The notes beneath the pieces are model-generated. The model was given only the letters and a program-made list of their open reading frames with translations, was not told where the DNA came from and searched no databases. From Sphaerolaimus hirsutus (lineage: Eukaryota; Nematoda; Chromadorea; Monhysterida; Sphaerolaimidae): a stretch of DNA of 64,000 nt. Every line of letters starts with the position of its first letter. Position 1 is the stretch's first letter. A program made the position numbers and the translations under genes. Positions 1 to 64,000 of the stretch are shown one piece after another. The stretch lies in assembly GCA_964036195.1 (NCBI GenBank), contig OZ038456.1, forward strand, positions 24,033,792-24,097,791, given 5' to 3'.

Positions 1-188
1 CCATCCAGCATATTTAAAAAAAGCCTTTGATCATGAAAAATGCAAAGGAATCGACAAAAAAATATTTTGGGTCATGCGAAATGAGTGTTCAACGTAATTG
101 CCTATCCATCATTTTCAAGTAGTATAATTTCGCGTGTGCGGTCTAAACAAACGCATTCCTCAACTCACAAAATAACCCCCCCCCACAG

Positions 189-371
189 ACCCCCCAACCA
201 CCACCCCCTCCGGGGTAAAACGCGTGGGCAAATTGTGCCACGCAAAATCAGCCTCCATGCGCACGGTGTCCATGCTGTACAGGGACTCGTTGAACACACT
301 CATGGCCATGTTGCATTCCACGCAGCCGCACTTTATCAGGTGCATCATACCCAATGAGAGGAAAATTGGGG
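189..371 (+). CDS. Myosin exon 1 of window: loop 2 and actin-binding motif
   Basis: Acceptor CCACAG ends at 188. Enters in phase 1. Reads a Pro/Thr/Lys loop-2 region, then [18 protein letters not shown] and [15 protein letters not shown]. Leaves in phase 1 at donor GTTGGT, which joins to GT of the next exon as a Gly codon. Confidence 0.9.
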
Positions 372-3300
372 GTTGGTGAAGGGGGGAGTGGTTTTGGGGG
401 GAACTAGTTGACGGGGGATTTTTGGGCGGTCAACTGGAAATGATTTTGTTGTTGTTTTTTTAATTGGCTTCACAGATTATAGGGTATCATATTTGGTTTC
501 TCTGACTATACTCAAGTCAAATCTATCAAATAAATGGATAATGAAATTTTTCGCTTTTCAAATGTTTAACTAAAACATCTCTTTATTTTTAAACATTATT
601 TAATACCGCTCAATTGTGATAAAATCAAAATATTGTTACTGTCCCAAAAAATGTCCCAAAAAGCATCACGGCTCTTTTGGCGCTAAAACCTTGGGCTTTT
701 TTTCGTAACTATTTAGGTAGTGCTGCGAAATCCAGCGGGCACTCCCAGACGCTGTAAAATTCCCTGTCAAATGTCAAATGGCATGCAAAGTGTCAAAGTC
801 ATGAAAAAGTCATGGTAACCGAGTTGCCATTTTGCAGGAAATTTTCCATGACTTTTGACACTTTGCATGGCATTTTACATTTTACACGGCCTTTTACAGG
901 GTCTGGGAGTGGCACCAGTGCTCATTCACTGCTGTCATTAACTACCATACAATGTTTTTGGCGCAATTTTGAGATTCTTTTCGACAAAGGCGTCAGCACA
1001 TAGGCTCCTTGGCGCGGCGCCAACGCTCTATTAAACCGCACCTTGCAACCCATTTGCCACCCACAGGTCTCCTAGACGCCCCATTGGTGCTGAACCAATT
1101 GAGTTGCAACGGGGTGCTCGAAGGGATCCGCATCTGCCGCAAGGGGTACCCCAACAGGGTGCTGTTCCACGATTTCAAACAGAGGTAGTGTTGACATTAA
1201 TTTGGATGGCGTGGCAGTTTGAATGCATTTTGATGGGTTTTGAATTTTTCCAATTCTTTAAAATTTGATTTTTAGAGGATTGAAACTCCAGAATTTTTTG
1301 TGCCTTTTCGGTGAACTTTTTTTTAAATCAACATATTATCAGTTTATGTTTTCACATCCATTTTGTGGCAGTTTTTGATGTCACGTTTGCCATTTTCTGT
1401 CCATTTGGTAGACATGCAATGCGCTTAGCATTCGAAAAATAACCCGTGATTTATATTTTCGAAAATCACAATAAATATAAATAACCCGTGATTTATATAT
1501 ATTTATATGTTTTTCAAATTCTGAGTGATATATTTATATATATTTTTTAAATTTGAAAAAAAATCACTGAGAAAATCACTCATACTAGATACATTGTGGA
1601 TCAATGATTGTACTTTATGACTAAAACATGTAATCTTTCTGTTCATGTAGAGCATTTTTGAGATAAGATATTGTGCCTACACTTTCACCATCACTTTTTT
1701 GAAAACTACAATGGCCAAAAATGATGAGATTATCCAGTTTCCACTATTGAATGCTGTATATGGTCAGTTTTCACAAATGGCATGAATTTTTGTCATGTGG
1801 TGTTGGCAAGTCACTAGTTTGCCCTTGTGTTTACCTAATGTGAAACACAGCAAAAAATAGTTGTGTGGATGCGCAGTGAAGCGTCATGAAGTGTTTTCAT
1901 GCCAACACTTCCCAACAATTCACCAAGAATGCTGGAGCTTCCACACATCACAAAAATCTGCGTGAAGACACTTCATGCTTCTCAATATGGCACTCCCAGA
2001 CAAATGTATACATAGGGGAAGCATGTGGAAGCTCTAGCGCTGTGAAGTGTCTTCCACATGTTTGGATGTGCATGGAGCACATGGTGAAGCTAGGTGAAGT
2101 GCGTGGAAGACACTTCACTGAGATTTTTGTGATGTTGGTGGAAGCGGATGAAATTGTGTGGAAGTGTGTGGAAGTGTGCTGCTTCACGCACATCCAGCCT
2201 GCTCCCAAACCTTCATGGATCCATTTTTTGCTGTGAAAACTCAAATGATGACAAATGGTGATATCACCATCACTTAGTTTTCATTTTGTGTGTGGCAAAG
2301 ATGTAAACTGTTTTAAGTAATTTTTTATTTATGTCATCCTTTGAATTTTATGCTTTATTTAATGGTTGCCCAGACAGCATGCAAAAAAGCAAGAAAAATT
2401 TATTCAATACATTTTGTGATTGTGCAATTTTTTGCTGAACCTGTTGCACCTGATACACAAAACCTGGGTGATGGCATGGCAATCACTTTTTGCTATGAAT
2501 ATGACCAACAGTAAATTTTATTGTCAAATTTTTGAAAGCCTGAAATCAGTGCTGGCTGAAAATGTTCACTTGATGTCTGGACTGTGAGACAACAAATTCT
2601 GGAGTGGATGAAGACCCCTGATGGCTGTGTGCCTGCTTTCAGTTCAGTGAAAATGTTTGCAGCGCAAAATGTTTTTACGTTGTCATTGAGGTTGTAGGTT
2701 TAATTTTACTGTTCTGAAATTTGCTTGATGTTTTCAAATGTAAAATATAACTGTGGGATATTAAAGTACATTTTTTTGCTTGCAAATGGTAAACAAAGCC
2801 CATAATACCACTTGAAAATGAAATAAAGGGCAAGTGATTTTTTGTAATTTTTTTCGAGCTTAGAGTTATTTTTTTAGTAATTTAATTATATTTTCTGGAG
2901 ACCTTGAGTGATTTATATATATTTATATTTTTTCTAAAGTTTGAGTGATATATTTATATATATTTTCCAAAAAATCGGTGATTTTTTTGAATGCTAAATG
3001 CGCTACATATGTGCCATTTTAATGCAATTACTGGCGTTTTTTCGGGGCTAACAAATATCATTTTACTCAATACTTGATATCATAATTTTAAAAATCATTC
3101 GTCATCCGCAGGTACACACTCGTTGCTGCCCACGCGGCCGCCCAAGTAAAGAAAGGGAACAAGTGTGGGGTTCCGGAAGATGGCAGCATTTTGGACGAGA
3201 AACCTGTGGCTGAGGCGATTTTGGATAGTTTGGTTGATGAGGGAAAATTGGCGCATGAGGAATTCAGAGTGGGAGCTACCAAGGTTTGTCGGTGGTCAAT

Positions 3301-6300
3301 TCCGTAAGTGAAGAAGTAAACAAAATAAGTGTAAAGTGATTTGAGAAGTGGCAAATGCAGAGGCAAGTAACAGGTCCAGCGATGTGTCAATTTGTTAGTG
3401 GAAAGTGAATAAGAAAGAAACAAATGTCAAGCCGAAAGACGAATGGTATGTGAAAAAAAATAAAGAAGCGTAAAAACGAAGAAATAAAACATGAAATCGA
3501 TAACGGTTCACATTTTGTTCTTTTATTTTCGTTCAAATGCAATGTCATTTGTCTCTTCACTTGTCATTTAAAAATTGTCATATCTTTTGAATTTTTATTT
3601 GTCACTTATAAATTACTTGTCACTTACAAGTTATACGTTGTCTTTTACTTCTTCACTTGCAAAATTGATGCCTGGTGCCAACTACAAAATCGTTGAACGA
3701 TGCCGTTTAAAACAAGTGTGCAAAGTCACGATTGTCGTTGTTTTTCGCTAGGAATTAAAAACGCTTTTGAAACACTTTTTTGAGTTGACAAACAGATCAT
3801 CCAATCGTCTAGCCGTCAACTAAAAACTGTGATAAAAATCCATTGGTTTCTAAAATATGACAAGTTTCAAATAACTCGACAGGTATTTTTCAAAGCGGGC
3901 ATCCTGGCCAGACTGGAGGAGTTGCGCGACCAGAAATTATCTGCTATGATGCTGAATTTGCAAACGCTCATTCGGTCTTGGTGTGCAAAAGCGGATTTGC
4001 ATAGACGCAGATACAGGGTCCAGTGTGGGTTATTTTTGATGTGTTCACTTGCATAAATTGTTGTGTATAAGGAACGATGTAGTGTATCGAATATCGAATA
4101 TTTTTTCATATCGAATATCGATATTGAGAATTTTGAAAAAATATCGAATATCAATATCGAATAATTGGATTTATCAACCGTATGCATTAAATTTTCAAAT
4201 ACTAATTCAAGTTTGAACATTCTTTATGTAAATAAGTAAATAGATGGGCATAGATAAATTTTAATCCCGCATGAAATATAATCCCGCTCACACTACAAAA
4301 CGCACGTCAAAAACAAATAATCATTATATGCCAACCGTATTTCCTCGAAATACCCCCCGGGGGTTTATTTTTACAGTCTGAGTATTTTGTGGGGGGGGGG
4401 TTAAACGAGGGGGTATTATTTCGCCAGAAATTTTTGTAATCCCAGTAGTAAATTGTTGTTTGAAACGCGCGTAGATGTCGAAAAATGCAACAAAAACCGC
4501 CATGTATAAGACTTTATCGAAATCTAAATTTGGAGGGGGGGTATTTCAAGGGGAGTTAAAAATTCATAGTGGTCGTTTTGAGGGGAGTACTTCGAGGAAA
4601 TACGGTACTTTCTTCCCAAACAACTCCCCTCAATAACCCCCCCAATTAAACCCCCACAGCCTACACGGTGATCCAAAACAACATTCGCAAGTGGGTGCAA
4701 CTGCGGAATTGGAATTGGTTCACCCTGTACAGCCGAGTGAAGCCCATGTTGAAGGCTAATAAAATGCTGGAACAAGTGCAGGAAATGGAGAAAAGGATAA
4801 AGGTAGGTTGGGGGTTGTTTGGGTATGCTCAGTTTTGTGAGTGGAAAGTGATAAGTTAGGTTTTAAGTGCGCAGTTAAGTGACTAAATAATGAATAAATG
4901 TGAAGTGAATAAATAACTGGACGCACCCAGTCTCTGTAAAATGTCCAATGTCATGCAAAGTGTCTAAAAATGCAAAACTATTCAAAATGCCTTGGAAAAT
5001 GTCAGGCTACTGGTGAAAAACATTATGTGAAAGTTAATAGGGCTCAATTTCGAATATTTACTTTTTTGTTTTGCGAAGCTGTAAGCTATAATTGCAGACA
5101 CATTGCCTATTTTTGACGGCACGAATAGATCCAAATTGAATTTCTGGATTGCGTTTCTGCATTTTATTCATGCATTTTCAACATTAAGTGCCTGAAAAAA
5201 TCTAAAGCACTTTTTGAATCTCTAAATATTTATGAAAAAATTTAGTTTGGAGTGTCTTACTAATGGTGGAAATTGTTTTTATCGAAAAGTCTCAAAAATT
5301 TTGTCATCGTTACAGATGTGAGTTTCAGACATAAAGTAGTTTAAACCAGTATTTTTATCAATTTCCCTTACGCAGGACCTGGAATCAGCCAAACAGTCGG
5401 CCGAGCGCCAGTGCGTTTCACTCAAAGAAAACTTGGCTCGCTTCCAAAATCAATACGAGCAGTTGGGACGGAAATTGGATGAACAGGGCAAATTGTTGGA
5501 TGAGGCAAATGATAAGTGTAATGAGAAAGACAGGCAGAAAGTGCAGTTGAATCGGCAGATTACGGTCGGTTTGGGATTTTGAATTTGAATTTTTCAGAGA
5601 AATAATTAAAAGAGCTCCATAGGAGTCAAAAAATAGAAAATTCAAGCGGCAAAACCCTTAAAAATTAAGAATTCTTCCCGACAATTTTCCATCGATCACT
5701 GACAAATTTAATCATCATGCAATGCTCCAAATATCACCGAACCAATAAATTATTCTAGTGACTAGTGAATAAATGCATGTGTAGATTATTGTGTTTCGTT
5801 GGCAACTAGCCAGCGATAACGAATGAACAAAGTTTGAAGTAAGAAATTCATACCTCTCAAAACGTTAACATAAAACATTTCAACAGCAATTACCTTATTC
5901 TTTAACGAAATCGCGTGTCAGTTATGTTTGGCGCGCTGCCAACGTGAACTGCTCATGCATTACAATCAATAAAGTCAATAATTTTTCCCAGGAACTAAGC
6001 GAGCAGTTGACAGATGTGGAAATGCGCTGCGACACGATGTCCAAGCAAAAGAAAACATTGGAAAGCACCTGCGCGCAGATGGAACGGGAAATGCAGGACG
6101 TAAATTTTGCCATGAGCAAGGTTGGCATCATGAGGGGAAATGGCGCTGGCGCCTTTTTTTGTGCAGTCGTGTTATGGCGCGAGGCACCGTATGGGGCTGG
6201 CGCAATTGCGTCAAAATTGGATCGCTGTGTTCAAAATTAAATGGTTATTTGTACACTTGACTAGTGGTGTAAAAAGTGCCAAAGTTTTGGTGCCAAGCGC

Positions 6301-9300
6301 CAATAGCGCCACATAAATCGAGTGCCAAGCGCTGTGGCGCATTTTCCTATGGCGCTAGCATCAGGCGCCAGCGCCATGTGGATTTTATATCCTGGCAAAA
6401 AATTGCTTATGGTCATGGAATACAGTGATGTATTTTGTTATCTGGCGAAATTTTCATGGGATTTATCATTTACAGTGGGTGGGGTTTTTTTTTCAGAACT
6501 TTCACACAAGCATCTTCCGATTTTACTGAATTCATCTGTGAAAAAATTGCTCGTGTGACCAAAAAAATTTCTTACCCTTTACGATTGCACAAAAATTTAT
6601 CAAAAATGCAAAAAAAATGCAGTTTGAGGCCGAAAAAGCGAACAGCGAGCGCCAGATACAGACTTTGCGCGAGGAGCTCGATTACAAAGATGAGATTATT
6701 GGCAAAATGAACAAAGAGAAAAAGACTGCCGAAGAGGTTGGTATTTCAAGGTAGTTGAAATTAATCGTGTAATTTAATTTAATGTAATGTAATTTTAACA
6801 ATGTGTCAATTGGTCCACACTATTTGGCATCCCAAATTCGTGTCAACTTAATGTCAACTCAATACCACTAAAACAAATTCATGCGTCTCATTTACCAACT
6901 CTTACCAAAAGTATGCTCTATCACACAGAAAAGTTAAAATTTAACGAAATTTAGTTTGCACAAATTTTGATGTCAACTAGTGTTTGTGAGCCCAATTTTA
7001 ATTAATGCATGTTCAATAAAATGATAAGAATTTGTCTCTCTTTAAAAACTCAATTTCAATAAAGAACGTAAAAAACTAATCTTCCAATTCCCTTCTCTTC
7101 AACAATTAAATTCACGCTGTTAAAACATATTGAATAATCCCCCAAAATCATTCAGAATGCGCGCAAAATATTGGACGAGGTCCATATTCAAGAGGATAAA
7201 CTGATGGCTGCAAACAAAACGAAGCAAAAGCTCGAGTCTACTTTGGATCAAGTTTGTGACACTTTTCTGAACACTTTGCACCCAGACAAAGTAGTTGACG
7301 CGGCGTCAATTGAAAAGTTTCATTGCAAACATGCATCTACCGTATTTCCTAGAAATACCCCCCTTGAATTACCCCCCCCCCCCGAAATACCTCCAGTTTT
7401 CGAACTGAGGAAAAAATACCCCCTCGAAATACCGTATTTCTCCATGTAAAGGACCCCCCCGTGCACAACACCCGGGGTGTTACACAGCTGTATAGCAGCC
7501 CGGGGTGCTATGCTAGGTTTCAAAAAGATCACCCGATTTGAATTCCTTAAATATTGTGTGTGGTGCGCGCCACTCATTGTAATTCCGCGGCGCACATTTT
7601 TCCATTGCATTGCTGCACGCCGCAAACCAACAAAAAGCCTAAATTTGTAGAGACGTGTATTTGAAGGTGTTTTGGAAGTTGAATCCATCTAATTTGGATG
7701 TGTTTCCGTGTATAACACCCCCGACCTAACACCCGGGTGTTATACAAGTTTTGAAAAAAGGTTGCTGGGAAAGGTCTCAATTTTGTATAGCACCCGGATG
7801 CTTTACACGGAGAAATACGGTACCCCCCGTCTGGAATGATGTACATCATGTATGCAATGTACATGATGTATTTATTGATGCCAGTGTGCATCGCTGATAC
7901 ATATTTATATGCTCATTTGTGTACAGATGTACATCTACCGAATATTACTTATTTTCTCACGTTTATTACCGTTCTTGTGTATGAAAAAGCGTATTCGTTA
8001 CTATAAATATCACGATAATTTCAGACGAAATAATAACCCCCCCTCGAAAAAGCCCCCCTCGAAATATCCCCTCAAAATTTCCACTCTGAAAAAATAAACC
8101 CCCCTGGGGATATTTCGAGGAAATACGGTATACACAAATTGCGATTTTTCAAAATCGCATTTTACGGCTTGTCGCTGACCGAAGTGCCAAATTTCATGCC
8201 AAATGTCAATTAAAATAAAAAGAAAATGTATTGAAAGTGAACTATTTACAACTTGCATATAAATTTGTCAACTGTCATGCGATTTTACTTTACACTTTAC
8301 AGGGTGCGGCACAGTCACCATTTGTCAATTGAATTTTTTTTTGAAGTGTGCTAAAATGAATTGTCTGTAAATCCATTCAAATTAATAATCAAATTCGTGT
8401 CTTTGACATAATTTCAAATAAAAATACAATTGATAACAGAAATCAATTGTCACCTCGTCAATTTAATAGTGTGCGTAGAGCAAGTTAACCTAGCGAGTTT
8501 TTGAGGGCGGACTTATTCGAGGGGGGGGTAACTTTACCTCAGAATTACATAATGTATCAGCTGTCGCTGATGCGGGCAAACATTCTTTCGTATTCTTGAT
8601 TTCACACACTGCACTGCATTTGCATGCCATAATCATTCAATGCATGGGTTTATTTGTTGTTTTATTTAGTTCATTGATCATTTTTTACGTTTTGCAAAAT
8701 CTTTTCTACCAATCTCAAGGGAGGGAGTTATTCGAGTGGGGGGAGTTATTCATGGGGAAGTGATTTTTTCCTCACCCGACCAACGGGGGTCTTATCCATG
8801 GGGGGGTGTTATACGAGGGGGGTCTTATTCGAGGATTTATGGTATCTTAAACCGAAAACCTCCCATACCCTACTATTCCAGATGGAGGAAAATTTGGACA
8901 GGGAAAAGCGCCAGCGCCTTGACTGTGATAAAGCTCGCAGGAAATTGGAGGGGGAGCTAAAAGTGACACTTGAAACTGTGGCTGAAATGTCCAAGCAAAA
9001 AAGTGACGTTGAAAGTGCTTTGAAAAAGTTCGTTTTTATTTTGGATTTTTTGCAATTTTGTGAATGATTTGCGGGCGTGACACTTTCAATATGTGAAATG
9101 TGCTTGTGTTATATTTACTGAAGTATTTCAATCGGTGACTAGAAAAGTAGTAAGTAGACCTGCAAGTGTCGGCAATGTTTATTTAGGTAGAAAAATGTAC
9201 TTGTCACGTATCAGTTTTGTCACTGACTTGACTTACTATCTACAATTTTACCTGTCACAACTCATTCTCACCTCTCATATACGCCAAATTCAATATACAA

Positions 9301-12300
9301 AGAAAACTACCGGGTTTTATATTCAGATGGTAGATTCTAAATTTCACCATTAAAAAACCAAACTTCATTACCCAGGCGCCAATCTGACATCGACCAGCTA
9401 ACACAGCAAATCACCGACGAACAAACAACAGTGGCTAGATTTCACAAACAAATCAAGGAATTGCAAGCGCAACTGCAACAGTCCTCTGAGGAGGCGGAGC
9501 TTGAGAGACAGGCTAAAAATAGGGTGGGTTCAATTGGAAAAGTGCCAAGTTTTATAGAAAAAATTGTGTCTGGTTTGGGGGGTGGCGTTTTTGCAGTTGC
9601 GGTGATTTAAGGTGAAAATTCACAGTTTTTTTTTCAAACTGGGCGATCTTTGGAACTGCACAATTGATCAGGGCCGTATCCAGGGGGGGGCGGGGGGGGG
9701 CTGCAGCCCCCCCCCCTCCCGGGGCGAGACCAAAAAGTGACCGGAAAATGCGACTTTTTCAACGTCAGCGTAAAAAATTTTGCGCGCAAGCGCGCATTCT
9801 TCACCAGATATACGGTATTATCATCGGATTTGCTTCATGTGGCCACAAATCATTATAAATACACTCAATGTTGTGTTTTTTTGCTGTTTTGTATGTATAT
9901 TTACACACATATACAGCATTCCATGGCGCTGACGCCAACGCCAATGGCGCCATCGCGTGGCGCCTACTAATGGCGCCAGCGCCATTCCGCCACTATGTAG
10001 CTAAAATTTTAGGGGGGGAGGCTGAGCCCCCCCCCTCGCCGGCCTCCGTAAACAAGCAGCCCCCCCCCGCTCAAAAATCCTGGATACGTCCCTACGGATA
10101 CGATACAAGATGAGCAACGTAGTATGTCAAGTCACAAGTAATTTCGTTGACATATTTGCTTGTCACTCTAATTCTTGTCACTAGACTTAGTTACCACGTA
10201 TGTAGCTAAATATGGTTTTTATACCTCTACCAGTATTTTGTCACTAGTTTCGTTGCGTAATGAGCACTTGTCAAACGCAAACTTGTCATGTAAAGCCGAA
10301 GTCATGTAATGCCATGCCATATATTTTTTTGTATACTCGGCGGACATCACAATTAGTATGGAAACCTACCATAACCCATCTGAAAAGATATTCATTTAAT
10401 TATGGTAGGATTCTGCACATACTTTGCGGTCCGCCCAGTATATTGAAAAAGTAGAGTATCAGGATGGCATTTCAAATTTGTACGTGACCTTTGACTGGGC
10501 ACAATGTTAACAGCAGGGGGCAGTCCCAAACCCTGTACAATGCCCTGTAAAATGTCAAATGTCACGGAAAGTGTCAAAAGTCATGGAAAATGCCCTGTAA
10601 AATGTCAACTCGGTTGCCATTTTGCAGGGCATTTTCCATGACTTTGACACTTTGCATGACATTTGACATTTGACAGGGCTTTTTACAGGCTCTGGGAGTG
10701 TCCCCAGGCTGTCACGTGTGGCTATGGGGGTTCCCTAAACAAATCTTTTAACTATAAATGAATACCTACCTATATGAAACGCCAAATGGGAAAAACCTCC
10801 TCACTTTTGTGACGCAGTTTTTGCATATGAATTTTGTGAGTGGTTTATTATAAAACCGATGTAATAAGCAATACTAAACATTGACGAATACCCAATACCC
10901 AATACCCACTAAATACCCACAGTCGGAAAAGCGCTGCGCCGATTTACAATGTCAACTCGATGAATTGGAACAGCGCTGCGAGGAAGCCAGTGGAATGGCC
11001 GGCGCTCAAGTGGAACTGGGTAAAAGGAAAGATGCGGAATTGGCTAAAATGAGAAAGGAAATTGAGGTGGGCTTTTTTTTGGGGGTGGGGGGTTATTTGA
11101 GGTGGGTACATTTGGTGGGTATATTAACATGGCTTTTGAGAGTGTTTATTAGCCCATATTCATGTGTGAATTTATTATTTACTGTATTTAAGTTTAATGT
11201 ATTCACTGTAGAATATCATCGAGTGAAAATCTTGTTGTTGTTAGCATTCCATTAGCTGTCACCTGGAAAACTTTTTTTAAGATGGCTTGAGTTCACCGGA
11301 ATGCATAGCTTCTTGCACGAACGAATTGTCGTCGTTGAAGGCCAAACATGACACTTATCGGGTATTTATAACCCGTTGGAAAGCGTCATATTCAGTTGAC
11401 AACTGATCAAATGTGAACTAAATAGTCACTAGCAACAACGATGCATACAAAAATGTGTGCACGCGAACCCTGACTGTCATTACCTATCCGTCATGTCAAA
11501 TAAATGGAAAAGCTGCTTTTGCGTTTTATGGCATATTAAACTGTGACATATTAAATGTCAAATTTTCGTAAATATGTTCCGAAGAAATTCAAATGAATAA
11601 AAATGCTTAATTTCGATGTCAAACATATATTTACATGAATATTTAATCTCAGGACCTGCGGCTGCAATACGACGCCCAAATTTCAAATTTGAAACGAAAA
11701 AATTCCGATTGCACAGCAGAAATGGAACTTCAGATGGACGCATTGAACAAATCGAAGACAAAAATTGAAAGCGAGAAAAATTCTTTGCTCAGGGAAATTG
11801 AAGATATCAGCACGGAACGGGATTCTGAACAAAAGGCAAAAAGTGAATGGGAGAAAATGGCTAGGAATTTGGAGGCGCAGGTTTTTTTAAAGGCTTTTTC
11901 ATGTTTTTTTCTTGAGTTGTAAAAACACCAACAAATTGCCACAGAAATTCACCAAAAACGGTACATGAAATAATGGTGTCTGTCATTTGTCATGCAGAAA
12001 TTTGTAAAAAAACTTGATTTTCATCAGAGTTGTTAGAATTACTGAACTTTTTCAAAGTATATGTAAACGTAAAGTATATTTTTTTACTCACCACAAAGTA
12101 TAAAAAACGTAAAATACTTTTTTTTTACTCGTACGTACGCGTAAATGTGGGTACTTTTTTGTGAGTGTAGAAACGACTACTTTTCTTCATAGAATGTGTA
12201 AAACTGGGCACTTTTTCATACGTGGACAGCACAACGTATGTTTTTCTATAAGCAAATGACAGATTATATAGTTTTCAAGGTCTCTTTTTTCTAGGAGATA

Positions 12301-15300
12301 AAAATCATCGTTCTCCCGACTCGTTTACCACATCCATTGTCTCCACAACCATTTTGATTTGGTTGCGAATTTTGAAATTTTTAAAGGCACTACCCTCGCA
12401 TGTCTAAAATATTCAATGGAACCACTTCTGTAAATACATAGCAGTGTAGTTACTTTATAAATATGTCCCACATTGAATTTTCATAAATACATTTTCCGTA
12501 CGCGTACGCTTTGAAAGTGTACGCTTACAAGTGCGTACGGTATTTTTTTGAAAAGTATATGTAAATGTATTTACCGCGTACTCGCGTACGCGTATTTTTC
12601 GAGTAAACGTACGTACCTTTTAACAACTCTGATTTTCATTGTTCTCAAACATTTGGCAAACATTTGGCAAATTGACATGTCAAATTCTTCACGAAAAATA
12701 AACGACACTCAAAATGTGTTTTCAGCCATTATTTCATAAGCTATTTCACAGTGATTTGTTTTTCGTGATAGCTATGATTTCAATTTTTGCCAAAAAATGT
12801 TAAAATTTGTAATTTCGTTCAGCTACGAGAGACAGCATTCAAACTTGAGGACAAGGAAAAACAATACAATGAGGTGACCCTGCACAAAAATCGACTTCAA
12901 AATCAGGTTCAAGAGGCCACCTCGAATTTTCAGGATATGGAACATCAGATTGCGTTGGTTTATGTTTATCGTTGTCCTTTTCAATGCAAATTGAAATTGT
13001 CAAATTTTATTCCAAACAGTTAAGTGATCATTGGTAAGTGCAAGTGGTCCAGTGATATATTTATAAGTTAATCAAGTGCTGGGTTCAGTATGGGTGTGGG
13101 TTGGATAAAAATTTAAAGTTCACTTTTCTTTCAACTTTTTTACTTCTCGCCTCAAAATTGCTTTTTAAACTTCTCCACTTGCGTAAATGACATCATCCTA
13201 AATTAGACAAATCAAAGGGCTAGGGCCCATTCCGCATCAAAGCCCATTCCGCATGTAGACACATTATAGACACATTATGCCTGCAGGGGTAAGAAAGGGG
13301 GTGGGTAACACCACCCCAAACCACCCAGGGGTAAGAAAGGGGGTGGGTAACACCACCCCAAACCACCCAGCTATCTATCTATCCCTGGCGCAAATTTTTT
13401 TGGCTACATTCCCCTGAACACCCCCCCCCACCCGCAAATCAAAGTGCCAGTCCCCATCTTTACCACCTAAAAACAATCTGTCTTGAACACATCCAGCTTA
13501 TCAATTGTCAACTAAAAATACATTTTCAGTCAACTGAGCCGCGCCAAATCGCTGCTGGCAACTCAGCTGGAGGAGGCGAAAAATACAGCTGATGCTGAAA
13601 ATAGGGAAAAACAAGCGATTTTTGCCCAGCTGAAGGGTGCTCAGGTGTGTGCGTGAGATCATGGTAGACCAGGTGGTAGCGATAGAAAAATCGCCAGGAA
13701 GTATGGCGCCATTGGCCCTACACACACTAGTTTTCACCGTGACTGATGTGAAAACTGAAATGGCCACATGGCCACATCCAGCCTACTCTTATTGTATGCT
13801 ATATGTGTTTTTGTTTTCAAATTTTCAATTTTAAGCTTTCATTGATTTAAATTCAAATTTAACTTTAATAAAATCATTCAACCGTGTTCATCAATTTGCA
13901 TTTGAAAAATTTCAGTTTTCACACGAAGTCACGGTGAAAACTAGTGTGTGTAGGCACAATGGTGGCGTTTATGAAATGGGTGCCACGGAAAATAAGCGCC
14001 AGTCGCCATTGAAAAAGGGCGCCTTGACGTGGCGTAGTTTGGCGCCCGCAAATGGCGCCATTCCATCACTTATCATGTGTATAGTTTTTATTATCTCTTA
14101 TTTTCAATAGTTCCCCTGTCGGCTGAGTTGAGCGAAAATAATCTCACGCTTGAATAATTACCCAACTCATAAAATTTGTCTGACAAAGTAATAATACACC
14201 GGGGGATGTCCGGTAAATGTATTTGATACACACACATTTTTACTCCCTGGAAAAGTGGAAAGTCCCTGGAAAAACTTCATCAGAATTACTTTTATTCAGA
14301 ATTTTTTAACAATTGCAATGGGACTTTTTCATTGGAAGTTTCGAAATTATACGTCATTTAGCGCTTTTTCATCACAAAAAGATAAAAATTAAATCCCCCC
14401 ACACAGCTTTCCCTGGACTCTTTGCAAGCGCAAACCCTCGAAGATGAAGAAACCAAGGCTGATTTTCAGCGGCAATTGGCCAAGGCCAACAATGATTTGT
14501 GTCAGTGGAAGGCGAAATTTGAAACTGAGGGTGTTGTGAGGCTCGAGGAGGTTGAGGAGGCTAAGTAGGTTCAGGGTTTTTGGTGATTTTGGACGTTGAA
14601 CGTTGTGTTAGTCCCGCAAGCTGTAGAATGTTAGGTAAAATATCATGCAAAATTGTCAAATGTGATGTAAAATGTAAATCGCTGAGTGAAAAAATACATA
14701 TAATATCTTAAATTTTACTACACATTTCACGTGGAATTAGACAATTAGTATTATATTTTACATAGGGTTCAAACGGGATTGACTTTTCGGGATAGGGATC
14801 GGGATTGGTTTTTTGAGATTTCGGTATCGGGATCGGGATCGGGATTGGCCGGGATTGGGGTCACGGGATCGGGATCGGGATTTGCATTTTTTTGGGATCG
14901 GGATTGGGGGTCTTGGGATAGAGATTTTAGCCAAGGTTTTGACATCCACAGTTGTTCATAAAGGTCTAAAAACACTGTTGGATGCCAGAAACGTGGCATA
15001 AAATGAACGCTGGGGGTTTGCGTTCACATTTTTGCATGCAAAAACGTCGTTTTTTCACTTTTGATAATTTCCACTAATTTTTCCGGGATCGGGATCCCGG
15101 AATTTTGAGTTTCTCGGGATCGGGATCGGGATTTGAAAAGTTTCGTGATCGGGATCGGGACTGCTAAATCCCGGAATTTCACGGGATCCGGGATCGGGAT
15201 CGGGATCCCGTTTGAACCCTAATTTTACATTCTAGATTTCACCTGAAATTTTTCCGGATTATATTTGCCTATTCTTGGCGGTAAAATATCCTTCTCTTTT

Positions 15301-18300
15301 GCCATGCGTCACCTCTAATAGAAATAGATAAACCGCCTATGCCACCGACCCTACATGCGCACCGACACAGACCCAATATTTGCATTAATTTACATTTAAC
15401 ATGAACACACTTTGCATTCATTGACAACAGGTGACTGTTTATTCCTGGCCCCATGCCAATGTCAACTGCATGCACACAGTATCAAGCCACACAAGGTTAC
15501 CAAATAAATAACATTATAGCATTACTTATCCGCAGGCGCAAACTGCAATCACGCCTAAACCAACAATCAGAGGAAGTGCACTCAATGACAGCGAAATGTG
15601 CCACTCTAGAACGGGCCAAAATGCAAGTTGTGCAAGATTTGGACATGGCTAATGCAGAATTGGACAGGGCTAATGGCTATGGCAGGCAGTTGGAGGGGAA
15701 GGTCAAGGGATTTGAGCAGGTGACTACTTTGATTGGTCTCTGCTCTGCACATTCCTGGTTTAAGAAAAGTGGCTTCAAAAAGATGTTCTGTGAAAGCGCT
15801 CAGGGTTGCCGCGAGGCACCACTGGCACTTCTTTTACAAATTCTACATTTTCTTGGAATTTAGCCAATTTCCAAACACTACTTCACAGTGAGGGGATCAA
15901 AGTTCCCCAGCTGAAACTCACAGTTTTTTACCAAGTGTGGAAACTTAATTTAACAACTTACGCTGAAATTTAATGTGACACATAGAGTTATTTGCGGAAA
16001 TGCCCACATGTACACCACCGAAATTTGGGAACTCTTAAATCTGTTTTAAACACGTTTGAGCTAACCAGAATGAATGATTGTTGATCGATGTGCATTGTAG
16101 ATAAATCAGTGGCCATTTCCGCAAATTGAGAAGTGGGAAATAAAATAGCAAATGCGACTTGAAATGGCAAAAGCGAAGTGAATTGTGAAGTCAAATGGCA
16201 AACGTGAAGAGAAATTATTTCTTTTTTTACTTCGTTTTTTTTTGCCAATTTACTCGCCATTTCACTTCACTATATTACCATTTTACTTCGCTTTTGCCAT
16301 TTTACTTCTCAATTTTCGGAACTGGCACCTGATAAATTTCATTGTTAAGTGTTCATCAGGTGACCATTTATAAAAACCTCAGTATTAATACCCCTTCCCA
16401 TCAATCAGACAATCCAAGAGTGGCAGCAGAAAGTGGCAGATTTGTCAGCGGAATTGGACGCGAGCCAAAGAGAAGCCAGATCTTTGGCAACTGAATGTTT
16501 TTCAGTTCGCAGCCAACTTGACCAAGCGAATGAGGTTTGTTTTACAGTTGTTGTTTTTTAAAAACATTTTACAGGAACAGTAGTTGTAAGGTTGAACGTT
16601 CAGAGGGTTCGCTGGCAAAATTCCAACAATCATTTTGAAACCAGTGCGGTAAAATTGGGCATAACGTTTCTCTCTGTATGAGTATAACAGGCGTCAATTC
16701 ACGGGTGGAAATGTGACAGGATGTGATAGTGACAGGTAAAATTGTAAGTGTCAAGTAAATTTATAAATGAAAATACTTGTCACTTGTAACCTCAATCATT
16801 TGACTTACCGCTCACTTTTTTGTCACTAGTCCACTTCCGGATTTGTTTTACACACACTGGGTGTCAACTGGTTTCCATGTTCATATTTTAGTTGACGGGT
16901 CGCAGAACAATTTTCAAGAACACCTGCGGCAATGTTGTAAAGGAATAAATTAGCATTGGTTATATAGTATGCGCATTTGAATATCGTTGAGCGACCTACC
17001 AACTAAAATCTGGTGCAACTGGTCCGCCCACGGGGCAGTCCCAAGCCCTGTAAAGTGTAAAGTAAAGTGTCAAATGTAAAGTGTCAATTGCTATGTTATG
17101 TTTTTGTATCCAAATTTTATGTCAAAAAGTAAGATTTCGATGCAAAAATATAAGATTTGGATACCAAAAAATAAGATTGGGATACACAACTGACACTTTA
17201 CTTTATTACATTTGACAGTTTACTTTGCATTTGACTTTACATTTGACACTTTACTTTACACTTTACAGGGCTTGGGATTGCCACCAGTTGACACGTTGTG
17301 TCATTGTCAACTTAGTCACTTGTCAACTCAACTCAGTTCAGTCACTCAGGGACGAAATTAAACCAATCTGACCTCTGAGTAGCATTTTCTCCCAGAAAAT
17401 TACACACCAACATTAGAGCATTCCTTCAAAAACAGTTTCCATTTTTCATGCCACTTTTTAAGTGCCGTAATTTGGAACTTTATTGACATTTACATTCCAT
17501 TTTTTCAGAATATTGAGGCTGTTCGTCGTGAGAACAAACTTCTGTCCAGCGAAATTAAGGAACTCACCGATGCAAGTGGAAATACTGAACGAACTGTGGC
17601 TGAGTTGAATAAAATCAATAGGAGATTGCACACGGAGAAGGAGGAATTACAGGTATTGTTTGCCCTTTTTTGATTTCTTTGGTGGGAATTTGTTGAATTT
17701 TTCATTATTTTAATTTTTGATGATATTTTTTTGTATAAATGCATATGTATTTTAGTACATCTTTGATTTGGTTTGATTTGAAGACATTTTGAATGGCACT
17801 TGATTCCTTACTTCACACTTTACATAATCCGGAACTGGCGCCTGTTGTCATTTAAATTCAAATGATATTCGAATAATGTATACTCGGCAGACTGCAAAGT
17901 ATGCACCCAGAATGACTTATGTCTTGGTCGATAACGCGCGAGCATGATTCACAAAAAAATTAATAAAAAATGCGGAGTAACGTACAACAAGCGACAAATG
18001 TTTGTTCCTGAAACGTTTAAAAATTACACTCGAACAATGGCTATTTTTGACCGTTTTTTCACTTGACACTTTTTCAAGTGATTTTGAGATATGAGTGAAG
18101 TGAAAAAAAGTTCACTAATGTCATTGTGCAACTTTTTTTCACTTTACTCATATCTGAAAATCTCTTGAAAAAGTGTCAAGTGGAAAAACGGGAAAATGTG
18201 CGTAATGGGCATTTGTGCGTAATAGGCCTGCCCCGAATAATCCCCCTGGGGGATTATTATTTCGTCAGACATTTTTGAGGGGGGATTATTCAAGGGGGGA

Positions 18301-21300
18301 GTTATTATTTCATCAAAATGTTCAAGCATGTTTCTATTAACTCATTTAACGAAATATTCTTTATAAACACAATAACGTGTCATTTTTATTGAAATTAGGT
18401 AAAACATATTAATCAGATCTTTAAAGGGGGGGGGGAATCATTTTTTCCTCACTCGTCTTACAGGGGGGATTATTCGAGGTGGGAATTATCCAAGGGGGGA
18501 ACTATTCAAGCAACTACGGTATAAATTATGGCATGAAGTATTTCCTTCAGAAAAATGCATAGCATGCGGGTGCGCTCCATCGAGTATACATAAAACCTAC
18601 ACACATTTTCAAAACTCCCCTGCAAAACATCCCCTCAGAACGCCCTCTACGAAGCCGAGAAGCACATCGAAACTGAAGAAAGCAAAGTGGCTCGTTTGGA
18701 AACTGAAATCGAAAATGGACGCCAGGAAATTGACGCAAGAATCAGAGAAAAAGATGAGGAATTTGAAAATACCAGGAGAAATCATCACAGGGCGCTGGAA
18801 TCTATGCAGGTGTGGGAGAGGTTTATTTGTGAAAGAGTTTTTTATTTTGATAAATTATTGTGTTGTAATTTTTTGTACACGTTGCATGATTTGTGAAATG
18901 TGATGAAAATCTGTTTACCGTATATCCTCGAATAAGTCCCCTGGGGAGTTATTTTTCGTCAGAAGTTTGTGAGGGGGGGGGGGTATTTTTTCATTAGACT
19001 TTTCAGTAAAATGTATTATTGATTTATGCATGATGTTTGATCAAACTGGGTAAATTTGGTAATGTAGGAATACAAAATTGAACCCTAGCTGCAAGATAAT
19101 ACATATTTAATACATAAAACTTTTTTGTAAGTGTGAAATGTTGTGAAATGTTTTCTGCTTACCAAAGTGGGGGGAGTTTTTTGAGGAGGGAGTTTTCGAG
19201 AGGGAGACTTATTTGGGATATATGGTAGAATAAGAATGATGATATGCTATGCTGAGCCATTGTAATATCTGGATATCTGATTTGTCCATTAGCAAATTCT
19301 GGCCATAAAATATTGAAAACCTTCTCTGATTGTCATCTGCAACTTTGCACGATGGTTAAACTGGGTATACTCGGCGGACCGCAAAGTATGCGTCCAAAAT
19401 TATTTATGTCTTTGTCGATAACGCGTGAGCAGGATACTTATGTATGCACTTTCACAAAAAGAAAAAGGCGGAGTCGCGTACAAACGAGAAATGTTTTTCC
19501 CGTCATTTTTTTCTTTTTTGCTGGAATTTTTTTTAGTTATTTATAATGACGTCATGATGGAGTGTTTCCTTCAGAAAAATGCATAGCGTACGGTCCGCGC
19601 AGTATATAAGAAACACATTAGCTCAGTATTGCCTGACAATTTGCATTGTCATTTGAATTTTGTCACTTCAACGCTTATTGTCTCTACAGTAAGTCAATTA
19701 ACCAGAGTGTAAAGATTTGTCAGCAGGGGTAGGAAAGGACCGTCCAGCTATCTATCTATCTATCCCGGAGGCAAAATTTCGGACTACTATCCCCTACCCC
19801 CCCCCCCACAAATCGGCCAGCTATCTACCTATCTGGAGCGATTTTTGAGAAACACGACCCCAATTTTCGCGAAAAATCGCCATTTTTCATACCTTCATAT
19901 AGATTTTCACCTCCAAAATCACTAGTTCATGTGTCTAACTGCATATTTTCAGCTATTTTTAGTAGTATATGTGCTTATATACCCATTTTTCACCTACTTT
20001 TTGTCCCTTTTCTTCCTTCTATGCCTATATATTGAACCCCCACGAACCCCCCCCCCCCAAACCCCCCTCCCCAATCCCCCGAGAAATTTTTCCAGCTATC
20101 TATCCTTCCGGAGGAGCGATTTGCTATCTATCCAACCCCCGGAGGGTCAAAATGTAAACACTCCTGAGTGTCACATACAAATTTCAAAGTCCATTTGTCA
20201 CTCAAAATACCCTAACCCCAGGCCACGCTGGAATCCGAGACTAGCGCGCGAGCCGAATTGCAGCGGGCCAGAAAGAAATTGGAACAGGATATCAGTCAAC
20301 TGGAATTGGGGTTGGATCATGCGCAAAAAGCAAATGTGGATGCTCAGGGCAATTTGAAGAGGCATGTGGAGCAGATTAGACAGCTGCAGGTGCGTCTTAT
20401 ATCATTTCTGTTTGACATTATGGTACTTTGATTGTTTGTTTTTTACTACTTAATTGTGCTACTTCTGTTGTGTATTCCAGTTCCAGTTTTTACTGGAAAT
20501 CTAGGAAGTGTGTGTGTGTGCCATAGGTCCCACACATGCTAGTTGATGCCAAAATTAGCGTCAACTCAGAGTCAACTGGTCAAAAATTCAATTGACTCTG
20601 AGCCATTTACAATATGTATCCAAAAAATCCCCTTCTTTCATTCTACATCAATCGACTTCTCAATATTTCTTAATCAACACAGGTAAAAAATTAAAAATAG
20701 TTATACTTAAAACAGTTGACTCTGAGTTGACTCAATCGACTTCTAAAAAGTAGCGTCAACCACCGTGTGGAGCGCCATAGATTCATTATTTAAATATAAT
20801 TTATTATTGAGAGTGCCATAGATTTATCATTTAAATATAATTTATTATTGAGCAAAATAACCCAATTCAATTTCATTAGTAAACCAAACTTAGTCCATGT
20901 TCTTCTCAATCCAATCAATGAAGCTGGGGACATGTGTGAAGTTGCTGGTGGCCTGAAAAATTTGTAACTTGACTGTTCAAAATTATTCACTATGCACTTA
21001 AAAAGTGGAAGATGACTCACATCAACTGAATCACAATATTTCAGATCGCTGAAATTGTTTGGGGTGGTTTTTTTTATATGATTTTACAACAAGTATGAAT
21101 AACTTAAATACTTCAGCACACTTCAGATAAGTGCAAATGATTGATTACCAATGGTTTTCAAAGGCTCCAGCTTATCTATTCCACTGTAGCTATTCTCTTG
21201 TTTTATTACCTTGAGGCAAAATTTTGGGCTATTATTCCCAGCCCCCCTCCCAATAAAGATCACCCTGCTGTCTACCTAGCTGTAGCAAATTTTGCACAAT

Positions 21301-24300
21301 TTTGCATTGTTTCTGGCATCCATTGTTTTTGGTGTTTTGGGTCATTTTGTAAAATATCAGGAGAAAAAACCATGTGAACCAATTTTTAGGCCTAAATCCC
21401 AATCCCGAAAAAACGCCAATCCTGACCCTGAAACGTCAATCCCGATCACGATCCCAATCCTGAAATCGCAAAAAGCCAATCCGATCCTGAAATCTCAAAA
21501 AACCAATCCTGATCCCGAAAAGTCAATCCCATTTGAACCCTACCTTGACCCCACTTGTGAACATTTCTTTGCATTTTTTGACCCTACTTGGCCCTCTGCT
21601 GTTTTATACATTTTTTTGTTATTTTATATCTGTTTCATTGACATTCTTCTAAATATACGGGGTAGCGTACGTCAGGCGCACAGTTAAAATCTGCTCCCTA
21701 TATGTCAATTTTGAATGAAAAGTGCTCAAATTTGGTATGGGAGTAGATAAATGTCCCCCGTTTAGTGTTTTAAGAGCTATGCCCCATCCTTTGGGGCTAT
21801 GTCAAGGAGAATGTCTACAGTCCACTGTGGCCCAAAATGATGGACATTGAGCAGTTGAACCATCAGGTTGTCCAACAGTACAAAGAAATTTTGCCTAGCA
21901 TGCATATGAGTGATGTGGGTGGAGTGCTTGATCATTCACATATTGTTGTATTGTGATAATAGCTGTGGTTATGCGGAGTGATGTTTTTTGATGTGATCAT
22001 TTGTGAAAATTTTGTGATATGAGTGTGTGCTCATCACATATTTTATGGGGGGCATCTATCTACTATCATGCTCAATGTTGGGAGCTGATTGAAACCGTGC
22101 GCCTGACGTGCGCCACCCTGACGTGTGACTACACTTAAAAATCTTCTCAGGAATAATAAATAGGTAGTTTATGTATGAAGCTCACCTTCCAGCATCACCA
22201 TTTGAGGTAACTCCTGCAACATACCATTTTCCATTGCGCATTGCATGCATTGGGCCACCACTATCTCCCTGCGATGCACCATTTTTGAACTTCAATAAAA
22301 GCAAATCTGTATAATCACAACATACAGAAATCTGTATAATCACAACATACAGAGCATGTGCCAAACTCATCTCCAGCAACTGCCACTTGACCACCTGTAT
22401 ACCATTCTGGATCATTTTGCCCTACAACATCGGTCACTAATTGCTTCAATTTGTCTGTGGTGCCACCATTTGCTGCATGATAAATTGTCTTGCAATGAGA
22501 AACTTGAATTAAAAATAAATTTATTCAAATTGTGAGAAAAATTAATGTAGTACATACAAGCTAAGTGAATGTTGTGCCAAAACCCACCTGTCTTTCCCCA
22601 GCCTGTTAGCACCACTTTTTCCCCTGGTGTGTAAAAGCTGTCACTGGAAGATGGCAGGCATGCAGGCCTGATTGTGTCAGACCATTCCAATGTGCAATCT
22701 ACCTTCACTAGAGCTATATCGTAATCAATCTTTTTTCCATTGAGTTTGATGTATTCCTTATGCACTGCAGTTTCTGTGCCAAAACATATCTACAAAAGAA
22801 ATTTTGCACCTGAACACATTTAAATGTTATTAATATGCATTACACCATTCAGTATGTATCAGGCACAAAAATCATATGTAGCTTACAAAAAATGGGTTTG
22901 CTGGAAAATATATATAACCTTTGCACCAGGATCCTTTTTTTCATGCATCAAAATTGAAAGGTAATCTGTTTGGTGCATGCCAAATCCCACACCAATCATG
23001 CTGGGTTTTGCTCCACTGTAACATGGTAAAAACATCAATTATCCAAATTGATTACGTCAATATCACTTGTAATAAACATACTTGACACAGTGTGCTGCAG
23101 TCATAATCCACTGCTTACTGATGATGGTACCACCACATGACCCCTTTCCATTGATGGAAATTGCCACTTGCCAGGGCCAGCTGTGCGGCTTGGCAACGCC
23201 ACCACCAACAATACCTTGTTGGGCACCCTGTAGTTTGATAGCAGTTTGTAGTACAAATAGAAGGTGTCAGCAAAATGTGAGCCACACTCAGAGCATGTTG
23301 TCTCATTGCTAGAGTTCAAGGAGTATTTATCATGATACTGCTATCAGAAAAATGTTTTTGTGCCCTGATATTCAATAAAAAATTCATCTTTGGAACTTCA
23401 CAACATAGTTTTTTGCCTAGGGCTCAAAACTCAATTTTTTCATTATGTTTGAAAAAATTGAGTTTTAAGTTCTTTCAGTGCAAACTTTTTAGTCAGCCCA
23501 ACAGTCAAAACAAATCTCTGACCACATTTTCACCTGAATTTTCCCATCCCTAATTACAATATTGTCTGGATGAGCTGATGATTTCTGACCACACATTGGG
23601 TCATTATTGAAACTCTGTGAAATTCCCACCAGCAAGAGGAATGTCAAGGTCAATAAAAACCTCTTCATGTTTTTTTAAATATTTTTTACTTATAAATTTT
23701 TGATAATTATATAATTTTAGGTCAATTTCCAAACAGCCTTTAAATAAGCAACAACAATGTATCTTTGTGCTAGGTTAATAAGCTAAGCAAACGTCATACA
23801 TAAAATAAACAGGTGGTATTCAACCTATACTTCATATTTAAAAATAATTTGTGTCATTGCGCATTCTTTCTGCTTCTGAAGATGGACAATTGTTTGAACA
23901 GCTTTTGTACAAATTTGCTGTTTGGGTGACTTGAAAAAAACCCAGGAAGGCACTGTAGTCTCCTGTTGACACCAGAAAATGAATACTGTAGTTGACTTAA
24001 ACAACATCCCCATAATTAAATGGGATGCTCCCCATAATTGAATGAGATGCTACAGAATGTATAGAGTCATACAGTAGAAGTATTGTGCCAGGTACCAATC
24101 CTGCACCACTGTAAAATATCAGATAATTAGAAACTGTAAAATTTAATGCAAAACGTAACATGTCCTGAAGATTGGGAAAAAGAGTTTCTCCAGGCCCAAT
24201 TTTTCAGAGTGTGAAACTGTCCCCAGGGCAACAAGCTTCCCCTTCAAATCCCATTGAGAAAATTATTAGCAATACACAACCAATACAAAGTGGTGTATTG

Positions 24301-27300
24301 CTAATAAATTTCTTAATTTAACATACATGCACACACACACACACACACATATTTCATACTGTGATTTGAACATAAATTCAAAAAATTCCAATAATTGCCA
24401 AAAAATAACTACCGTATTACCTCGAAATACCCCCAGGGGGTTTATTATTTCGCCAGCAAAATTTTAGGGGGGGATAATTCGAGGGGGGGTTTATTCGAGG
24501 GGGGTCTATTATTTCGCCAGAAAATTTCTGAGATCCCCTATACTCAGACGTAGAAAAAACAAGCAATTACATGGATGTATACGTGTTTATAAGCATTTAA
24601 AACTGTATATACACAGTAACCCTACCCTAACGTCACTTTATCATCAGTTTTTAGGTGTGTTCTGCCTTGTACAGATCACAAACTGCGGTATTTGTCATGT
24701 ACACTCAATGTTAGGGGGGGGGTATTTCGAGGGGGGGGGGTTTATTATTTCCTCAGCCGAAATTTAGGGGGGGGTATTTCGAGGGGGGGTTAATTCAAGG
24801 GGGGGGGGGATAATTCGAGGTAATACGGTATTTTCCAACCCTCGCAGTTGGCACTGGAAGAAGAGAAAAGAGAGAGGGACATATTGCGGGAAAGTATGGC
24901 CGCAGTGGAACGCAGATGCATGGCGCTGACTGCAGATAAGGATGATTTAGATGCCAGGGCTGAAGATGTTTGTTTGGGGGGGGGGATTTTGAGTTGTTTT
25001 TAGGTTGGGGGTTCAACTGAGCTATGTTTATGCCATTCATGTTTTAGCCACTTATGTTTGCAGTGGGAAGCAGTTGGATGGGGATATATTTATTGCTATA
25101 GTCGGCGGACATCACACTTAGTATGAAAACCTACCATAACCCATCTGAATAATGGACCAATTTTTTCATAATATCTCATTTTTACTATGGAATAGTTGGG
25201 TAAATTCGAAATTTATCACAAAATTTTACTCATTAATTTATGGTAAGTTTCCATACTCGGTGTGCTGTCCACCGAGTATACAATATTGATTAGTTTTTTT
25301 GTAGCTGGTGGCAACCCTTACACCCTCTCGCACCCTGTAAACTCAAGTGTCATATGTGAAGTTAAACACTTTTTAGTTATTTTAACTGACATTTTGCATG
25401 ACATTTGACACTTTGCTTTACACTTCACAGTGTAAAGTAACTGTTCCTGGGCTACTTTCTCCAAGAAAACAATCATTAAATGCAACAAAAACAACTCAAA
25501 ATCTATTTTACAGGCGGAACGCGGTCGCAGACAACTAGAACAGGAACTGGCCGAGCTGCGAGCGCAACTGAATGAGGCAGTTGGCGCGCAGGAAACTGCC
25601 AATGCGAACAGGAGGAGAGTTGAGAATGATTTTGTTGCATTGCAGGTGGGTTGGGGCAGAGTTGTTTAAAGTACTGAACTTTTTTCAAAGTATGGTATTT
25701 ATGTGAAGTTGTTTTTTTTACTCACCCCTAGTACAGTAAAATTAAAGTAATTTTTTTACTCTGGAGTAAACATGAGTAAAATACTTTTTCTCTAGAGAAC
25801 GTAAAAGTGAGAATTTTTGACACAATTTTCACATGCTTCCTCAAATCAAAATCAAATGGAAAGCATAACTCCAGGGTAACTACAAGTATACTCGGCAGAT
25901 ATGATAGTTTGCGCTCGGACTCATTTATGTCTCACGTTGGAAGCGTGCCAATGATGATAAAGAATGCAATTTTTGTATAAAGAATAATTGTTGTGAATAA
26001 AGTTAACGTTTAGAATTATAACAACGATTACTATGCGTAAAAAATCGTTGGCACGCTTCCAGCGGGAACCACGAGTGCAGAGTGTAAAGTACCTAACTGG
26101 AGTATAAATGACAGTGTAGCATTCCGCACCTAATACCATTCCGCATGTGTGCCCATCTCGCATTTTATGTTACCCATCCCGCATTTGTGCCCATCCCGCA
26201 TGTAGCATCAGCTACGTGCGCGATGGGCTCAAATGCGGGATGGGCACAGATGCGGAATGGGTTTAGGTGCGGAATAAGCCCTAGCCATATAAATACGGTA
26301 CAAATCAGCAGATTTGGAAAAACGTATTTATGTTTACCCAAAATACCCGGTTGGTTATTTGGGTATTTATACTTACGTTTACGTTTTCCAAAAATACCAT
26401 TACGTTTTGTTACATTTTCCTGACCAAAATACCCGGGTACTAGGGAAAACGTAAAAAAACTTGTGATCGTTCACACGTGCACATGTTCAAATGGGCTGCA
26501 CCACCTGCAGCCAACAATATTATTATATTTTTGCATAAATGTAACATGTATACATACAAACAAAAAAGTGGTATATGAAAAAGTGACTGCACGCTTGCAC
26601 TTACACATGGAATACTGGGTACATATTCATAAATGTGTTCAAATGCTGAACACAGAAACCTACTGGGTACATATTCATAAATGTGTTCAAATGCTGAACA
26701 CAGAAACCTTTTTGTTTATTTGCGGAGTCTTGCGTTAATAATTTTTTTGTGATGAATTCCGGCAACGCCAGTTGCAAAAACTGTGAGTAGCACACATTTT
26801 GAAACTGGCAGGGCGAGTGCAACCTCTGGTGCCAGCCAATCCCAGACTCTGTAGGATGCCCTGTAAAATGTTAAATTTCATGCAAATGTCAAAACTCATG
26901 TAAAATGCCCAGCAAAATGGCAAAGATTTGCCACCTGCCAGAGCATTTTGCATGACTTTAGACACTTTGCATGACATTTGACATTTTACAGGGCATTTTA
27001 TAGGGTCTGGGAGTGACGCCAGTCATGACGTGTGAAAATAATGGTATTTTCCAAAGCACAATGGCAAATACTGTCACAGCAATAAATGCGCCCGTGATCT
27101 GCGGTGAAGTGCCTTCACGCAGACGCTCGCAGGCACTTCAACGCACTTCACGAATAACTGATTTTTTATTTCTGTAAACAATTTAGTAAACAAATCCATG
27201 AAGTGTCGGTGAAGTGCATTCCAACGGTGATCAGGCGTGATCAGGCTCTGAAGTGTGATCACGAGCGGTGAAGTGCCTGGTGATCAGGCGTGATCAGGGT

Positions 27301-30300
27301 CTGAAGTGTGATCACAAAGGGCACTTCAGACCACTTCAGTGCACTTCACAAGCACATTATTTGCTGTGTGTGTGTAAAAATTTTTTTTTACATTTACGTT
27401 TTATTTTACGTATTCCTTGGTATTTTAAAAATACCTTACGTTTTAGTATTGATACTTTTGATTTGAAAAAGGTATTTACGTTTACGTTTACGTTTTCCAA
27501 AAATACCAGTATTTGCACAACTCTGCAAATCAGTTGAAAACAACCCCCCCTCATTTAACCCCCCATTTACCCCCCCCCCACAGGCGGACCTCTCAGACAC
27601 CCAGTCAGCCCTACAACAAGCCACCGAAGGGCAGCGCCAAGCGCAAACAGATGCAGCCAAACTAGCAGAGGAACTGAGGAATGAGCAGTTGCACTCGCAG
27701 CATGTGGAAGCTCAGAGGAAGGCTGCTGAGGGCCAGATTAAGGTGGGTTGGGGTTGGGGGGGGTGACTTGGGATTGGTTCTTAACTCAATTAGAAGGTTT
27801 CCTTGCACACTAGTTTATGGCTGGAATCTGGGAAACTGATTTAGGAAACTGATAAATCTGTTTTGAACACATTTGAGTTCTATTTTCTATCATTTGATAT
27901 ATTTTGCATGATATTTGAAATAGGCCACTGCCGGAACCAGGGGTCTCGAATGGGGGGGGAGGGTCGAAATTCAATATAACCCTGGCCGGAACCAGTAACA
28001 AAGATACAAAATTCTGAATTTTGTGTCTCCCACAGAAAGTTTGCATCCGTTCTTGTGAAATTGAATACTTCTGAACAAAATCCAATCGAAAAGCCCTCAT
28101 TTTACAATTCCATCTCCACAGGAAATGACCGCCCGTTTGGACGAGTGCGAGACATCGGCCATCAAAGGTGGCAAAAAAGCCATCGCCAAACTGGAAACTA
28201 GGGTGAGAATATGCGTTTAAATTTTTAAACTTCAATTTTTAGTTCAAGTTCACTGAGTGCACACTTAAAGTGTCTATTTATCTTTTAAAATCGATTACTT
28301 AAAAAGAACTCTTCTCAACGTATATGGGAATCTTTTGACTTTCCGCGCTTAACCCAATTTTCGGAGTTTTAGAGTTATCGACTTTTAGTATGCGCCTCAC
28401 TTGGAATATAATATAGCCTGTATTCATTTTCAATCCCGAACGTTTTATTTTTTATCATTACGCTATTTTTAATTTCACAACCACTAACTGAATTTAGTTT
28501 TCAATTCAATTTGCCACTCGACTTTATTCATCAAAACACGGTTGCATTTTTTGATATCCTGCCGTCTACCCAGTGTCTTTTTCAAACTTGTTTTGTTTTA
28601 AGAATAAAAGTTTTCTAAAAACCGTTTTTTCAGTTGCGCGAATTAGAACAAGAAATTGACACCGAACAGCGGCGCGCGGCAGAAATGGAACGGCAAATGC
28701 GCGCTAAGGAACGTCGGGTGAAGGAAGTTGAATTTCAGGTGACGTTTTAAAAATATTGTTTGAACGTTTTGTGATCATGGATAATGTCTTTAAAGAATGT
28801 AATCTGGGAATGTGATTGATTGAATATGTAATCTAATTAGTGCTGAAATGGCGCCAAAAACTAACACAGCAAAAAATGGGTTCGTGAAGTGTGTGGAAGT
28901 GAGCTCTGTGAAGGCACTTCCACTCACTTCCACACACTTCACGAAGTTTTCGGTGAAGTGTCTTCCACTCACTTCACCTAGCTTCATGAAGACCGAAATT
29001 CGTGAAGTGCACTTCACGAACCTTTGCAGCATACTTTGCATGGTTCGTGAAGTGCCGTGAAGCATCTGGAATGCAGTGAAGTGTTTTCACGCCGACATTT
29101 CGCGTCTGCGTGAAGTCACTTCAGGACACTTCACCGCGCATCACACACCCATTTTTTTGCTGTGTAATGGCGCCATATGACGCCGTTCGAAAGCATGACA
29201 CTATACAGAGAAAGTTCGCCAGCGCCAAGGTCGTTAAATTCAATTATTTAACAGTCAACATTCCGAATTGTAAAAAAGCCCTTTGATGTACTGTTGTTCA
29301 TAAAGTAAAAAGCCTTCATTTTGTAAATTAATTAGGTAAAATACCGTATATCCTCGAAATACCCCCTCGAAATATCTCCCCTTGAAATACCCCCTCGAAA
29401 TATCCCCCTCGAAATACCCCCCTCAAAATGGACACTATGAATTTACAACCCCCCCTCGATATACCCCCTTCAAAATGGACACTATGAATTTACAACCCCC
29501 CCTCGATATACCCCCCTCAAAATGGACACTATGAATTTACAACCCCCCCCTCGATATATCCCCTACCTTTAACCCCCTCAAAATTCTCACTCTGAAAAAG
29601 TAAATTCGGGGGTATTTCGAGCAAATATGCCATCTTTAATAGCGCCCTAAACGAATGCTTCCGGCGTTTAGCGAAATGTAGCTGTGGCGCCATTGGCGCT
29701 TGTCGACTAAGCAAGAGCCCTTCAAAAGCGCCATGTCGACTTTTTATATCACTAGTTGTGCCACTCTCACAGCGAGAAATGTACCGTATTTACTCGAATC
29801 ATTCCCCCCACTTGAATAATTCCCCCCTCGAATAATTCCCCCCTCGAACCAAGCAAAACAGTAGCGTGTGGTTTGATTCATCGAATGCAAATGCAGCGCA
29901 CCAAATAGAAACAGGACATACGTGTGTATGCTAGAAAATCTTGATGAAATAATAATCCCCCCACTTGAATAATTCCCCCCCTCGAATAGTTCCCCCCTCA
30001 AAAATAATTCTGACGAAAAAATAATTCCCCGGGGGGATTATTCGAGTAAATACGGTAAAAGGTATAAAGTCGTTTGTGGGATACATCGATCTCGATCGAA
30101 TTTACCTAATTTTTAATGAAAAACCATTTCAGATGGAGGAGGAACGCAAAAATGTGACCCGGATGCAAGATTTGGTTGACAAACTGCAGGCAAAAGTGAA
30201 GACTTACAAGCGGCAGCTTGAGGAAGCGGTCTGTTTCAATTATACATAATTTTTTTAAAGATTTGAGATTCCTTTTATCTATTGATTGCAGGCGCTATTA

Positions 30301-31848
30301 GATACCTTAGTAAACTTGGCGAACCTGATACTCTGCCCTCGCACTCATTTATGTCTCATGTTGGATGCGTGCCAATGATGATAAAGCATGCGATTTTTGT
30401 CTAAAATATGAGAAACATTGTTGTGAATGATTTAACGCATAGCGTTATAACAACGATTACCTTTTTTCAACTTTTTATGAAAAACGCATGCGCAAAAATC
30501 GTTGGCACGCTTCCAGCGGGAACCACGCGTGCAAGGTGTAAATACAGTAACTGGTGGCAATCCCAAGCCCTGTAAAGTGTAAAGTAAAGTGTCAAATGTA
30601 AAGTAAAGTGTCAAATGTAAAGTCAAATGCAAAGTAATGTGTCAAATTAAAGTCAAATGCAAAGTAAAGTGTCAATTGTCATGCAAATTTCAGTAATAAA
30701 ATCTTTTCTTTTTTGTTTTGATTGACACTTTACTTTGCATTTGACTTAACATTTGACACTTTACTTTACACTTTACAGGGCTTGGGACTGCCCCCAGGAG
30801 TATAGCTGCAATAACTCATCTGTGGTGAGTCTAGGTAGCTCACTGTAAAATGAGTATACCTACCTAAAATGTCACAAAACAAAACAAAGCAAGTGAAAGT
30901 AAATTTCGCCTGGTGCCGCTCCCAGACCATGTAGAAAATCAAATGTCAAAATTCAAGTAAATTCAATGGCATGTAACAAAGGGAAATTTATTTAATTGTA
31001 CTTTTACTGGATGTCAGGGTCAGACGTTTTCAGGACATTTTACATGACTTTTGACACTTTGCATTACATTTGACTTTTAAAAGGGCATTTCACATTACGT
31101 TTCACTTTGTGCATGATATTTGACATTTCCCCCACAAAATGACCCCCCTCAACCAACCCCCCCACAGGAAGAACTGGCCGCTTCCAACCTCTCCAAATAC
31201 AAATCGCTCCAATCTCAAGCAACATGTGCGGAAGAACGCGCAGAGACAGCCGAATGTGCCCTAAGTAGGGCTAGGGCTCGATCCCGCCCTCCAATGCCGG
31301 GTTCCAATTCCAACGCTAGTTCGGCTGGAGTTATGAGTCACAGTGTGATAGGGTTGGGAAGGCAGGGCAGTGTGAGTAGAACTAGTAGCTATGCCCTGAG
31401 GACTAGTATGAGTGGTGGGTTGTTTTGGGGGGTTGGGGGCGGGGGGTAATCTGAGGGTAAAAGTTGTGGGATCAATAATGTGGCAACACTGATTTCAACA
31501 AATTAATAAATATCAATTGACATAGCTTGCATTGAAATGGTGCTTAGATTAAAGCTTATCAAATGTCAAAGTTTTCAATTTTTAAGCCTTGAATAGGATT
31601 TTTCATTAAATTGTCTTTAATGGTCTGGTTTTTTACTATGAGTGGGCAGAACTTTTTAAGTTATTCATTTTTTAAACCTTTTAATTGGATTTCATTCATG
31701 AAATTTCATTTTTCATGTCAATCTCAAATTTCACTGATGCGTGTTCTGATGGAAAAATAATTAACTCAACACAAATCCATTTGCAGGGCTGCTCCGCACT
31801 TCATCCACACATCTGCGGCCGTCTGCCAGCCACACTGATTTATCCTGA
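189..31848 (+). CDS. Mhc: Myosin II heavy chain, muscle-type, 5'-truncated by the window (29 exons seen)
   Basis: Actin-based motor heavy chain that dimerises through its rod and forms thick filaments. The exons join in frame to about 1,380 residues: loop 2 and actin-binding region, SH2/SH1 cysteine helix, converter, two IQ motifs for the light chains, the invariant Pro in VKPML, then about 1,100 residues of heptad coiled coil including the KGGKKAI motif near the rod end, and a short tail rich in Ser, Arg and Gly. [15 protein letters not shown] is the muscle form of the motif; non-muscle myosin II usually reads RNTNPNFVRCIIPN. Most rod introns are phase 0. Introns run from about 0.3 to 4.5 kb and are full of transposons. 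The start codon and first part of the motor lie upstream. Family assignment is secure; the exact paralogue is not. Confidence 0.95.
736..915. mobile_element. CWG-family MITE (TCAAATGTCATGCAAAGTG type)
   Basis: Ends GGGCACTCCCAGACGCTG and CAGGGTCTGGGAGTGGCAC, flanked by CAG on both sides. The interior is palindromic, built of repeated GTCAAATG, GCAAAGTGTCAAA and AAAATGCC words. Lies in a myosin intron. Confidence 0.85.
1067..1184 (+). CDS. Myosin exon 2: SH2/SH1 helices
   Basis: Reads [20 protein letters not shown], so both reactive cysteines (in SCNG and IRICRK) are present. Ends FHDFKQ plus AG (phase 2) at donor GTAGTG; the next exon adds G to complete Arg. Confidence 0.93.
1426..2996. mobile_element. 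hAT-like element with 8-bp duplication
   Basis: Terminal repeats TAGCATTCGAAAAAT and ATTTTTTTGAATGCTA, flanked by AATGCGCT at 1418-1425 and 2997-3004. Sub-terminal GTGATTTATATATATTTATA arms. A CACAG-family element is inserted at 1846-2235. No transposase frame. Confidence 0.8.
1846..2235. mobile_element. CACAG-ended MITE (TGAAGTG-rich)
   Basis: Ends CACAGCAAAAAATAG and CCATTTTTTGCTGTG with AAA duplicated. The interior is a palindrome of GTGGAAG/CTTCCAC and TGAAGTG words. Three-bp duplications fit CACTA or PIF/Harbinger types. Confidence 0.75.
3112..3283 (+). CDS. Myosin exon 3: converter, first part
   Basis: Acceptor CCGCAG. Starts [10 protein letters not shown] and ends [11 protein letters not shown] in phase 0 at GTTTGT. 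Divergent from most converters in its middle third but in register at both ends. Confidence 0.88.
3303..3662. mobile_element. Foldback element, AAGTGAAGAAGTAAA ends
   Basis: GTAAGTGAAGAAGTAAA near 3303 is inverted near 3645 (TTTACTTCTTCACTTGC). Interior of TGTCACTT/AAGTGACA words. Target duplication not clear. Confidence 0.45.
3883..4024 (+). CDS. Myosin exon 4: converter end and first IQ motif
   Basis: Reads [20 protein letters not shown], then the first IQ helix. The donor at 4025 (GTGGGT, phase 1) was chosen because it fits the phase-1 start of exon 5; an earlier GTCCAG at 4018 would break the frame. The stretch between the IQ motifs is about five residues shorter than usual, so a microexon could be missing. 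Confidence 0.8.
4335..4605. mobile_element. CCGTATT-family MITE
   Basis: Ends CCGTATTTCCTCGAAATACC and TTCGAGGAAATACGG, with runs of G or C inside and the repeated word CGAGGGGG. TA follows the right end. Confidence 0.8.
4660..4802 (+). CDS. Myosin exon 5: second IQ motif and head-rod junction
   Basis: Reads [15 protein letters not shown], then [10 protein letters not shown] with the conserved Pro that ends the lever arm, then the start of the coiled coil. Phase 0 donor GTAGGT. Confidence 0.92.
5376..5564 (+). CDS. Myosin exon 6: S2 rod
   Basis: Coiled coil beginning [12 protein letters not shown] and ending VQLNRQIT. Donor GTCGGT is non-consensus but keeps phase 0 with the next exon. Confidence 0.88.
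5992..6120 (+). CDS. Myosin exon 7: S2 rod
   Basis: Coiled coil [14 protein letters not shown] to DVNFAMSK; 43 codons, phase 0 at both ends, acceptor TTCCCAG. Confidence 0.92.
6623..6736 (+). CDS. Myosin exon 8: S2 rod
   Basis: [15 protein letters not shown] to [11 protein letters not shown]; matches the rod segment usually reading QDELIAKLNKEKKALQE. Phase 0 at both ends. Confidence 0.92.
7156..7251 (+). CDS. Myosin exon 9: S2 rod
   Basis: [16 protein letters not shown] to [10 protein letters not shown]; 32 codons, phase 0 at both ends. Confidence 0.92.
7340..8128. mobile_element. CCGTATT-family element with a nested relative
   Basis: Outer ends CCGTATTTCCTAGAAATACC and GAGGAAATACGG, TA on both sides. 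Inner element 7432-7820 (CCGTATTTCTCCATGTAAAG to CTTTACACGGAGAAATACGG), also with TA on both sides and ACACCCGGGTGTTA words inside. Confidence 0.75.
8490..8842. mobile_element. CCGTATT-family MITE, GAATAAG variant, left end decayed
   Basis: GTCTTATTCGAGGATTTATGG at the right end and several TTATTCGAGGGGG words inside; ends about 40 bases before myosin exon 10. Confidence 0.6.
8882..9027 (+). CDS. Myosin exon 10: S2 rod
   Basis: [20 protein letters not shown] to SDVESALK plus AA; leaves in phase 2, completed to AAG by the next exon. Confidence 0.92.
9376..9523 (+). CDS. Myosin exon 11: S2 rod
   Basis: [16 protein letters not shown] to ELERQAKNR; acceptor ACCCAG, phase 0 donor GTGGGT. Confidence 0.92.
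9670..10093. mobile_element. MITE with AGGGCCGTATCCAGG ends
   Basis: Terminal repeats AGGGCCGTATCCAGG and CCTGGATACGTCCCT enclose long G and C runs. A GCGCC-rich palindrome sits inside near 9922-9985. Confidence 0.65.
10331..10443. mobile_element. Short TATACTCGGCGGAC-ended MITE
   Basis: GTATACTCGGCGGACATCAC inverted at TGCGGTCCGCCCAGTATA. The same ends recur at 17.9, 19.4, 25.1 and 39.0 kb. Confidence 0.65.
10517..10704. mobile_element. CWG-family MITE
   Basis: GGGGCAGTCCCAAACCCTG to AGGCTCTGGGAGTGTCCC, CAG on both sides. Near-perfect palindrome around GGTTGCCATTTTGCAGG. Confidence 0.85.
10923..11066 (+). CDS. Myosin exon 12: rod
   Basis: [20 protein letters not shown] to LAKMRKEIE; contains [17 protein letters not shown], matching the conserved AAQIELNKKREAE segment. 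Phase 0. Confidence 0.93.
11653..11880 (+). CDS. Myosin exon 13: rod
   Basis: The longest clean rod exon seen, 76 codons: [20 protein letters not shown] to [10 protein letters not shown]. Phase 0 at both ends. Confidence 0.93.
12025..12631. mobile_element. hAT-like MITE, CAGAGTTGTTA ends
   Basis: Ends CAGAGTTGTTAGAATTACTG and CTTTTTAACAACTCTG, flanked by ATTTTCAT at 12017-12024 and 12632-12639. Interior rich in ACGTAC/GTACGT palindromes and TTTTTTACTC words. Confidence 0.85.
12823..12953 (+). CDS. Myosin exon 14: rod
   Basis: [18 protein letters not shown] to [10 protein letters not shown]. The donor is GTTGGT at 12954, not the GTTTAT four bases later, because only the former leaves phase 2 and joins T of exon 15 to restore Ala and the motif QLSRAKSLL. 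Confidence 0.9.
13270..13400. repeat. Tandem 51-bp repeat followed by (TATC)n
   Basis: Two copies of a unit containing GGGGTAAGAAAGGGGGTGGG, then CCAGCTATCTATCTATCCC. The CTATC motif recurs at 19.73-20.15 and 21.16-21.29 kb. Confidence 0.6.
13530..13644 (+). CDS. Myosin exon 15: rod
   Basis: [20 protein letters not shown] to IFAQLKGAQ; strongly conserved rod segment. Phase 2 in, phase 0 out. Confidence 0.93.
13717..13953. mobile_element. CACACTAGTTTTCAC-ended MITE
   Basis: Ends CCTACACACACTAGTTTTCA and TGAAAACTAGTGTGTGTAGG; flanks are GCGCC-rich. Relatives at 31,976-32,221 and 32,226-32,420. Confidence 0.65.
14407..14564 (+). CDS. Myosin exon 16: rod
   Basis: [20 protein letters not shown] to RLEEVEEA plus AA; contains [14 protein letters not shown], the usual VAQWRTKYET. 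Phase 2 out. Confidence 0.93.
14763..15221. mobile_element. hAT-like MITE with (GGGATC)n arms
   Basis: Ends TAGGGTTCAAACGGGAT and ATCCCGTTTGAACCCTA, flanked by ATTTTACA at 14755-14762 and 15222-15229. Both arms are GGGATCGGGATC hexamer arrays around a unique centre that includes GTTGTTCATAAAGGTCT. Frames reading Asp-Arg repeats here are not genes. Confidence 0.88.
15536..15719 (+). CDS. Myosin exon 17: rod
   Basis: [20 protein letters not shown] to KVKGFEQ; phase 2 in, phase 0 out at GTGACT. Confidence 0.93.
16111..16325. mobile_element. Foldback MITE, AGTTCCGCAAATTGAGAAGTG type
   Basis: GGCCATTTCCGCAAATTGAG is inverted at CTCAATTTTCGGAACTGGCA. A closer pair is at 50,610-50,772. Confidence 0.6.
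16409..16534 (+). CDS. Myosin exon 18: rod
   Basis: [19 protein letters not shown] to [10 protein letters not shown]; 42 codons, phase 0 at both ends. Confidence 0.93.
17032..17284. mobile_element. CWG-family MITE (GTAAAGTGTCAAATG type)
   Basis: GGGGCAGTCCCAAGCCCTG to CAGGGCTTGGGATTGCCAC, CAG on the right. Subtype with GTAAAGTAAAGTGTC arms. Confidence 0.75.
17509..17652 (+). CDS. Myosin exon 19: rod
   Basis: [19 protein letters not shown] to [11 protein letters not shown]; classical [14 protein letters not shown] segment. Phase 0. Confidence 0.94.
17879..18588. mobile_element. TATACTCGG element split by a CCGTATT-family MITE
   Basis: Outer ends TACTCGGCAGACTGC and CTCCATCGAGTATA. Inner element about 18225-18519, with GAATAATCCCCC words and AAGCAACTACGG as right end. 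The outer element ends about 50 bases before myosin exon 20. Confidence 0.6.
18639..18809 (+). CDS. Myosin exon 20: light meromyosin rod
   Basis: [20 protein letters not shown] to [10 protein letters not shown]; contains [14 protein letters not shown], the conserved DEEMEQTKRNHQR segment. Phase 0. Confidence 0.94.
18918..19225. mobile_element. CCGTATT-family MITE
   Basis: CCGTATATCCTCGAATAAGT to TTTGGGATATATGG, TA on both sides. Confidence 0.75.
19366..19606. mobile_element. TATACTCGGCGGAC-ended MITE
   Basis: GTATACTCGGCGGACCGCAA inverted at GTACGGTCCGCGCAGTATA. Confidence 0.65.
20222..20389 (+). CDS. Myosin exon 21: light meromyosin rod
   Basis: [20 protein letters not shown] to HVEQIRQLQ; the intron that follows (to 24,847) contains the antisense protease gene. 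Phase 0. Confidence 0.94.
20841..20846 (-). promoter_or_regulatory. Poly(A) signal of the protease gene
   Basis: AATAAA on the - strand about 45 bases past the protease stop codon, in AT-rich sequence. It is the only canonical signal close to the stop. Confidence 0.6.
20890..23668 (-). CDS. Secreted S1A (chymotrypsin-fold) serine protease, elastase-like; 8 exons
   Basis: Endopeptidase of about 310 residues. Exons: 23534-23668 (start ATG, signal peptide [19 protein letters not shown], pro-peptide with one Cys), 23082-23227 ([15 protein letters not shown] and TAAHC with the catalytic His), 22919-23015, 22588-22789 (YDIALVKVD with the catalytic Asp, VLTGWGKT), 22351-22502, 22186-22289 (GDSGGP with the catalytic Ser), 21021-21048, 20890-20952 ([10 protein letters not shown], stop). 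All phases agree. The Cys in MCGQ can pair with that of RPACLP, so the pro-peptide would stay attached. Activation would be after Gly (AQQG/IVGG), not Arg or Lys. Position 189 reads Gly and the usual Cys191 is Ser, so trypsin specificity is unlikely. The gene lies wholly inside a myosin intron, antisense. Confidence 0.92.
21386..21543. mobile_element. Fragment of the (GGGATC)n hAT-like MITE
   Basis: Degenerate AATCCCGATCCC repeats ending CATTTGAACCCTA; only one terminus survives. Confidence 0.6.
22290..22350 (-). other. 61-base protease intron carrying a tandem duplication
   Basis: GTATGTTGTG starts the intron and TATTGAAG ends it. A unit of about 26 bases containing TCTGTATGTTGTGATTATAC is present twice, so a second GTATGTTGTG lies inside. 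Only the first donor keeps the frame from GDEFGTCS to [13 protein letters not shown]. Confidence 0.75.
23741..23748 (-). promoter_or_regulatory. Possible TATA-like box of the protease gene
   Basis: TATTTAAA-type motif on the - strand about 75 bases before the ATG. Spacing would give a short 5' leader. AT-rich surroundings make this a weak call. Confidence 0.25.
24412..24828. mobile_element. CCGTATT-family MITE, GAATTAA variant
   Basis: CCGTATTACCTCGAAATACC to ATTCGAGGTAATACGG with TA on both sides; ends 19 bases before the next myosin exon. Confidence 0.8.
24848..24967 (+). CDS. Myosin exon 22: light meromyosin rod
   Basis: [20 protein letters not shown] to DLDARAED; includes VERRC, the usual AERRAN site. 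A CCGTATT-family transposon ends 19 bases before the exon. Confidence 0.92.
25097..25280. mobile_element. TATACTCGGCGGAC-ended MITE
   Basis: ATAGTCGGCGGACATCACAC inverted at GTGCTGTCCACCGAGTATA, with CATACTAAG/CTTAGTATG inner arms. Confidence 0.65.
25514..25645 (+). CDS. Myosin exon 23: light meromyosin rod
   Basis: [20 protein letters not shown] to VENDFVALQ; phase 0 at both ends. Confidence 0.93.
25886..26106. mobile_element. TATACTCGG-ended MITE, GGAAGCGTGCCAA type
   Basis: GTATACTCGGCAGAT to GGAGTATA with inverted TTGGAAGCGTGCCAATGAT / CGTTGGCACGCTTCCA inside. Copies also near 30,310-30,547, 42,986-43,233 and 58,117-58,370. Confidence 0.65.
26119..26284. mobile_element. Foldback of CATTCCGCAT words
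   Basis: ATTCCGCACCTAATACCATT is inverted at AATGGGTTTAGGTGCGGAAT; GCCCATCCCGCATTTG repeats lie inside. A fragment is at about 13,216-13,260. Confidence 0.6.
26309..27525. mobile_element. hAT-like element (CAGAGTTG type) with two nested MITEs
   Basis: Flanked by CAAATCAG at 26301-26308 and 27526-27533. Ends CAGATTTGGAAAAACG and TTTGCACAACTCTG. Contains a CWG-family copy (26829-27019), a CACAG-family copy (27075-27368, TGT duplicated) and a 48-bp tandem duplication (26613-26708). Confidence 0.8.
27584..27742 (+). CDS. Myosin exon 24: light meromyosin rod
   Basis: [19 protein letters not shown] to RKAAEGQIK; contains [20 protein letters not shown], the usual MMAEELKKEQDTSAHLE. Phase 0. Confidence 0.94.
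28122..28202 (+). CDS. Myosin exon 25: light meromyosin rod
   Basis: [20 protein letters not shown] to KLETR; KGGKK is a hallmark of the myosin II rod. 27 codons, phase 0. Confidence 0.94.
28634..28738 (+). CDS. Myosin exon 26: light meromyosin rod
   Basis: [20 protein letters not shown] to RRVKEVEFQ; phase 0 at both ends. Confidence 0.94.
28865..29164. mobile_element. CACAG-ended MITE inside a GCGCC palindrome
   Basis: CACAGCAAAAAATGGGTTCG to ACACCCATTTTTTTGCTGTG, TAA on both sides; TGAAGTG/CACTTCA words fill it. Flanks are ATGGCGCC repeats. Confidence 0.8.
29344..29630. mobile_element. CCGTATT-family MITE with 45-bp tandem repeats
   Basis: Starts CCGTATATCCTCGAAATACC. Three tandem copies of a unit with CAAAATGGACACTATGAATT lie at about 29,425-29,560. 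Confidence 0.7.
29784..30055. mobile_element. CCGTATT-family MITE, GAATAAT variant
   Basis: CCGTATTTACTCGAATCATT to TATTCGAGTAAATACGG, TA on both sides; ends just before myosin exon 27. Confidence 0.78.
30133..30228 (+). CDS. Myosin exon 27: light meromyosin rod
   Basis: [20 protein letters not shown] to [11 protein letters not shown], the assembly-competence region of the rod. Donor GTCTGT is weak but frame-consistent. Confidence 0.94.
30554..30794. mobile_element. CWG-family MITE (GTAAAGTG subtype)
   Basis: GTGGCAATCCCAAGCCCTG to CAGGGCTTGGGACTGCCCC; CTG on the left, CAG on the right. Abuts a TATACTCGG-type element (about 30,310-30,547). A decayed CWG copy follows at 30,913. Confidence 0.75.
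31168..31414 (+). CDS. Myosin exon 28: rod end and Ser/Arg tail
   Basis: [18 protein letters not shown] to the end of the helix, then a non-helical tail: [20 protein letters not shown], a Gly/Ser stretch, [15 protein letters not shown]. Donor GTGGGT at 31,415 (phase 1) resembles the G-rich intron starts of this gene. If it is not used, the frame runs on to a TAA at 31,447-31,449 and adds [11 protein letters not shown]. Confidence 0.85.
31787..31848 (+). CDS. Myosin terminal exon
   Basis: Acceptor TTTGCAG. In the phase left by exon 28 it reads [20 protein letters not shown] and stops at TGA 31,846-31,848, a serine-rich end of the sort seen on class II myosin tails. No AATAAA was found in the next few hundred bases, so the 3' end is not fixed. 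Confidence 0.65.
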
Positions 31849-31975
31849 AAATCATGATGTTTCAAAATGATTTTGTTTTGTGTTTATTTTTCACAGGCCA
31901 ATTTTTCCAATTTTTACACATTTTTTTAAGAAAAAGTTTTACTGCTGGCTTTCACATTTAAAAAAAGTTCCATTG

Positions 31976-32221
31976 TGCCTACACACACTAGTTGTTACCG
32001 TGACTTCGTGTGAAAACTGAAATTTTTTCAAATGCAAATTGATGAACACGGTTTAATGATTTTATTTAATTTTTATAGGAATTCATGGATTTTAATTAAT
32101 CAATCTTAAAATTTCAAATTTTTAAAACTAGAACACATAGCATACAAAAAGAGTAGGCTGGATGTTGCCATGTCGCCATTTCAGTTTTCACATTGGTCAC
32201 GATAAAAACTAGTGTGTGTAG
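31976..32221. mobile_element. CACACTAGTT-ended MITE
   Basis: CCTACACACACTAGTTGTTA to ACTAGTGTGTGTAGG between CCATTGTG repeats (8 bp). A second related element, 32,226-32,420, follows directly. Both lie downstream of the myosin stop. Confidence 0.65.
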
Positions 32222-32700
32222 GGCCATTGTGCCTGCGCACACTAGTTTTCACACGAAATTTCGAAAACTCACAAATCAGCTTAGAACGCATTTGAGTTTT
32301 CTACAATCAGGTGGCCGTCAACTAGAGTTGACAGAGATCAAAATGACACATTTTGGAAAACTCAAACACGTTTGAATCTCATTTATGAGTTTTCAAAATT
32401 TCGTGTGAAAACTAGTGTGCCTCAATGAAAACTTCAATGTGACAGTTCCATTCTTTTGGCCCTTTCTCTTCTGGCTGATGACGAGATAGTACTTGGCAAG
32501 CAGCCAAGCGAAAAGGGCTACTGTTTTGTGTGGTTGAAGTTTCTATTGTTCAATGCATTTCTATTTTTCATTCAGGTATTTCAGAACGAAAGCGCTGAAG
32601 CATATGTAATTTCAGAAGCAGTACCTCAACTTGGAATTTCTAAAATACTCTCTCATTTGGCGGAAAATTCAAGTGACATTTTGACTGAAAAAAGAATACG

Positions 32701-34439
32701 GTGAAAAAAGTTTGGGTAGGTACTTTTATATAAGAAAGGTATCTGATATTCTACCATTGAGCATAACAAATTGCAAATTTAGGTATCTGCATTTTTCTAT
32801 GTTCATTGTTGTTGTTGTTTTTTCGCGCCTTTTCCGCTTCTTCTAGTTGCTGCTGTTTACATTCATAATCGCTCAAAACAGGCTGTCAAAACGCCATAGC
32901 AGTTTTGGCGCTAGACGCTAGCACTCTGTTAATCTGTTACACATTGGCGCTTGGCGCCATAAAATCAAAAGTGTCATTGTGCATTTTGGCGCAAGCGCCA
33001 AATTTCTAGCACTTTTTACATCTCATTTTTGACTCGCTGCCAACCAAGCACTTCCACATCTGCATCAATTCCAGTTTTTTGGTGCTAGAATATTTAGTAG
33101 TCTCTTGCCTTTCTAAAATTTGCTTTCGGATTTTCGGAATATGTTTGAATATTGTATCAGAGCTGCTTGCGATATCGTATTTTTCTGATTTACGATTTTT
33201 CTATTTTTATCGCTTTGTCACTGATTTCCATTCAAAAGTTTGATATCGTTTCACTAAATTGATCAATTTTTCCATAGTAAATAAACATTTTGCATTTTTG
33301 CAGTGGACCCAGCCGGCAGCCATCGCCATAGTCCAAATCAGGGGCAGTAACCAAACCCTGTAAAGTGTGAGTGATGTGTCTAACAAATGTCATAAAACGT
33401 GCCAATCTACAGTATTTCCTCGAAATACCCCCAAGGGGTTTATTTTTTCAGAGTGTGAATTTTGCTGGGGGGGGGTTAAACGAGGGGAGTATTTCGTCAG
33501 AAATTGTTTGAAATACCAGTATCAAATTATTGTTTGTAACGTACACATATGTGGTAGTTTTTGTTGCATTTTTCGACGTCTAACTAGTGATGTGAAAAGC
33601 GCCAAGCGCCAAAAGCGCCTTGACGCTTTTTCATCTGTGGCGCCAGGCGCCAATGGCGTCAGAGGATCATGGCGCCAAGCGCCAAAAGCGCCAGCGCCAA
33701 AAAATATAAAATCTTACTACATTGTAAAATGTACCTAAATACAGTAAAATCTACCAACTGCACATGCAGCCAATTTAGCATCGTCCATCTATCATTTAGC
33801 ATCGATTGATCAAATATTTTCACAAAAATGCCTGCCATAAATGCCTGCCATATTTCCTTGAATTAACCCCCATTCCTTGAAACTCTCCCACATCTGAGTG
33901 ATCTGAGTAAAAAATCCCCCCCTCCCTAAGCGAAATACCTCCTAAAAATGATGTATACATCATGTACACAGGTTACATGATTTTATTACTCGTAAGCACG
34001 AACTGAGCATGATCCTTGCTGAAATTTTAAAAACCCAAAGTTGCCGAAATAATACCTCCCCTTGAATAAGCCCCCCTCGAATTTAGCTCTCCTCAAAATT
34101 TGGCTGGCGTAATAATAACCCCCCTGAGCCCTGACGGTAATTCGATGGATTTTTTTTATTGATTCATCCAATATATTGGTGTAAAGAAATAAAACAGACA
34201 TTTACTTTTTCAAATTTTTATGTCAATACTCAAAAATACTAATTATGGGATACCGAAAAAGAATTTTTTGTATTGACTCACCATATTCTGAAAACAGTGA
34301 TCATACTCATACAGTAACTCATGTGCAGTACTTCTGATATCGGTAGTCGGTACATCAAATGTATTTATACCTATTGTATTTACTTAAATTTATAATAACT
34401 AGTGAAAACTGACAGTGCTTTGATTTGACATACATTTTT
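32701..34439. other. Repeat-derived stretch without a supported gene
   Basis: Holds GCGCC palindromes (about 32,880-33,010 and 33,590-33,700), a CWG-end fragment at 33,340, a CCGTATT-family piece (33,411-33,540) and a decayed CCTTGAATTAACCCC element (33,860-34,135). A mini-ORF after TTTTGCAG at 33,301 (GPSRQPSP, stop) could end the 32,576 exon but is too short to trust. Confidence 0.5.
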
Positions 34440-35345
34440 GGTGGATCTCTTGGAGGGAAACCCATTATTTAACCACAGCGACTCGTAACCCATCGTCTCG
34501 TAAGCCAAAGTACCTCGTCTCGTAAGCCGCAGTCAATCATTCGACTCGTCACCCAAAGTGTGTCATTAATTCACCCCACTGTGTCATTATTTAAGCCATG
34601 AGTACATAGTACAAATATTGTGTCATTATTTAAGCCATGTGTATGTATGTATTTAGTTCATATTTGTGTATTTATTGAATGCCAGCGCTGCTGTGCCCTG
34701 CCGCGTGCGGAACCAACATAAATGTGTGAATTTATGGGAGTTTACAGATTATGGGTTTGACTTCTATTAGTGTGTATGAATTTTTGAAGATACGCAAAAC
34801 CCGACCATAGTTTTAAATAGGTATATCGCGCCCACTTTCATATGCAAAATAGTGATAAAAATGTACCGAAAACTAAACCGAAATACCGCGGTTAACTCCA
34901 CGCGGATAAAAAGAAAACGAACCGCTTTTTATCTCCATTTGATACTCTCACGCAAAAAACACCCTTTACATTTGTTGTCCATTTGTCTTTGTTACGACTG
35001 AAAGTATCAATAATCCACTTATCGAGCCCACCAGATATTGTCCACACGTGTCCAAGCGCATAAGCCAAAAACGACTGTGATCTTACACCACACGTTATGT
35101 CTATACACCCATCTTATACGTATACATGTTATGTATTTACCTGTATTGCGGCTTACGAGTCGACACATTGGGTTAAATAATGAGGCACAATGGCTTAAAT
35201 GATGACACATTTTTTAACGTCAATTGTGGCGTTAATGTCGCTATACTTTGGCTTACCTAGCGAGGTACTTTGGCTTTACAGTCGATGGGTTAAATCTCGG
35301 GTAGCTTAAATCTCGCTATAAATACTCTCATCTCTTGAAGAAATT
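34440..35345. mobile_element. Large terminal-inverted-repeat element, CTCGTAAGCCAAAGTACCTCG type
   Basis: The left arm reads CCCATTATTTAACC, TCGTAACCCATCG, AAGCCAAAGTACCTCG; the right arm carries their reverse complements (CGAGGTACTTTGGCTT, CGATGGGTTAAATC). A unique centre of about 500 bases lies between. No coding frame. Confidence 0.5.
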
Positions 35346-35741
35346 GATATAGCATGTGTGGCGCTTTATCGGAGTTTAACGTCAACGTCAACGAAATATA
35401 GCATGTGTGGCGCTGATGTATTATAGGTAGAATTTGATGTGCGACGTATTATAGGTAGAATTTGATGTGCGGTCGGTTTAGATGTGTGTTGGGTTTAGAT
35501 GTGGACTGGCCCGTTCCCGGCGCCGGCAGACCCACCCCAAAAATGCTTACCCCTGATTTGGGCCATGAAATGGATAGATTAACATGTTTTTCTTCGCTGA
35601 AACTGTTCACCTATGATTTTATTCTGCTTGCATTTGGTCAAGTGATTTGAAATGTTTTCTATAGTGTATGGAATCACACTTTGTGCCACCTAAAACATCT
35701 CTAGTCACTTTACCAAGTGCACACCTTGTTTGTCCATGCAG

Positions 35742-36769
35742 AGTTTTTGGTAATTGACGATTCAATAATCAATATTTCAAGAAGTGCAAATTCCTGGGAA
35801 GTGGATCGAGGGCAAATTTCGTTGACAACAGCCACAGACATTATGATAAATAGGCCAAAGGACAGAATGTTAGGTCAGTTTAAAGCAGTAATTGTAAAGC
35901 AGTAATTGTTTTTGTGCAAGTTTTTTTCGTGCTGTGTGCCTCAGCACGGCAAATGGTCATGATAAACTCGCTGGAAAATGTATAAATTGCTCAAATTAAA
36001 TTTTTACTAAGTATTCTAGAAAAACTTTTCAAAATAGAACAGATTGTAGGGGTTTTCTAGTAGTGGAATAAAAATTCAAACGCTAAAAAGAAGCCCACCA
36101 GTCCTGCACCATGTTTTGTTCCGGCTAATTTCATTTAAAATGTCAAACAAAGTAATAAAATCTTTTTGTGCCGTATTTGCTCGGATAATCTCCCTGGAGA
36201 ATTGATATTTCGGCAGATTTTTTTAGGTGGGAGGGGGATTTATTAAATGGAGTGATTATTCTTGAAAATTTTGACAAAAACATTTTATCAAGTCAGTTTA
36301 TGCAATATTCAGTAAGAAACATGCCATTATCCTTCAAATTGGACCAATCAACTTGATGAATTATTTGAAGGAGGCAATTATTTTCTCCTCATTCGTTTAA
36401 AAGGGGGAATTATTCACGCAAATACGGTAATTTATCTTTATATAAAAAGACAAACTTTAAAAAGTAATTTAGGAAAAAAAAACTTTAAAAAGTAATTTAG
36501 GAAAAAAACACTTAAAATTTAACCTTTTCAAGAGGGTTTGCCATCGTGGTTTGCCATCGTTTACAATAGGATACAACACCATTGGTGCTCTTTTTATAGA
36601 TTGCTTCCGGTGTTGTTCAGTGTCATATTATCGGTGGTGCAGTGGAGTTATTTCCTATTTCCTTTTCTACCATCAAACTCTGGGCGTATTTTCAGTTTCA
36701 TTCTTCCATCACATCCACAAAATGTCGCCAAAAATACCCAAATACAGGGAAATTCAATTTACTGAGTAA
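35742..36769 (+). CDS. Unrecognised + strand gene, 3' exons
   Basis: I do not recognise the product. Two exons join in phase 1: 35742-35873 (acceptor CATGCAG; reads EFLVIDDSIINISRS to MINRPKDRMLG; donor GTCAGT) and 36570-36769 (acceptor ACAATAG; reads YNTIGALFIDCF to KYREIQFTE, stop). The second half is rich in aromatic residues, Ser and Cys with no clear membrane segment. A further possible exon, 32576-32700 (VFQNESAEAYVISEAVPQLG to ILTEKRI, donor GTGAAA, phase 2), lies upstream, but its phase does not meet that of 35742, so a link would need an unseen exon or a different gene. The gene converges on the - strand gene ending at 37077. Confidence 0.4.
36171..36427. mobile_element. CCGTATT-family MITE, GAATAAT variant
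   Basis: CCGTATTTGCTCGG to CACGCAAATACGG. A 28-bp tandem duplication (CTTTAAAAAGTAATTTAGG) follows near 36,447-36,510. Confidence 0.65.
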
Positions 36770-36808
36770 CTTAACCCACTGACAATTTGATATTTATACA
36801 GTTGTTTA

Positions 36809-36946
36809 CCGTATTTCTTCTAATAGAACTGCAGGTTTTGGCACTTTTTACACCCACGAAAAAATAGAATGGCACCTCCAATAGAATGGCAGGTAAAAAA
36901 GTTTATGAAAAAATAGAATGGCGCCATTCTATTAGAAAAAATATGG
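36809..36946. mobile_element. 138-bp CCGTATTTCTTCTAATAGAA MITE
   Basis: Perfect TA flanks, ends CCGTATTTCTTCTAATAGAA and TTCTATTAGAAAAAATATGG, with ATAGAATGGC words inside. A minimal relative of the CCGTATT family. Confidence 0.75.
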
Positions 36947-37076
36947 TATATTTGGCAGTGAGCTGGCAACTTATATGATACAGCAAAGCTTATGTCGCAG
37001 AAAAGCTGTCAGGAAGCTAAACCCAAATTTTGCTGTTTTTTAACAAATTGTCAGTAAGCTACATTCCCCCGTGGAA

Positions 37077-40000
37077 TTATGAAAACAACCAATCACTAGA
37101 TGACAACCGACTGTACCATGTCAGCGTATGTGGCACCACAAAACGATCACCATCAAAGTGCAACGGCTCCTGCCTAGATTCATTCTTGCCACCCCTGTGG
37201 CAACCTCTTTCCATGTACTGATTTGGATACAGTGTTATGGCTTGGTTGAAACAGTGGGCACAGTGGGAATCATTGACAGGTTGAATTACGGGTCTTGTGT
37301 CAAAGTGGAGTTGGCAGTGTTTGTCCATGAAATCAAATGTTTCAGCCTCGTTGACACTGAATATTTCCTGTAGCTGTAAGGAATGGTTTGATTATATTTT
37401 ACATAAATATACATATAATTTACAGATATGTGTTTGCTTGAATAATCCCCTCTTGAATAATTACCCCTTGGGTAATTCCCCGTGAATAACTACCCCTTGA
37501 ATAATTCCCCCTGTTAGACAAGTGAGGAACAAATTATTTTCTTTGAATAATTCCCCCTCTTTAAGTCCAATACAAACAAAAATGGCATGTTATTATCTCA
37601 TGAGATGACTTCATAGAAACGCTTAGTAATTCAAGGCCTTCAATAATTCCCACCTACTCTAATAATTCCCACCTTCTAATCTGACAAAAAATATTTCCCC
37701 AGTGTAATTTTTTGAGTAAATATTGTATATTAAAAAATTGTACAAATATTTATAAATAATGTAATTTTTAATATTTTATTTAATACATTTATTTATTTAT
37801 CTAAACTTACACCACAAATTGCTCTCATCTCATTCTTTTCTCCAAATCCATAAAAATGGACCTTGTAAATAAAAATTTTGATGTCTTTAAAGGCATAGAA
37901 CAATTCTAAAATTGCATTGCTTGACCAATATCCAGTGGTGCCACATGCATAAACAGTGACCTGGAAGAAATCAGTGATATGTGAAATTGCTGTATGTTCA
38001 TGCAGTGATAAAAATGTATACCTATGTAATGTCAGTGTTTTTATTCACATAAAATGAACGTAATTTCGTATTTTATATTGGCCCTTGCTGCCCCCAGCGT
38101 CTGCAAAATGCTGTAAAAAATGTCAAACAGCATGTAAAAGATTGATAAAATGACCGTTTTACAGGGCATTTAAATGACTTGATGAAGTTGTTAACTTGCA
38201 TGACGTTTGGCATCAAATTGATACATTGCATGACATTTGACATTTTACCGGGCATTTTCATGACTTTTGACACTGCCTGACATTTGGAATTTTGCATGAA
38301 ATTTTACAGGGTCTGTGAGTGTCACCTGTTCCCGCGCAATCAGATTATGCATATTTACGAAAACATGTAATGCTATTTTAACAAATTACCGTAGTTCCTT
38401 CTGGCACAGCTGGGTACATCTTGATGGAATCGAGCATTTTCAGTGAATATTTTACCAAATGCTCACAGGCGGTGCAGCATTTCATCCAAAGAATTCCATA
38501 GGGTACAAATTCGTTGGCGAATGTTTTCAGCTCCTCTGATGTTGGTAAAACTCGAAAATACGTCTGAAATAATCAAATATGGTATTTTGTAAAACTAATT
38601 ACCTAACTAAGTGCCGTATTTGCTTGAATAATCCCCCCTTTGAATAATTCTTCCTCGAAACATTCCCCTTGTCAGACGGGTGAGGGAAAAAATTTCCCCC
38701 TCGAATAATTCCCCCTAGAATATTCCCCCCATGAGGTATATCAACACGTTTTTTGTCCAGTTTGCACAAAAATTGTCATGTTATTTTGTGAATAAAGCAT
38801 ATTCCGTGAAATGACTTGATATAAATATCCCTGAATAACCTCAAGAAAGGGAATTATTTGAGCAAATACGGTATGTAACAAAAGATACATCACACTTTAA
38901 CTTATATTTTTCTATTTGACATAAAGCAATTTGCACTAATCACACTAATTTGCAACTGAGATTCCAAAAACTAGCAAAATGGGGTTTGTAAGCTAGGTAA
39001 CTGTTGAATAACAAGAAGGTATACTCGGCGGACAGCACACCTACCGTAATTTAATGAATATAATTTTGAGATAAATTTCGTAATAAATCAATTCGTGGTA
39101 AAAAAAATACAATGATAAAAAATTGTTTAATTTTTGGTTCATTATTCAGATTGGTTATGGTAGGTTTTCATACTAAGTGTGATGTCCGCTGAGTATACTT
39201 GTTTCAGGGCAGTGTCTTTAATTTATTTATTCAAATTAAATGTTTTCACATTTTTAATGGTACATTACTCCCAAAATTAGGTTACACAGTAATGAGCTTG
39301 AATTTTTTAAAAATATTTTGAACAAATTTTTTAACCTGCATGCCTGGACAACCATTTGGTTCATTTACAAAGTAATCGTGCATGCGGCCATCAAATTCGA
39401 TGCGAAATTCAAACACTTTGCCAGATAAACGACCACCGATGAGCTGATAAAAGAGAATATTTGTTGTTTTAAGAAAAATTGTCATTAAGACAGTGCATTT
39501 TCTTACTTACAAGGTTGGAAAATTGCAAGTATTGTGAAAGATCTTTTTAAAAACCCATAGATCATTTTAAAAACTCATTCTCCCAATGTAAATTACCTGC
39601 GCACATTCATAATCCTTTAACAAGAACTGCACCGCGTCCGTCAACTCAATTAAATGCAAATTTCTGGCTTCTTGGATCCAATTCATTGGTGTTTTGCGTT
39701 TTTGGCCATCAGACCAAAACTGATCATGCCCCGGGTGTACTGGACGCAAATTGTCAACTGCGTTATCGGCTATTTCACGCAGACAGCGGGGATCTAAAAT
39801 TGTATTTGTTATTTAAATTGCAATGCAAACTGCGCAAATTGTTCTATGCAAACTAGTTTTCAAACGAAAGTTAGAAAACTCATAAATCAGCTTTAACGCG
39901 TTGACTTTACCAGAATGAGTCATTTTTCTCAGAATCTACGGTAGTTGATGGATACTTCGTTACAGAAAACACAAATTTCTGAAAGTTACAGAAAACACAA

Positions 40001-40161
40001 ATACAAGAAAACGCAAAGTTTTATGCACAAATAGGTGTGAAAAATCAACCAAACTCACTCTGATCGTATTGAGGAAATACAGGACCTCTGGGAACATAAT
40101 CTCTGATTACATTATTAACCCATTCTGGAAAATTTTCTTGGTCACAGTGAACATTAGCCAT
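37077..40161 (-). CDS. Unrecognised six-exon gene, about 342 residues
   Basis: Exons 40059-40161, 39597-39793, 39336-39443, 38390-38563, 37811-37960 and 37077-37373 join with consistent phases (1, 0, 0, 0, 0). The start ATG at 40161 has a good context (AAAATGG) and an in-frame stop upstream. No signal peptide or membrane segment. The segments ECAQ/LIGGRLSGKVFEFRIEFDG and CGTTGYWSSN...VHFYGFGEKN faintly recall the sialyltransferase L and S motifs, but the spacing in the second is about ten residues too long and a Golgi anchor is missing, so I do not assign that function. The last exon is Cys/His-rich (HCAHCFNQA, ERGCHRGG). No poly(A) signal is obvious near the stop. Confidence 0.6.
37432..37726. 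mobile_element. CCGTATT-family MITE, GAATAAT variant, degraded
   Basis: TTGCTTGAATAATCCCC at left, GAGTAAATATTG at right. Lies in an intron of the unrecognised - strand gene, as does a second copy at 38,614-38,871. Confidence 0.6.
38091..38325. mobile_element. CWG-family MITE
   Basis: CTG on both sides (38088-38090 and 38326-38328), right end CAGGGTCTGTGAGTGTCAC. Lies in a native intron of the - strand gene, not at its edges. Confidence 0.7.
39019..39200. mobile_element. TATACTCGGCGGAC-ended MITE
   Basis: GTATACTCGGCGGACAGCAC to GTGATGTCCGCTGAGTATAC; matches the 25.1-kb copy. Confidence 0.7.
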
Positions 40162-40660
40162 TTTAAATAATTTCACCTGTGAATCTTCTTATGTATCATG
40201 AAAATGACATTGGTTTCAATTAGTCAGAACTAGTGATGGAAAAGCGCCATGGCGCTTGGCGCTATATTGCTCTGGCGCCATTGGCGCTTGGCGCTGGAGT
40301 TCAGAAAAGCGCCATGGCGCTTTTGGCGCTTGGCGCTATTTTTGCGTGGTGCCAGGAACAAAAAGCCTGGCGCTGGTAGGGTTCAAACGGGATCCCGATC
40401 CTGATCCCGGATCCTGTGAAATTCCGGGATTTAGCAGTCCCGATCCCGATCCCGCAATCCAAAAATACGAATCCCAATCCCGAAAATTTTCAAATCCCGA
40501 TCCCGATCCCGAGAAACTCCAAAGTCCGGGATCCCGATCCTGGAAAAATTAATGGAAATTATAATAAGTTAAAAAATGATGTTTTTGCATGCAAAAATGT
40601 GAACGCAAACCCCCAGCTACCATTTTATGCAACTTTTCTAGCATCCAACAGTGTTTTGAG

Positions 40661-42071
40661 CAACGATGGAAAAAACACAGAAATTGAACACAGAAACTCA
40701 TTGAGTTTCTGTGTTTTTGTTTTACACAGAAACACGGAAACTCATAAATTTTGAAAAACTCAAAACTCAAATGAGTTTTTTTTTGGAGAACACAGAAACA
40801 CAGAAACACGGAAACACAGAAAAGTTTTTTTGAGTTTTTGTGTGTTTTTGCAGCGAAGTGGTTGAATGCACATTAATTCAGTTAAACTAACCAAGATAAG
40901 ATAAGCATGTATAGTATTTATGTAAATATGTACATAATGTTTTTATATTTTATAAAGGTACAAAAAAGAAATACAAGATGGCATGCACATCTCATGGTGG
41001 AGTTGACAATTTAAGTTTCGACATTCAAGTATACCTTATTACCTCGAATTAACCCCCCTTGAATTAACCCCCCTCAACATGGACTGGTGAAATAATAAGC
41101 CCCCCCCCCTCAAAATAGCCCCCTCCGGGATGATGTACATCATGTATCCAATTTAGATGATGTATTTATTACTGCTAATTTGCATCGCAGCTACACATAC
41201 TGTACTAGGTTGTGTAGCTATCTACATGTTTATTTCAAATACATCCTGTTTGTACGCATTTAAGCCGGAATTAGAGCTCAGCGTCGATTCGACATGAAAT
41301 GACGACGTGAAATGACGTCGTGAAATTAATTACACGAGTGTGGATCATGCTACGGGTCTACAATTTTCTAAGGATAATATATGAATCAATACCTTAATCG
41401 TGTCCAATACTGAGTGTTATCAGCCACAACTAGAGCGAATTGAAAAATTCAATTTTTATCATTTCACGTCATCATTTCACGTCGAATCGACGCTGAGCTC
41501 TAATTCCCGCTTTATAACCTGTTTTGGGTACCTAAATGCCTACTATTTTCTATGATCCTTACAAAACGTTCTGATGAAATAATAAACTCCCATGGGGGTA
41601 TTTCAAGGTAAATGGTAGTTGTAGTTCAAATCAATTCCGTAGTCTTCCATACAGTGCACATCCATTGAAGAATTTTGGAGTACTGCGTAAATTGTCGTTT
41701 CTGGGCATTTTGTTGCTGGTGTTGTGATGTTGATGTCCTCATTGTGGACATTTTTATGGACTTTTTTGACACTTACACAAAGTTTATGTGGGATTAAAAC
41801 ATGTGTAAAACCAAAATTTTATAAGAAAACCACTGTTTCCAGATCGAAATGCTGTAAACCAAAATTTTTTTGGGGAAAACTTGAATTTTTTGGAAAAAAC
41901 TCGAGTTTTTTAGAAAAAAACTCATAAAACTTGAGTTTTTACAAAAAACACAGAAATAAAAACAGAGTTACTCAAGTTTTTTTCGAGAAAAAAACTCAAA
42001 ACACAGGTATTCATTTTTGAAAAACTCAAAACACAGAAAGTGTTTTTTTTTGGAGAACTTACCCATCGTTG
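40661..42071. mobile_element. CAACGATGG-ended hAT-like element, third level of nest
   Basis: Ends CAACGATGG and CCATCGTTG, flanked by GTTTTGAG at 40653-40660 and 42072-42079. AAAACACAGAAA words fill both arms. Confidence 0.82.
41035..41612. mobile_element. CCGTATT-family element, fourth level, with a TTAA element (41,264-41,513) inside
   Basis: Outer ends TATTACCTCGAATTAACC and GGTATTTCAAGGTAAATGG. Inner element GCCGGAATTAGAGCTCAGCG to GAGCTCTAATTCCCGC, with TTAA on the left and TTTA on the right. Confidence 0.7.
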
Positions 42072-42730
42072 GTTTTGAGACGTTTATGAACAACTGTGAA
42101 TGCCAGAAAATTGGCCAAAATCTCTATCCCTTGACCCCAATCCCGATCCCGAAAAAATGCCAATCCCGATCCCGATCCCGGCCAATCCCGATCCCGATCC
42201 CGAAATCTCAAAAAAACAATCCCGATCCCGATCCCGAAAACCCAATCCCGATCCCGATCCCGATCCCGAAATCTCAAAAAGTGAATCCCGATCCCGAAAA
42301 GTCAATCCCATTTGAACCCTAGGCGCTGGCGCTTGGCACTGGCGCTTGGCGCCATATTGCTCTGGCGCCATCGGCGCTTGGCGCTGGGGTTCACAAAAGC
42401 GCCATGGCGCTTTTGGCGCTTGGCGCCAAAGTCCTGGCGCTTTTTCCATCACCAGTCAGAACTATATCATTTACTGCGATTGATTTTTAGAATCCTTTAG
42501 ATAGGTAACTTTTTCCATAAATTAATTGATAATTAGATTACTTTGTGTAAATCATTAAGTTTGACTAGCATTCAATTTACCACAATATTTACAAAATACA
42601 CACGTTACAAATACGCACTTGACCAATTTGACCTGCTTTCACTGCGGAAATAAATAAGGTACCTACACATACAAATACATAAATACATATACTTACAAAT
42701 ACCCAAAATTCCCATCAGACACAAGCGTTA

Positions 42731-42948
42731 CGAACGCACACTAGTTGACAGCCACACCGCATGTCAACTGGTTCCCATGTCAAATCACATTGAAGTTGAC
42801 AGGTCGCAGAACGATATTCAAATACACGTCCCGCACTTTTTATTTTTCAATATCGCGTCATGTGCACTTGAATACGTTCTGTGACTATTGAATAAAAATG
42901 TAAATTAAAAACCAGTTGACAGTTGACATTCAGGTCAACTGGTGTGCG
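42731..42948. mobile_element. CACACTAGTTGACA-ended MITE
   Basis: CACACTAGTTGACAGCCACA inverted at GGTCAACTGGTGTGCG; similar to 16,855-17,031. A GGAAGCGTGCCAA-type MITE follows (42,986-43,233). Confidence 0.55.
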
Positions 42949-44956
42949 TAGCGCCATGGTGGCAGAGATGTGTACTGATCTTGACGTATACTCCACGGAC
43001 TTGTTACTCTGCACTCACACTGATTTATGTCTCACATTGGAAGCGTGCCAATGATTATTTAAGCTTGCGATTTTTGTAAAAAATGCAAAAATTTATTGTT
43101 GTGAATGTTTTTGATCAACGTTATCATATCAATGAATTTTCTCAACTTCTTTATGAAAGTTGCATGTGTTAAACACCATTGGCACGCTTCCAACGAGAAC
43201 CACGCGTGCAAGGTGTAAAGTAACTGGAATATAACAAAACTGAAGTCTGTCGGTGAACTTATTTGTGTAATCCTCAAAAAGATTGGAACTCAAAAACATA
43301 CACTGACGAGTTGACGAAAGTGAAAATGCACTCATTGCATTGCAATTATCCCGCCCCGTTGTGCAATTTTTATGATCCATCAAATTCTTTCCCAGAGGGC
43401 ATTTCTTTGCGTTGCATGGATTTATGACCTGCGGGCATTTAGGCCGATTTTCTCATGACAAAAATTGATCGTACACTAATCACCTTTACGATGGTAACTA
43501 CCGTATCCGTGCTGAATATAATACCAAAAGTATTTTCTCGTTGCATTACGTTGCATATGCTGCGATTACAGCTCGGGCGTAAAATTGCCCGGGCGTAAAA
43601 CTGATTTTTGAGTGTAAAATTAATTACAGGTGAATGGATAACAGTCATATGGCATTGTAATTTCAGTCAAAGAAAGCGCACATGCAGATTTTGTTTGTGT
43701 CCAAAGCTCATCAGTTTATTTTAATTGTACTAGAAGTTATGAATTTTCGCACAAATTTTTTTAATTTTACACCCTAATTTTACGCAATTTACAGCACATA
43801 ATTGAAAATATTGTGCTAAAATTCATACCTCCCAGTACGATTAAAATACCGTATTACCTCGAAATACCCCCATGGGGCTTTATTTTTTCGCCAGCAAATT
43901 TTGAGGGGGGGGGGGGGTTAATTCGAGGTGGGTCCATTATTTCGCCAGAAATTTTACGAAATTCCCCATACTCAGACGTAGAAAAATACAACATTGTCAG
44001 ACACGTATGAGTGTTTATACCGTATCTCCTCGAAATACCCCCCCCCCTCGAAATACCCCCCCCCCTCGTTTGACCCCCTCCCCCCCCTCTCGAGACCACT
44101 ATGAAACAATCACCCCCCCCGCTCGAAATACCCCCCCCCCCCCAAATTGAGTGTAAAGGGAACGTACATGACAATAACTGTAGTTTGTGTTCTGTGTACT
44201 GCAGAACACACGTTAAAACAATGTCGGTGTCACGTTAGTATTTACAGTGTACATACCACCTACATACTAATATTAGTCTACAGAACCTTATAAATGGCGG
44301 TTTTTGTTGCATTTTTCGACGTCTGCGTACGTTTCAGACGACAATTTCGTACTTGGTTTTCAAAAATTTTCTTGTGAAATAATAACCCCCCCTCGAAATA
44401 CCCCCCCCTCGTTTAACCCCCCCCCCTCTCGGGACCACTATGAAACAATAACCCCTATGGGGTATTTCGAGGAAATACGGTAGGCATATACAACTGTATA
44501 TACCACAAATCTTTGAATAAGACCCCCCTCGAATAACCCCCTTGAATAATTCCCCCTGTTGGCGAGGTGAGGAAAAAATAACTCCCCCATGAAGCACTCC
44601 CCCTCCTGAAAAACTCCCTATGTGTATGAATAGGATATCAATACAGAATGCATAAGAATATTAGCCAACGGCAGCGACAGCAGATAAATAAATGATGTGT
44701 ATGCAGTGTATACACATGTTTTTGTTGTTGTACAGTTTAATACCTGAATAACATGAGTTGACAGGCTGCATCTGCAATGATTTGAGTCCAAGTTTTCTGA
44801 GGAAAAAATAACTCCCCCCACTCAAATAACTCCCCCCCCTTGAATAAGTCCCCTCTCCAAAACATCTGACGAAAAAATAACGCCCCTGGGGTCTTATTCA
44901 AGGATTTAGGGTACATATAAACTCTTCCCTAACGTCACTCAGTCATCGGTTTTTAA

Positions 44957-45989
44957 GCCGGAATTACAGCTCAGCGGCGTTTGACGTGAAATGATGACGT
45001 CGTAAAATTGATTACATCAAATTAGACAAAGGTACAGCATTGAAATTTCAGAATTAGATAGTTCTAGTAATTGTGTGTAATGTCCCAAAAAATTGTATCA
45101 AAAAATCATTATTTAAGTAGTTATTAATTTAACTTCAAAATTTTTTGGTGACGTAAAATGTTTGATGTGAAATGTTGACGTAGAATGTGTAAATTTTGAC
45201 AGAAAATAAATAACTTATAAAATAATAAATATTTTCTTAATTTTTTTTAGGTCATTACACACAATTACTAGAACTATCTAATTCTGAAATTTCAACGCTG
45301 TACCTTTAGGGTTCAAACGGGATTGACTTTTCGGGATCGGGATCGGGATCGGGATTCACTTTTTGAGATTTCGGGATCGGGATCGGGATTGGGGTTTCGG
45401 GATCGGGATCGGGATCGGAATTGGTTTTTTGAGATTTCGGGATCGGGATCGGGATCGGGATTGGCTGGGATTGGGGTCACGGGATCGGGATCGGGATTGG
45501 GATAGGCATTTTTCCGGGATCGGGATTGGGTTCTAGGGATAGAGATTTTGGCCATTTTTCTGGCATTCACAGTTGTTCATAAAGGTCTCAAAACACTGTT
45601 GGATGCCAGAAAAGTGGCATAAAATTGACGCTGGGGGTTTGCATCCACTTTTTTGCATGCAAAAACGTCATTATTTCACTTCTTATAATTTCCACTAATT
45701 TTTCCGGGATCGGGATCCCGGACTTGGGAGTTTCTCGGGATCGGGATCGGGATTTGAAAATTTTCGGGATCGGGATCGGGATTGGTATTTTTGAGATTTC
45801 GGGATCGGGATCGGGATTGGGGTTTCGGGATCGGGATCAGGATCGGGACTGGTAAATCCCGGAATTTCACGGGATCTGGGATCGGGATCGGGATCCCGTT
45901 TGAACCCTATGTACCTTTGTCTATTTTGATGTAATCAATTTTACGACGTCATCATTTCACGTCAAACGCCGTTGAGCTGTAATTCCGGC
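44957..45989. mobile_element. TTAA-flanked palindromic element, piggyBac- or Kolobok-like target
   Basis: GCCGGAATTACAGCTCAGCG inverted at GAGCTGTAATTCCGGC, TTAA on both sides. GACGTGAAATGATGACGTC words inside. Split by the (GGGATC)n element. Confidence 0.75.
45307..45909. mobile_element. (GGGATC)n hAT-like MITE
   Basis: Perfect ends TAGGGTTCAAACGGGAT and ATCCCGTTTGAACCCTA, TGTACCTT at 45299-45306 and 45910-45917. Confidence 0.9.
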
Positions 45990-46690
45990 TTAATGTGTGT
46001 TCTGCATAATACAGTTCACACACTGTGGTATTTGTTGTGTACATGCCGTTTACCCTGTATTTGGGGGTATTTCGAGGGGGGGTTTATTATTTCCCCAGCC
46101 CATTTTGAGGGGGGGTTAATTCGAGGGGGGGGGGGTAATTCAAGGGGGGGTTGATTCGAGGTAATACGGTAAACTGATGAGCTTTGGATACAAGAAACAT
46201 CTTCATCTAAGCTTTCTTTGACTGAAAAACAATGTTGTATCTTTATCCATTCATCTGTAATTTAATTTATGCCCAAAATCAATTTTACGCCCAGTCAATT
46301 TTACGCCCGAGCTGTAATCGCAGCAATAGAGGCGCGACCCCCAGACCCTGTGAAGAGCCCTGTAAAATGTCGCACATGTCATGCAAAAGTGTCAAAAGCC
46401 ATGGAAAATGCCCTGCAAAATGGCAACTGCGAGTGCCCCCAGAAGTGAACGCCAGTGACGGAAAATTGGCAAGAGAAAAGGCGTTGTGGTGCGGTGCCTC
46501 TGGCGCCCTAAAATGGCGCCAGTGCCCGAAAACCCAATATAAAGGTGTGCAATAAACATGGGTTTAAAGATAGCCAAGGGCGCCGGCAGCAAATGCCATG
46601 GCCCATGGCCATTCAAAAAATGGCGCCAGGGATCACTGGCGCCATTCCATCGCTAACATGAGCCCTATTTTTCATTGAACGTGGCCTCAG

Positions 46691-46930
46691 GCGGCGGTCC
46701 CAAGCCCTTTAAAGTGTAAAGTATAGTCAAATGCAAAGTCAAATGTCAATTGTCATGCAAAGTGTCAAATGTAAAGTAGGTAACGCGTCAATTGTGTACC
46801 CAAATCTTATTTTTTAACATTGACACGTTACTTCACATTATACACTTTGCATGACACTTGACACTTTACTTTGCATTTGAATTCACATTTGACACTTCAC
46901 TTTACACTTGACAGGGCTTGGGACTGCCGC
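46691..46930. mobile_element. CWG-family MITE (GTAAAGTG subtype)
   Basis: GCGGCGGTCCCAAGCCC to GCTTGGGACTGCCGC with CAG on both sides. A half copy of the other subtype lies at 46,341-46,440. Confidence 0.8.
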
Positions 46931-47519
46931 CAGACGTGAGGGACAGGAGTCACTGACAGTTGCCCCGGCTGGCAACGAATTTGTGGCCAAAACGAGAATA
47001 CTTTTCCACATTGTAAATAATTTGTGCTCTTGTAAATAATTTGTGCTCTTGTAATAGTGATTTATTTTGTTGGAGGAAGCTATTGTTGAGGGTGCACGCA
47101 GCATAAACACTTGAGACAATAATTATCTCTGAATTTGTGGACTTTTTGTGGACTTGGGTAAACTCTGATCTTGTTTAACTTGTCCAATTCATTGTCGATT
47201 ATAACGTCGATATAAGGTATGACATGTAAATAAAATCTGTAAATATAAGTGTTTACGATTCGGGAAGCAATATCGTCTTGTTAAAATGTATAAAATAGAC
47301 AAAAACTACGTACCTAGGTATTCATATTTACATGCAACATCCCGGGTTAGTTTCAAATTATGTCACCCGCAAATATATTTGGTACACTGAAATAAGGAAT
47401 GCACATTTTCCACAAAACTTTTCAAACACTTCCTTTGCCCAATGCACCCTTCACAGGTAAGCGCCAATTGGTTCAATTCATGCACCCATCAAATGATAAA
47501 TTTCATATGATGAAAAGTA

Positions 47520-47633
47520 CCGTATTTCCTCGAACTACCCCCCCCCTTGAATTAACCCCCCCCCCCTCGAAAACCAGCAAAAAATTTCCACTCTGAAAAA
47601 TAAACACCCTGGGGGTATTTCGAGGAAATACGG
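47520..47633. mobile_element. 114-bp CCGTATT-family MITE
   Basis: CCGTATTTCCTCGAACTACC to TTCGAGGAAATACGG; TA left, CA right. One-ended pieces follow at 47,700-47,755. Confidence 0.7.
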
Positions 47634-48243
47634 CATAAAGATATTAAATAGTATGAGAGAAATTGCACAAGTAATGGATTTACCTAGCTTATAGTGCCTT
47701 GCATTTATTTTATTTTTTTTCGAGGGGGGGGGGCTTTTTCGCGAATTTACGGTATTGAAGTTTCTAATAAATATTGTGTGATATTTATCATTTGACTTAT
47801 CTACGAAATTTTACTATGCAAAAATTGTGATGAGAAAAATGTTACTGACATGATTTTTATCAAAATAAATATAAAACAATACCATGTCTTCTTTATCAGT
47901 ACAGAACTACAATAAATTCTTGAATCGGTCCCATTTTTTCAACATAATTTTGAGTTGTGGCTTATTCAAGGGGATGAGTTACTTTGTCACAATTTTGGGA
48001 CGTTCCCAATGGAAGGAGATCTTTTACTCACTCAGACAATTTGAGAGCTATTCAAGGGGACTTTCAAGAGAGAGCACTTAATGCTATGCATAAAATCACA
48101 CAACCCTTGCCGGTCCTATTTACTACACAATTTTTATCGAAATCTGCCATACAACATAAAATACCAAAATACCACCAGAACGTCGCTACTGCATTAATAA
48201 AAAAAATATGGTGACAAAGTGACATTCGGTCCAAATGCATTTA

Positions 48244-48357
48244 CTGTATTACCTCGAAATACCCCCATGGGGGTTTATTATTTCGCCAGCCAATTTTGAG
48301 GGGGGTTAATTCAAGGGTGGGGTTAAATCAAGGGGGGATTAATTCGAGGTAATACGG
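48244..48357. mobile_element. 114-bp CCGTATT-family MITE, GAATTAA variant
   Basis: CTGTATTACCTCGAAATACC to ATTCGAGGTAATACGG with TA on both sides. Confidence 0.8.
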
Positions 48358-48445
48358 TAGGTAGTCACATATCAAAAAGCAAAGGTTGCATGCATATGCA
48401 CTAGTTCGTCGCCTAAAAAAATGAAATGAATTGAAATGCCATTGC

Positions 48446-48748
48446 GCACACTAGGTGGTAGTTTACTACCAGAAAACTGAGGATTTTGGAACTCATAAAA
48501 CGGTCTTGAAACGCATTTGGGTTTACCTGGCTGAAGTGTCAACTTCGAGTTATTTCCAATCTTCATGATTGGAAATAGCTCATATCATTCTCGCATAAAG
48601 GGTCAGATTGAATCGTGAACCGAATGAATATATCCATTCAAGTTCAAAATAACTCATTTAGGTTAAAAAAAAACTAAAATATGTTCAAATTGGGTTGATG
48701 AGCACCCAATTTGAGTTTACTTCTGTTAACTAAACTAGTGTGCGCGGC
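48446..48748. mobile_element. GCGCACACTAG-ended MITE
   Basis: GCGCACACTAGGTGGTAG inverted at AACTAAACTAGTGTGCGC. Followed by a (GTGTCAA)n run at 48,757-48,785. Confidence 0.6.
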
Positions 48749-48879
48749 AACATTACGTGTCAAGTGTCAAGTGTCAAGTGTCATCGGAAACTGTCAAGTG
48801 TCATTACAACCGGCCGCTCCGCTAAAAAACCACATTTGCGCAGTCAAAAAACAATAGAACAATTCATACAAAAACAATT

Positions 48880-51800
48880 TCACGAGCAATTGGTGCAGGT
48901 GGAGAAATGAGGTTTCTCATCCCAGTATTTCAGGAACGATGTCACCAGGGAGCAGTTTGGGTACGCGCACGCCCGCTGGACATCTGCGGTTTAGATGAAG
49001 ATGTCTTGAGGTTTGTCTTGCGGGGATGTAGGTATTATTATGATGCACCGTTCCCCTCCCCATGTGGAATAAAATGAAAATTGTCAAGTGCCCGAAACAA
49101 AATAATTTTTCTTATAAACACCTTCCCGGACAAGTTCACCACCCATTTTTTTATTTCACTTCGAATGCAATATCTCCGTCCATGGGGGTGTTATAAAGCT
49201 GAAACTTTGTATATATAAAGTTGTAAGACCCCTCTACTCCTCAACAATGGGGGAGGTGCGGCGACTCACTACAGGGTGGATCGCCCTATATGCAACAATT
49301 TTTTTGGCGTTTTTGGTGTCCCAAACAAGTTCACCACCCATTTGTTTGGCTACACTACGAGAGCCATATCTCCAGCTGTGATGGCAGTATAAAGCTGAAA
49401 TTTGGGTGATGTCTCGCCAACAACCCCCTTCATGATCCACCAGTGGGGCGGCTGCCAACGACCCACTAAAGCATGGGTCACTGCATATAAAGTTGACCAT
49501 TTTCTAAAAACAGCCCAAGTGTCCCTAAACAAGTTCATCACCCAACTGCATCTAAAAAATGTTACAACAACATACCTAATATAAGAATGAATCGGGTTGG
49601 AACACTATTTCAGCCAAAAAATTTTTTTTCAGTAGGGCACCCACCCTGCCCCATAAACAGCCGACTGAAAATTTCACTTTAAATAGATTTTTTGTATCAC
49701 ACTTAAAAAGTTGGTTTACAAAGTTCACTAGGGGAGGGTCTAAGGTTCAAAGTTATGTAAACAACATAACCTCTAAAATGCTTCCATAAGGAAATTTACT
49801 TGGGGTGAATTCTCTGATGTCAAAATGATGTCATTTCAGGAAGAAAATTTGACAAAATTTTCACTTTTTCATTCACCCCAAATAAATTTCCTTATGGAAG
49901 CATTTTAGAGGTTATGTTGTTTACATAACTTTGAACCTTAGACCCTCTCCTAGTGAACTTTGTAAACCAACTTTTTAAGTGTGATACAAAAACTTGGTTT
50001 AGAGTGAAATTTTCAATCTGCTGTAATTGGGACAGGGTGGGTGCCCTACTGAAAACATTTTAATGAGCAGAAGTAGGGTTCATATCTGATTCAATTTTAT
50101 ATCAGGTATGTTCTCACAACATTTTTTTATAATGCAGTTGGGTGGGAACTTGTTTGGGACACTTGGGTTGTTCTTAAAAAAATTATCAAATTTATATGCA
50201 GTGACCCATGCTTTAGTGGGTCATCGGCAGCCGCCCCACTGGTGTATTGTGAAGGGGGTTGTTGGCAAGACATCCCCCAAATTTCAGCTTTCTACCGCCC
50301 TCACAGCTGGAGATATAGCCTTCAAAGTGTAGCTAATCAAGTGGGTGGTGAACTTGCTTGGGACACCAAAAACGCCACAACAAATTTTTTGCATATAGGG
50401 CGACCCACCCTGTAGTGAGTCGCCGCACCTCCCCCCATTGTTGGGGAGTAAGGGGGTCTTACAACTTAATATATACAAAGTTTCAGCCTTATAACACCCC
50501 CATGGGCGGAGATATTGCATTCGAAGTGAAATAAAAAAATGGGTGGTGAACTTGTCCGGGAAGGTGTTTACATTTTTACACTTTTGCCACTTTTTATGGT
50601 GCGGCCTGGGGCCAGTTCCGCAAAATGAGAAGTGAGAAGTGAAATGGCAAAGGGGAAGTAAAAAAGAACAAGTTGTTTCTCTTCGCTTTTGCCATTTCAC
50701 TTGCCAATTCACTTGCCGTTTCACTTGGCCTTTGCCATTTCACTTCTCACTTCTCATTTTGCGGAACTGGCACTGGCACCTGATCGCCCCAAAATCATTG
50801 ATGGTGGCAAATTTGCGGCAAAAGACTCTACTTTGGGTTTTTTTCTCAAATATATCTTTGAATCTAGAATTTTTATCCGAATCTTAAATTTTTTTTGTTC
50901 TGCTTCTTGAATGTTCAGGCGGCTTCACGCTACGCCGCGCTCACACTGAACACACTTAACGTTCCAAAAATGTCTGGGAGATTTATATTTAAAAAATATT
51001 ATCAAATATAAAATTTTCCTTATTTAATTATATTTTCTCCAGTTTTTTTCCCAGAGAGATTTAATTATATTTTATTTGTGAGAAATCAATATAATTCAAT
51101 CTCTCATTTATATTTTCTCAGCGATTTTTCAGAGAGATTTAATTATATTTTACTTTTGAGAGATTTTCTGAGATTGTATTTAGGTAAGTAATTATATTTT
51201 TTGAAAATCACCCATTTTTTGGAACGCTAAACACACTTCACGACGCTTCACCACGCATCACAGCTGTTTCCGTACCACCAACTCACCCTCACTCGCACAC
51301 TGGCGCACGTGCTCGACCAGCAGCCGCATCCGGCCGCAAGGGGGCGCTTGTGCGCGCGCGGGGGCGGGGCTTGGCTCGGCTGAAGGGTGGGGGTGTTCTG
51401 TTGGGAATCAGGTGTGTAAAGGTCTATGGGTAACGAGGGTGGATGCAGGGATTGCGATAGATAGTTGTGACAGTTGGTAATTTTCTCAGTGACTTAAAAC
51501 CCTTTTCTAGTTGCTTATCGCTACAGTTATTGGCGCGCTGAGCTATAAGCGTCCCAGCAAACACATTTGATTGTTCTTGTTATATTTAGAAAACATTGAA
51601 AACATATTAAATTATTTTGTAATGTCAGTCATTTTTGTAACGGTGGTTACGTTTTTCTGTTGAAAAATGAAAAAAAAATATGTTCATAAATGTGAAAGTT
51701 ACCAGTAATAAAAATTAGCACTAAAATCCCCCAGGTGGAAATCCCAAGCCCTGTAAAGTGTAATGTAAAGTGTTAAATGTAAAGTCAAATGCAAAGTAAA

Positions 51801-54659
51801 CTGTCAAATGTCATGCAAAGTTCAGTAATAAAATCTTTTCTTTTTTTTCTTTTGATTGACACTTTACTTTGCATTTGACTTTACATTTCACACTTTACTT
51901 TACATTTTACAGGGCTTGGGAGTCCCCCCAGAGGGCACACCCAGACCCTGTAAAACGTAACATGTCATGCAAAGTGTCAAAAGTCATGTAAAATGCTCTG
52001 CAAAATGGCAGCCGTACGTTTGCCATTTTCCAGGGCATTTTGCATGACTTGACACTTTGCGTGACATTTGACATTTGACAGGGCTTTTTACAGGGTCTGG
52101 GAGTGGCACCAGAAGTGTCACTCACCGGCGTCCGCAGCAATGGGGGTCCACTGGATTTTTGCCGGAAAAACGTCAACTATAATTTCAGCATCCTCACCAT
52201 ATCGGTCTCGGTCGCAGCGCCGGTGTACACCCTGGAAAGATCGATTTTTTTTCATTATATTTTGGTTAGATATTATTTTTCACTCAGAAGACTCACAAAT
52301 TAGCTTTTAACGCATTCGAGTTCACTAGATTGATGCGTCTGTCAACTAATCATAGTTGTTAAAACGTATTTACGTTTACTCGATAAATACGGATACTCGA
52401 GTACTGCGTAATTACGTTTACGTTTCCTCCCGAAAAAAATACCGGTACGCACTTACTCTCGTACTTTTTGAAAGTACGCGAGAAGTACGCGAGTACAGAA
52501 ACCGTATTTCAAACAGGCTTTCTAATAGGCTTTTTCAAGGCATAAAGGAAACACTGTAGAGAAAAGCTAAGCATAGGGACAAAATATCTAAAATAGCATA
52601 AAAATTGGCAAAAATACATTAACTAGTTATGAAAATGACTGATTTTGAGCGACATTTTTCAAAAGTTTTGGCGACATCTCTCAAAAGTACTCACGCTTAC
52701 GTTTTCTGCAGGGAAAAGTACGTTTACTCATGAGTAAAAGTAAAAAATAAATACTTTACGTTTTCTGTACTCAACTGTGAGTAAAAAATAAATACTTTAT
52801 GTTGACGTTTACTTTCGAAAAAGTTCAGTACTTTTAACAACTCTGCAACTAATGTCGATTGAAACGTTTCGTTGCTCCATTTTTTTGATGTTTCAATGGA
52901 AAAGTGCATCATAGGCAGGGTGGCAACAAAAACTTTTTGGTGGAAAACAGAAAAAATTTGCACTTGCCGGAAAACGGAAATGGAAACGGAAAAAAATTTG
53001 CACTTGCCGGAAAACGGAAAGCGGAATAATAAAAAGCTGGAAAACGGAAACGGAAAAAATTTGCTGAAATTTTGCCAGAAACAGAAAAAAAATTTGCTGA
53101 AAATTTGCTAAAAATAAAAAACTTGCAGTAATCTTGCTAGAAATCGCAAAAATTCATGTAATTGAGAACCTGCATGCATGTTCACCAGTTTGGCTGAAAC
53201 AGAAAACAGAAATTTAGCTGGAAAATGTAAAAAGGTTGGAAAAACAGACAATTGAACTGGAAAATGGAAAAAAAGGCAGAGAAACTGAAAATTTAGCTGG
53301 AAAACGGCAAATGAGCCGGAAAAACGAAAATGAAAATGTAAAAAAATTTAGCAGCGGAAAATGGAAACAGAAAAAAAAATTTACCTGCGGAAAGCGGAAA
53401 ATGGAAAACAGAATGTTGACACCCTAATCATCTACCGTATTACCTCGAAATACCCCCATGGGGGTTTATTATTTTGCCAGCAAGATTTGAGGGGGGTTAA
53501 TTCGAGGAGGGGGGGGGGGGGGTTATTTGAGGGGGGGTTATTATTTCATCAGAAATTTTCGTGAAATTCATAGTAAAGAATACGCTTTTTCATACACAAA
53601 AACGGTAATAAACGTGAGAAAGTAGGTCATATTTGGGCTATAGGTGTACATCTGTACACAAATGAGCGCAAAAGTGTCACTGCAATCCAAATTAGTAGTA
53701 ATAAATACAACATGTACATTGCATACATGTACATCATTCCGGGGAAGGTATTTCGAGGGGGGGGGGGGGTATTATTTCCCCAGCCCATTTTGAGGGGGGT
53801 TAATTTGAGGGGGGTAAATTCAGGGGGTAATTCGAGGTAATACGGTATAGAACGTTTAAGTCTTGAATGAGTTCTTTTAAATCACCGTCAACTGTAGTGA
53901 ACTCAAATGAGTTCCCCAGAATGCAGTAAACTAGTGTGCTCAGCGCCAATATGAAAAACTACCTAACCTCCATTGAAATCAATATATTGAATCCTGTCGC
54001 GGCTTTGGCGCGCGTAAAAACGTGTTTCCTTTCCTCGTGATAATACGGTCCCCGGTACGGGCAGCAGACGCATTTCACGTGGAATTTTCAACAGCGCGGT
54101 GAACTCGAATTCCCGCCCGTTTTCAGGTGCACAACACTTTACGAAACTGCGGGCACTCCCAGAGCATGTAAAATGCCATGCAGAATGTCAAATGTCATGC
54201 AAAGTGTCATGGTGCCTGTCCCAGACCCTGTAAAAATGCCCTGTAAAATGTCGAATGTCACGCAAAGAGTTGCCATTTTGCAGGGCATTTTACGTGATTT
54301 TTACACTTTGCGTGACATCTGACATTTTACAGGGACTGGGACTGCCGTCTGGTCATGGAGAACGTAAACACGTTTGCCATATCCCCGTGGACGTTTACAC
54401 ATTAGCATTAGCGTTTACATTATAGATTTAGCGGGACTTAGACACTTTGCATGACATCATACATTTTACAGGGCATTTTACAGGGTCCGGAAGTGGCACC
54501 TGGATATGCCACGTTCTCCGTCATATTCGTATTGCGTCAATTCGGCGCCCAACTTGAATGGGACACCCTGTATATCGACAGTGGGCGAAAGCTGCCGATC
54601 GATGCCTTTGGAGAAATCCCAAAAGTCGGGGATTTTCAAGCTGATTCGAATGGGGTCGC
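48880..54659 (-). CDS. MATH-like domain protein with C-terminal TAZ-like zinc finger
   Basis: Exons 54500-54659 (IRISLKIPDFWDFSKGI, LSPTVDIQGVPFKLG), 53968-54146 (FVKCCAPENGREFEFTALLK), 52126-52231 (VHRRCDRDRYGEDAEIIVDV), 51287-51379 (Pro/Ala linker, then MRLLVEHVRQC), 48880-48983 (RACAYPNCSLVTSF, stop). The first three fit the beta-strand pattern of a MATH/TRAF-C domain. The last two fit the first Cys/His part of a TAZ zinc finger (compare ACSLPHC in CBP TAZ1), cut short by TGA; a GTGAAA donor just before that stop could extend it. Exon 53968-54146 leaves in phase 1 but 52126-52231 must start in phase 0, so a small exon is missing or a base is wrong. The 5' end is not found; a piece ending at 54985 has the right phase. 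Confidence 0.6.
49115..50570. mobile_element. 1.45-kb foldback element with arms of about 690 bp
   Basis: TAAACACCTTCCCGGACAAG at the left is inverted at CTTGTCCGGGAAGGTGTTTA at the right, and similarity continues inward to a spacer near 49,810-49,860. Each arm carries two diverged units of about 190 bp starting CAAGTTCACCACCCA, plus a partial third. It lies within an intron of the MATH/TAZ gene. No long frame. Confidence 0.85.
50610..50772. mobile_element. Foldback MITE, CCAGTTCCGCAAAATGAGAA type
   Basis: GGCCAGTTCCGCAAAATGAG inverted at CTCATTTTGCGGAACTGGC; GAAGTGAAATGGCAAA arms. Confidence 0.7.
50957..51229. mobile_element. hAT-like MITE, TAACGTTCCAAAAATG ends
   Basis: Ends TAACGTTCCAAAAATG and CATTTTTTGGAACGCTA, flanked by AACACACT at 50949-50956 and 51230-51237. 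AGAGAGATTTAATTATATTT words inside, shared with 63,823-64,000. Confidence 0.85.
51290..51420. other. GC-rich CpG-dense patch
   Basis: The only strongly GC-rich stretch of the window (GGGGCGGGGC, GCGCGCGCGG). It coincides with a Pro/Ala-coding exon of the MATH/TAZ gene and its acceptor, so coding bias explains most of it. An internal promoter is possible but not shown. Confidence 0.4.
51735..51928. mobile_element. CWG-family MITE (GTAAAGTG subtype)
   Basis: GTGGAAATCCCAAGCCCTG to CAGGGCTTGGGAGTCCCCC; CAG at 51732-51734 and 51929-51931. Its right CAG is also the left CAG of the next copy. Confidence 0.82.
51932..52109. mobile_element. CWG-family MITE abutting the previous copy
   Basis: AGGGCACACCCAGACCCTG to CAGGGTCTGGGAGTGGCAC, CAG on both sides. 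It ends 14 bases inside the intron after exon 52126-52231 (gene strand). Confidence 0.82.
52351..52845. mobile_element. hAT-like MITE, CAGAGTTGTTA type
   Basis: CATAGTTGTTAAAACG to CTTTTAACAACTCTG with CAACTAAT at 52343-52350 and 52846-52853. Confidence 0.85.
52916..53426. mobile_element. hAT-like element of GGAAAACGGAAA repeats
   Basis: CAGGGTGGCAACAAAAACTT to GAATGTTGACACCCTA; degenerate GGAAAACGGAAACGG repeats throughout. Flanks share ATCAT. The same type in opposite orientation is at 59,285-59,546 (duplication CTTCTAGT/CTTCTAGG). Confidence 0.65.
53435..53845. mobile_element. CCGTATT-family MITE, GAATTAA variant
   Basis: CCGTATTACCTCGAAATACC to ATTCGAGGTAATACGG, TA on both sides; G runs up to 13 long. 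Confidence 0.8.
54147..54499 (-). other. Intron that is a CWG-family transposon with a second copy nested inside
   Basis: On the gene strand the exon ends ATATCCAG, the intron begins GTGCCACTTCCGGACCCTG and ends GCTCTGGGAGTGCCCGCAG, then TTTCGTAAAG follows. Outer element 54150-54499 with CAG duplications; inner element about 54212-54348. Splicing joins phase 2 to phase 2 within the MATH-like domain. Confidence 0.75.
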
Positions 54660-54730
54660 CTGTGGGGGGGGGGGGGATTTGAGGATCTTTAATGGGAGTG
54701 CTCGTGTGCAAGCAAATTCATACAAATACC

Positions 54731-54906
54731 TAGTGATGGAATGGCGCCATGGCGCTGGCGCCCTTTTCTCTGGCGCCAACTGGCGCCCGGCGCCATTTTT
54801 TCGAATGGCGCAATGGCGCCCTTGGCGCTTGGCGCCATTTTCGCTGGCGCCAATTTGGTGCCCGGCGCCATTGTTTTGGATGGCGCCGGAAATGGCGCCA
54901 AGATGC
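54731..54906. mobile_element. GCGCC-palindrome element
   Basis: TAGTGATGGAATGGCGCCAT, then alternating GGCGCC/TTGGCGC words; the right end is decayed. Confidence 0.55.
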
Positions 54907-55029
54907 CGGGATGAACTGTTATATTTGGCCATATTTAACTGCCTTTTCTGCTTAATGAAGTCATTTACGTGATGACACATTCACCTTTGTAATTTTTTTG
55001 CCAGCATTGCAAGAAGCGATCAATAGATA

Positions 55030-55183
55030 CCGTATTTCCCAGAAATACCCCCTGGGGGTTTATTTTTCAGTGCAATTTTGGTGGGGGTTAATTGATGGAG
55101 GGGGTATTTCAGGGTTGGGTAATTATTTCGACAGAATTTTTTAATAATGCACATCCGAAGGAGGATATTTCGGGGAAATACGG
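55030..55183. mobile_element. CCGTATT-family MITE
   Basis: CCGTATTTCCCAGAAATACC to TTTCGGGGAAATACGG, TA on both sides. Confidence 0.75.
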
Positions 55184-55283
55184 TAATACAATTTCATAAA
55201 AGTTCTGGTGAAATGATAAACCCCCTCGAATAAGCCCCTTAGATTAATCCCTTCAAAATTTGCTGATGAAGTAATAAGCCCAG

Positions 55284-55474
55284 GGGGCAGTCCCAAGCCC
55301 TGTAAAGTGTAAAGTAAAGTGTCAAATGTAAAGTCAAATGCAAAGTAAAGTGTCAATCAAAACAAAAAAAAAAGATTTTATTACTGAACTTTGCATGACA
55401 ATTGACACTTTACTTTACATTTGACTTTACATTTGACACTTTACTTTACACTTTACAGGGCTTGGGATTGCCAC
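55284..55474. mobile_element. CWG-family MITE (GTAAAGTG subtype)
   Basis: GGGGCAGTCCCAAGCCCTG to CAGGGCTTGGGATTGCCAC; CAG left, CTG right. Nearly identical to 62,297-62,488. Confidence 0.8.
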
Positions 55475-55508
55475 CTGGTATTAGCGGGTATTCCCAGGAA
55501 GTATGGTA

Positions 55509-55845
55509 CCGTATTTGCTTGAATAATCCCCCTGGGGGATTATTATGTATTTCTTCAGACATTTTTGACGGGGGGACTATTCGAGGGGGGGGGGGAATTA
55601 TTCAAGGGGTGGAATTATTATTTCGTCAAAAGATTCAAGCATGTTTCCATCAACTCATTTCACGAAATATGCTTCATAAACACAATAACGTGCCATTTTT
55701 GTTAAAATTAGGTATAACAAATTAATCAAATCTTTAAAGGGAGGATTATTCGAGGGGGGGAATTATTATTTCCTCACTCGTCTTACAGGGGGAGATTATT
55801 CGAGGGGGGAACTACTCCAGGGGGGAACCATTCAAGCAAATATGG
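55509..55845. mobile_element. CCGTATT-family MITE, GAATAAT variant
   Basis: CCGTATTTGCTTGAATAATC to TTCAAGCAAATATGG, TA on both sides. Confidence 0.78.
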
Positions 55846-56337
55846 TATATTATATTCACTATAAGATGAGTTTTGTGGCTTGTGTAACCATCAGAAAAAT
55901 GGTACAGTAGGTATGTTGCTCTTCCATAAATGCTTCCATGATGATATACAGGCTGAAATAATGAATTGTTTTGTTGGCGCCTTTTTGGCGCCTGGCGACT
56001 GGCATATTTTTGAATGGCGCCATGGCGCCATTGGCTATTTTTAACAAAAATGACACTTCCGAATAAGTCCCCCTCGAATCTACGGCCTCTCAAAATCTGC
56101 TGGTGAAATACAAAAAAAACCCTGGGCTTAGGTGGGTTTTTTTTCGAGGAAATACTGTAAATATATTTTTCACGCTTTCTTATATTTAAAAAATATATAG
56201 ATCTACCGAGTAGTGATGTGAAAAGTGCCAGAACTTTGGCGCCAAGCGCCAAAAGCGCCATATGGCGCTTTTCCGACCTCTAGCGCCAAGGCCCTAATGG
56301 CGCCAAACGCCATGGCGCTTTTACATCACTACATGAC

Positions 56338-56660
56338 GAGTTTTGGAACGTTATAACACAGTGCAGAGGACAAATTAGCAAAAAAATGTATCAAACCGAG
56401 GCTTTCCAAAAATGTATCATACTTTTTCTTCAACCGGGCCATGGACCGAGTAACTCTAGCCATATTTGCCGGCCAGAGAATTGTAAATATGGGAAATGTA
56501 GAGGAATTCGTTGGCTTTTCAAAAAGTATTGGGCAAGGGTTGTCACTCAAAGCGTGCCCGCTCAGGCCACTCCCAAAGTTTCAAATGCAATTTTCACAAA
56601 ACTAAAAAACATGGAGTTATCGAGTTTCGGAACTAAACTCCTCAATTGTGTCCGTTGTAA
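56338..56660. repeat. Dispersed repeat shared with 61.3-61.5 kb
   Basis: Contains AACTCTAGCCATATTTGCCG, TTTTCAAAAAGTATTGGGCA and TTTCGGAACTAAACTCCTCA, each matched on the other strand at 61,340-61,540. Frames across it are accidental. Confidence 0.65.
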
Positions 56661-56848
56661 CTTGGCTTGGTGTGCTTGGCGCTGAAAAACATAACAACAA
56701 TTAATGTAGGTATTCAAAATAGGTAGATCAGAAAAATTTGAAAATGCTAGTGGACAAAATGGAGGTATTCAAAATTCGAAAATTTCGAAAGTTGTGTACA
56801 AAATTCGACTGAAATTGAATATAAAATTCGAAAAACGTTTTTTTTCAG

Positions 56849-56903
56849 AAATTGATCTCGCAAATTGTGTGGCAAGCAATTGAAAATGAAAGTTCCCATC
56901 AAG
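56849..56903 (+). CDS. Isolated candidate exon, + strand
   Basis: A strong acceptor (TTTTTTTTCAG) and donor (GTAATT) frame KLISQIVWQAIENESSHQ. No partner exons were found, so this may be chance. Confidence 0.2.
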
Positions 56904-57056
56904 GTAATTTAAATGCACAAAATATGACAAAATATGATTCTGAAAAAAATATTCGACAAGGTTCTAAATCTATTTACTTTCTAAACATCAAAATACCTAA
57001 ATAATACAAGCGACAATCCTAGCAATTAATTTATTTTAAATATATTGGTATACATA

Positions 57057-57448
57057 CCCTAAATCCTCGAATAAGACCCCAGGGGAGTTATTTTTTCGTC
57101 AGACGTTTTGGAGGGGGGAGTTATCCAAGGGGGGAGTTGTTCGAGGGGGGAGTTATTATTTCCTCAGGAAACTTGGACTTCATTCATTGTATGGATGCAG
57201 TATGTAAACTCGTGTAATTCAGGTATTTCACTATCCAACAACAACAAAACAATGTGTATACACTGCATACACATTATGTATTTATGTGCTGTCGCTACTA
57301 TTCTTTTATAGTTTTGTATTGTATCCTTTTCATCAGAAGTAGGAGTTATTCAAGGGGGGGGGGGTTATTTTTTCCTCACCCCACCAGCAGGGGGGACTTA
57401 TTCAAGGGGGGGAGTTATTCGAGGGGGGTCTTATTCGAGGATTTGCGG
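57057..57448. mobile_element. CCGTATT-family element, GAATAAG variant
   Basis: CCCTAAATCCTCGAATAAGA to TCTTATTCGAGGATTTGCGG, TA on both sides. Confidence 0.75.
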
Positions 57449-57980
57449 TATGTACATTCCACAGGAAAAATATGTTTTAGAAGAATCAAAAATATAATGA
57501 CTTAATAGCACAATTTCTTAGGGGGCAAGTTTGATTAAAGACCGAGACAAAACTTTTCAGCACAGTGTCAAATTGTTTCACTGCGGCGCTGTTTTATACA
57601 TTTCCATTGGGCACTTAAGCCGCCATCAAATCAGGAAATCCCCGATAAAATCAAAGCAAAAATCTGTTAATCCGCAAGAGGGATTTAGATATTTTCGCTT
57701 TTGATGTGATTTCGAGTGGGATAACGAAAATGCAGGCAACCCATTGCTTCACAATCAGATCAAATGATTTCACCCGCGGATAATCGTTTTGCGTTATTAT
57801 CGGATTGGAAATGGCACGTCCGGATTAAATGGCACTTATGTTTATCGCAAAAGTTGGATTATTCGTTACGATAATGTAAATGGTTTTTTTTCTGTTGTTC
57901 CTTGCGGCCTGAAGCCATTGTTTCAAACGGGTCGCTACCAGTCGTACATACCGCAAGTACTCTACCTATATAATTGATTA
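57449..57980. other. Apparently unique sequence, no supported gene
   Basis: Not repetitive by eye. A short frame with a good start context on the - strand (MASGRKEQQKKNH, ATG near 57,927) ends after 16 codons and has no usable donor. Could be upstream sequence of the MATH/TAZ gene. Confidence 0.3.
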
Positions 57981-58679
57981 CCGTATTTCCTCGAAATACC
58001 CACGGGGGGTTTATTTTGTCAGAGTGAGACTTTGAGGGGGGGGGGGTTAAACGAGGGGGGTATTTCGAGGGGGCGGGGTTTATTATTTCGCCAGAAATTT
58101 TTTGAAATCCCAGTACTATACTCGGCGTACATGATACTCTGCCCTCGCACTGATTTATGTCTCGTGCTGGAAGCGTGCCAATGATTATTAAATCATGCGA
58201 TTTCCGTAACAAGATTTAAAAAATTCATCGATGTGAATATGTTAATGAATAACATTATAACAACAATCAATTCTATCATATTTTTATGAAAGTCGCACGC
58301 GTTAACCATCGTTGGCACACATCCAGCGGGAACCACGCGTGCAAGGTGTAAACTAATCGGAGTATAACATGTCGTCTGAAACGTACGCAGACGTCGAAAA
58401 ATGCAACAAAAATCGCCATTTATAAGACTCTAAAGACATTTATAAGTGTGTAGACGTACAAACACTGTTCTCACATAACAGAGTCGTCGTTTTTAACGTG
58501 TGTTCTGCATTGCCCGGATGACAAACCGCAGCCTTTGTCATTTACGTTCTCTATACACTAAACTTGGGGGGGGGGTATTTCGAGGGGGGTCTACAAGTTC
58601 ATAGTGTCCATTTTGAGGGGGGTATTTCGAGGGGGTGGTATTTCGGGGGTGGGGGGGGGGGTATTTCGAGGAAATACGG
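57981..58679. mobile_element. CCGTATT-family element interrupted by a GGAAGCGTGCCAA-type MITE
   Basis: CCGTATTTCCTCGAAATACC to TTCGAGGAAATACGG; inner element 58,117-58,370 (TATACTCGGCG to CGGAGTATA). Confidence 0.7.
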
Positions 58680-59056
58680 TCGTTCCTCCGGGGGACTATT
58701 CAAGGGAGGTGTACTAATCAAGAAGTTACAGCACATTTTAAATTTTGAAATTTATATTCTTTCGAAATTTTGAAATTCGGTCACAATATTACTTGAAACC
58801 CATTTTATTAAATCAGCGCATCAGAAAAGAACAACCTGAATGAAACAAATGCACCAAATACAACATTGACAGATAAATTGAATAAAAAACGACGTTAAAA
58901 CGAACGTTCCGTAAAAATCACATCACACACATGAATAAATATAATTATATTTACATACAAGCACTTTTGGGGATGTTGATTCCTCTAGTGGACAAGTGAC
59001 AAGTGATTAGCAAAGTGATAAGTTATAAGTAAACTTATAGATGACAAGTAAAAATA

Positions 59057-59212
59057 CCGTGTTTCATCGAAATACCCCCGGCGGTTTATTTTTTCATGGT
59101 GCAAATTTGGAGTGGGGTCAACCGAGGGGGTATTTCGAGGGGGGTTATCAATGCGTAGTGGACATTCTGAAGGGGCTATTTCGAGTGGGGGCATCAGCAT
59201 CGAGTGATACGG
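59057..59212. mobile_element. CCGTATT-family MITE, diverged ends
   Basis: CCGTGTTTCATCGAAATACC at left, ATCGAGTGATACGG at right. Confidence 0.65.
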
Positions 59213-59284
59213 TATTGGTAAGCATCAAATTTCCGTGTCACTGTTCAGTGATCGCTTTCCTTGTCATTTTGTCACTCTTCTAGT

Positions 59285-59546
59285 TAGGGTGTTTCCGCAG
59301 GCAAATTTTTTCCGTTCCGTTTTCCGGCTGCTGAAATTTTTTTCCGTTTTCCGTTGCGTTTTCCGGCAACTTTTTTTCCGTTTCCGTTTTTCCGGCCTCT
59401 TTTTCCGTTTTCCGGCCGCTAAAAATTTTTTTTCGCTTCCGTTTCCGTTTTCCGCCAAATGCAAATTTTTTTCCGTTTACCGTTCCGTTTTCCGGCCGCT
59501 GAAAATTTTTTTCCGTTTTCCGTAAAAAAAATTTTTTGACACCCTA
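59285..59546. mobile_element. hAT-like element of TTTTCCGTTTTCCGG repeats
   Basis: TAGGGTGTTTCCGCAGGC to TTTTGACACCCTA; CTTCTAGT left and CTTCTAGG right. Almost wholly CCGTTTTCCGGC repeats. Confidence 0.7.
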
Positions 59547-59849
59547 CTTCTAGGCACTTGTCCACTTACGGAAATGGCTCCTGGAATGGGGAATCGCTTT
59601 TGAAATCAAGATAACTTGAGAAAATGGAACGGCTGATTTCATTGTCGATATCTGTCGGGTTTCGTTGGAGGCTCAATGCAGCTGAAAGTTCGAAAATAGT
59701 GATTTTACATTTATCAGGCATTATCAGTATTTTTTCGGCGATAATTTTTTAGAACAATGCAAAAAAAGACCTTTTATCTTACTTTATTTTTAAGTCTTGA
59801 ATTTTTTCTTTTTTTCTTTTAATCAGTTGCTGAAATTAAAGACTTGATG

Positions 59850-60035
59850 AAATTTCAAAAACTTCGTAAGTCAGCCTGAAACACATTTCAGTTTATCGGA
59901 ATGAGTTATTTATTTATTTATGAGCCGACCGTAGTTGACGAACATCTAATTCCAGTAAACTCAAAGACCATTCAACGTTGTCTTATAGAAGTTATAGTTG
60001 TCAAATTTTCAGTTTACTGGCTATAAACTAGTGTG
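59850..60035. mobile_element. ACTAGTGTGC-type MITE, one end clear
   Basis: Right end TATAAACTAGTGTGCAATGC; inverted words TTCAGTTTATCGGAATGAG / CTAATTCCAGTAAACTC inside. Confidence 0.45.
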
Positions 60036-60139
60036 CAATGCAGCACCAGAATAGCATCAAAGCTTCTTCAACAATAAATGCTTCAATACTCAACTTGGCA
60101 CACTTTTACACAGATCGATTTGCATAGCACCAATCCATT

Positions 60140-63100
60140 TTACACCAATCCCAAAAACAACCTTGCATAATCCATTCTTTCAAACTGCACTGGATAAGTG
60201 GGCGGGTCGTGGTAATGCAAAATCCATTTGTCGTAGTAACCCACCAGACATTTGTTCAGTTGGGGGTTCAATAACACTACCTGTGAGCGAAAATGGAAGT
60301 TGTATGTTAATTGTGGGGTTATTGTGACACTGTAAATTCACAGTGTTATTGGCAACATGCCAAATATTTTATTTACATTTTACATTTGAGCAGCAATTTG
60401 ATCTTAATATTTACAAAGAGTGATAAATTGTTTAGATGTTTTACAAAAGTTAAATGTTGCTTACTTTGGAATGCTGCCAACAAAACACATCTGTGTTTGT
60501 TACACTGGTCTTGGTTTAAAGTTTAAAGGTTTAAACAAAAAGTTAGAATTTAAAAAAACCAACCCATTTGACACACCAACTTTCACTGAGGCCGAACCAA
60601 GATGGCATCCAATATAACCCCATATGAATGACGTCATTTTGCGCCAATGTCAATATATAATGATCCTTTTTACCCCTCTCTAAGTCATCATGACTTTGTG
60701 ATGACTGTAGTTGAAAACTCTCTTGATTATGACCTGCCTCGTAATATATTTTTACATATGCAGATGCGTCTGTGCCGGCGCCATCTTGGTCACAGGTGTG
60801 GATGAATAGATCCCATCTGGTGCCTGGAATTTTTTATTTTTTTTGTGAAAGTGTGAATTTTTAAATTGTCAATTGGAGTAAGAATACTCTCAGTATACAC
60901 AAATATACATTGCATACTCCATGAGGATGTAAATATGTAAAAAAAGAAAGAAATTGTTGGGAAAAATTCTCAATCTTTGACATTTGACAAATTTGTCTGA
61001 CATTTTACATTAGGCTTTGAACTTTACAGGGAGCGGGACTGCCACCGGGAGCCAATAAACAGTCGTATTCCAATCTAATTTCGTCCCTAAACCCAAACTA
61101 AACCACACGTGCAACCACTCAGAATTAAACCCACCAACGCCCCGATTTTGGCCCGTTGCCAAAACACCACTGGCAATTCCATTCCGCACAGAATCGGCCC
61201 CATAAACGAGCACGAATAGGGCGGCCAGCCCTAAAAGTAGGGCTGATGCAGCGATGGCGCCACTGCCCGCCGCGCACAGAAATGACTGCCTACAGCGGGT
61301 AGATCTGGGGGTGGGGTACCTGGGGGGGGGGGTAATTGAGGCATCTAGTTCCGAATGTCGGTATCTCCATCATTTTAGGTTTTTCCAAAATTGCATTTGA
61401 AAATTCAAAGTTGGCCCGAGCGTGCAACTTTAAAGTGACAAGTCTTGCCCAAGACTTTTTGAAAAGCTTATGGAATTGTCTACATTTTCCATATTTTAAA
61501 CCCTGCGGCCGGCATATATAGCTAGAGTTATGATGATTTGATTGATAGCAGGTCAGCAGATTCAGTGGAGATACCCTGTTTCGAGTGATTTTTTTATGAA
61601 AAATCACTCGAAACAGGGTATCTCCACTGAGTCCATGGGATCAACAGCGCGGTTGTGCTGCCGTTCTGCTTGCCCATTGCCCCACTTGCGAGCAAATTTC
61701 TTACGCAGAGCAGTGGAGATACCCTGTTTCGGACAAAGACATTTTGGAGATACCCTGTTTCCGACAAAGATTTTTTTGGAGATACCCTGTTTCGGATGAT
61801 TTTTTTCAAAAACTGGTTTGGAATTCTATACCGTAATTCGGATGATTTTTTCTGTTTTGTATGGGAATTTGGACTGTTTGCGTCAAATCTATACCGTAAT
61901 TCGGATGATTTTTTCCGTTGGTGGAGATACCCTGTTTCGAGTGAAATTTTTGGTGGCTCTTTTTGGAGATACCCTGTTTCGAGTGAATTTTTTCAAATTT
62001 GAGGGTGGAGATACCCTGTTTCGGATGATTTTTTTTGTTTTTTCTAAAAATCGGCATATATATATCTCGGGAATGGTATAAGATATTGAAAAAATTCTTT
62101 TGCTATCATGAAGAAATAAGTGCACTTATCACAGATTCGCACTTAACTCATTTTTTTACACTTTGGTCTTTACCGACATTCGGAACTAGATGCCTCAATT
62201 GAATGTGAGAGGGGCGGGGCATGCTTAGATGACGTTTACGCTTTCTTTTGTTCACTGGATTTCTGCTAATCAACCCTAACCCCCAAATACACCCAGGGGG
62301 CAGTCCCAAGCCCTGTAAAGTGTAAAGTAAAGTGTCAAATGTAAAGTCAAATGCAAAGTCAAGTGTCAATTAAAACAAAAAAGAAAAGATTTTATTACTG
62401 AACTTTGCATGACAATTGACACTTTACTTTGCATTTGACTTTACATTTGACATTTAACTTTACACTTTACAGGGCTTGGGATTGGCACCAGGTGGCACTC
62501 CCTTACTATATAAACTGTCAAATGTCAAGGTGAGTGTCAATCAAAATAACAATCATTATTACAAAACATTTGAAATTTGACATTTTACAAATGTTTCTGA
62601 CATATTGCATGACATTTGACACTTAACATGACACTTTGCAGTCTCATATTCATCCCTCTCACATATCAACCATAACTAGATTATTTCAAGCAAAAAATTA
62701 ATACAAAATTACAAACAAAAAGAAACCTCCACAGACCTGCCCCCTTTCAACAACAAATTCATGTCAGCATTGGCTCCATTCCCAGCCTCATGCAACTCAA
62801 CATTTGGCTCTGTGCCAACTGGCAGCCAACAGCAATTAGGAGACACTGTTTCAGTTTCACTGCTACCGTAATCTGATGAACACTGGGCCTGGGGCTGGGG
62901 GCACTCCCAAACCCTGTAGAATGCCATGTAACGTGTCAAATGTCATGCTGTATCTCAATTTTTGTTTTGCCATTTCACATGACATTTTACACTTAAAATG
63001 TCATCTGACATTTCACGGGACATTTTACAGGGTCTGGGACTGGCACCTGGGGTACAGCAGAAGTAGTAGTGTTCACGTGTAGAATTTTGCCATTTTGGAC

Positions 63101-63827
63101 ACCATTCGTTTGGGGTGGTTGTGTGATTTCTAGCAAGCCGGTCTGGCATTTTGCGTTGTTTTGATTACTGAATTTTCGCAGCGCCAAGGGTTCCTGGGAG
63201 GAAATTTAATATCGTCTGTCATTTTGTTACTATTAGATTCAACAACCTTGTATGACATTTTATTGGAACTATTCCTAACAGTTTACAGGATCAGGGACTG
63301 CATCCAGGGACGAATTTCGCAAGTGGAATGGTCAAGAAAATATAGTGACAAGTAAAAATATTTCAGTAAGTTTAGCGAAAATCGGATTTTTTAAGTGCCA
63401 GGGATTTGTGACTCAAAAGGCTTGTCACATTCACTTAACTCAGCACTTATGACCTCACTTGCTACTCACCACATTCTTTGTAACTTTGGTTCCTGGGGGC
63501 AGTCCCACATTTTGTGGAGTTAGAAATTTCACTTAAAATTTTAAAAAAATTACTGAAATCTTGACATTTGGCAGGTAATTTGACAGCTTTGCATGACATT
63601 TGACACTTTACAGGGTGGGAGACTGCCGCCCGACAACAAAAAGAGTAGGGCAAATTAAACGGCGCACCTGGTGGCTGCCGCTGGCCGTGCTGTTGCACCG
63701 ACGTGCCATACGAGGGGCTGGTCGCATATTTCCACAAAATTAGAATTGATATTTGTCTGAGTTGAAATGATTGACATTTGATTGTGACTGGATGTTTTAG
63801 TATTGGGGTTATAATTGAGATTAGCAT
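60140..63827 (-). CDS. Unrecognised single-pass membrane protein gene
   Basis: Exons that join in frame: 63047-63193 (PLALRKFSNQNN to TTTSAVPQ), 62737-62894 (CSSDYGSSETETVSPNCCW to LLLKGG), 61046-61289 (one membrane helix, ASALLLGLAALFVLVYGA, then an Asn/Gly-rich extracellular or lumenal part ending VYWLP), 60140-60280 (VVLLNPQLNKCLVGYY to ARLFLGLV, stop). Upstream, a 23-base exon 63470-63492 (TKVTKNV) and 63668-63827 (YATSPSYGTSVQQHGQRQPP) fit in phase but are tentative. No family recognised. Several splice sites are formed by CWG-family transposon ends. Confidence 0.55.
61332..62202. mobile_element. TIR element with GGAGATACCCTGTTTC repeats
   Basis: AATTGAGGCATCTAGTTCCG at the left is inverted at CGGAACTAGATGCCTCAATT at the right. 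Between them are about eight copies of GGAGATACCCTGTTTCGRA spread over 61,568-62,030, some inverted, and two of TATACCGTAATTCGGATGAT. Confidence 0.7.
62297..62488. mobile_element. CWG-family MITE (GTAAAGTG subtype)
   Basis: GGGGCAGTCCCAAGCCCTG to CAGGGCTTGGGATTGGCAC, CAG at 62294-62296 and 62489-62491. A second, decayed copy starts at 62,492 on the same CAG. Confidence 0.82.
62895..63046 (-). other. Intron that is exactly one CWG-family transposon
   Basis: On the gene strand the exon ends CCCCAG, the intron runs GTGCCAGTCCCAGACCCTG to GGGAGTGCCCCCAG, and the next exon starts CCCCAGGCCCAG. The element proper is 62898-63046, flanked by a CAG duplication. Removing 152 bases restores one CAG and keeps phase 0. 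Confidence 0.75.
63496..63629. mobile_element. CWG-family MITE
   Basis: GGGGCAGTCCCACATTTTG to GGGTGGGAGACTGCCGC; CTG left, CCG right. On the - strand its end supplies the acceptor CCCCCAG of a possible 23-base exon. Confidence 0.65.
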
Positions 63828-64000
63828 TGAAAAAGCTCTGCGAGATTTATAGTTAAAAAATATCAGAAAATCTCTGAAAATATAAGATTTTGTGAGATTT
63901 ATATTTTTTCCACGATTTTCCAGAGAGATTTAATATAATTTTATTTTTGAGAGATTTTCTGAGATTTTTTAAAATATCAGAAAATCGTTCAAATTCTGAT
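63823..64000. repeat. AGAGATTTAATATAATTTTA repeat, runs off the window
   Basis: Same words as the interior of 50,957-51,229 (GAGAGATTTTCTGAGATT). Likely part of a related hAT-like element; its other end is outside. Confidence 0.45.

Follow-up and report, generated by a model that had tools for sequence, protein, structure and literature searches.

The intron at 63046-62895 on the minus strand of the window (the whole stretch of DNA analysed, 64,000 nucleotides, G000:C9:24033792-24097791, from a genome of 348 Mb in 762 contigs) is in all likelihood one copy of a MITE (a non-autonomous DNA transposon) working as an introner. In this animal-like genome, a MITE of ordinary appearance is very probably acting as an intron maker, and this particular intron is likely one of its products, as judged from its family and from homology. 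The observations consist of the anatomy of the element, the family around it, the target duplication, the exact fit within conserved proteins and the orientation bias.

On the coding strand, the intron reads GTGCCAGTCCC...GGGAGTGCCCCCAG, 152 nt with the duplicated CAG included, and both of its flanks are in phase 0. Exon 3 closes with the codons GTA CCC CAG, ending at 63047, and exon 4 opens with CCC CAG GCC CAG TGT from 62894. The sequence-only reading had set the exon end CCCCAG directly against the first base of the element and had closed the intron with the other terminus plus CAG, and the coordinates agree with it; that the removal of 152 bases restores a single CAG and joins phase 0 to phase 0 can be read directly from the sequence of this intron. 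If it is kept, the frame is shifted (152 = 2 mod 3) and a TAA is then met. A mechanical scan recovered both the inverted ends and the target-site duplication (TSD), with 21 of 26 terminal bases paired, and the RNA strand folds into a long hairpin (-60.9 kcal/mol vs -32.0 +/- 3.9 for 200 shuffles, z = -7.5). The earlier reading had also described inverted ends starting with GT beside the CAG duplication; the duplication and the inverted ends stand, whereas only one terminus begins with GT and the other begins with GG (GGGGCACTCCC). Since one terminus is GT and the other GG, the element is asymmetric, so its orientation matters.

In the proposed mechanism, the element, with GTGCCA at one end and GGGGCA at the other, would insert at CWG and duplicate those three bases. 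If it enters a CAG of the coding strand, GT end leading, the result would be CAG/GTGCCA...GCCCC CAG/ (slashes mark splice sites or joints throughout), where the 5' splice site comes from the element and the 3' splice site from the duplicated target CAG, and splicing would give back the original coding sequence unchanged. The insertion itself would have been made by cut-and-paste transposition at CWG, presumably by a transposase of the PHIS/NuwaI type, while the spliceosome would cut exactly at the first base of the element and at the borrowed CAG.

Table 1. Features of the host locus, junction-spanning Pfam matches after exact removal of sampled copies, and candidate GT-TG introns.
Feature	Position	Strand	Basis or match
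Predicted intron made of the transposon: element of 149 nt (GTGCCAGTCCC...GGGAGTGCCCC) followed by the duplicated CAG	62895..63046	-	sequence, CWG scan, fold
Upstream CAG of the target duplication (final exon 3 codon)	63047..63049	-	
Downstream CAG copy of the target duplication, proposed 3' splice site	62895..62897	-	
Exon 1	63668..63756	-	hand model
Intron 1, bounded by CAG/GTGCGCC and GGGACTGCCCC/CAG; possible rearranged family copy inside	63493..63667	-	hand model
Exon 2, 23 nt; acceptor GGGACTGCCCCCAG doubles as right terminus of a family copy	63470..63492	-	hand model
Exon 3 (EPLALRKFSNQ...NTTTSAVPQ), phase 0 to 0	63047..63193	-	hand model
Exon 4 (PQAQCSSDYG...LLLKGG), phase 0 to 2	62737..62894	-	hand model
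Family copy inside intron 4, ends GGGGCAGTCCC / GTGCCAATCCC, CWG duplication	62294..62491	.	
Exon 5, hydrophobic, transmembrane-like stretch (AASALLLGLAALFVLVYG)	61093..61319	-	hand model
Exon 6, PLAT/LH2 domain	60560..60823	-	PF01477, E 8.4e-11, hand-joined peptide of exons 6-8
Exon 7 (frame unsettled at the exon 6-7 joint)	60162..60280	-	hand model
Exon 8	59570..59681	-	hand model
L100, RNA_pol (mitochondrial RNA polymerase)			junction-spanning Pfam, 3.2e-25
L068, Y_phosphatase (tyrosine phosphatase)			junction-spanning Pfam, 5e-21
L094, Carn_acyltransf (carnitine acyltransferase)			junction-spanning Pfam, 5.3e-15
L028, SelR			junction-spanning Pfam, 1.9e-11
L104, peroxidase			junction-spanning Pfam, 1.4e-8
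L089, Zip			junction-spanning Pfam, 3e-8 (33.7 bits, slightly below the Pfam cut-off of 35.1)
L032, GATase_7 (glutamine amidotransferase)			junction-spanning Pfam, 6.7e-8
Candidate GT-TG introns, GT end first, in L118, L120, L124, L125	joint near base 130		
Candidate GT-TG intron, GT end first, in L053	1236	reverse	
Candidate GT-TG intron, GT end first, in L059	2076	reverse	
Candidate GT-TG intron, GT end first, in L002	1498		

The element belongs to an abundant family. Besides the intron element, a scan of the window for CWG-flanked inverted ends recovered seven further copies with CWG duplications (8 of its 12 rows, the other four being two cross-pairs and two unrelated repeats), with both CAG and CTG among the duplicated targets. 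Both duplications also occur genome-wide, where the search pattern itself required them. The family ends read, with variation, GTGCCANTCCCAGACCCTGTAAA on one side and GGGGCANTCCCAGACCCTGTAAA on the other. A strict genome search for CAG/GTGCCANTCCCA...GGGANTGNCNN/CAG returned 60 matches in the class of 90-120 inner bases and 277 in that of 121-150, and the CAG/GTGCCA..CAG pattern read backwards gave 0 matches in both genome searches. The sample analysed below comprises 101 copies: intron 63046-62895, all 60 of the 90-120 class, and, from the 121-150 class, the first 20 listed on C1 and the first 20 on C2. It holds at least five pairs resembling duplicates of each other; the three that were measured (L019/L020, L081/L082, L096/L099) are 94.8 to 100% identical, with the element in both members. 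The idea that the family is young was dropped, the copies being mostly 72-88% identical to intron 63046-62895. A one-ended family copy (GTGGCAGTCCCGCTCCCTGTAAAG) lies at 61046-61020 (-), in intron 5, just after TGGCTCCCG, with no partner end seen by eye.

The exact fit is seen in conserved genes. After exact removal of the element and one CAG, a Pfam domain spans the junction in 7 of the 101 sampled copies, in seven different families (Table 1). Each Pfam query was one peptide, and the 30 class A peptides comprised 20 chosen by eye and 10 chosen by codon score; the yield was 6/10 in the first by-eye set, 0/10 in the second (one LRR match, to one side of the joint) and 1/10 for the codon-score choices from untrained copies, against 0/10 for the ten best frames in the opposite orientation. 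A junction-spanning match was therefore absent in 23 of the 30 class A peptides, as well as in one extra copy met in passing. Alignments against PDB chains are gapless at the joint for carnitine octanoyltransferase (GNFTLST/SFLGY), mitochondrial RNA polymerase (LPVQQ/DGSCNG) and catalase-peroxidase (GGCDGA/RVRFKP), and the phosphatase shows small alignment gaps at or shortly before it; the sampled copies were chosen and cut at the element ends, and the gapless homology sits at that cut. Several further readings were left out of the count: L019 and L029, which look like C-type lectins by eye (no Pfam match); sirtuin-6 for L093 and isoprenylcysteine methyltransferase for L125, likewise by eye (no Pfam match for either, and PDB matches that end ahead of the joint or begin at it); and the TMEM165-like L092, in the opposite orientation, whose Pfam match begins past the joint. 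The catalase-peroxidase-like gene with a family copy, L104, has 1itk as its best PDB match (E 6e-18); such a gene is unusual for an animal.

These joints also bear on where the splice sites lie. GTGCCA looks like a weak donor, and the sequence leaves the 3' splice end of intron 63046-62895 unfixed: in-frame AGs occur 9 nt before its proposed end (GGGAG/TGCCCCCAG) as well as 6 and 12 nt after it. It is rather unlikely that the intron, while derived from the element, uses other sites and adds or loses a few codons, namely the donor CCT/GTAAAA, 18 nt downstream of GTGCCA (six more in-frame codons), the acceptor GGGAG, 9 nt before the end (three more codons), or the downstream CAGs. Every one of these options preserves the frame, and GTAAAA is closer than GTGCCA to the usual donor consensus; however, an added insert would lie within such motifs as LPVQQ/DGSCNG in the mitochondrial RNA polymerase and LST/S in the carnitine acyltransferase, both gapless under exact removal.

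The coding signal around the copies follows the GT..CAG strand and not the opposite one. Codon scores were trained on 22 by-eye class A copies, intron 63046-62895 included, and computed leave-one-out; the final scoring omitted the test copy from the background too, which shifts the >0.2 count by one copy. Among the 101 copies, 25 exceed 0.15 on the GT..CAG strand vs 1 on the opposite strand, with a binomial p of 8e-7 that is too small because at least five sample pairs look like duplicates. The counts are 33 vs 7 above 0.1 and 18 vs 0 above 0.2, and the 79 untrained copies give 17 vs 2 above 0.1 for the competent and the opposite strand. A milder contrast is found for open frames, where at least 40 codons are open on both sides in 45 copies on the GT..CAG strand vs 28 on the opposite one; random pairings of left and right flanks (200 of them) give a mean of 29 and a maximum of 38, against the same 45 of 101 joined copies. 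This bias weighs against the view that the exonic copies are never removed and damage the genes they landed in, since such insertions would strike both orientations equally. The three measured duplicate gene pairs, which keep the element in both members, speak against it as well, and with removal predicted from sequence this view is highly improbable. It is at the level of the family that the introner design proposed in the sequence-only reading finds most of its support, through the 7 of 101 junction-spanning domains, the gapless PDB joints and the strand bias.

The host gene of the intron offers weaker evidence, and this single locus would not carry the introner claim alone, because its leave-one-out codon score is negative (-0.10); its support would come from analogy with the family and from the open frame of exons 1-6. 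In the hand model, these exons share one frame that runs from a hydrophilic part through a hydrophobic helix into the PLAT domain, the donor of exon 5 (GTTTAG) having been picked so that the frame stays open. The openness of exons 1-5 has a p of 0.0014 under a dinucleotide null that ignores the hand choice of splice sites, and that of exons 3 and 4 alone a probability of 0.043 under a dinucleotide null. Two introns of the model, before exon 2 and before exon 4, end in an element terminus, and intron 1 possibly contains a second family copy with a rearranged left end, perhaps an older introner. The sequence-only reading placed the flanking exons in a consistent membrane-protein gene; the model shows the open frame, the transmembrane-like stretch and the PLAT domain. 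No homologue of the 413-aa model was found at E <= 0.01 among 8000 candidates scored, the phage collection gave no match, the peptide of exons 3 and 4 matched no Pfam family, and a protein search of the own genome detected no paralogue or empty site, its six matches all being the gene's own exons. It is conceivable, though improbable, that the family makes introns elsewhere and not at 63193-62737, where a chance open frame or an element within a longer native intron would be seen instead. The codon score, the missing homologue and Pfam match and the opening probability of exons 3 and 4 fit that alternative, whereas the single frame of exons 1-6 through the PLAT exon (with hand-chosen splice sites) and the ends of exons 3 and 4, which match the element to the base, favour an introner at this site. 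Clustered short repeats of the form GAAACAGGGTATCTCC occur in both orientations at 61500-62050 (-).

A control with the element reversed between CAGs gave 31 strict matches, the first 12 of which were read; on the other strand, they correspond to CTG/GTGCCA...GCCCC/CTG. Unexpectedly, such CTG-target copies, with the GT end first, also interrupt conserved genes. In L124, residues 1-84 match the tyrosine kinase family PK_Tyr_Ser-Thr (4.1e-24) on both sides of a joint at residue 43, where the alignment to an EGFR chain is also gapless. For L120, Pfam gives a trypsin match over residues 31-68 (3.8e-12), which includes the joint at 43-44, but no PDB chain came out at E <= 1e-8. L118 and L125, among the 12 read, and L053, L059 and L002, CTG copies met in passing, look coding from their sequence; the G-patch match of L118 starts downstream of the joint and was not counted. 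Within the same length class and with equally strict ends, 277 CAG matches stand against 143 CTG matches (p 6e-11), an excess that either poorer tolerance of CTG or an insertion preference could explain. On the reverse strand of L053, from about 1236 to 1640, what looks like a single gene is interrupted twice, by a CTG copy and a CAG copy separated by about 70 coding bases.

Most of the CTG copies shown carry an AG shortly upstream of the terminal TG (TTTACAG or TTTATAG). Ordinary AGs that might replace it were sought with GTGCCA and GTAAAA, which are in the same phase, taken as donors. Over the final 120 nt, L118, L124 and L059 have no AG that keeps an open frame; in L053, the sole frame-keeping AG lies downstream and would delete 13 codons; in L125 and L002, GGGAG would add three codons; and L120 has several AGs, each adding 10 or more codons. 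Copies that have no frame-keeping upstream AG would be GT-TG introns.

CTG copies without a terminal AG in conserved coding sequence, together with the strong hairpin, also speak for removal outside the GT-AG rule, with the hairpin excised either in the manner of a nonconventional intron or at the DNA level. Nonconventional introns occur in euglenids. Such removal should ignore orientation, yet the coding signal is GT-first in the CAG copies. The orientation contrast in the 12 CTG copies is slight and only suggestive, with 4 GT-first vs 0 GG-first above 0.15 (p 0.125) and 4 vs 2 above 0.1. The best ten frames in the opposite orientation gave no Pfam match, although peptides selected in this way from the competent strand yielded just one in ten. 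Removal independent of GT-AG and of orientation, as in the euglenid type, is thus at odds with the 25 vs 1 of 101 CAG copies and weakly so with the CTG copies, and excision of the hairpin or at the DNA level is disfavoured because the coding signal lacks orientation symmetry and is very unlikely.

As for the origin of the element, the family is probably a CWG-duplicating MITE that resembles PHIS/NuwaI transposons by its target and one terminus, with the transposase unlinked. The NuwaI group of the PHIS (PIF/Harbinger-like) superfamily is described, in the portions of the article available, as making CWG duplications, having terminal inverted repeats (TIRs) that usually start with GGG and occurring only in animal genomes (PMC4482050); the word intron does not appear in the main text of that article. 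Like NuwaI, the family duplicates CWG and has one terminus (GGGG) starting with GGG. Unlike the NuwaI elements described, it is short and non-autonomous, and its other end starts with GTG, one base from GGG, making the donor site. Since NuwaI ends are usually GGG in that description, the GG terminus here would be the ordinary one and GTG would lie one substitution away. A NuwaI or PHIS transposon would be mobilised by a DDE transposase with a Myb/SANT partner. At least 163 matches to PF13359 (DDE_Tnp_4) were scored in the genome, many of near-equal score, which suggests a recently amplified PHIS element; none is linked to the family ends. Many of them, for example C7:5776843-5777475 and C15:4528842-4529474, cover an identical span of 633 bases with about four in-frame TGAs, as would be expected of a common insert or of an intron some 190 bases long.

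Introners derived from DNA transposons, which have TIRs and TSDs and bring one splice site along while the target supplies the second, have been described by Gozashti et al. 2022, in two animal groups only as far as the consulted parts of the paper go (PMC9860276). Like those introners, the present family would leave coding length unchanged and borrow a splice site, hits many genes and has TIRs and TSDs: many similar sequences lie in different genes as predicted introns (seven copies, seven families), and the predicted intron ends coincide with element ends or the TSD, with gapless homology at the cut. Unlike them, as they are presented there, it has a 3-bp CWG target and apparently uses CTG besides CAG. 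Among titles and opening lines of abstracts on introners, in a collection with few subscription papers, none described an introner that targets CWG or belongs to PHIS. For tunicate genomes, too, introner transposons and their weak splice sites are discussed, and 95% of the introns there are said to escape GT/AG in the accessible text (PMC13326754); in the hand model of the present gene, GT and AG borders were chosen.

The origin of new introns in animals is an old question, still open, and introners are known from very few animal groups, according to the sections consulted (PMC9860276). An abundant family with clear termini, a target duplication and conserved hosts makes intron gain, splice-site birth and orientation rules testable site by site, and the CAG/CTG contrast amounts to a natural test of the final bases of a 3' splice site, with similar elements borrowing either AG or TG from the target. 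It is possible, though somewhat short of probable, that one MITE family of the PHIS/NuwaI type in an animal host makes GT-AG introns at CAG and GT-TG introns at CTG, that the element gives the donor only, that TG alone suffices as a 3' end for the spliceosome of this species and that one G-to-T substitution, at the second base of one of the TIRs, turned an ordinary transposon into the intron maker. The CTG class would be new if confirmed, because TG 3' splice sites in human U2 introns are said, in the part of the article available, to be always alternative to a nearby AG (limit 28 nt) and never to serve alone (PMC2374985). The CTG copies resemble those human sites in a predicted TG end that mostly has an AG shortly before it; they differ in that L118, L124 and L059 lack a frame-keeping AG over the final 120 nt of the element.

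The gene content of the window looks animal, with trypsin and PLAT domains and a myosin tail exon that matches the muscle-type chain 8u95 (E 7e-5), an insect chain, and fragments resembling receptor-type tyrosine phosphatases and tyrosine kinases are found elsewhere in the genome. A long inverted repeat at 49115-50570, with arms of 257, 215 and 139 nt that are 87-96% complementary, represents an unrelated, larger palindromic element.
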